A stretch of DNA of 33,949 nt from Fidelibacterota bacterium (GTDB taxonomy: Bacteria; Fidelibacterota; UBA8477; JABMPR01). Under the pieces are notes generated by a model that was not told the origin of the DNA, made no database searches, and saw only the letters and a program-made list of their open reading frames with translations. The first letter of the stretch is position 1. Each line of letters begins with the position of its first letter. This document shows, one piece after another, positions 1-33,949 of the stretch. The position numbers were made by a program, and so were the translations under genes. The stretch is from NCBI GenBank assembly GCA_013203185.1, contig JABMOS010000049.1, positions 1 to 33,949 of the forward strand, given 5' to 3'.

Positions 1-28
1 ATTATACAGGATTAGGAGGTAATACCGG

Positions 29-640
29 ATGGTTGCGTGGTTTTATAACGGTGGGCCCTTTATGTGGCCAATTCTTGGGGTTTTTATTTTTGGACTCGTA
101 TTTGTTGTTGAGCGTTTAATCAGCTTGATGAAGACAACGATGCAAACCAAATCTTTTTTGAAACAGATTGATGTTACTATAAAAGAACAGGGTGTTGAAG
201 CAGCGATGGAAGTTTGTCGCTCAACGCCAGGTTCAGTGCCATTAATCTATCTTGCAGGTCTTTCCAGGGCAGATCGCGGTACCCTCGCAGTTGAAAAAGC
301 TATTGAAAGTGCTGGCTCAATCGAAATGTCATTCCTCGAGAATAACATGATCTGGTTGTCCACAGTAGTATCATTGGCACCTATGCTTGGATTTACAGGA
401 ACTGTTTATGGTATGGTGCAGGCCTTTGATTCAATTGCAGCTGCAAATGATATTCAACCCGCCCTTGTGGCTGTTGGTATCTCCATGGCATTGTTGACCA
501 CACTCTTCGGTTTAGTTGTTGCTATGATCATTCAGTTCGCTCAGAATGTTTTCACATTCATGATTGACAAATTGATCATTAAAATGGAAGAGTCTTCCCT
601 GGATCTTATCGATACTATCGAGAACTTGGAGAAGAAATAA
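29..640 (+). CDS. exbB: ExbB/TolQ/MotA-family proton channel subunit
   Basis: This is the inner-membrane proton-channel subunit that powers TonB-dependent outer-membrane transport together with ExbD. At 203 aa it has normal family length. It has an N-terminal membrane segment (about residues 10-28) and two C-terminal ones (about 108-130 and 145-170). The stretch LAPMLGFTGTVYGMVQAF is the conserved ExbB/TolQ block before TM3. The ATG at 29 has a strong Shine-Dalgarno (AGGAGG at 15-20 in TTAGGAGGT). It is the first complete gene of a four-gene operon (exbB-exbD-exbD-tonB), with 29 bp to the next gene. The promoter is outside the window, so genes further upstream may belong to the operon. The family call is firm; the cargo receptors served are unknown. 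Confidence 0.93.
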   Translation: MVAWFYNGGPFMWPILGVFIFGLVFVVERLISLMKTTMQTKSFLKQIDVTIKEQGVEAAMEVCRSTPGSVPLIYLAGLSRADRGTLAVEKAIESAGSIEMSFLENNMIWLSTVVSLAPMLGFTGTVYGMVQAFDSIAAANDIQPALVAVGISMALLTTLFGLVVAMIIQFAQNVFTFMIDKLIIKMEESSLDLIDTIENLEKK

Positions 641-669
641 TAACACCATAACCGGGGTTAGCTGATACT

Positions 670-1086
670 ATGCTAGTAAAGAAAAAAAGAAATAAAAGTG
701 GTGGTGAAATACCCACAGCATCCCTTCCGGATATTGTGTTCATGCTGCTGCTCTTTTTCCTGGTGACCACGACCATTGACATGGACAAAGGTCTGGGTAT
801 GGTGCTTCCAGAAAAAGGTAATACCACTGAAGTAAACCCAAAGAATATTACAAATATTCTGGTGAATGCTTCTGGTAAGATTGCAATAAGCCACGAAGGA
901 GACATTGAGGTTATTGATGTTCGTGAGTTAAAGCATTATGCAAAGAGGTCCCTGGCAACCAACGACAAGATGATTTTTTCTGTCAAGACGGCCGCAACCA
1001 GCAAGTACAAAGACTACATTGAGGTGATTGACCAACTTAAGCAGGCCAGTGCCACTCGTATTTCTATTGCGGACCCGGAGAGTTAG
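670..1086 (+). CDS. exbD: ExbD/TolR-family biopolymer transport protein (first copy)
   Basis: ExbD couples proton flow through ExbB to TonB movement. The protein is 138 aa: a short basic cytoplasmic N-terminus, one membrane helix and a periplasmic domain. The block IPTASLPDIVFMLLLFFLVT (about residues 15-34) is the family signature, with the essential membrane aspartate at PDIVF. It sits between exbB and a second exbD whose start follows the stop by 3 bp, so the genes are almost certainly cotranscribed. Two adjacent divergent exbD genes are common in Bacteroidota-like TonB operons and are thought to form heteromeric complexes. That use here is inference. Confidence 0.92.
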   Translation: MLVKKKRNKSGGEIPTASLPDIVFMLLLFFLVTTTIDMDKGLGMVLPEKGNTTEVNPKNITNILVNASGKIAISHEGDIEVIDVRELKHYAKRSLATNDKMIFSVKTAATSKYKDYIEVIDQLKQASATRISIADPES

Positions 1087-1089
1087 ATC

Positions 1090-1497
1090 ATGCGATTAAA
1101 AAGAAAAATGAAAATTGAAGCTGGGATTCCAACATCCTCCCTTCCTGATATCATCTTCATGTTGCTGATTTTCTTTATGGTGGTTACAGTTCTGCGTGAG
1201 TTTCAGGGGTTAAAATTGATCCTTCCTGAAGCTAAAAAAATTGCCAAGCTGGAAGGTAATAAGCACGTTTCTCACATCTGGGCTACATCTGAAGGAACCA
1301 TTTCCATTGATGACCAGATTGTGACTATGGGAAAAATTAGAACCATCATGTATGAAAAGATTCTCGCTGATCCTCAGTTAACATCTTCATTGAAGGCTGA
1401 TAGAAATACTGAGATGGAGATTATCACAGACATACACCAGGAACTTCGTGAAGCAAACGCGCTAAAATTGAACTATTCAGCAAAACCGAGGGAGTAG
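1090..1497 (+). CDS. exbD: ExbD/TolR-family biopolymer transport protein (second copy)
   Basis: This is a second ExbD of 135 aa with the same architecture as its upstream neighbour. The block GIPTSSLPDIIFMLLIFFMV (about residues 12-31) holds the membrane helix and its proton-carrying aspartate, followed by a periplasmic domain. Outside the helix it differs clearly from the first copy, so this is an old duplication and not an assembly artefact. The gene starts 3 bp after the first exbD and is followed 4 bp later by tonB, so translation of the three is probably coupled. Confidence 0.92.
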   Translation: MRLKRKMKIEAGIPTSSLPDIIFMLLIFFMVVTVLREFQGLKLILPEAKKIAKLEGNKHVSHIWATSEGTISIDDQIVTMGKIRTIMYEKILADPQLTSSLKADRNTEMEIITDIHQELREANALKLNYSAKPRE

Positions 1498-1501
1498 GAT
1501 T

Positions 1502-2149
1502 ATGATAGAACAACAATATCCGCATATCTCGGTTAAACTGCAGCACAGGAAGTATCTTGAAATTGGTGCCATCGTTGTGCTGCTGCTGTTCACCATGGTT
1601 CTTTATGCAATTCCAAAGTTCGAAACAGAGGAACTTGAAGAAGTAGCTTATGTAGCGCCAATTGAGAACATTGAGATTCCACCAGAAACTCAGCAGTTTG
1701 ATAAGCCACCACCACCTGCACGTCCCTCCATTCCAATTGAATCTGAAGATGAGGAAATCGATGAAGATTTCACCATTGAGGAAACGGATTTGGAAGACTT
1801 TGAAATTTTGGACGAGCCACCACCACCACCTGAAAGCAACGTGATTTTCATCGCTTATGATGAACCACCAGAGCCCATAGGTGGTTATGGAGCTATCCAG
1901 CAGGCCGTTGTTTATCCTGAGATTGCCAGGGAAGCAGGCATTGAAGGGACTGTTATTGTGCAGGCCACAATTGGTAAAGATGGCCGTGTTAAGGAAACTA
2001 TTATTCTCAAGGGAATTCCCAAGACAGGTCTGGACGAAGCAGCCATGGATGCTATCAAAACCATCAAATGGAAACCAGCTTATCAGCGTGATAAACCGGT
2101 AACCGTTAGAATCTCTGTACCCGTGGTATTCCGTCTCAAAAACGGTTAA
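1502..2149 (+). CDS. tonB: TonB energy-transducing protein
   Basis: TonB spans the periplasm and passes energy from ExbB/ExbD to outer-membrane receptors. The 215-aa protein has a short cytoplasmic N-terminus, one membrane helix (about residues 21-38), a proline- and acid-rich linker with PPPPA and PPPPP runs (about 58-125), and a C-terminal TonB domain (about 130-213). That domain carries the usual YPEIAREAGIEGTVIVQ and IGKDGRV motifs and ends near VPVVFRL. It is the last gene of the exb operon, starting 4 bp after exbD, and a strong terminator follows. The C-terminal domain is closely related to that of the orphan tonB at 2497, including a shared AYQRDKPV block. Confidence 0.92.
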   Translation: MIEQQYPHISVKLQHRKYLEIGAIVVLLLFTMVLYAIPKFETEELEEVAYVAPIENIEIPPETQQFDKPPPPARPSIPIESEDEEIDEDFTIEETDLEDFEILDEPPPPPESNVIFIAYDEPPEPIGGYGAIQQAVVYPEIAREAGIEGTVIVQATIGKDGRVKETIILKGIPKTGLDEAAMDAIKTIKWKPAYQRDKPVTVRISVPVVFRLKNG

Positions 2150-2171
2150 AAACCAACATCCTAGTATTACT

Positions 2172-2205
2172 AAAAGGCCGGATTTTCATCCGGCCTTTTT
2201 TTTAT
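2172..2205 (+). terminator. Rho-independent terminator of the exb-tonB operon
   Basis: The stem GGCCGGAT / ATCCGGCC with a short TTTC-type loop is followed by a run of eight T. It begins about 22 bp after the tonB stop, which is the right place to end the operon and isolate the second tonB. Confidence 0.9.
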
Positions 2206-2378
2206 TCTCAATGTATTCTGATGGCCGATAGAGTAGATTCCCAATATGGATAGATCGCTCTTTTGTCTTGCCCTGGGGGATGAATAAATTGAATTCTACT
2301 CCCCAGAATTCCCACATTTCCAGGTAGTTAATCCATCAATAAAACCACTTGATTATGGCCAAAACCAGGAGTTACATT

Positions 2379-2411
2379 ACTCATGGGTCGAAAAATCGAC
2401 TCATGGTTCGA
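2379..2411 (+). promoter_or_regulatory. Candidate operator: 20-bp-period direct repeat upstream of orphan tonB
   Basis: ACTCATGGGTCGA (2379-2391) recurs as ACTCATGGTTCGA (2399-2411) with one mismatch and an exact 20-bp period. That places the copies on the same DNA face two turns apart. The gap also contains a small palindrome, GTCGA-AAAA-TCGAC (2387-2400). It lies about 90-120 bp before the second tonB in otherwise featureless DNA. I do not know the regulator; an operator is inferred only from the repeat geometry. Confidence 0.4.
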
Positions 2412-2496
2412 TATATTTGAAATGAGAATAAATAATACGAGGCAGAACGAGGAGTTGGAAGTAGATACAAGAACTTTAACGATCTGGAGGTGAAAG

Positions 2497-3135
2497 ATGT
2501 TGACTCAGTATCCATGGGTTTCGGTAAAAAATCAAGAACGCAAACACATTGAAATAGGCGCAATGGTTACACTTTTGGCTGCCACTGTCTCCTTCTATAC
2601 TATTCCTGACTTTAGTGACAGAGTAATCACAGAGCGCCCATACGAGCCACCGCCAGTTGAAGTTGTTCATATTCCAGCAACCATTCAACCCCCTGAGGCT
2701 GTAAAGCCATTGCGGCCAACCATGGTGGTAGAGTCAGAGACTGAAGATATTGATGATTTCGTAGATGATATCATCATAGGTACCACACCACCGATTGATC
2801 TCACACCACCAGCACCACCAGATATACCACCAGTTGATTTTTGGGCTGCGGAAGAAAAACCTTTTCCCATAGGCGGATGGGGCGTAATCAATAGGAGTGT
2901 GGTATATCCACCGATAGCGATTGAAGCCCGACAAGAGGGCAAGGTGGTTATAAAGGTTGTCATTGGGAAAGATGGAATTGTTAAGGAGGCCTATGTATTG
3001 AGTGGAATACCAGGTTCTGGCCTCGACGAAGCTGCACTGACAGCCGTTCTCAACACAACTTTCAATCCTGCTTACCAGAGAGATAAACCTGTAGAGGTCT
3101 CCATGGCCATACCAGTCGATTTTAGACTAAGATAA
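2497..3135 (+). CDS. Second, orphan TonB protein
   Basis: A 212-aa TonB paralogue with an N-terminal membrane helix (about residues 22-40), a proline-rich linker (about 50-125, with repeated TPP/PPP) and a C-terminal TonB domain (about 127-212). Blocks shared with the first TonB include PIGG(W/Y)G, VVYP, IGKDG(I/R)VKE and AYQRDKPV. A good Shine-Dalgarno (GGAGGTGA) precedes the ATG. It has its own upstream region and terminators on both sides, so it is a separate transcription unit with no ExbB/ExbD of its own. It presumably borrows the upstream motor. A specialised role, such as different receptors or conditions, is inference. Confidence 0.9.
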   Translation: MLTQYPWVSVKNQERKHIEIGAMVTLLAATVSFYTIPDFSDRVITERPYEPPPVEVVHIPATIQPPEAVKPLRPTMVVESETEDIDDFVDDIIIGTTPPIDLTPPAPPDIPPVDFWAAEEKPFPIGGWGVINRSVVYPPIAIEARQEGKVVIKVVIGKDGIVKEAYVLSGIPGSGLDEAALTAVLNTTFNPAYQRDKPVEVSMAIPVDFRLR

Positions 3136-3154
3136 CTCCGTGATATGACAATAG

Positions 3155-3188
3155 AAAAAGCAGCCAGATGTTCTGGCTGCTTTTTTTT
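3155..3188 (+). terminator. Rho-independent terminator of orphan tonB
   Basis: A perfect GCAGCCAGA / TCTGGCTGC stem with a 3-nt loop is followed by eight T, about 25 bp after the tonB stop. Confidence 0.92.
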
Positions 3189-3378
3189 GGCTCCAACACC
3201 AAATGAATGAGGCAATGCATGTTTAAGCTCAAGGGGGCCTACAACCGGGTCAATTCGGTAGATGGCCCAAAGAAAGCATTTTGCCAAGAACCCCAACCAA
3301 AACAGGATAAAAATAGTCATGGTATGACAGAATAAATATTTTAAGTTTAAAGGAAATATAAGGTTAAGAGGTGTGAAT

Positions 3379-3813
3379 ATGCGTGAAATTAGAACTGAAA
3401 TTGAAATTAATGCCCCCCAAACTGAGGTTTGGGATATCCTCATGGCTTTTGATCAGTGGTCAGATTGGAACCCAACTGTTAATCAGGCAAGTGGTACAGC
3501 TTCCCTTGGGTCCAAAGTCAGAATCACCATGGCTGGTCCTGAAGGAAAGAATGGCCAAAAATATTCAGCTGATATTACCACTTTTGAAGCTCCCCGATCT
3601 TTTCGTTGGAGAGCTGTGATGCTGGCTGGATTTCTTATGACCAACGACCGAAGCTTTGAGCTGGAACCTGCAGGTGAGGGTACAAAGCTTGTCAATACGG
3701 AGCATTTCTCAGGACTGTTGGTTTCCCTGCTCTGGAGCAAGTTGGAAAATTTTGTGCCTGATTCACTGAAAGCTATGAATGAGGCCCTGAAAGCCAAAGT
3801 AGAGCAAGTCTAA
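3379..3813 (+). CDS. SRPBCC (START-like) domain protein
   Basis: A 144-aa single-domain protein of the SRPBCC / polyketide cyclase-like fold, whose members bind hydrophobic ligands. The N-terminus (IEINAPQTEVWDILMAFDQW) and the WSDWNPTV block are typical, and the C-terminal helix is NFVPDSLKAMNEALKAKVEQV-like. I chose the ATG at 3379 because AAGAGGTG ends 6 bp before it; a GTG two codons earlier is too close to that site. There is no operon partner on this strand. The last 40 residues or so recur as a decayed fragment at 5428-5547, beyond mgtE. The ligand and role are unknown. Confidence 0.82.
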   Translation: MREIRTEIEINAPQTEVWDILMAFDQWSDWNPTVNQASGTASLGSKVRITMAGPEGKNGQKYSADITTFEAPRSFRWRAVMLAGFLMTNDRSFELEPAGEGTKLVNTEHFSGLLVSLLWSKLENFVPDSLKAMNEALKAKVEQV

Positions 3814-3951
3814 GTTGCCCTCAATCAGGCGATAAAACGGGATAGGTTTGCGTTCTCATGTTACCCGAGAATGCTATGTTATCATCTAGCCTGAACGATT
3901 CCAGGCAGGCCAATACAATGCTATCAGATGAAAAAGATCCTTCGCAGCGTC

Positions 3952-5316
3952 TTAAATGCCGCCCAGCTTAGGCATCAGGATAGTGGCAAAACTCAATACA
4001 AAGAAAAATCCACACATATCAGTCACCGTTGTCAACAGGGGGCTGGACACCAGGGCGGGATCCAATTTCAGGCGTTTGAGGATCAATGGTAGCATACCAC
4101 CCAGCATGACAGATACCAGGGTATTGGCTGCCAGAGCCCCACCAACCACCAATCCTAGCCAGAGGTTGCCCTTCCAGATAATTGCAACGAAGGATAAAAG
4201 CAGACCCAAGACCAGGCCATTAATGATACCAACCTTAAGTTCCTTGAATAATACCCAGAGCAGTTCACCCGGACGCACCAAACCAAGAGCCAACTCCCGC
4301 ATGGACACAGCGACAGCCTGATTTCCAGAACATCCACTCATATCGCTGACCATGGGTAGGAACACTGCCAGAGCAATAACTGCCGCAAGCGTGTCCTGGT
4401 ACATGGCAATTACACTGGCTGCCATGATGTTCAATACAATATTCAGGCTTAGCCATGAAAGGCGTCTGCCTGATCGACTCAAGAGGGGCATGGTTCTGAA
4501 CTCTTCTCCACCAATGATTCCACTTACTTTTAGAAATGCCCGAGTCTTCTGTTTACTCACCGCTTCTTCAATGGCTGCGGGGTGAACAACGCCAACCAAA
4601 CGCTGTTTGTCATCAACAACAGGTACACCGAAAAAGTGATGCTGCTCAAAGAACTCATGCAGGTCTCTCAATGTGGCTTGATCCGAAACACTAAGAGGAT
4701 TACTGAGCATAATATCTTTAAGCAGCGTCTTCCGGGCAGGGAAGAGCAAATCGTTAATTCGTACAACTCCCACCAGCTTTCGATCACGATCCACGACATA
4801 AAAATATTGAACGGAGTAGTTAACGTATTCTCCGCGATTTTCCTGCAAGTCATCGAGAACATTCTGGATGGTGGCATTTGTCTTGAATGCCAGAAATTCC
4901 CCGACCATAAGTCCGCCAGCACAATCTTTTTTGTAATCCATCAATATCCGGGCTTCTTTAGCCTCACGACGATGCATCTTTGATAGAATGGCCTGCCTCG
5001 TCTCCTCATCCATCTCACTTAGAAGATCGGCCTGGTGATCGCTGGGCATCTCCTTGATGATGGCTGCTGCCCGCTCCGAAGTCATCTCCTCCACCAGGTC
5101 GGCAGCCTGGGTATCAGAAATCTCTTCGATAATTTCAGCAGCATCTTCTGGACTGAGGAGATTGAACAGCAGCGTGCGTTCAGTCTCTGAAAGTCTTGAA
5201 ATTGCTCGGGCAGTTTCTGAAGGGGTCAGTGATTCAATCCAATCTGATACAGTGCGTGCATTCCCCAAAAGTAGAAGCTCAGATAGGGTGTGGGCTGGTG
5301 TCATCAACTCATTCAT
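3952..5316 (-). CDS. mgtE: MgtE magnesium transporter
   Basis: MgtE is a Mg2+ channel gated by cytoplasmic Mg2+. At 454 aa it has normal length. It has an MgtE N domain of helical repeats (about residues 30-125, with SPEDAAEIIEE and PSDHQADLL), two CBS domains (about 135-265) and five C-terminal membrane helices. The pore blocks FLPMVSDMSGCSGNQA and DPALVSSPLLTTVTDM are present, including the aspartate that lines the family's Mg2+ pore. It is monocistronic and converges on the SRPBCC gene. I see no M-box riboswitch in the short leader. Confidence 0.93.
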   Translation of the reverse strand: MNELMTPAHTLSELLLLGNARTVSDWIESLTPSETARAISRLSETERTLLFNLLSPEDAAEIIEEISDTQAADLVEEMTSERAAAIIKEMPSDHQADLLSEMDEETRQAILSKMHRREAKEARILMDYKKDCAGGLMVGEFLAFKTNATIQNVLDDLQENRGEYVNYSVQYFYVVDRDRKLVGVVRINDLLFPARKTLLKDIMLSNPLSVSDQATLRDLHEFFEQHHFFGVPVVDDKQRLVGVVHPAAIEEAVSKQKTRAFLKVSGIIGGEEFRTMPLLSRSGRRLSWLSLNIVLNIMAASVIAMYQDTLAAVIALAVFLPMVSDMSGCSGNQAVAVSMRELALGLVRPGELLWVLFKELKVGIINGLVLGLLLSFVAIIWKGNLWLGLVVGGALAANTLVSVMLGGMLPLILKRLKLDPALVSSPLLTTVTDMCGFFFVLSFATILMPKLGGI

Positions 5317-5427
5317 TATATCCTCAGTGTGTAGCTATTTGCCTTTCCCCCGTCTGTAGCTGGGGCAGGTGGATTCTCTGAAGTGTACATCTCCAGGGTA
5401 TTATCTTAATGAGATTTCCCCTACTGT

Positions 5428-5547
5428 CATACATTCTTTTATAGTGGTGGGTGGGCTTCCATGTTCAGTAACAATCTGGGAAATTTTGTCCCAGACACTC
5501 TAATATCCATGAATGAAGCGTTGAAAGCTAAAACCAAATTACTTTAG
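5428..5547 (+). pseudogene. Decayed 3' end of an SRPBCC-family gene
   Basis: Read in one frame to the TAG at 5545-5547, this stretch encodes a peptide that aligns without gaps to the end of the SRPBCC protein at 3379-3813. Shared pieces are T..(F/Y)SG, NFVPD(S/T)L and MNEALKAK. Upstream of about 5428 the similarity fades and there is no start or ribosome site, so only about the last 40 codons remain. It has the same orientation as the intact copy, with mgtE lying between them on the opposite strand. It is best read as the remnant of a tandem paralogue. The alternative, a chance match, is unlikely given the 8-residue identical run. Confidence 0.75.
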
Positions 5548-5559
5548 ACCCAGTATTTC

Positions 5560-6195
5560 TCATTTTTTTAGCAACCATATGTTTTCATTGGCAACCTTTG
5601 TTCCTCTTAACCCACCGGGCAGGGGATAAGATTCGAGAAGTTTTAAATCGTAGGTTTCATTATAATGCGAATTTATTTCAGCTGCATCTAATGAAAAGGG
5701 AGGTCCGGTTTTCATGCTCTGATCGTATTCAAAGGTAATCACCAGTTGCGGGGCTGATTCTGAGATCTGTATTAAATGCTTGGTATATTTTATCCGTAAA
5801 TCTCTCGGCAAGGCCACAAGGGCAGCACGATCGTATATTGCATTCACTTCACCGAGGACTTCTCGCGATAAGTCAAAAACATCTCCGTTATAAATTCTTA
5901 TATTTTTGCCACTATAGCATATGAACTTACCATTTTCTGAAATTGATGGTTCTATACCAAGCTCTTGAAACAACTGATCAATGGCAAGCTGACTTACCTC
6001 AACTCCCATTACTTGATATCCCTGTGAAAGTAGCCAGGCGATGTCCAGCGTTTTACCACATAAGGGCAAAAAGACACGACTGTCTGGAATAAGATTTAGC
6101 TTCGTAAAGTACTTAACCAACTGTGGGTGTGGCGTACCCTTGTGAAAGCCAATATTGTTCGTTTCCCAGGCTTGTTTCCATGATTCTATATTCAT
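5560..6195 (-). CDS. Thiopurine S-methyltransferase (TPMT) family methyltransferase
   Basis: A 211-aa SAM-dependent methyltransferase of the TPMT family. The N-terminal W....NNIGFHKGTPHPQLVKYF pattern, the motif RVFLPLCGKTLDIAWL (about residues 39-55) and GVEVSQLAIDQLF (about 64-76) are hallmarks of that family. YDRAALVALP (about 121-130) matches the conserved substrate/SAM-pocket region. Bacterial members methylate thiols or chalcogen oxyanions such as selenium and tellurium compounds; the substrate here cannot be read from sequence. The ATG at 6195 gives the family N-terminus. The DUF1858-like gene lies 30 bp upstream on the same strand, so the two may be cotranscribed. Confidence 0.87.
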   Translation of the reverse strand: MNIESWKQAWETNNIGFHKGTPHPQLVKYFTKLNLIPDSRVFLPLCGKTLDIAWLLSQGYQVMGVEVSQLAIDQLFQELGIEPSISENGKFICYSGKNIRIYNGDVFDLSREVLGEVNAIYDRAALVALPRDLRIKYTKHLIQISESAPQLVITFEYDQSMKTGPPFSLDAAEINSHYNETYDLKLLESYPLPGGLRGTKVANENIWLLKK

Positions 6196-6225
6196 ATAGT
6201 TTCCCGAAGAGTTTTTCCGAGAGGA

Positions 6226-6450
6226 CTAAGCCCCTGCTTTTGTCTTTACGGCTTGCTGCACTTGGAGCAGAAATTTGTCTACTGGAACCCGGTGTACTCT
6301 GGCAGCCCATTTCACGGTGATCACTTTGGTCAGAAGTTTACGGAGTGAATATCCACCAACCCGTTTGACACCAAAAATCTCCATCACATCGGCGATGTCT
6401 CCATACTCCTTCAAAATGTCAGATACACGCGTGTCTTGTGTGATTTCCAT
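6226..6450 (-). CDS. Small DUF1858-like helical protein
   Basis: A 74-aa protein beginning MEITQDTRVSDILKEYGDIA, which resembles the DUF1858 / ScdA-N-type small helical domain (VxDIL..YP...V). It lacks the usual C-x-G-C-like cysteines, having VKRVGGYS at that place. A proper Shine-Dalgarno (AGGAGAT) sits about 6 bp before the ATG. It is followed 30 bp later by the TPMT-family gene on the same strand. DUF1858 proteins have no settled function, and the family match is from memory and moderate. Confidence 0.6.
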   Translation of the reverse strand: MEITQDTRVSDILKEYGDIADVMEIFGVKRVGGYSLRKLLTKVITVKWAARVHRVPVDKFLLQVQQAVKTKAGA

Positions 6451-6565
6451 ATTTCAATCTCCTGCATATATGTTAAGCGGTTAAGAGCAATAAAGTGGTG
6501 AACCATAATATCCACTAGTAATCTGGATGGACAAAACGACTCACTGTTGAAAAAAATGGGGTTAA

Positions 6566-7756
6566 CTAAAATCCAGGTATATCCGCTTTCTCATGGTGGA
6601 GTGGAATACCATTATCATAGTCGATTCGTTGAGGCTCCGATTGCATTAACCCCGGGAATTGATTATACAGACTTTTGGCAAAGAGATGATCGAGATGCTC
6701 GTTGCTTTCAGGACTCCAGCCCATAACACGCTCCCAGATTTCAGCTGATTCCATACAGAAATAAATAAACAGATCATCACCACCATAATAACGCAGAGAG
6801 TTATATACCGTTCGGTACATTTCCAGACGCAGGGGTTTTGGATATCGCATTTTCCCATCCATCCCACGAATCAACTCAGCAAACATGATCTTGGATTTAG
6901 GGAACTTCTCCAGAACCTTGTCCTTCATTTCTGGCGGGAAACGCAAGGATCCAATTGATATCCAGGCGACGTTTTTGGGCTCCACCACTTCAAACAACTG
7001 ACGGATCAAATCAGGATAGCTTTGCTTCCACTCTTCATGGAAGAGCAGGGGGTCGAAATGAAAGCCAATCTTATAGCCCTTTTCCTGAACTTGTCGCATC
7101 GCCTCGAGGCGCTCGTTCAGCGAAGCAGCCTTGTGCTCTTCAGCGTCAATAATAACCTGGGGATTCACTGACCAGGAAACCACGGTGTGACCTTTGTGGT
7201 CCAACTCCAGAAGGTTCTCAATCCGATTGGACTTGGTCTTCAGTTCCAGGAGCACATTGGGCAATTCGGCAAAGTATTCAATAACATCTTTTGAATACTC
7301 AGAGGAGGAGTCAAAGGCCAGACTATCAGACAATTCCCCTGTTCCAATACGGAAAAATCGGTTAGGCTGTGTAGCAATCTTGTCTTTTACCTCAGTCAGC
7401 AGTTTTTCTGTATTGGCATAGACAGTGGTTACTGGATTATTCAAATAGAATTGCAGAATGCAGTAAGTACAATCAATGGGACAATTGCTGGTCTGATTGA
7501 TAACATGGTAATTGCAGCAGCGGTAGGTTCTATCTGTGCCAGGACACTGCTTGACTGTATGACCCTGTTTCTCAGTGAGCAGGATATCACGCTTGGCAGG
7601 TGTTGATTCCTGGTTAAACATATTTTCTTTATCAGCTTCAGTGACCTCTTGTTGGATTACCGTAGCCTGGGGATTGTTATCTATATATCGTTGGACTAAT
7701 TCCTGATCAGCAACTTTCTGATCAACAATGATCCGAGTTATTTTTGGTTCTTTCAT
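6566..7756 (-). CDS. Spore-photoproduct-lyase-like radical SAM protein
   Basis: A 396-aa radical SAM enzyme of the SPL (SplB-like) family. The motif CPIDCTYCILQ gives Cys92, Cys96 and Cys99 in the CX3CX2C spacing typical of SPL. The rest follows the SPL layout: GELSDSLAFD (about 140-149), the TKSNRIENLLELDHKGHT strand region, VVSWSVNPQVI and GYKIGFHFDPLLFHEEW. Two features differ from classical SPL. Extra cysteines (Cys71, Cys80, Cys81) precede the cluster, and by eye the hydrogen-donor cysteine (Cys141 of B. subtilis SPL) aligns to the non-cysteine GEL segment. The gene starts 6 bp after a ParB-like gene and is clearly its operon partner. A DNA-lesion or other C-C-bond substrate is inference; nothing here suggests sporulation. 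Confidence 0.85.
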   Translation of the reverse strand: MKEPKITRIIVDQKVADQELVQRYIDNNPQATVIQQEVTEADKENMFNQESTPAKRDILLTEKQGHTVKQCPGTDRTYRCCNYHVINQTSNCPIDCTYCILQFYLNNPVTTVYANTEKLLTEVKDKIATQPNRFFRIGTGELSDSLAFDSSSEYSKDVIEYFAELPNVLLELKTKSNRIENLLELDHKGHTVVSWSVNPQVIIDAEEHKAASLNERLEAMRQVQEKGYKIGFHFDPLLFHEEWKQSYPDLIRQLFEVVEPKNVAWISIGSLRFPPEMKDKVLEKFPKSKIMFAELIRGMDGKMRYPKPLRLEMYRTVYNSLRYYGGDDLFIYFCMESAEIWERVMGWSPESNEHLDHLFAKSLYNQFPGLMQSEPQRIDYDNGIPLHHEKADIPGF

Positions 7757-7762
7757 AGGACC

Positions 7763-8683
7763 TTATATATGTTTGAATATGTTCTTAAAAGCTGGTGAAT
7801 TTAGCTTTTCCAGTGAATGCTCAAGATCTTCTTCATCCTTCGCATGGAAAGCAATTTGGACACCCTGTTGTTCAAAATAGGGATCCCATTTTACTTTCAT
7901 GGAATCAGGGAGTTGTGCAGCTTCCAGGGTTTCACTTAGATCCACACCAGCTTGATTTAGGGAGGGGAAACGTGCCTTGTTAATTTTTTCGCGGATTTCC
8001 AGCACGGCGAGGCGATTGTCTTCGTAAGGTGTATCTGCCATTTCCCAGAGACCCATTTCCTCAGCTTTGGTCTTGAAATCAACATCGTCATTTTTGCTCA
8101 TTTCCCAGACATTCTGGATGATCTCAGCAGTCATATTGATCCCAATTTTAAGATTTGTAATAAATCGCTCGACCCATTCGAGATGCCCTTCAGCCCGTTG
8201 GAAAATCAAAGCTCTTTTGAGACTTAGATCCTTATCAATGATAAAGGTCTGGAGTGAATTGGGCAATTTTAAGAGAAACAGAACCTGATCGATGAGCTTC
8301 TCTCTGGGAGCAAGCTCCAGGGCAGGTAAAATTCGTCCAGCCAGAATGGGACGGGGGACACCCAGATCAATTGCTGCTCTGGTGAGGAGCGCTTTATCCA
8401 TGAGATTCATGGGGCTATAGTATTCAATAACCAGCTGGATCAATTCCAGGGTGCTATCAGTATCTTCAATGAGATAGACTGGGACGGTAGGTTTTCCTGC
8501 TTCCTGATCAGCCTGAAAACGATGTATATCTCCAACAATCTTGATGCAGGATGTGGATTGATAGGCCAATATTGGTCTGGAAAGTTTACCCTGTTTGAAA
8601 TCGTCACGCTGATAGGGTAAGGCAGAAAAGCTCGAATGTATGGTGGGACCGACGGTTGTCAGTTCTTTAACTGTGATCTTCAT
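7763..8683 (-). CDS. ParB/sulfiredoxin-fold protein with ParB-like helical region
   Basis: A 306-aa protein whose N-terminal 90 residues look like a ParB nuclease/CTPase-type fold. An early strand region is followed by VGDIHRFQADQEAG (residues 50-63), corresponding to the ParB G-x-x-(H/R)R..A box, and then VPVYLIED. The middle (about 92-165) resembles the ParB helix-turn-helix region: PMNLMDKALLTRAAIDLGVP, then LQTFIIDKDLSLKRALIFQR. The C-terminal third is not recognised. I prefer the ATG at 8683; a TTG three codons upstream is possible. It is the first gene of a two-gene unit with the SPL-like enzyme 6 bp downstream. There is no ParA nearby, so plasmid or chromosome partition is unlikely. 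It may guide or regulate the enzyme on DNA, which is inference. Confidence 0.65.
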   Translation of the reverse strand: MKITVKELTTVGPTIHSSFSALPYQRDDFKQGKLSRPILAYQSTSCIKIVGDIHRFQADQEAGKPTVPVYLIEDTDSTLELIQLVIEYYSPMNLMDKALLTRAAIDLGVPRPILAGRILPALELAPREKLIDQVLFLLKLPNSLQTFIIDKDLSLKRALIFQRAEGHLEWVERFITNLKIGINMTAEIIQNVWEMSKNDDVDFKTKAEEMGLWEMADTPYEDNRLAVLEIREKINKARFPSLNQAGVDLSETLEAAQLPDSMKVKWDPYFEQQGVQIAFHAKDEEDLEHSLEKLNSPAFKNIFKHI

Positions 8684-8756
8684 AGTCACCAATATGTCAG
8701 GAATTAATAGAAATCAAATAGCTTTCATTGAAGGGACGTGTCTTCTATGAGTTGAG

Positions 8757-8786
8757 TAAAAAACCTCACTACAATTAGAGGTTTTT
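8757..8786 (-). terminator. Terminator at the end of the asparaginase-lipoprotein unit
   Basis: AAACCTC (8761-8767) pairs with GAGGTTT (8778-8784) around a 10-nt loop. On the minus strand the stem runs into a T tract. It overlaps the lipoprotein stop codon at 8785-8787. Confidence 0.6.
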
Positions 8787-9078
8787 AGCTTGTTTCTTTT
8801 TTCCTCGCCAGTGAAAGACCACCGAAGCCACTAATGATGGCCATATAAAACCCGAAATCATACCACCAGCCTGTATTGTTTGGGTCATAGACGCGGGTGT
8901 GATCATTAAAAAAGCCCACAATCAATGAGAGGGGAGCGATCCACCCATGCCAGACACCCTTGAAAAATCCTGAAGGGGCTTGCCCCATATTTTGTACAGG
9001 GTTAGGCATACATGATGTGAAAACTATGAGAATTAATAGCGTGGTAATGGTTAGCAATATGAATTTGTTAAGTTTCAT
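8785..9078 (-). CDS. Small lipoprotein with one or two membrane segments, unknown function
   Basis: A 97-aa protein with a lipoprotein signal: basic start MKLNK, hydrophobic core, and a lipobox-like VFTSC placing the modified cysteine at residue 23. The mature part has short hydrophobic stretches (about 45-57 and 74-90) around a TGWWYDFGF block. I recall that block from widespread small uncharacterised envelope proteins. A good Shine-Dalgarno (GAGGAGAT) precedes the ATG. It follows the one-domain asparaginase gene by 14 bp on the same strand and is followed at once by a terminator, so the two genes form an operon. No function can be assigned. Confidence 0.78.
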   Translation of the reverse strand: MKLNKFILLTITTLLILIVFTSCMPNPVQNMGQAPSGFFKGVWHGWIAPLSLIVGFFNDHTRVYDPNNTGWWYDFGFYMAIISGFGGLSLARKKETS

Positions 9079-9092
9079 GAATATCTCCTCAT

Positions 9093-9578
9093 CTATAAGG
9101 TCTCAAAAAGTCCTTTGGCTTTGTTTTTGCGAACATTGTCATATTCGAAATACTGGCCATTCATGGCAATGTATACGCCATGTTTCAGTGTCTGTACATA
9201 GGCCAGGGCAGCGCCCATGTTGAAGAGCCCATCTGAACTGCCAAATACAATGGGAATCATGGCGCCTGTCAGGACAATGGTTTTGTCCTTAATATGGTCT
9301 GCCAAGTAGCGAGCCGTTTCTACCATGGTATCTGTTCCATGGGTAATGACAATCCGATCTGTGGTACTCTTCTGGCAATGAGTCAGAACAATTCCACGAT
9401 CCTCATCAGTCATTTCCAGACTATCTATCATCATGAGACTACGAATACTTACATTGAGCTGAGAACGACTCTGTTCCAACATCTGTTTCAGGTGTGTGTC
9501 TCTGAAATAGAGTGATCCATTGAGCTCGTTGTATTCTTTGTCAAAGGTACCCCCAGTGATGAATATCTGTATTTGCAT
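9093..9578 (-). CDS. One-domain asparaginase-like protein
   Basis: A 161-aa protein matching only the N-terminal domain of L-asparaginases, which are normally about 330 aa. The first catalytic threonine motif is ITGGTFDKEY (near residue 9) and the second is THGTDTMVET (about 80), followed by LTGAMIP. The whole C-terminal domain is absent. There is no frameshift, and the gene ends cleanly just before its operon partner, so it is a compact natural variant rather than a broken gene. I chose the ATG at 9578 because AGGAGAA lies 8 bp upstream; an in-frame ATG seven codons earlier lacks this. Whether it hydrolyses asparagine is uncertain, since the family's dimer site uses residues from both domains. 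Confidence 0.82.
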   Translation of the reverse strand: MQIQIFITGGTFDKEYNELNGSLYFRDTHLKQMLEQSRSQLNVSIRSLMMIDSLEMTDEDRGIVLTHCQKSTTDRIVITHGTDTMVETARYLADHIKDKTIVLTGAMIPIVFGSSDGLFNMGAALAYVQTLKHGVYIAMNGQYFEYDNVRKNKAKGLFETL

Positions 9579-9739
9579 CTCGTATGTTCTCCTGAACATT
9601 GGTTTCGCCTGCTTCTAAATTCAAGGGGAAGCAGTGTGCCAGTAAAGTACGTGCTAGTGGTCCATCGATTAACAAAAAAAGAGCAGGAATAATTGATAAA
9701 ATTGCTTAGAATAAGAATCGATTCAACAAAGGAGCTTCC

Positions 9740-10621
9740 ATGCTGGAAAAAACAGGACGACGGTGGCTGAGAGTCATCCATATTATCTTTATCGCATCTC
9801 TCATGGGCGGTCTGGCTTCAATCCTGGCGATCAAGGCAATTCCTGGTCTGGATACACGCCAGCTTTTTATTGCAAATTATTCTATATATACCCTATTCAA
9901 TACGGTTGTGACCTGGTCATTTTATGGCGTGGTGACTACCGGACTGATTTACTCAATCTTTACCCATTGGGGCTTAACCAAATATTGGTGGATTATTGGC
10001 AAATGGACGGGAACGGTCATACTCTTTACCCTGGTATGGATCTGGTTGGGGCCAGCAATTAATGGAATGGTAGCCCTTTCAGATATTGGAATGAAGGAAT
10101 CTGCTGTACCTCATAGTTATACTGAGTACCACAACACTCTGACACCTGTGATTTCCGTGGCACTATTGATTATGTTCACCTTGATTGCTATTACCATCTT
10201 CAGGCCCTGGGGTCAAAGAACCCAAAAATATGAGCTTAAGCGTAGCTGGATCTTGTCCCTCACAGGATTTGGCGTGGTCCTGGGGGTAGGTCTGGGACTC
10301 ATGGGATACTATGATCTGGAATCCTATCGAAACATGGAAATCGGGAGTCCTGACTTGACCCTGGTGCCAGATGGCATCCATCGCGGTTCTGTGAGCTATT
10401 CAGGATTTGAATATTCAGTCGCCGTTAAGGTAATAGAGTCACGGATTGAAGGGGTTGGCGTTGTCAATAATCGAGATAGTAAATACGCAAGGTTCGCAGA
10501 AGGCATAATCCCTCGGGTGATCCAAAATCAGAGTCCCAATGTTGATGGAATAACAGGCGCCACCACCACCAGTAAATGTTTGATGAAGGCGATAGAGATC
10601 GCTCTAGAGGACGCAGAATGA
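9740..10621 (+). CDS. Membrane protein with C-terminal covalent FMN-binding domain
   Basis: A 293-aa protein with four to five N-terminal membrane helices (about residues 12-32, 50-72, 82-108, 135-158 and 172-190) and a C-terminal FMN_bind domain (about 205-290). The motif DGITGATTTS (269-278) fits the S/T-G-A-T-x-T flavinylation signature, with Thr277 as the expected ApbE attachment site. The membrane half resembles DUF2269-like integral membrane proteins. This suggests a membrane redox protein passing electrons to an extracytoplasmic flavin. A Shine-Dalgarno (AAAGGAGC) precedes the ATG. The stop overlaps the start of the LOG-family gene (ATGA), so the two are translationally coupled. The redox partner is unknown, and no ApbE gene is in the window. 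Confidence 0.82.
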   Translation: MLEKTGRRWLRVIHIIFIASLMGGLASILAIKAIPGLDTRQLFIANYSIYTLFNTVVTWSFYGVVTTGLIYSIFTHWGLTKYWWIIGKWTGTVILFTLVWIWLGPAINGMVALSDIGMKESAVPHSYTEYHNTLTPVISVALLIMFTLIAITIFRPWGQRTQKYELKRSWILSLTGFGVVLGVGLGLMGYYDLESYRNMEIGSPDLTLVPDGIHRGSVSYSGFEYSVAVKVIESRIEGVGVVNNRDSKYARFAEGIIPRVIQNQSPNVDGITGATTTSKCLMKAIEIALEDAE

Positions 10622-11328
10622 ATGTAGACAAACGTGTTATTCGCAAATTTGAAAAGAAGACCTGGTCGGAGGTTAAATCCAAGAATTCCTGGCAAGTTTT
10701 CCGCATTATGGCAGAATTTGTAGAAGGCTTTGATGCGCTGACGCAGGTCGGTCCCTCTGTGACAGTTTTTGGATCAGCTCGCACCAAGCCAGATGATCCC
10801 TATTATGGAATTGCCTATGAACTGGGCAAACTTTTAGCCCATGAGGGTCTCAGTGTGATAACAGGCGGTGGCCCTGGCATCATGGAAGCTGCCAATAAGG
10901 GTGCTATGGAGACTGGAGGCGCTTCGGCTGGTGTAGGTGTTGAATTGCCCTTCGAGGCCTCTAACAACGCATTTATTGACTCAGATAAGAATATCACCTT
11001 TCGCTACTTCTTTGTGCGGAAACTCATGTTTTTGAAATATTCCCAGGCCTTTGTAGCCTTTCCTGGTGGTTTGGGTACGCTGGATGAATTGTTTGAATCT
11101 CTGACATTATCACAGACAGGTAAAACGCCTAAATTCCCCATTCTATTGGTGGGTCGTGATTATTGGTCCGGTCTGGTTGTATGGCTGCGAGAACGAGCCC
11201 TGGCTGAAGGGTATATCGGTGCTGATGATTTGGAGTTGTTTAGAGTGGTGGATACAGCCGAGGAGGCGATGGACTCCATCACACGCTTCTTTGCCAAATT
11301 CCGCAAAGAGATGGTACCGAACTTTTAG
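10618..11328 (+). CDS. LOG-family protein (nucleoside 5'-monophosphate phosphoribohydrolase type)
   Basis: A 236-aa Rossmann-fold protein of the LOG/YgdH/TIGR00730 family. The hallmark motifs are GGGPGIMEAANKGA (about residues 83-96) and PGGLGTLDELFE (about 147-158), the latter being the PGGxGTxxE nucleotide-binding/catalytic motif. Members cleave nucleoside 5'-monophosphates to base plus ribose 5-phosphate; plant and some bacterial members release cytokinins. The start at 10618 overlaps the upstream stop by 4 bp. A longer in-frame extension starting at 10576 would lie inside the FMN-binding gene and has no support. The physiological substrate here is unknown. Confidence 0.88.
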   Translation: MNVDKRVIRKFEKKTWSEVKSKNSWQVFRIMAEFVEGFDALTQVGPSVTVFGSARTKPDDPYYGIAYELGKLLAHEGLSVITGGGPGIMEAANKGAMETGGASAGVGVELPFEASNNAFIDSDKNITFRYFFVRKLMFLKYSQAFVAFPGGLGTLDELFESLTLSQTGKTPKFPILLVGRDYWSGLVVWLRERALAEGYIGADDLELFRVVDTAEEAMDSITRFFAKFRKEMVPNF

Positions 11329-11332
11329 TTTT

Positions 11333-11473
11333 TTGAGTTATTGAGTTATTGAGTTATTGAGTACCCGATGGTTGAGCTTGTCGAAGCCATCCATTGTTCG
11401 ATGAAGCCAGCAGATATATTAACTATAAAAAGTCCCTTTCGCTCTTTGCGCCCTGTGTGGTTAGATTAGGTTT
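11333..11473. repeat. Extragenic repeat patch: 8-bp tandem repeat plus CTTGTCGAAG hairpin
   Basis: The octamer TTGAGTTA is present 3.75 times at 11333-11362. It is followed by a GATGGTT...AGCCATC stem (11367-11391) enclosing the GAGCTTGTCGA core that recurs between genes in many FCB genomes, and then a CTTTCGCTCTTTGCGCCCTG phrase of the same extragenic type. It lies between the convergent LOG and lytR genes. I see no gene here. Confidence 0.7.
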
Positions 11474-12199
11474 TTAACTGAGCTTGTGTTTTAGCTTGGT
11501 AACATAGCGCCGGCTCATGACATAAGGCTCTTCAATGCCCTTCATGTAGACGCGATACGAATTGTTAAACCACTCTTCCAGACGATCCACAAACTCCATA
11601 TTGACGATGGTCGTTCGGTGAATCCGATTAAAAAATGCCTGGGGGAGACGCGTTTCCCATTCCGCCATGGATTTGTGTACCAATACTTTTTTCTTATTGG
11701 TACAAAGGACCTCAGAATAATCTCCAGCTGATGTGATGCAGATAAGGGTACTGATCTTTAAAAATCCCAGACTGGTATCAAGTTTGAGGAGCAGTCTATC
11801 ATTGTATTCCAACTCCCTTAAATCTCCTTCAGATTCATCTGGGATCAACTCAAGTCGTTCGATGGATTGTTGGAGACGGTCGGCACTGACTGGTTTTAGC
11901 AAATAGTCCAGTGCATTGACTTCGAAAGCGCGGAGGGCGAATTCGTCATATGCGGTGACAAAAATGACCCGTATTTCGGAGCTGATTTGTTCCAGGACAT
12001 CAAAACCATTCATACCCGGCATCTGAATATCCAGAAAAACCAGTTCTGGCTCCAACTCCTTGATCATCTCAAGGGCATCCTGACCATTGGAGGCCTCTCC
12101 AAGTACTTCAATATTTTTATGACTGCTGAGAAGTAGACGTAAGTCATTGCGCGCAAGACGTTCATCGTCTACCACAAGGGCTCGATAAAGTTTAGACAT
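11474..12199 (-). CDS. LytTR-family response regulator
   Basis: A 241-aa two-component response regulator. It has an N-terminal receiver domain (about residues 5-120, acidic pair DDE at 11-13, phospho-acceptor Asp57 in FLDIQMPG, conserved Lys in LLKPV) and a C-terminal LytTR DNA-binding domain (about 138-240, with AFFNRIHRTTIVN and FNNSYRVYMKG). LytTR regulators bind pairs of 9-bp direct repeats. The ATG at 12199 has a GGAGGG Shine-Dalgarno and overlaps the end of the sensor kinase gene by 8 bp; a longer in-frame start at 12250 would lie inside the kinase gene. Two candidate target sites lie at 13399-13427 and 14349-14377. Confidence 0.93.
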   Translation of the reverse strand: MSKLYRALVVDDERLARNDLRLLLSSHKNIEVLGEASNGQDALEMIKELEPELVFLDIQMPGMNGFDVLEQISSEIRVIFVTAYDEFALRAFEVNALDYLLKPVSADRLQQSIERLELIPDESEGDLRELEYNDRLLLKLDTSLGFLKISTLICITSAGDYSEVLCTNKKKVLVHKSMAEWETRLPQAFFNRIHRTTIVNMEFVDRLEEWFNNSYRVYMKGIEEPYVMSRRYVTKLKHKLS

Positions 12200-13289
12200 G
12201 GTTTCCCTCCACATCTCGTGAAATTGAAATCCTGATGACAACACAACCATCCTCTTCAGAAGTGATCAGACTGTACTTGCCAGGGAATCTATTTTCAAGA
12301 CGTTCCTTTACATTTTTCAATCCAGTGCCTGTGCCTTCAGGTCGACTGCGTCCCTCAGCATCACCAGATAACCAGGCACCGCTGTTTCTAACGGTGATGG
12401 ACAACTCGTTATCCTTAACACTGGCCAGGATTTTTATCTTCAAAGGCATGTCCGAGGTTTTCATGCCATACTTTACGGCGTTTTCAACCAGAGGATGCAC
12501 CAGGAAGCTGGGGATGGGATACTCTTCAGCGAGGGGGTCAATATCGAAGCTGACCTGCAGATTCTCCTCATAGCGTTTTTCCTCAATGGCGAAGTAATGT
12601 TTTATGGCAGTGATCTCTTCGCTGAAGGGCACATCACCATTGTTCTTACTCACCAGAGAATAACGCAGGAGTTCAGCTAGTTCGGTCACCATATCCCGTG
12701 CTTTGCCCTGGTCTTCAAGGATGAGGGCCCGAATAGAATTTAGCGAGTTGAACAGGAAATGCGGGTTTAATTGATATCTCAACATCTGAAGCTGAGCACT
12801 ATGGGCTAGGAGTTCAGCCTTTTCAGTGCGGGCCAGCTGTTCGTTCCACTGCCTCCAGAAGTTGATCAAAAAGTAGAGGGTTGACCACGTAAACAGGATA
12901 AATGAGTTCCAGTAGATCTGGCCGATGTTCTTTCGCATGGTGATTTTATCCAGAGCGCTCTGAAATTTTTCAATACCATAAATAGGGTAGGAAACAAAAC
13001 GGTCCAGATACACCCAGATGACAGCAAAGGTAACTGATGTGAGAATAACTATTCCTGATACATTCAGAATGGAACGATGTTGATAATCTAGCTTTTGATA
13101 GATTTTACGCATGATGATGGTCACAAGAAAAGCCACCATATAGGTTACAGCAAAACCGATAGTATTTGCTACATCCAGGTCCTTATACGAATAGTAAATG
13201 AGATAGTAGATTATCCCATATAGGAACCAGCCTGAAATCTGGAGCACCCAAAAGAGTGATAGCTTGCCTTGATTTGTTGAGGCTGTCAT
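12192..13289 (-). CDS. LytS-type sensor histidine kinase
   Basis: A 365-aa membrane histidine kinase of the His_kinase (LytS/YehU) class that pairs with LytTR regulators. Four membrane helices (about residues 12-33, 43-63, 73-95 and 123-145) carry no recognisable periplasmic sensor domain. They are followed by a coiled-coil linker, the phosphorylation motif YQLNPHFLFNSLNSIRALI with His177, and an HATPase_c domain (about 260-355, with HPLVENAVKYG and GTGLKNVKERL). It overlaps the downstream response regulator gene by 8 bp, forming a standard operon. A candidate autoregulatory LytTR site lies about 110-140 bp upstream. The signal it senses is unknown. Confidence 0.93.
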   Translation of the reverse strand: MTASTNQGKLSLFWVLQISGWFLYGIIYYLIYYSYKDLDVANTIGFAVTYMVAFLVTIIMRKIYQKLDYQHRSILNVSGIVILTSVTFAVIWVYLDRFVSYPIYGIEKFQSALDKITMRKNIGQIYWNSFILFTWSTLYFLINFWRQWNEQLARTEKAELLAHSAQLQMLRYQLNPHFLFNSLNSIRALILEDQGKARDMVTELAELLRYSLVSKNNGDVPFSEEITAIKHYFAIEEKRYEENLQVSFDIDPLAEEYPIPSFLVHPLVENAVKYGMKTSDMPLKIKILASVKDNELSITVRNSGAWLSGDAEGRSRPEGTGTGLKNVKERLENRFPGKYSLITSEEDGCVVIRISISRDVEGNHV

Positions 13290-13398
13290 ATGGCAAGATA
13301 ACTTTCAATGAAGGGATTAAAAATAATATGTAGAGATCGTAACTTCATCTGCTTGAAGCCAATTTAGCTGGGAGGATTGCCAGAAAATTCTGAATTAG

Positions 13399-13427
13399 CC
13401 AAGCGGTGTATTAATACGGCAAGCGGT
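13399..13427 (-). promoter_or_regulatory. Candidate LytTR-type operator upstream of the lytS-lytR operon
   Basis: On the minus strand (the direction of lytS) the site reads ACCGCTTGC, 11 bp, ACCGCTTGG: two 9-mers sharing eight bases with a 20-bp period. The spacer is the palindrome-like GTATTAATAC. The LytTR consensus as I recall it is (T/A)(A/C)(C/A)GTTN(A/G)(T/G) repeated with about 10-13 bp between copies; these copies differ mainly at the fifth base. The position, about 110 bp before the kinase start, suits autoregulation. Confidence 0.5.
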
Positions 13428-13534
13428 TGGGATAGAGTAGCAATTTGAAAATGCACGTGAGATGAATTTAATGTTAGCTCCTGCACTCAATTTTCTGCTT
13501 CCACTCCTTGACTGATTCAGGTAGACTGCCCTGC

Positions 13535-14242
13535 ATGAACTTGATACTGCTAAATCAGGATGATTTTGTTGCTGAGAATCGTGTTCGCCTCCAGGGTCGC
13601 CGATTCACCCACATCAGCACGATACACAGAGCAGAACCTGACACCAAATTGCGAGTAGGGCTGATCAATAACTTGATGGGGCACGGGATTGTTACCCAGA
13701 TCAACACTGAATTTGTCGAATTGAGCATTGTACTTGACCAATCACCACCAAAAGAACTCCCCGTCACCCTGCTATTGGCCTTACCCCGACCAAAGATGCT
13801 GAAGCGGGTATTGCAAAGCGCAACCTCTCTCGGTGTCAAACAGATATTTCTCATTAATAGTTTCCGCGTTGAGAAGAGTTTCTGGAGTAGTCCAGCTCTG
13901 GAGCCTGAGAATCTCCGCGAGCAGCTTTTGTTCGGTTTGGAGCAGGCCCGTGATACGGTTCTGCCAGAAGTCCATTTGCGCCAGCGCTTTAAGCCTTTTG
14001 TCCAGGATGAATTACCGGAAATAATCAAGGATACAAAAGCTTTGGTCGCGCATCCCTCAAGCGAAAAGAATGTATCCTTGGCATCCAACCTACCAACCAC
14101 TCTTGCCATAGGTCCAGAAGGCGGCTTCATCCCTTTCGAGGTCGAACTCTTAATCGAATGTGGTTTTGCTCAATTCAGTCTGGGTGAGCGGATTTTACGG
14201 GTGGAAACCGCAGTGCCTGTTTTGCTTTCACAATTGATGTAA
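13535..14242 (+). CDS. rsmE: 16S rRNA m3U1498 methyltransferase
   Basis: RsmE methylates N3 of U1498 in 16S rRNA. The 235-aa protein has an N-terminal PUA-like part (about residues 1-70, with GRRFTHISTIHRAEPDTKLRVG-like sequence) and a SPOUT methyltransferase domain (about 72-235). The SAM-binding knot motifs GPEGGF and LGERILRVETAV are intact near the C-terminus. I prefer the ATG at 13535 (MNLILLNQDDF), which matches the family N-terminus; a TTG at 13508 would add nine unconserved residues. The ribosome site is weak. It is monocistronic and divergent from lytS. Confidence 0.9.
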   Translation: MNLILLNQDDFVAENRVRLQGRRFTHISTIHRAEPDTKLRVGLINNLMGHGIVTQINTEFVELSIVLDQSPPKELPVTLLLALPRPKMLKRVLQSATSLGVKQIFLINSFRVEKSFWSSPALEPENLREQLLFGLEQARDTVLPEVHLRQRFKPFVQDELPEIIKDTKALVAHPSSEKNVSLASNLPTTLAIGPEGGFIPFEVELLIECGFAQFSLGERILRVETAVPVLLSQLM

Positions 14243-14348
14243 ATGTAACCCTTATTACAAAATAATTAGCTGCCATTGACTCACGACAGTTATCTGCTCC
14301 ACGCAGCAGGGATGCTGGCTCTTGCCTTCATGTCAATCGTTCCCAATG

Positions 14349-14377
14349 ACCATTTGAAGAAAAAGACAACCATTTGC
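14349..14377 (+). promoter_or_regulatory. Second candidate LytTR-type operator, upstream of the lipoprotein esterase
   Basis: ACCATTTGA (14349-14357), 11 bp, ACCATTTGC (14369-14377): the same 9-11-9 layout and 20-bp period as the site before lytS, sharing ACC-purine-pyrimidine-TTG. It points in the direction of the downstream gene and ends 70 bp before its start. Regulation of the esterase by the nearby LytTR pair is inference. Confidence 0.45.
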
Positions 14378-14447
14378 AGATGAATTAACTGCCACGAAGC
14401 ACTTAAGCTTAAAATAGCACCATGATACAAGAGAAGGGGACACATCC

Positions 14448-15551
14448 ATGAAAAGGCTTAGACGAAACTCAACTCAACTATTTATCATCCTAAGTGGATT
14501 TCTGGTCCTGGGATGTAGCGGCATTCAGCATGGAAAAGATCTGGTTTTTAAACAGGTGGATCGTGGTCAACTGAAGGCCGACGCTGCGATGGCCTATCGT
14601 GCGGGCGATTTCTCAGAGGCGGGTGATTACTACAAAAAAGCACTGATCCACAATCAGGATGATGCCATTGTGGCCTATAATCTCGCCTGTTGTTATGCCT
14701 TACAGGGTGACGCGGTGAACGCTGGTCTTTTTGTCACATACGCTTTTGCCAATGGCTTTAGGCGAGTTGACGTTTTTGAGGGAGATAAAGATTTTGACTA
14801 TGTGCGTGATGATCCAGAATTCCAAAAGGCAACTGCTGATATTCAGCAGCGGATGAAATCAATTGGAAAGAAAGGATATGTGGCAGCACTCTCATTACTG
14901 CCATACCGAATACGATTCCCTGAAAATTATGATGCCAGCAAAAGTTATCCCCTTCTGGTGGGGATGCATGGGATGGGTGGCAATGCGGATGGCTTTGTTG
15001 CACAATACGATAAACTTGATAACCCCCAGATTATATATGTCACGCCTGAAGCTCCCTACCCATTGTCAATCAATGTAGGATCTCAGTGGCATACCCGTGC
15101 TTGGGCACCAATCAATGTGGGGAAAAAGGCGACGCTTGCCGGAGATGTTCTGGTAGGTGACTATATAATGAAAGCTATAAAGGCAATTTCAAACGAGCAT
15201 AAAATATCAGATGTTTACCTCATGGGATTTTCCCAGGGTGCCACCTACGCATACACCATCGGTTTACAGAATCCAGATATGATTAAGGGGGTCATCGGAT
15301 TTAGTGGTTATCTCATGGATATGGATGGTGACAAATCTATTCTTACCATGCAGGATATTGAGAATGCAAAAAAACTTCGGATCTTTATTGCCCATGGTAT
15401 AGGTGATGCAGCTGTGGAAGTGGAAACAGCTCGGGAACTGAAATCCATGTTTGAAGAGCATGGCTATGACCTCACATACAAGGAGTTCGAAGGACGTCAC
15501 AACCTCAAAGCCGATGTTTTCAACGAGGCAGTGGCTTGGATGCAATTATAG
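14448..15551 (+). CDS. Lipoprotein with TPR region and C-terminal alpha/beta-hydrolase (esterase) domain
   Basis: A 367-aa predicted lipoprotein. A signal peptide with lipobox LVLGC puts the lipid-modified cysteine at residue 23. Residues about 40-100 form one or two TPR-like repeats (AYRAGDFSEAGDYYKKAL, AYNLACCYALQGD). Residues about 150-367 form a phospholipase/carboxylesterase-type alpha/beta hydrolase. It contains the oxyanion HGMGG block (about 174), the nucleophile elbow GFSQG with Ser262, a likely acid Asp320 in HGIGD, and His351 in GRHNL. A ribosome site (AGAAGGGG) precedes the ATG. It is probably an envelope-anchored ester or peptide-ester hydrolase. It stands alone with its own terminator, and a LytTR-like site lies upstream. 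Confidence 0.85.
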   Translation: MKRLRRNSTQLFIILSGFLVLGCSGIQHGKDLVFKQVDRGQLKADAAMAYRAGDFSEAGDYYKKALIHNQDDAIVAYNLACCYALQGDAVNAGLFVTYAFANGFRRVDVFEGDKDFDYVRDDPEFQKATADIQQRMKSIGKKGYVAALSLLPYRIRFPENYDASKSYPLLVGMHGMGGNADGFVAQYDKLDNPQIIYVTPEAPYPLSINVGSQWHTRAWAPINVGKKATLAGDVLVGDYIMKAIKAISNEHKISDVYLMGFSQGATYAYTIGLQNPDMIKGVIGFSGYLMDMDGDKSILTMQDIENAKKLRIFIAHGIGDAAVEVETARELKSMFEEHGYDLTYKEFEGRHNLKADVFNEAVAWMQL

Positions 15552-15585
15552 ATTTTACGGGGTTCATTCTAGTCGGAATGAATAG

Positions 15586-15618
15586 AAGAAGCCACCTGCG
15601 GAGGTGGCTTCTTTGTTT
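15586..15618 (+). terminator. Rho-independent terminator after the esterase gene
   Basis: A perfect 10-bp stem GAAGCCACCT / AGGTGGCTTC with a GCGG loop is followed by TTTGTTT, 36 bp after the stop. It may also act weakly for recQ from the opposite side. Confidence 0.85.
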
Positions 15619-15635
15619 ATGATACAATTTCAAAA

Positions 15636-17813
15636 TTATGTGTTTTTCTGTTCGTTCGCCAGATAATGCAGACGAATGATTTTGAGTTCCTCGAAACTTA
15701 CTTCCTGTCCAAGCGCTTCGAACACGGGACGAAGCGTAAGCGTACCATATTGTTTAAACGCTTTGCAGACGTCACTTTGGATCCTGGAAGACAGCTGAGA
15801 AAGTTCAAGAAAATCAGAGTTGCCGCGCAGAACATTACCATCTAAGCAGTATTTATATAAATGATCCAGGACAGTTTTGTTTTGAACCTTAAATTCCTCT
15901 CTTAGCTCTTCTATTGTGGAGCCAGAATTGAATTTTTTCCCAACAACCTGATGGCGGGGTGTTCCAATGGTTTTAGATGAGGATGTGAGTTTCCCACTGG
16001 AGCCACCTTTGGGTTTTTCTGTCACCTGATTGACCTGACAGTATTCAGCGATTGTCTGCTTAAATGAAGACCCATATTTCACGAATTTAACTTTGCCAAC
16101 ACCATGCAATTCCAGCATCGCGGCTTCTGATTGAGGGAAATAGATCGCCATTTCAATCAATGTTTTATCGGGGAAGATCACATAAGGTGGTACATTAGAG
16201 CTATCAGCCAGGGTCTTGCGCAATTGCCTCAACAACTCAAATAGTTTAGAATCGTATGTTTGCTCTGTTTTAGTCTGAGGACGTTTTTTCTGCAGCTCTT
16301 CCATGGGTGCAGAGATATTTAGCTGGCCTCGAAGTACTTCCCAGGCTTTGGCAGTCAACTTGAGACTACCATGATGCATATCCTGGGTTAAGAGTCCCTT
16401 TTGTACAAACTGTCGCGAAAGATAAAACCATTCTGGTTTAGAAAAATCTTTCCCAATCCCATAGGTGGAGAGTTCCTGGTGACCAAACTTCTTCACTTTT
16501 TGAGATTTTGAACCACGAAGGATATCAATAATATGACCTGCGCCAAAAATTTGTTTAGAATGTTTGACACAGGATAAGAATTGTTGGGCAGGAATGGTTA
16601 CATCCCGAGATGCTTGATCCCCAGCCAAACAATTATCACACATACCACAGTTTGCGTCATTGTAAGTTTCGCCAAAATAGGTGAGCAGGGGAATGCGTCT
16701 GCAATCATTTGTTTCGGCAAGTCCAACTAGCGCATTTAATTGGGTATGAGCAACAACTTGCTCACTTTCTTTTTTTTGCCCAATAAAATATTTAATCTTT
16801 CTTATATCACCATATGCAAAGAGGAATAGACAGTCGGCTCGCAGGCCATCTCTACCTGCTCGTCCAATTTGCTGGTAATAACTTTCTATGTTACCCGGTA
16901 AATCGAAGTGTAAAACGAAACGGACATTTGGCTTATTGATACCCATCCCAAAGGCAATGGTTGCTACCATAATTTGAGTGTCATCACGAATAAAGCTAGC
17001 TTGATTTTGTTGGCGCACCTCAGATGAGAGGCCAGCGTGATAGGGCCGGACAGAATAACCTTCCCCTTGGAGAAATTCTGCCATTTCATCAACCTGCTTG
17101 CGGGAAAGACAATAGATGATGCCAGACTGGTCAGGGAATCTAGCAAGAAAATCGAGCGTTTGCTCAGCAGATTGGGATTTTTGCTTAATTTCCAGGAAAA
17201 GATTTTCTCGGTTAAAGCTAGCTACAAAACTAGCTGATTTATCAAAGCGCAGGGATTTTTGAATATCCTGCTGAACCCGTTGAGTTGCTGTCGCAGTCAA
17301 GGCCAGGCATACGGCCTGAGGAAATCGCTCCCTAAGATCCATAAGCTGGCGATATTCGGGACGAAAATCATGTCCCCATTCGCTGATACAGTGAGCTTCA
17401 TCAATAATAAAGGCGGCCACCTTTTGAGACTCAAGAAGTGCAAGCGTTCTCCCCATGAGCAGAGTCTCAGGAGCCAAATAAAGTAAGCGCGCTTTGCTTT
17501 GCTGTATGAGTTGAATATTTTTTTGATATTCGTCAGCTGATAGGGAGCTGTTTAGCATCAGGGCTTCAACACCCAGGGCTTCAAGTTGGTTGACTTGATC
17601 TTCCATCAAGGAAATCAAAGGTGAGACGACAATCGTTAGACCATCAAAGAGTAGGGCCGGTATTTGATAACAGAGCGACTTCCCACTTCCTGTAGGCATA
17701 ATACAGAGCGTATCTTTTTTTTTGAGGACATTCTCAATCACCTCTTTTTGCAAAGGGCGGAAGTCATCGTAACCGAAGATATCTTTTAAAATCTTTTGGG
17801 CTGCTTTAATCAT
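15636..17813 (-). CDS. recQ: ATP-dependent DNA helicase RecQ
   Basis: A 3'-5' superfamily 2 helicase in recombination and replication repair. The 725-aa protein has a helicase core with Walker A MPTGSGKS (Lys45), DEAH box (138-141), LALTATAT, and motif VI YYQQIGRAGRDG. The RQC zinc site uses Cys371, Cys389, Cys392 and Cys395. It also has an RQC winged helix (about 400-510), an HRDC domain (about 525-600) and a C-terminal helix-turn-helix of the HTH_40/RecQ-tail type (about 650-720). It is longer than E. coli RecQ (about 610 aa) because of the tail, a common variant in FCB bacteria. It is monocistronic. Confidence 0.95.
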   Translation of the reverse strand: MIKAAQKILKDIFGYDDFRPLQKEVIENVLKKKDTLCIMPTGSGKSLCYQIPALLFDGLTIVVSPLISLMEDQVNQLEALGVEALMLNSSLSADEYQKNIQLIQQSKARLLYLAPETLLMGRTLALLESQKVAAFIIDEAHCISEWGHDFRPEYRQLMDLRERFPQAVCLALTATATQRVQQDIQKSLRFDKSASFVASFNRENLFLEIKQKSQSAEQTLDFLARFPDQSGIIYCLSRKQVDEMAEFLQGEGYSVRPYHAGLSSEVRQQNQASFIRDDTQIMVATIAFGMGINKPNVRFVLHFDLPGNIESYYQQIGRAGRDGLRADCLFLFAYGDIRKIKYFIGQKKESEQVVAHTQLNALVGLAETNDCRRIPLLTYFGETYNDANCGMCDNCLAGDQASRDVTIPAQQFLSCVKHSKQIFGAGHIIDILRGSKSQKVKKFGHQELSTYGIGKDFSKPEWFYLSRQFVQKGLLTQDMHHGSLKLTAKAWEVLRGQLNISAPMEELQKKRPQTKTEQTYDSKLFELLRQLRKTLADSSNVPPYVIFPDKTLIEMAIYFPQSEAAMLELHGVGKVKFVKYGSSFKQTIAEYCQVNQVTEKPKGGSSGKLTSSSKTIGTPRHQVVGKKFNSGSTIEELREEFKVQNKTVLDHLYKYCLDGNVLRGNSDFLELSQLSSRIQSDVCKAFKQYGTLTLRPVFEALGQEVSFEELKIIRLHYLANEQKNT

Positions 17814-17899
17814 ACTTACTCATGATTTCCGGAAAACATGTTGTAGTTCAAACACATCAATCTGTTTCCTGGTTCTTTTATTTAATCCGACTGTATTTG

Positions 17900-17988
17900 G
17901 GGTTGGGCAGAAATGTATCACAAACTCCAGGATAATCACAGATGAAAAATGCAGAAATTTCTCGCTATTTAAAATTCCTGCACAACCC
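17900..17988. mobile_element. Possible 89-bp miniature inverted-repeat element
   Basis: GGGTTGGGCAGAAAT (17900-17914) is repeated in inverted form at 17974-17988 (ATTCCTGCACAACCC), 13 of 15 bases matching. This leaves an 89-bp element with no coding capacity. I cannot see a convincing target duplication. GGGTTGTGCA-like ends are typical in style of insertion-sequence termini, so a MITE-like remnant is a reasonable but unproven reading. Confidence 0.4.
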
Positions 17989-18030
17989 AGATTAATCATA
18001 TCTTTCCACTAAGCTAGATTCGCAGAAATC

Positions 18031-18108
18031 GTCTTGCTGAGGCTCTCGAAGCATGATGATTTCGTCTCGTATGGTTTTTCGAATAAACTTCGAGAGCCTC
18101 AGTGAGAC
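18031..18108. repeat. Long hairpin with 21-bp arms
   Basis: The left arm (18031-18051) and right arm (18088-18108) are inverted copies with 14 perfect inner pairs (TGAGGCTCTCGAAG) and an outer GTCT/AGAC, 19 of 21 matching. The loop is 36 nt. There is no T tract after either arm, so it is not a simple terminator. It lies in the repeat-rich gap between recQ and acnA and shares the CTTCGAGAGC word with the repeat region at 30704-30840. Confidence 0.65.
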
Positions 18109-18120
18109 AAACTTAAAAAG

Positions 18121-18249
18121 TCTTTGCGAGTGAAGCGAAGCAATCTCCAAACTCTTGGTTGGCGGATGGATGGAGATTTATCTCTCGTAGCTTCAGCATA
18201 GAGAGATCGCCACGTCGGTCTGCGACCTTCTCCCGAAGACCACGCAGGG
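18121..18249 (-). repeat. Dispersed extragenic repeat, copy A
   Basis: One of three copies of a family whose shared words, in plus-strand order, are GCGAAGCAATCTCC (here 18135-18148), CAAACTCTTGG, GAGATCGC (18213-18220) and CGAAGACC (18233-18240). This copy has extra sequence between the words. On the minus strand it begins directly after the stop codon (18250-18252) of the coding remnant at 18250-18333. Confidence 0.65.
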
Positions 18250-18333
18250 TTAATCCTTTCGTTGTTGTGCCTTTTCGTTCAGTTCGTCGAATTCCTGTAA
18301 GATGTTAAATGGCTGGCGGTATTGCAGACTGTC
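18250..18333 (-). pseudogene. Possible 3' remnant of a lost gene (serine-recombinase-like tail?)
   Basis: On the minus strand this reads as an open frame ending in TAA, with protein-like content including DSLQYRQPFNILQEFDELNE and then KAQQRKD. No start or upstream coding sequence exists; the frame runs straight into repeat copy B. The YRxPFNIL phrase reminds me of the last residues of large serine recombinases, but the fragment is too short for certainty. It could also be chance. Confidence 0.3.
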
Positions 18334-18418
18334 TTGCGAAGCAATCTCCCAATTCTTAGTCAGCAGATGGATCGAGATCGCGTCAGTCGTTTCACTCCTC
18401 CGCGAAGACCGCCTAGGA
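18334..18418 (-). repeat. Dispersed extragenic repeat, copy B
   Basis: This copy has GCGAAGCAATCTCC (18336-18349) identical to copy A, then CAATTCTTAG, GAGATCGCG (18374-18382) and CGCGAAGACC. It ends against the acnA stop codon, so on the minus strand it forms the immediate 3' flank of acnA. Confidence 0.65.
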
Positions 18419-21097
18419 TTAATCCAACAGTGATCTCATCACATACTGGAGGATCCCACCATGTCGATAGTATTCCAGCTCATTTGGAGTATCTATTCGG
18501 GTAACTGCAAAAAAGGAGAATTGACTGCCATCAGTTCTCGTACACTTCACTTCCAGTTCTTTCCCTGGTTTGAGTCCTTCTGAGATTCCAGCAATAGAGA
18601 AAGTTTCTTCACCCGACAGTCCTAGGCTGACTCGACCCTCTCCATCTTTGAACTGGAGAGGCAGGACACCCATGCCAATGAGGTTGCTACGGTGAATTCG
18701 TTCGAAACTTTCGGCAATTACAGCTTTAACACCCAGGAGATAGGTTCCTTTGGCTGCCCAGTCACGACTGGAGCCCGTTCCGTATTCTTTTCCAGCAATG
18801 ACCACCAGAGAAGTCCCTTCAGCCTTGTAGGCCATGGCACCATCATAAATAGTGGTGACATCACCTTCAGGTAACTTTTTGGTGAAACCACCTTCGGTAC
18901 CTGGAGCCAGAAGATTGCGTAGACGAATATTGGCAAAAGTTCCGCGCATCATGACTTCATGATTTCCACGTCGACTCCCATAAGAGTTGAAATCCTTTTT
19001 TTCGGTGCCATGGGCAATCAGGTATTTGCCAGCAGGTGAATCAGCACTGAAAGCTCCTGCTGGTGAAATATGATCTGTGGTTACGGAATCGCCGAGAAGA
19101 GCCAGAGCACGTGCATCACTGATGTCACTCAGAACCCCATGTTCACGTGTCATGCCCTCAAAAAAGGAAGGTTTACGGATATAAGTTGAGTCTGCTTCCC
19201 AATCGAAAGTGTTCCCTTCGGGAATGGTCAAAGCTTTCCAGGCAGCATCTCCACTAAACACATCGGCATATTTGCTAATAAACTGTTCAGGTTTTACAGC
19301 CAGGGCCACTGCCTCAGCAATCTCAGTAGAGCTTGGCCAGATGTCTTTCAGGAAAACATCATTGCCACTCTTGTCCTGACCAAGTGGCTCGGTGGCCAGA
19401 TCAATGTTCATGGTGCCTGCCAGAGCATAAGCCACTACCAGAGGAGGTGAAGCCAGATAATTGGCTTTCACATGGGGATTTACACGTCCTTCAAAATTAC
19501 GGTTTCCAGAAAGCACTGAGGTCACAACCAGATCACCGGCCTCCACTGCAGCAGAGACAGGAGCAGGTAGAGGGCCACTATTACCAATACAGGTGGTACA
19601 GCCATATCCTACCAGATTGAATTGCAGTTGGTCCAGGTAGGTTGATAGGCCAGCGGCATTCAGATAATCGGTGACTACTTTGGATCCAGGTGCCAGACTG
19701 GGTTTGACCCAGGGTTTAATATTGAGTCCTAATTCCACAGCTTTTTTTGCTACCAGACCAGCGCCAACCATTACATTTGGATTGGATGTATTGGTACAGG
19801 AGGTAATGGCAGCAATAACTACATCACCATCCTTAAGCTGATAGTCACTCCCAACAACATCTACAGCACCCTTGCTGGAACCCTTAAGGACTTCAAGGTC
19901 TCTGACCCATGTTGTCTTTGATTTGGACAATTCGATACGATCCTGTGGGCGCTTGGGGCCGGAGAGAGAGGGTACCACAGTATTCATGTCTAATTCGAGA
20001 TTGGCTGAATAAACTGCCTGATCTACACCAGCTTCATAAAACATCCCCTGGGCTTTGGTATAGGCTTCAACCAGAGCCACCTGCTCAGCATCACGACCAC
20101 TAAATTTTAGATAATTGATGGTTGCCACATTCACAGGGAAGTAGCCCATAGTGGCACCATATTCAGGTGCCATATTGGCGATGGTGGCCTGGTCCTCCAG
20201 GCTGAGATTGGCAATACCTTCACCATAAAATTCAACAAATTTTCCAACCACACCTGCTGCTCGGAGCATCTGTACTACTGTGAGTACCAGATCGGTTGCA
20301 GTCGTCCCTTCAGCCATTTTCCCCGTGAGCTTAAATCCCACAACCTGGGGGATGAGCATGGAAATGGGTTGTCCCAGCATAACGGCTTCGGCTTCAATTC
20401 CGCCTACACCCCATCCCAGAACTCCCAATCCATTAATCATGGTTGTATGAGAATCAGTACCTACCAGTGAATCAGGATAAATTTGAACACCGTCTTCAGT
20501 CTCTTTTTTGAAGACTACCTGGGCCAAATATTCCAGGTTGATCTGATGAATAATTCCTGTGTCTGGTGGTACGACACGAAAGTTCTCAAAAGCTTCCTGT
20601 CCCCAGCGCAGAAAGCCATAGCGTTCGCGGTTGCGTTCCATCTCTATGGTCGCATTGTCAGCAAAAGCACCTAGGCTGCCAAATTTGTCAACTTGCACGG
20701 AGTGATCAATGACCAGGTCTGCTGGTTGGAGAGGATTGATTTTATTGGGATTTCCACCAAGGTCGGACATGGTGTCCCGCATAACTGCAAGATCAACAAC
20801 AGCAGGAACACCTGTAAAATCCTGGAGGAGAACGCGACTGGGTCGTAACTGAATTTCATGTGATGGTGGCTTGTTGGCATCCCAATTTAAAACAGCTTCA
20901 ACATCTCCACTGGTCACGGTGACATCGTCTTCAAAGCGAAGCATATTTTCAAGCAACACTTTATGGGCGATGGGCAACTTGCTCAATTTGTCATCATTGT
21001 TCAGTTTTGAGAGAGAAAAATACTCGTATTCCTGGCCATTAAGCTGAAGTGTTGATCGCGTCTTAAAGCTATTTAAAGATTTGGATTTGTTTGCCAT
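18419..21097 (-). CDS. acnA: Aconitate hydratase, AcnA/IRP1 type
   Basis: Aconitase interconverts citrate and isocitrate in the TCA cycle. At 892 aa it matches the AcnA class. The 4Fe-4S cluster ligands are Cys434 ([10 protein letters not shown]), Cys500 and Cys503 ([15 protein letters not shown]). Other conserved blocks are [23 protein letters not shown] (about 211-233), the swivel-domain [12 protein letters not shown] and [14 protein letters not shown]. The start [14 protein letters not shown] fits the family. It is monocistronic on the minus strand. The divergent upstream gene encodes a likely anion/dicarboxylate transporter. Its 3' flank is a dispersed repeat rather than a clean terminator. 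Confidence 0.96.
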
Positions 21098-21266
21098 GGA
21101 AACTCCTGAATTATATTTGATTGTACAAAGATATGACTGGGGAAAGATGATTATATTTTAAGTTACATTGCACCCAACAAACTAAGCTTTTGCTTGCCAA
21201 AATCAATTGACATCAGAAGCGGTTTTTGGAAATCCCCAGCCAATTAGCTTTAGTAAATTCAGGGTA

Positions 21267-21281
21267 ATCACATCATGTGAT
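21267..21281. promoter_or_regulatory. Palindrome in the acnA / SLC13 divergent region
   Basis: ATCACAT-C-ATGTGAT is a perfect 7+1+7 palindrome lying 75 bp before the TTG start of the first SLC13 gene and 170 bp from acnA. The shape fits a dimeric regulator site. The half-site order is the reverse of the CRP consensus, so I do not name a regulator. Confidence 0.35.
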
Positions 21282-21356
21282 GAATGGTTTCAATTTGATT
21301 GATTTAAGAGCATATTTAAGCCTTCATGTTTGAAATAGAAAAACAGGAATGTTAAG

Positions 21357-22757
21357 TTGACCATATACATTGATGTTTTGTTCTGGATGCGCCAGAAAAG
21401 ATGGTTCCTCATTGCCATTGCATATGGTCTTGTTATGCATTTTGGTGTGACACCTCCAGTAGACCTCAATCCAGCAGCTTTTGATGCGCTCATTATCATC
21501 TCAATGGCGCTAATCCTCATAATTACCGAGCCATTGCCTCTCCCTGCCATTGCCATGTTTATGTTGTTTATGCAAGTAGTTCTGGGGATTGACACCGCCA
21601 ATAATGTGGCATCTTCGTTTATGAACGATGCTGTCTTCTTTATCATGGGTTCTCTCATGCTGGCAGTGGCTATCGTGAGCCAGGGGCTGGATAAACGATT
21701 GGCCCTGGCCATCATATACCTGACAGGACATAAAACCTGGCGAATTATCGCCGGATTCACTGCAATTTCAGCCATCCTGGCTTCGTTTATCGGTGAGCAC
21801 ACCGTTGCAGCCATGATGATGCCCGTGGGGCTTACCCTGGTGAGATATGCCCATAAAGACCCTAAAAAGGTTGCAGGTCTTACCGCCGCACTGCTCTTTT
21901 CCATTGCCTATGGGGCAACCGTTGGGTCCATTGGAACCCCCTCTGGAGGTGGACGCAATGTGATCATGATGAATTACTGGGCTGAATTTGGAGCTGGTTC
22001 TGTGACCTATCTGGAATGGATAAAATATGTCTATCCCATGGTGCTGATCCAAATACCCTTCACCGTCCTCATTTTGCTATGGACCTTTAAACCAGAACAA
22101 AACAATCTGGATTCAGCGGTTCGAAAGCTGGTGATTGATGTGGCCCATGCTGGCAAGATCAAGGGGCGTGAATGGCTGGCCATTTTCCTGTTTATTCTGG
22201 TTTTTCTAGGGTGGGTCTTTCTCAGCGAGGATTTTGGGCTTGGAATCATCGCTCTTCTTGGTGTTTTCCTGTATCTGGCTTTTGGGCTGGTGGAGTGGCA
22301 GGAACTAAATCGGAAGACCAACTGGGGTGTCATCCTGCTTTTTGGTGCAGCAATATCCATAGGAATTCAGATGAATGACACTGGTGCTGCGCAGTGGATA
22401 GCTCAGGTGATCATCCACAATTTGAGTAAAGTTATAGATAATCCAGCAGTGCTTCAGGGAAGCGTATCGGTTCTGCTCACAGGCATTATGTCAAATATTT
22501 TAAGCAGTTCAGCAACAGTTGCTGTTGTGGGTCCCATTGTACTTGATCTGGGAGGAGATAAAATTCTCATCGGATATGCCACAGCCATTGCTTCTGCCTT
22601 TGGCTATTTCACTGCTGTAGCCGCCCCGGCCTGTACCATTATCTACTCCAGTGGGCTGGTGAAATCAAAAGACTTTTTACGAGCGGGCTGGAAAATGGGG
22701 TTTTTATCCCTTGTTAGCCTCCTCGGTTTATCCTTATTATGGTGGCCATTATTATGA
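21357..22757 (+). CDS. SLC13/DASS-family anion symporter (first copy)
   Basis: A 466-aa polytopic membrane protein of the divalent anion:Na+ symporter family (di/tricarboxylate or sulfate), with about 11-12 helices. The paired family motifs are GATVGSIGTPSGGGRNVIMM (about residues 182-201) and SNILSSSATVAVVGP (about 380-394). The start is a TTG: its N-terminus MTIYIDVLFWMRQKRW aligns residue for residue with the ATG start of the paralogue at 23687, and AGGAAT lies upstream. The stop overlaps the Usp gene start (ATGA). Substrate cannot be read; aconitase next door makes a TCA acid tempting but unproven. Confidence 0.88.
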   Translation: MTIYIDVLFWMRQKRWFLIAIAYGLVMHFGVTPPVDLNPAAFDALIIISMALILIITEPLPLPAIAMFMLFMQVVLGIDTANNVASSFMNDAVFFIMGSLMLAVAIVSQGLDKRLALAIIYLTGHKTWRIIAGFTAISAILASFIGEHTVAAMMMPVGLTLVRYAHKDPKKVAGLTAALLFSIAYGATVGSIGTPSGGGRNVIMMNYWAEFGAGSVTYLEWIKYVYPMVLIQIPFTVLILLWTFKPEQNNLDSAVRKLVIDVAHAGKIKGREWLAIFLFILVFLGWVFLSEDFGLGIIALLGVFLYLAFGLVEWQELNRKTNWGVILLFGAAISIGIQMNDTGAAQWIAQVIIHNLSKVIDNPAVLQGSVSVLLTGIMSNILSSSATVAVVGPIVLDLGGDKILIGYATAIASAFGYFTAVAAPACTIIYSSGLVKSKDFLRAGWKMGFLSLVSLLGLSLLWWPLL

Positions 22758-23674
22758 CAAAAAAGAAACCCTTAATCGATCCCAAATCACTCAAGTTTCT
22801 TACTGCAGTCAGTAGTGCTGAGTATTCCAAACCAACTCTGAAAATGGGTGCTCTCATTGCCTCTGTTTTTGATGCCAGTCTTGGGGTTGTCTATGTTGGG
22901 GAACGGGCCAGTGAGTTCCATGGTAGCGCTGTCAACCTGACTCGAACGAATCTGGATAACTGGAATATTATTCATCCTGGCCTCGAAGTTCTGGAGTGGG
23001 CACTGGACGAATTGAAAAAATTATCTCCTGAAAATAAGGAGCTGGCTAAAATTCAATTCAATCCAGATCATGTCTATGAAGAGGATGGTCGTGTCAGAGT
23101 GATTCTCCCTGAGGAAAAAGGCTGCCGAATAGAGTTGGTCCTGAGAGAAGGGGAGTTGGTTGACCAAATGCGCAAGGAAATCCAACTGGAGAGTTACGAT
23201 CTCGCCATTATTGGTGGCAGTCAGAACAAACGACATCTTGCACATTCGCTGATCCAATATCTACCCTCCTCCATATTTGTACTACAAAAATTAAATCCTC
23301 GCAAAAAATACAAGCTATTACTTCTGGTTGATGATTCAGCAGCCACACGCAAGTCCGTGGAGTGGGGTGCTCTGATTGCCGAAAAATTGGGATGGCCTGT
23401 TAGAACCCTTACTGTATCGAAAACTATACGGTTTGGGGCAGGGTATCAAGGTGCTGCAGATAAGGCAAAAGCCTACTTTGATTCCCGAGGTATTGAAGTC
23501 GAACAATTTTTCCTCACTGGCGATCCTGTAAGAACTTTCGTGGAGTTTGCCGGAGACAATCACTTCGTTATCATGGGTGCGTCAACTCTGAATCCCATTA
23601 AGCAACTCTTGTTTGGAAGTAAACCCATCAAGACACTGGAACAAAGTGATGCTCCTATTCTGATCGTCCGATAG
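22754..23674 (+). CDS. Universal stress protein (UspA-like) between two transporter genes
   Basis: A 306-aa cytoplasmic protein. The C-terminal half (about residues 182-306) is a clear Usp domain: YKLLLLVDDSAATRKSVEWG at its start and MGASTLNPIKQLLFGSKP near its end, resembling the ATP-binding G-2x-G-9x-G(S/T) motif. The N-terminal half is a more divergent Usp-like domain (VSSAEYSKPTLKMGALIASV, then LAIIGGSQNKRHLAHSL), making a tandem-Usp protein. I chose the ATG at 22754, which overlaps the previous stop as ATGA; the ATG at 22739 would overlap by 19 bp. The next SLC13 gene starts 12 bp downstream, so all three form one operon. Usp proteins linked to transporters often regulate them; that is inference here. 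Confidence 0.82.
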   Translation: MTKKKPLIDPKSLKFLTAVSSAEYSKPTLKMGALIASVFDASLGVVYVGERASEFHGSAVNLTRTNLDNWNIIHPGLEVLEWALDELKKLSPENKELAKIQFNPDHVYEEDGRVRVILPEEKGCRIELVLREGELVDQMRKEIQLESYDLAIIGGSQNKRHLAHSLIQYLPSSIFVLQKLNPRKKYKLLLLVDDSAATRKSVEWGALIAEKLGWPVRTLTVSKTIRFGAGYQGAADKAKAYFDSRGIEVEQFFLTGDPVRTFVEFAGDNHFVIMGASTLNPIKQLLFGSKPIKTLEQSDAPILIVR

Positions 23675-23686
23675 CAGACCACATCA

Positions 23687-25090
23687 ATGCACATATCTGC
23701 CGACATGTTATTCTGGGTCCAACAGAAACGTTGGCTCTTGATTGCTCTGACAGTGGGTACCGCTCTTTATTTTCTCGTTCCAGCCCCTCAATCCCTGAGT
23801 GAGAATGGCTACCATATTCTAATCATCATTTTGATGACCCTCATCCTTATTCTTAAAGAGCCTATTCCCCTTCCAGCAATCGCCATCCAGTTGATTTTCT
23901 GGCAAGTCATTATCGGGGGCAGCACAGCCAATGAAGTTGGTGGCTACTTCATGAACGATGCCGTTTTCTTTATCATGGGCTCTCTCATGCTGGCCGTAGC
24001 CATCGTAAGCCAGGGTCTGGATAAACGACTGGCGTTGGGTATTATTCGGTTTACAGGTAATAAAACCTGGCGCATTGTTGCTGGTTTTACTGCTATCTCA
24101 GCCATCCTTTCAAGTTTTGTAGGTCCTCATATGGTAACAGCCATGATGTTGCCAGTGGCATTAACACTCATTAGGTATACAGCAAAAAAGGGAAAATCAA
24201 ATTCTGGATTAATAGCAGCCCTCCTTTTTTCAATCGCCTACGGAGCCACTGTTGGATCAATTGGAACGCCATCTGGTGGTGGACGCAACGTAATCATGAT
24301 GAATTACTGGGCCGAATTTGGATCAGGGAGTTTGAGCTACATCCAATGGATAAAAATGGTTTATCCCATGGTGTTGATTGAGATTCCTATTACCACTTTC
24401 ATCATATTAAAGACCTTCCCACCAGAATTGCATAGTCTGGACACGGCAGTTCGCAGGCTTTCTGTGGAGGTCGCTCATGCTGGTAGAATGTCGGCCAAAG
24501 AGCTTTTCTCGCTACTCTTGTTCGGTGGTGTGCTTTATGGCTGGATTGTTATGAGTGAAATTTATGGATTGGGGAGTATCGCACTCATCGGTGTATTTCT
24601 GTTCTTGGCTTTTGGTCTGGTTTCATGGAAGGACCTCAGCAGGGGAGTAAACTGGGGAGTAATCCTGCTTTTTGGAGCGACAATTTCCATTGGAGTTCAA
24701 ATGAAAAATACGGGAGGTGCTGCCTGGCTAGCCGATGGGAGTGTCCATCTCCTCCAGAGTGTGATTCCCAATATTGATGCACTTCGAGCTGTTGTTTCTG
24801 TGGCATTGAGTGGGGTACTTTCAAATCTTCTCAGTAGCTCAGCCACAGTAGCTGTGGTGGGTCCAGTCGTTCTTAACCTGGGTGGGGATCCCATTCTGCT
24901 TGGGCTGGCATCTGTCATATCATCGGCCTTTGGGTATTTCACCGCCGTTGCCGCGCCGGCTTGTACCATTATTTACTCCAGTGGCTTGGTCAAGGCACCT
25001 GACTTTCTTCGTGCAGGCTGGAAGATGGCCATTATGTCAATTATTTCCCTGGCTCTGTTGAGTCTGGTTTGGTGGCCACTTTTTCGATAG
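23687..25090 (+). CDS. SLC13/DASS-family anion symporter (second copy)
   Basis: A 467-aa paralogue of the SLC13 protein at 21357, collinear with no gaps visible at either end. It has very high identity in the middle (NDAVFFIMGSLMLAVAIVSQ, GSIGTPSGGGRNVIMMNYWA) and near the end (AFGYFTAVAAPACTIIYSSG). Both SNT-type motif regions are intact, so both copies look functional. Divergence lies mainly in helices 1-3 and the loop around residue 245. It is the last gene of the SLC13-Usp-SLC13 operon, 12 bp after usp. Differences in substrate or affinity between the two copies are likely but not shown. Confidence 0.88.
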   Translation: MHISADMLFWVQQKRWLLIALTVGTALYFLVPAPQSLSENGYHILIIILMTLILILKEPIPLPAIAIQLIFWQVIIGGSTANEVGGYFMNDAVFFIMGSLMLAVAIVSQGLDKRLALGIIRFTGNKTWRIVAGFTAISAILSSFVGPHMVTAMMLPVALTLIRYTAKKGKSNSGLIAALLFSIAYGATVGSIGTPSGGGRNVIMMNYWAEFGSGSLSYIQWIKMVYPMVLIEIPITTFIILKTFPPELHSLDTAVRRLSVEVAHAGRMSAKELFSLLLFGGVLYGWIVMSEIYGLGSIALIGVFLFLAFGLVSWKDLSRGVNWGVILLFGATISIGVQMKNTGGAAWLADGSVHLLQSVIPNIDALRAVVSVALSGVLSNLLSSSATVAVVGPVVLNLGGDPILLGLASVISSAFGYFTAVAAPACTIIYSSGLVKAPDFLRAGWKMAIMSIISLALLSLVWWPLFR

Positions 25091-25184
25091 TTCGCCTCAG
25101 CCCAATCTGTTTAGTCTCTAAGGTGGTTTGAGGTTTCTAAAAACTGGTTTCGTTTATCCCCTAGAAATTCATTATCTTTCGCCC

Positions 25185-26297
25185 ATGCAAAATTATGATG
25201 TGATCGTTCTGGGAGCCGGTATTAATGGTTGTGGTATAGCTGAAAATCTGGCCGGTTCAGGTAAAAAGGTACTTCTCCTGGATAAAGAGGGTGTGGGGCA
25301 GGGGACTTCGTCAAAATCTTCGCGACTTATCCATGGCGGGTTGCGCTATCTGGAAACAGGACAGATTCACCTCGTCTACGAAGCCCTCCATGATCGCCAG
25401 CGCCTCATTGCCAAATACCCAGATCTGGTGCAAGCCAGACGGTTCATTTTACCTATATACAAAAGTAGTCCCAGACCAGCCTGGATGATCAGAATGGGGT
25501 TATGGATGTATGATATGCTCGCGGGGTCCAGAAAGGTGGGGCACTCCAAAACAGAGGACATTTCGGCATTTAAAGCTAAATTCCCGGCATTTATTGATGA
25601 CGATTTAAGATCTGTTCTGTCCTATGTGGATGCCAAGACCAATGACAAGGAGCTCACCCGCAGGGTTGCTGATGATTTCCAGGATCTGGGTGGAACGGTC
25701 ATGGTGCATTGCGATATTGAAAGCATTGACTGGGATGAGGCTGGGTTCAACTTGCATTCAAGTACAGGCGATTTTAGTGCACCAATTCTTGTCAATGCTA
25801 CTGGTCCCTGGCTCAACGAAGTAAATGAAAAGTTTAATCTTCCTGCCCGCTTCCAGATTCGCAAGGTCAGTGGGATCCATCTCATTTTTGATGGACTCAT
25901 TGTCCCTGACCTCATGTTTATGCAAACCAAGGAAAAACGGATATTTTTCATCATTCCCGAACCTGAAAATGACCAGACCCTCATTGGAACGACTGAGCGG
26001 GAAGAAGACTGCGACATGGATGATGTTGATGCCCAGGAAAGTGATATTCAATATCTCCTGGATCAGGTAAACGCCTATTTGAAACCGGACCATCAATTTC
26101 AGAGGAAAGATGTGAGAGATATCTATATCGGTGTCAGACCCCTGGTCCGAAGAAAGGGTGATGTCACCGATGTCAGTCGCGAATACAAGCTGGATTTACA
26201 TACAAAGGGAGAGACAAAATTACTGCATATTTTTGGAGGCAAGTTGACCACCTATTTATCTCTGGCAGAGAATGTGGCAGATGTCCTGAAGATTTAA
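25185..26297 (+). CDS. GlpD-like FAD-dependent glycerol-3-phosphate dehydrogenase, short form
   Basis: A 370-aa flavoprotein. The N-terminal FAD-binding GAGINGCGIA motif (about residues 10-19), TSSKSSRLIHGGLRYLE (about 45-61) and the C-terminal GVRPLVRRKGDVTDVSREY and FGGKLTTY blocks are diagnostic of respiratory glycerol-3-phosphate dehydrogenase. Bacterial GlpD is about 500 aa; this one ends right after the FAD domain and lacks the C-terminal helical domain. The ATG at 25185 gives the family N-terminus, although no good ribosome site precedes it. No glycerol kinase or facilitator is nearby. A related substrate instead of glycerol 3-phosphate is possible. Confidence 0.82.
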   Translation: MQNYDVIVLGAGINGCGIAENLAGSGKKVLLLDKEGVGQGTSSKSSRLIHGGLRYLETGQIHLVYEALHDRQRLIAKYPDLVQARRFILPIYKSSPRPAWMIRMGLWMYDMLAGSRKVGHSKTEDISAFKAKFPAFIDDDLRSVLSYVDAKTNDKELTRRVADDFQDLGGTVMVHCDIESIDWDEAGFNLHSSTGDFSAPILVNATGPWLNEVNEKFNLPARFQIRKVSGIHLIFDGLIVPDLMFMQTKEKRIFFIIPEPENDQTLIGTTEREEDCDMDDVDAQESDIQYLLDQVNAYLKPDHQFQRKDVRDIYIGVRPLVRRKGDVTDVSREYKLDLHTKGETKLLHIFGGKLTTYLSLAENVADVLKI

Positions 26298-26343
26298 GAA
26301 TTAGTCTGCTTATATCTTAATATGAAAAGCTGAAGGGGGCTTT

Positions 26344-28704
26344 ATGTTCAAGAAAATAATCGTGGGGATGGTTGTGGTACTTTTATTGGGTAGTGTCTAC
26401 TTGAATCATTATCTGAGAGTGGGAATTCCTGATCATGAAGGCAGTATCACTGTTAAAGGGTTGAACTCGGAAGTCTCCATATTAAGAGATACATCAGGAA
26501 TCCCACATATTATAGCAGAAACAGAAGCTGATGCATTCTTTGCTCTTGGGTACGCCATGTCTCAAGACCGACTGTTCCAGATGGAGTTTTTAAGAGCAGC
26601 TGGGAATGGCAGCCTCAGTGAAATTCTTGGGGAAAGTATGCTTAAATCAGACAAATTTCTGCGCCGAATCATGCTGAGACCCAGAAATGCTGAGGAGCTA
26701 TATCAAGCATTCCCTCCCAACGTACAATCGATGTTGACTGCATTCAGAGATGGCATTAATGCCTTTATCAAGGATGACCCGGACTTGCCCCTTGAGTTTC
26801 GACTCCTGGGCCATGCGCCTATGCTCTGGAGTATTGCTGACATGATGGCCATCGTCAAGCTCCAAAGCTGGCAACTCTCCTACAACTATGACATGGAATT
26901 GATATATCGCCAACTAAACGAAAAACTGGGGGTGGAAAAGGCAGCCGAACTGTTTCCATATTATTCTCCTGAACACCTGAAAATTCTGGAGGCTTTTGGT
27001 AAAACCAAAGTTGGAGATTCAGAACTGATTTCCCAGGCTACCCAGCTCAGGAAGCTTCTGGGAACCAATGGTGGAAGTAATAACTGGGTTGTTTCAGGCG
27101 AACGGTCCATCTCAGGTAAACCCCTGTTGGCATCTGACCCCCATCTTCATGGCTCACGACTTCCTGGGCCCTGGTACTTCGCTCATTTGAGTGCTCCTGG
27201 AATGGATGTAGCTGGCAGCTTTTTTCCTGGTTTACCTACAGCCTTGATCGGTCACAACCGCCATATTGCCTGGGGTATCACCAATATGGGTCCTGACGTG
27301 CAGGACCTGTTTATAGAAGAGGTCAACCCAGATGATCCAACACAATACATGTACAAGGATGAATGGCTGGATTTTGAAATTATCCCCCAGGAGATTCGCA
27401 TCAAAGACGATGGGGAAAAAGATGGATTCAGGATTGAGGAAATCCAGATTCGTAAGAGCATTCATGGCCCCATTGTTAAAGAAGATGAGGAACTTCTGGC
27501 GCTCTCCTGGACTGGACATCAATTCAATGATGAGATGGTAGCTTTTTACCGATTGAACCATGCTGAGGATTGGGGAGAATTCTCACTGGCATTGTCACAC
27601 TTCTCCACAGCACCACAGAATTTTGTATATGCTGATACGGCAGGAAATATTGGCTATTATGGTGCAGGTAAAGTCCCCATCAGGAAAAGTGGTTCCGGTA
27701 TATTCCCTGTTCCAGGTTGGACAGGTGAGTATGATTGGGATGGATATATTCCCTTCGAGGAGATGCCCCATATCTACAATCCAGTTGGCGGGATGATTGT
27801 TTCAGCAAATGCCGAGCCTTATGGTGTGGATTACCCCTATCCCATGCCAGGAGTCTATGCACCTGAATATCGAACCCGGCGTATCAAGGATATGATTGAG
27901 TCAAAGGAAAAGCTCAGCCTGGACGATATGGCAAAATTTCAATTTGACAGGAAATCATATCTGGCGCCAGTCTTTCTTAACCACCTCATACCCATTATCC
28001 CCGAATCCCATCCTGAGATCAGAGAGCTATTGGAAAACTGGGATCAAGAGCTGGATCCCAATGGAGTTGAAGGCTCCATTTACCATGAGACCATGGAAAC
28101 CTTCCTGAGATTGATCTGGGTGGATGATATGGGTCTTGAGTTGGCGGAAGAGTATCTGGACACCTGGTACATATCCATGAATCGGTGGGTGAAGATGTTG
28201 GACGACAACACGTCCACATGGTTTGACAAGATTGATACTGAGAAAATTGAGACAAGAGATGATTTACTGCGGGAGGCTTTCACAAGTGCCATGGAAAGCT
28301 TGACGCTGAAATTTGGCTCTGAAGACGTTGACACCTGGAAGTGGGGCACTATCCACAATATCGCTTTTCATCACCCCTTTGAGGCCAAGGGAGGCCTTAT
28401 AGAGAAGTTCTTCAACTATGGTCCCTTCCCTTATGGTGGTGATGGTGAAACAGTGAATCGCGGGACACATAATTTTGATGCGCCCTATATGGCTGAAATG
28501 ACAGCATCCATGAGACTATTGATAGATCTCTCAGATGCCACCCATAGTCGAATGGCCAATGCCTCGGGTCAAGTTGGTATGCCCCTGAATGACCATTACA
28601 CTGATCTGGTGGACATCTGGCTGGCAGGTGACTATGTGGATATGCATCTGGATCAGGATGAATTGGGCGAGGTGCAGGAGCTGCGGCTGGTGCCTGTGCG
28701 ATAG
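26344..28704 (+). CDS. Penicillin acylase-family N-terminal-nucleophile hydrolase
   Basis: A 786-aa secreted or membrane-anchored amidase of the penicillin G acylase family (penicillin, cephalosporin or acyl-homoserine-lactone acylases). A signal anchor covers residues about 4-22. The precursor layout is clear: alpha-subunit region (GIPHIIAETEADAFFALGY, MSQDRLFQME), spacer, then TNGG/SNNWVV where autocleavage would expose Ser245 as the nucleophile of the beta subunit. Beta-subunit blocks such as ASDPH, GLPTALIGHNRHIAWGIT and SANAEPYG follow. A good ribosome site (AAGGGGG) precedes the ATG. A sorting-domain protein gene follows 20 bp later. Quorum-quenching is a known activity of the family, but the substrate here is unknown. 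Confidence 0.9.
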   Translation: MFKKIIVGMVVVLLLGSVYLNHYLRVGIPDHEGSITVKGLNSEVSILRDTSGIPHIIAETEADAFFALGYAMSQDRLFQMEFLRAAGNGSLSEILGESMLKSDKFLRRIMLRPRNAEELYQAFPPNVQSMLTAFRDGINAFIKDDPDLPLEFRLLGHAPMLWSIADMMAIVKLQSWQLSYNYDMELIYRQLNEKLGVEKAAELFPYYSPEHLKILEAFGKTKVGDSELISQATQLRKLLGTNGGSNNWVVSGERSISGKPLLASDPHLHGSRLPGPWYFAHLSAPGMDVAGSFFPGLPTALIGHNRHIAWGITNMGPDVQDLFIEEVNPDDPTQYMYKDEWLDFEIIPQEIRIKDDGEKDGFRIEEIQIRKSIHGPIVKEDEELLALSWTGHQFNDEMVAFYRLNHAEDWGEFSLALSHFSTAPQNFVYADTAGNIGYYGAGKVPIRKSGSGIFPVPGWTGEYDWDGYIPFEEMPHIYNPVGGMIVSANAEPYGVDYPYPMPGVYAPEYRTRRIKDMIESKEKLSLDDMAKFQFDRKSYLAPVFLNHLIPIIPESHPEIRELLENWDQELDPNGVEGSIYHETMETFLRLIWVDDMGLELAEEYLDTWYISMNRWVKMLDDNTSTWFDKIDTEKIETRDDLLREAFTSAMESLTLKFGSEDVDTWKWGTIHNIAFHHPFEAKGGLIEKFFNYGPFPYGGDGETVNRGTHNFDAPYMAEMTASMRLLIDLSDATHSRMANASGQVGMPLNDHYTDLVDIWLAGDYVDMHLDQDELGEVQELRLVPVR

Positions 28705-28724
28705 AGCAAGGAGGAGGGAGTAAA

Positions 28725-30020
28725 TTGAAGTCAGCTGGATTTTTTATTGTCTTCATCTGTCTGTCTGCCTTGTATGCTGACCACATTGATGTAGAGGTAA
28801 ATGGCGTATATCAGGGCAATTTCAGGGCACCTGCCGAGATACTATTTGGTACTATGTATCTAAATGATTTTGAGTATGCAGTGGACAGCGACTCTCTGGA
28901 AATAACCCTCTTTCCAACATTTTCACACCCTTTGGATACCCTCCAGCTGTTCTTCAGTATGGAGAATATCTGGTTGTCAAGTGATTCTGTTTGTTCAGTT
29001 TCCAGTAATGCAGACTCGATTACGGTGGAGTTTGGTTCTTCTTTGTTGTGGCCGGAGTGGGAGCCTCGATCAGGTTATAACGTTTCCATTCCTCAATCAT
29101 CGTTGATTGATTCTCTCTTTATTAAATTCAAGATCTGTAACTATTCATGGTCCGCTGACAACTTAGCCCTATTGTGCAAAACCAACATGGTGCATGGATA
29201 TTCAGATTGGGTTCCTCTTGCTGTTGGAAACATCTGGCAATACGAGTTTTTGATTGCAGAATCCCCACATGCTTATGAACATCAGAATTACAGGAGATTC
29301 CACATAGTCGATTCGCTTATAACAACAGATTCATTAACTCGATATCTAATAGAGGCTATTCGATTTGCGGATGGAACCCAATACACTAATTGTTGTGATA
29401 CTGTCCACATTGATGAATCAAACGAGCTTGTCTGGTCCGGTAATATTTCCAGTATGTCTCAGGAGATATTCCCATATGATCTCAGCATGATATGGTTAAG
29501 AGAGCATCAGATATACAAAATACCGGGCAGTGATTCGCTTGCATATTATTTGTATTGGAGTCTAAATTTTGCTGGAGGTGAAGCCTATTCACGGTACAGG
29601 TATGGGGTTGGCTTAATAGAATCTTGGGACGTGACCTGGCCATGGGATGAATGGTTGACAATCTTGAGAGGTGCTCGTATTGGTGGGGTTGATATGGGGT
29701 GGTACACCCCTCTAGGGGTAAATGAAGAGAAAGCTCCCCAAGATTTCTCACTCAATGTGCGAGCCTATCCTAATCCATTTAATGCTGGGATCAGGTTTGA
29801 ATTTGATCTGCTGGAGCCGGGATTGTTCCAGTATTCGATTTATGATATTAAGGGTGGTACCATTTACCGAGAAGAAGCAGAGAATCAATCCACAGGAACG
29901 AAAAGTTACTACTGGGATGGCACAGATAGCTACGGAGAAAAGGTGTCAACAGGAATCTACTTCATGGAATTAAAAAGTGAGACTGTGAGACAAGTAATCA
30001 AGATTGCGCTCATCAAATAA
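28725..30020 (+). CDS. Secreted protein with C-terminal FlgD/T9SS-type sorting domain
   Basis: A 431-aa exported protein with a signal peptide (about residues 1-18, ending ALYA-D), two beta-rich regions (about 20-150 and 160-330) that I do not recognise, and an 85-residue C-terminal domain. That domain contains VRAYPNPFNAGIRFEFDL, YSIYDIKGG, YYWDGTDSYGEKVSTGIYF and a basic-hydrophobic end. This is the FlgD-Ig/type A sorting-domain pattern of type IX secretion cargo in FCB bacteria. It starts at a TTG 20 bp after the acylase stop, backed by a strong AAGGAGGAGGGAG ribosome site, so the two are cotranscribed. Function is unknown. Confidence 0.82.
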   Translation: MKSAGFFIVFICLSALYADHIDVEVNGVYQGNFRAPAEILFGTMYLNDFEYAVDSDSLEITLFPTFSHPLDTLQLFFSMENIWLSSDSVCSVSSNADSITVEFGSSLLWPEWEPRSGYNVSIPQSSLIDSLFIKFKICNYSWSADNLALLCKTNMVHGYSDWVPLAVGNIWQYEFLIAESPHAYEHQNYRRFHIVDSLITTDSLTRYLIEAIRFADGTQYTNCCDTVHIDESNELVWSGNISSMSQEIFPYDLSMIWLREHQIYKIPGSDSLAYYLYWSLNFAGGEAYSRYRYGVGLIESWDVTWPWDEWLTILRGARIGGVDMGWYTPLGVNEEKAPQDFSLNVRAYPNPFNAGIRFEFDLLEPGLFQYSIYDIKGGTIYREEAENQSTGTKSYYWDGTDSYGEKVSTGIYFMELKSETVRQVIKIALIK

Positions 30021-30099
30021 CTCAACCCTAGCTCAACTGTGCTGGGATCTTGCGGTACAATGGGGATGGACATTCATCAAATAAAAACTACTTTTGCAC

Positions 30100-30651
30100 A
30101 TGGCTTTCATGAAAGGACATATACTCATCTCCATGCCCCATCTGACTGACCCCTATTTCAGTAGGTCACTGGTGTTTATTTGTGAGCATGATGAGCAGGG
30201 TGCCATGGGTTTAATCATGAATAAGTCATTCGATGATGATGTGGTCAAGGAAGTCTTTCCAACCCTGATCATCAATGACGAAGCTATCAATGAAGTCATA
30301 TCACCCATGTACTTTGGTGGACCTGTTTCTCTGGAGCAGGGCTTTATTCTTCACAGCAATGACTATATCACCTCAGACACGATTCAAGTAACCGAGGAAT
30401 TTTCGCTCACCAGTAATTCTGCAGTCATCGATGCCATTCAGGCAGGTCAGGGTCCCCATCACTTTAAAATGATGCTTGGCTATGCTGGTTGGGGAGAGGG
30501 TCAGCTTGAACGGGAAATTGAAAACGGGGACTGGCTGTTTCAGGAGGTCACCCTTGAATTCATTTTTGAAGGTAATGATTCAGAAAAGTGGATCTCCGCT
30601 ACCCAAAGCTTTGGCATCGAAATGGCGCCCACCACAGGTGGATTGGCCTAA
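30100..30651 (+). CDS. YqgE/AlgH family protein
   Basis: A single-domain protein of about 183 aa of the UPF0301 YqgE/AlgH family. The N-terminal GHILISMPHLTDPYFSRSLV and CEHDEQGAMGLIMNK blocks and the middle YFGGPVSLEQGFILH and MLGYAGWGEGQLEREI blocks are all conserved. The start is uncertain: ATGs at 30100 and 30109 and a TTG at 30094 are in frame and none has a clear ribosome site. 30109 would give MKGHILIS, also plausible. The family is conserved but its biochemical role is unsettled; AlgH was named as an alginate regulator in Pseudomonas. Confidence 0.9.
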   Translation: MAFMKGHILISMPHLTDPYFSRSLVFICEHDEQGAMGLIMNKSFDDDVVKEVFPTLIINDEAINEVISPMYFGGPVSLEQGFILHSNDYITSDTIQVTEEFSLTSNSAVIDAIQAGQGPHHFKMMLGYAGWGEGQLEREIENGDWLFQEVTLEFIFEGNDSEKWISATQSFGIEMAPTTGGLA

Positions 30652-30703
30652 TCTAGTTTTCTTTAAATCTACAACGAATAAAACGAACGAAGCGAAATAG
30701 TGT

Positions 30704-30840
30704 TGCGTCATCCTGAGGTGTCACACTGAGCTAGTCGAAGTGCTCTCGAAGGACGCGCAGGTAGGTGGAGCGAAGTAAGCTCCAAATTCTTGGGCTGCTC
30801 ATGTTTCGAGATCGCCGCGTCCTGACGAACTGGCGAAGAC
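30704..30840 (-). repeat. Dispersed extragenic repeat, copy C, with CTCGAAGGACG hairpin
   Basis: The right part matches copies A and B: GCGAAGTAAGCTCC (30770-30783; 12 of 14 against A/B), CAAATTCTTGG, CGAGATCGCC (30807-30816) and GGCGAAGAC (30832-30840). The left part has a GTCATCCTGAG...CTCTCGAAGGACGC imperfect hairpin (about 30705-30757) with an inner CACT...AGTG. As with A and B, it lies directly 3' of a minus-strand stop codon, here that of the LD-carboxypeptidase (30846). Confidence 0.65.
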
Positions 30841-30845
30841 AAAAC

Positions 30846-31889
30846 CTAAATAACTGATGACTCCAGAAGCTTAATCGAGCCCTTATCTCCGTCAATTTCT
30901 GCATTGACGCCCAGTGGCATGGTAAACTTATTTTCAATATGACCAATCATAGAACCGAACCAGGCAGGGATGCCCAGGGGTTTTATATGATCATCCAGGA
31001 CTTCTTCCAAGGTGAATGATCCATAACTATCACCTGAATCACAACTGCTGCACTTGCCAAAGACAAATCCTGATATCTCATCCAGAATACCTGCCAGTTT
31101 GAGTTGGGTAAGCATACGATCGACGCGATAGGGTGCCTCATCAACTTCTTCCAGAAAAAGAATGTTATTTTTGAAATCAGGAAGATAGTCTGAACCGACC
31201 ATGGCCGAGAGGACTGATAAATTACCACCCAATAACTTGCCTGTGGCCTGGCCACCACGGATGGTCAATATGCGGTCCTTTACCTGGGTGAGATTGTCCC
31301 CTTTGTCAGTTGGATTTTCCATGGTGAAGGACTGACCCTCAAACAGAAGACGTCTTACAAAATCAGTGGAGTATTTATTCCAGGTGGAGATGCCTACTGG
31401 ACCATGAAAGGTGACCAGCGAGGTTTTGGCATTAAGGGCCAGGAGGAGGCTGGTGATATCACTATAGCCCATGATAATTTTGGGGTTCTTCTGAATGGTC
31501 TTGTAGTCAATTAAATCCAGAATCCGATTACAACCCCAGCCACCCCTGAGGGTGATGATGGCATCAACATCTGAGTCAGCATACATATTGTTCACATCAG
31601 CAGCTCTGTCTGCATCTGTTCCAGCGAGATATCCATATCGATCCAGGAGATGAGTTCCAGCCTTCATCTTGAGACCGAGGGCGGCAAATGTTTCTTCAGC
31701 AATGACAACATCTTCTGGGTGAAATGTGGCACCTGCAGGATTGATGAGACCCACCGTTTGCCCAGGTTGTAGACGGGGTGGTTTCAGGGCTGACTTTGAA
31801 AATAATCCTGATGCTGATGTCAGGGGAACCTGTGTTGCTACGAGTCCGGTTCCAACCATCTGTAAAATTTGCCTGCGAGTGATGCTCAT
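30846..31889 (-). CDS. LD-carboxypeptidase (peptidase family S66), Tat-exported
   Basis: A 347-aa serine peptidase of the LdcA/MccF family, which trims the terminal D-Ala from muropeptide tetrapeptides or cleaves related bonds. The N-terminus MSITRRQILQMVGTGLVA is a twin-arginine signal, unusual because classical LdcA is cytoplasmic. The catalytic residues are Ser143 (IMGYSDITSLL), Glu247 (LFLEEVDEAPYR) and His317 (GSMIGHIENKF). I chose the ATG at 31889 because it begins the Tat signal and has a GAGG site upstream; an in-frame start at 31970 would add 27 unsupported residues. It is probably an envelope peptidoglycan-recycling or defence enzyme. Confidence 0.88.
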   Translation of the reverse strand: MSITRRQILQMVGTGLVATQVPLTSASGLFSKSALKPPRLQPGQTVGLINPAGATFHPEDVVIAEETFAALGLKMKAGTHLLDRYGYLAGTDADRAADVNNMYADSDVDAIITLRGGWGCNRILDLIDYKTIQKNPKIIMGYSDITSLLLALNAKTSLVTFHGPVGISTWNKYSTDFVRRLLFEGQSFTMENPTDKGDNLTQVKDRILTIRGGQATGKLLGGNLSVLSAMVGSDYLPDFKNNILFLEEVDEAPYRVDRMLTQLKLAGILDEISGFVFGKCSSCDSGDSYGSFTLEEVLDDHIKPLGIPAWFGSMIGHIENKFTMPLGVNAEIDGDKGSIKLLESSVI

Positions 31890-32029
31890 TGCGACCTCAT
31901 ATAAATGTTGGCCTAAACTAGCCTGAATTGGAAGTCTAGGCAAATTCCATTTGTCTGGAATAATAATCATTCAAAAAACGGGTGTAGGTCTCTATATTTC
32001 ACATCAATAAAATACAGGGGGAGTCAAAG

Positions 32030-33181
32030 TTGATTTTCAAGAAAATATGCCTGGTCTATGTGACAATTGCGGTATTACTGCTACCTCAATTATTAGCATT
32101 TGAATATGTGGATAATCCCAATAATCCCATTTTTAATGGGGACCAATACTGGGATGATTTAGCAGTCATTAATCCAACCGTTCTCTATGAGGATGGTGCC
32201 TATAAAATGTGGTTTGGTGGTCGAAATGTGGGACTGCCAATTCAAATCGGATATGCCACTTCTCAGGATGGCATCGTATGGGACGAACTGCCAGCCCCAG
32301 TCCTCACGGTCGGCTCTGGTGGAGATTTCGACTCTCAAGATCTCAAGAGCATCTGTGTCCTCCATGATGAGAGCGAGTACAAAATGTACTACACCGCAAC
32401 AAATTCATCAGCAATGCCCAGGCTAGGACTCGCCACAAGTCCAGATGGTATTTCATGGACAAAGTCTAGCCAAAATCCAATATTAGAATTGGGGCAAACA
32501 GGAAGCTGGAATGAATCTAGAGCTCACAATGCCACGGTAATCAAGCGCGATGAACTTTATTATATGTGGTTCACAGGTAGGAACGAAAATATGGAAGTCG
32601 GCATGGGCTTGGCTTATTCTCAAGATGGTATCTCATGGACCGAGGAAGAACTGAATCCCATATTTATGATGGATCCCCTGATTGAGTGGGAGTCAATTTA
32701 TCCGACTTTGCCTGCCGTGGTAGAGCGTGAAGACGACAGTTTTATAATGGCATACATGGGTTTCGATGGGCTTTATCGACAGGTTGGGCTTGCTACCTCA
32801 CCAGATGGTATTCAATGGACTCGGCACCCAAATAATCCAATTATCCCACATGGTGCAGTTGGCAGCTGGAATGAAGAAACGAGTACTGGACCCAGTATTG
32901 CGATTATTGAGCAAGGCCTGTATCGGATGTGGTATGCCGGAAACTCAATTTATAGCACTTCAACCACCTGGTCATTTGGACAAGGTGATATTATTTTTGA
33001 TCCCATGGGGGATGTAAACTATGACTACACGCTGAACATCTCTGATGTGATTCAGCTTGTAAGTATCATATTGGGAAATCTGGAGGCAAGTGAGTATCAA
33101 CTGGATATGGCTGATTTCAATCAGGATGAGTCAGTAGATGTGTCAGATCTTCAAGTCTTGATAAACACCATATTGGAGTGA
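32030..33181 (+). CDS. Secreted five-bladed-propeller-like protein with C-terminal dockerin-type repeats
   Basis: A 383-aa exported protein with a signal peptide (about residues 1-23). The body (about 25-320) has four repeats of G-(L/Y)-A-x-S-x-D-G-I-x-W alternating with YKMWFGG/YYMWFTG/YRMWYAG strands, the pattern of GH43/GH32/GH130-like five-bladed beta-propellers. The tail (about 325-383) has two dockerin-type calcium loops: GDVNYDYTLNISDVIQLV and ADFNQDESVDVSDLQVLI. The start is TTG with a GGGGGAG ribosome site. Glycan binding or hydrolysis is plausible, but I cannot place catalytic acids, so it may be non-catalytic. In FCB bacteria such dockerin-like tails occur without cellulosomes. Confidence 0.78.
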   Translation: MIFKKICLVYVTIAVLLLPQLLAFEYVDNPNNPIFNGDQYWDDLAVINPTVLYEDGAYKMWFGGRNVGLPIQIGYATSQDGIVWDELPAPVLTVGSGGDFDSQDLKSICVLHDESEYKMYYTATNSSAMPRLGLATSPDGISWTKSSQNPILELGQTGSWNESRAHNATVIKRDELYYMWFTGRNENMEVGMGLAYSQDGISWTEEELNPIFMMDPLIEWESIYPTLPAVVEREDDSFIMAYMGFDGLYRQVGLATSPDGIQWTRHPNNPIIPHGAVGSWNEETSTGPSIAIIEQGLYRMWYAGNSIYSTSTTWSFGQGDIIFDPMGDVNYDYTLNISDVIQLVSIILGNLEASEYQLDMADFNQDESVDVSDLQVLINTILE

Positions 33182-33290
33182 GCTCTTTTCTTCACCCCTC
33201 GGTTTTCCTCCATATAGTAGCGATATCATTAGTGGTTCTATACTGAGCTGACTTATTTTGGCAATCCAATTACCCAAAAGGGCATTTTGA

Positions 33291-33949
33291 ATGAAGCGCA
33301 TTCCCAAAAATGGAATAGATCAAAGCAAAATATTAGACGAGATGCGAGCGTATGGTGGTCAGGATGTGAATTATCGTGATTCCCGAACCTGGAGCCTGGT
33401 CTATCACCTGGATGATAAACACACGGACTTTTTGAAACAGGCCTATGGCTTGTATTTCTCCGAGAATGCCCTTAACCCCATGGCCTTTAAAAGCCTGAAA
33501 CGCTTTGAAACAGATATCATCAACATGACAGCCGCCATGCTACATGGTGATAAGAAGGCAGTAGGTACTGTTACTTCTGGTGGAACTGAAAGCTGTTTGC
33601 TACCAGTACTGACCTATCGTGACAGAGCCAAAGCACTTCGAAAGCTGCCCTTTAAGCCGGAAATGATAGCCCCAGAGAGTGTCCACGTGGCCTGGAGCAA
33701 AGCCGCTAAATATTTTGGTGTGAAAATTAAGTACGCTCCCCTCAAGTCAGATTTCCGCGTGGATGTTAGTGCGGTAAAAAAAATGATCAATCGACGCACC
33801 ATCATGCTGGTCGGTTCGGCCCCATCTTATCCCCATGGTGTGATAGACCCCATTGAGGAACTGGGGCGGTTAGGACTCCAGCATGATTTACCCCTCCAGG
33901 TGGATGCTTGCCTGGGTGGATTTCTACTACCCTTTATTGAAATGAATGG
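33291..33949 (+). CDS. Sphingosine-1-phosphate-lyase-like PLP enzyme (partial, 3' end cut by window)
   Basis: An open frame runs from the ATG at 33291 through the window edge (219 codons seen). It belongs to the group II PLP-dependent decarboxylase superfamily, closest to sphingosine-1-phosphate lyase. ALNPMAFKSLKRFETDII, the cofactor-phosphate motif TSGGTES (about residues 86-92), ESVHVAWSKAAKYFGV and VDACLGGFLLPF (about 204-215) match that group. The PLP-binding lysine would lie beyond the window. S1P lyases split phosphorylated long-chain bases into an aldehyde and phosphoethanolamine. Some bacteria have them, so this could act on bacterial sphingolipids or on a different phospho-amino alcohol. 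The ribosome site is weak (AAGGGCA). Confidence 0.85.
   Translation, partial: MKRIPKNGIDQSKILDEMRAYGGQDVNYRDSRTWSLVYHLDDKHTDFLKQAYGLYFSENALNPMAFKSLKRFETDIINMTAAMLHGDKKAVGTVTSGGTESCLLPVLTYRDRAKALRKLPFKPEMIAPESVHVAWSKAAKYFGVKIKYAPLKSDFRVDVSAVKKMINRRTIMLVGSAPSYPHGVIDPIEELGRLGLQHDLPLQVDACLGGFLLPFIEMN

Follow-up and report, generated by a model that had tools for sequence, protein, structure and literature searches.

The question raised by this locus is what a protein of the ParB family may be doing immediately upstream of a radical SAM enzyme that belongs to the spore photoproduct lyase (SPL) superfamily. A common annotation for SPL-like proteins of non-sporulators is that of a DNA repair enzyme, and what such enzymes do outside spores is a long-standing question. 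The two genes considered here come from Candidatus Neomarinimicrobiota, and the stretch of DNA that was analysed, 33,949 nucleotides long, is referred to below as the window. A sequence-only reading of it had described a two-gene unit on one strand, with a gap of 6 bp, and had proposed that a DNA-sliding or DNA-binding clamp is joined there to a radical enzyme in a module for DNA-lesion repair or for modification of DNA or nucleotides. The layout, which was confirmed, is as follows:

7763-8683, minus strand: ParB-like gene, 306 aa counted from ATG, encoding a ParB paralogue
6566-7756, minus strand: SPL-like radical SAM gene, 396 aa, ATG start
7757-7762, minus strand: intergenic gap of 6 bp between the two genes, which share the same strand
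8759-8786, minus strand: short hairpin (AAAACCTC...GAGGTTTT, T run), read from the sequence, 3' of the upstream lipoprotein gene
8785-9078, minus strand: small lipoprotein gene upstream of the ParB-like gene, syntenic within the genus, with a putative hairpin terminator at its end

The hairpin at 8759-8786 is a probable boundary of a transcription unit, and because it separates the pair from the lipoprotein gene, the ParB-like and SPL-like genes look like a transcription unit of their own in this genome, with no further gene in it, as had been claimed. The pair was also said to lack a ParA partner, and indeed no ParA-type open reading frame adjoins it in the window. Two ParB-family matches are present in the window genome (G000), the second of which, a genuine ParB-family match, lies apart from the pair.

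Folds and motifs of the two proteins

Taken alone, the ParB-like protein of the window matched no Pfam family; PF02195 was matched by 21 of its 50 relatives, and a profile of the family matched ParB structures in the PDB (1.6e-11). AlphaFold2 models of both proteins were built on alignments of 50-51 relatives, and with the model of the ParB-like protein (pLDDT 92.0) Foldseek ranked ParB/Noc first (E 4e-6), the Noc DNA-binding domain being aligned to it with a TMt of 0.67. When the family was compared by hhalign with genuine ParBs of related genomes (99.1%, E 1.5e-18), the alignment spanned positions 36-291 of the genuine ParB. Because it covers the N, middle and C domains, the protein is, as judged from its profile, a full-length ParB paralogue, made up of a ParB/Srx N-domain, a ParB-type helical/HTH middle domain and a ParB-type C-domain. 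The ParB fold proposed earlier was thus borne out, the N-terminal domain included.

The proposed sliding clamp is a different matter. The GDIHRFQA box that had been noted in this protein is present, and it coincides in position with ParB's GERR(Y/F) box. The roles of the ParB CTP motifs, GE(R)R(Y/F) and ENLQR, were taken from PMC8494293. The window protein has DIHRF for GERR(Y/F) and EYYSP for ENLQR, and its Asp falls at the essential Gly of the CTP box, the residue whose replacement in B. subtilis ParB abolishes CTP binding (PMC8494293). Since this Gly is replaced and ENLQR is missing, a CTP sliding clamp is unlikely in the window protein, and this part of the sequence-only reading did not hold. 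Across the 50 members of the family, Gly of the GERR box is kept in 40 and Arg in 34, the hydrolytic Glu is usually Phe or Ile, and ENLQR is largely lost; in PadC of Myxococcus, a box of this GF(K/R)R-like type binds CTP and does not hydrolyse it (PMC8494293). Only a few residues, R239, P241 and E272, are kept in the C-terminal part.

For the second gene, an SPL fold had been read from its CX3CX2C motif. The motif is present as C92-x3-C96-x2-C99, the protein matches PF20903 (SPL, 6.5e-33), and the AlphaFold2 model (pLDDT 90.4) retrieved SPL first in Foldseek (4RH0, E 9e-23, TM 0.72/0.83), so that the fold was corroborated. Its identity with SPL holds only in part, as it scores 135.4 bits against the TIGR04070 equivalog, under the curated cut-off of 400, and two functional residues are replaced. 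In Bacillus SPL, Cys141 is the H-atom donor, Tyr99 a radical relay and Tyr97 a SAM-binding residue. Over an alignment of 51 sequences, on which motif conservation was scored, CX3CX2C, the Tyr97(Bs) equivalent (Y98) and a GTGE motif are invariant. The Cys141 site is the Glu of GTGE in all 51, as is also seen in a direct alignment to B. velezensis SplB, and the Tyr99(Bs) site is I100 in the window and Ile, Val or Phe in 51 of 51.

Three extra cysteines (C71, C81 and C334) are invariant in the same 51 sequences, and C80 is nearly so. In a comparison with the Bs and Gt enzymes, C71 aligns with Bs S77/Gt S76, and the H-atom donor of C. acetobutylicum SPL is C74 (PMC5368176); the Gt S76 site, and thus C71, corresponds by inference to this clostridial donor. 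Simple loss of the SPL H-donor was dropped for this reason, and return of the H atom via C71 is possible. A four-Cys auxiliary cluster (C71, C80, C81, C334) is weakened by a Gly at the C80 position in Aminicenantes (L152), and a three-Cys cluster (C71, C81, C334) may possibly be formed. Queuine lyase (QueL) was also considered, and none of the top Foldseek matches of the model supported it.

Pairing of the two genes across genomes

We scanned 84,980 species genomes with the SPL-like protein and kept the best 80 relatives. The genomes are mostly MAGs, and the phylum names are those given in MAG titles: Neomarinimicrobiota, KSB1, Aminicenantes, Calditrichota, Deltaproteobacteria, Omnitrophota, Elusimicrobia, Cloacimonadota and Gammaproteobacteria. 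In 57 of these best 80 genome matches, which come from several MAG-labelled phyla, the SPL-like gene is immediately preceded by the ParB-like gene on the same strand, with a stop-to-start spacing mostly of -8 to +25 bp, into which the 6 bp of the window fits. The sequence-only reading had made its case depend on such adjacency in other genomes, and it is conserved there. As for the unlinked cases, in 9 of 12 genomes (labelled Deltaproteobacteria, Calditrichota or Omnitrophota, or unassigned) a ParB-like gene distinct from genuine ParB is kept elsewhere, and the 3 of 12 without it are small (1.1, 1.8 and 1.5 Mb) and probably incomplete.

Among 245 Neomarinimicrobiota genomes, 59 carry the two genes together, 3 and 4 have only one or the other, and 179 lack both (Fisher p 6.5e-48, with counts uncorrected for phylogeny). 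All but one of the single-gene exceptions are drafts in which the SPL-like gene is cut at a contig end or completeness is 57-72%; in one genome (G119, 88% complete) nucleosidase-GT2-ParB is present and the SPL-like gene was not detected. None of the 72 Neomarinimicrobiota genomes having only other SPL-like types carries the ParB-like gene. Distances of the two proteins are correlated in a mirror-tree comparison (r 0.875), which shared ancestry alone could yield, and mean identity is 21% for the ParB-like protein versus 44% for the SPL-like enzyme. In genus g36 (G079/G085) and in genus g17 the SPL-like gene has moved off from the ParB-like gene and both are retained; in g17 it adjoins dnaE.

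Since the two genes are adjacent and co-occur in different families and MAG-labelled phyla, the pairing is not a matter of chance. One might still object that the adjacency is an artefact, due either to the shared ancestry of one lineage or to MAG contamination, given that the genomes are mostly MAGs and that identity within a genus is high. However, many families and several MAG-labelled phyla show it, and genomes in which the genes were independently unlinked keep both of them, which contradicts an artefact and leaves it with hardly any probability. A phage or plasmid origin was likewise rejected, as a pattern scan of viral contigs turned up relatives of neither protein, phage records gave two distant SPL matches only (22-23% identity), and no ParB-like gene was found on plasmids.

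Some other arrangements of SPL-family genes were seen as well. A relative of the window genome (G018, contig C168; L090:5528-8315) has two tandem divergent SPL-like genes beside the main copy. In Deltaproteobacteria (L143:3595-7922, L146, L147, L148) the SPL-like gene forms an operon with genes for a DUF4931/GalT-like protein, a SagB-type nitroreductase, a THEP1-type NTPase and a ThiI/NFACT-R-like PP-loop protein. On a plasmid of Deinococcus sp. QL22 (L241:1325-5825), the gene for an SPL-family protein whose Cys141 position is occupied by Glu neighbours those for uracil-DNA glycosylase and DinB, which places a related branch in a setting of DNA repair.

A nucleosidase and a glycosyltransferase linked to the pair

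By clustering neighbour genes and then reading the gaps between them, we found further genes linked to the pair. An operon of the order nucleosidase-GT2-ParB-SPL occurs in Neomarinimicrobiota families f5, f9, f12 and f13; in the window genome the nucleosidase and GT2 genes overlap as a separate operon on another contig (C34). ParB-less families f10, f17 and f29 have the order GT2-nucleosidase-SPL-like, with an SPL-like gene of another type, and at two Omnitrophota loci (L230:1372-3388, L231:357-2322) GT2 is directly followed, or overlapped, by a second SPL-like gene, with no ParB-like or nucleosidase neighbours. In Fusobacterium vincentii (NZ_CP084075.1, L239:76-1947) a PNP/MTAN-like nucleosidase domain is fused to an SPL-superfamily radical SAM domain in a protein of 623 aa. 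Co-occurrence of GT2 and any SPL-like gene in Neomarinimicrobiota is 108/27/13/97, counted in the same order as above and likewise uncorrected for phylogeny.

The nucleosidase, whose gene is outside the window, is of the PNP_UDP_1/MTAN type. It matches PF01048 and MTAN structures (5e-23), its catalytic-type Glu/Glu/Asp, the MTAN-type residues, are invariant as E14, E147 and D170, and its best NCBIfam match is HpnG (3e-22). The GT2 is a subfamily of its own with high conservation (mean column identity 61%), and it resembles polysaccharide-type GT2 enzymes. The pair is genomically tied to this dedicated glycosyltransferase and to the MTAN-like nucleosidase. GT2 is not obligatory everywhere, because genus g17 (f6), where the pair exists, is without it save for one partial match, and because its orthologue is absent from most KSB1-type genomes searched.

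Possible functions and comparison with known systems

Lesion repair was one of the functions suggested by the sequence-only reading. In this scenario, the SPL-like enzyme would directly reverse a thymine lesion, be it spore photoproduct or something similar, and the ParB paralogue would scan DNA or load the enzyme on it. SPL-family relatives in other bacteria are predicted to be SOS-regulated (PMC3323433), and Deinococcus relatives adjoin repair genes; the whole-length SPL fold, Y98 as the SAM-binding residue, C71 at the inferred clostridial donor site and the retained HTH and C-domain of the ParB type are all consistent with such a role. On the other hand, donor Cys141 has become Glu, relay Tyr99 has become Ile, and the TIGR04070 score is 135 against 400. 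Repair genes are not enriched around the pair either, DnaE and SSB being neighbours in two subclades only. Lesion repair is not favoured because it leaves the ties to GT2 and the nucleosidase unexplained, and we regard it as unlikely. Of the module first proposed, the folds and the adjacency hold; as its function, DNA repair or modification is possible but not favoured.

DNA hypermodification systems are common in viruses, and the lack of relatives in viral contigs speaks against the idea that the radical enzyme functionalises a base (e.g. the thymine methyl), that the ParB paralogue targets DNA and that GT2 glycosylates the modified base. Nor do a GT2 of polysaccharide-type resemblance, a nucleosidase that is not of the DNA-glycosylase type, and core GT2/SPL-like pairs that do without any ParB-like protein fit it well. 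This idea would account for the combination of a DNA-binding fold, GT2 and an SPL active site that lacks the donor Cys of Bacillus, and SPL C141A, which lets go of a trapped thymine-methyl radical (PMC3742179), offers a precedent in its TpT-SO2- adducts; nevertheless, we hold it to be improbable. Just as improbable, in our opinion, is that the ParB paralogue chiefly serves as a regulator or a scaffold (e.g. in transcription or localisation), with no part in the chemistry, and that the SPL-like product is unrelated to DNA. Fast drift of the ParB-like protein, with three residues fixed, would agree with this, but the co-occurrence of 59/3/4/179 is too strict for an optional regulator, and other SPL-like types need none.

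Genome context points to an undescribed pathway rather than to ordinary spore DNA repair. We therefore rank above lesion repair, and the latter above hypermodification, the still tentative reading that a radical SAM enzyme, a nucleosidase and a glycosyltransferase act in such a pathway with a ParB paralogue as partner, the pair being obligate. In the futalosine (MqnE/MqnB) and hopanoid (HpnH/HpnG) pathways, a radical adenosylation step is succeeded by the action of a nucleosidase. Neither of these pathways applies, because key enzymes are missing: squalene-hopene cyclase is above cut-off in 0 of 60 genomes of relatives, which rules out the hopanoid side-chain pathway (HpnH/G/I), and MqnE is absent from the window genome and reaches its cut-off in no more than 4 of 245 genomes, which rules out the futalosine menaquinone pathway. 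It is for this reason that a new pathway of the same logic is favoured.

What we infer of its chemistry, step order and substrate, and of the part played by the ParB paralogue, is as follows. The SPL-like enzyme would cleave SAM, and the resulting 5'-deoxyadenosyl radical would attack, or add to, a substrate bound or positioned by the ParB paralogue; the nucleosidase would then strip adenine from an adenosyl-containing product or by-product, and the glycosyltransferase would decorate the resulting compound. Against this pathway it may be said that the nucleosidase could merely hydrolyse the 5'-dAdo by-product, and that a ParB-family partner would more naturally be a DNA-binding protein. The SPL-like enzyme appears to act together with the nucleosidase and GT2, and one branch of it to have acquired a ParB paralogue as partner. 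With somewhat greater reserve, we propose that this paralogue, having given up partitioning (and, in the window lineage, the CTP pocket too), became an obligate partner of an SPL-fold radical SAM enzyme, and that together with the nucleosidase and glycosyltransferase they make either a glycosylated compound of adenosyl origin or a modified nucleic acid, so far undescribed. If true, a ParB-fold protein has been recruited to work alongside a radical enzyme, and the nucleosidase, GT2 and fusion provide a function-predicting context for a large group of SPL-like proteins in non-sporulators, whose role becomes directly testable with four genes. Our search of open-access papers found none in which SPL is connected with ParB, or with a nucleosidase and a glycosyltransferase.

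Compared with SplB (TIGR04070, PF20903; PDB 4FHC-G, 4RH0), the SPL-like enzyme shares the whole-length fold, CX3CX2C, the Tyr97(Bs) equivalent and an invariant Lys and Arg in the barrel. It differs in falling under the equivalog cut-off, in GTGE for the Cys141 box and Ile for Tyr99, in the extra invariant C71, C81 and C334, in a C-terminal extension with YFCME, and in its link to ParB-like, GT2 and nucleosidase genes instead of splA. TIGR03886 (spore photoproduct lyase family protein, non-sporulators) belongs to the same superfamily and some of its members are also without the Bacillus Cys141, but the window protein reaches 71.9 bits against a cut-off of 437.55. ParB/Noc/Spo0J proteins align with the ParB-like protein in the N-domain, the HTH-type middle domain and the C-domain, whereas the window protein has no ParA partner, DIHR in place of GERR, and no ENLQR. 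PadC-type ParB-fold proteins resemble many ParB-like members in a GF(K/R)R-like box and in having no canonical ENLQR (PMC8494293), although the window protein lacks the Gly too and the architecture of PadC differs. With MqnE/MqnB and HpnH/HpnG, finally, the system has in common the coupling of a radical SAM enzyme to a PNP/MTAN-type nucleosidase and, in the hopanoid case, a GT2 as well.
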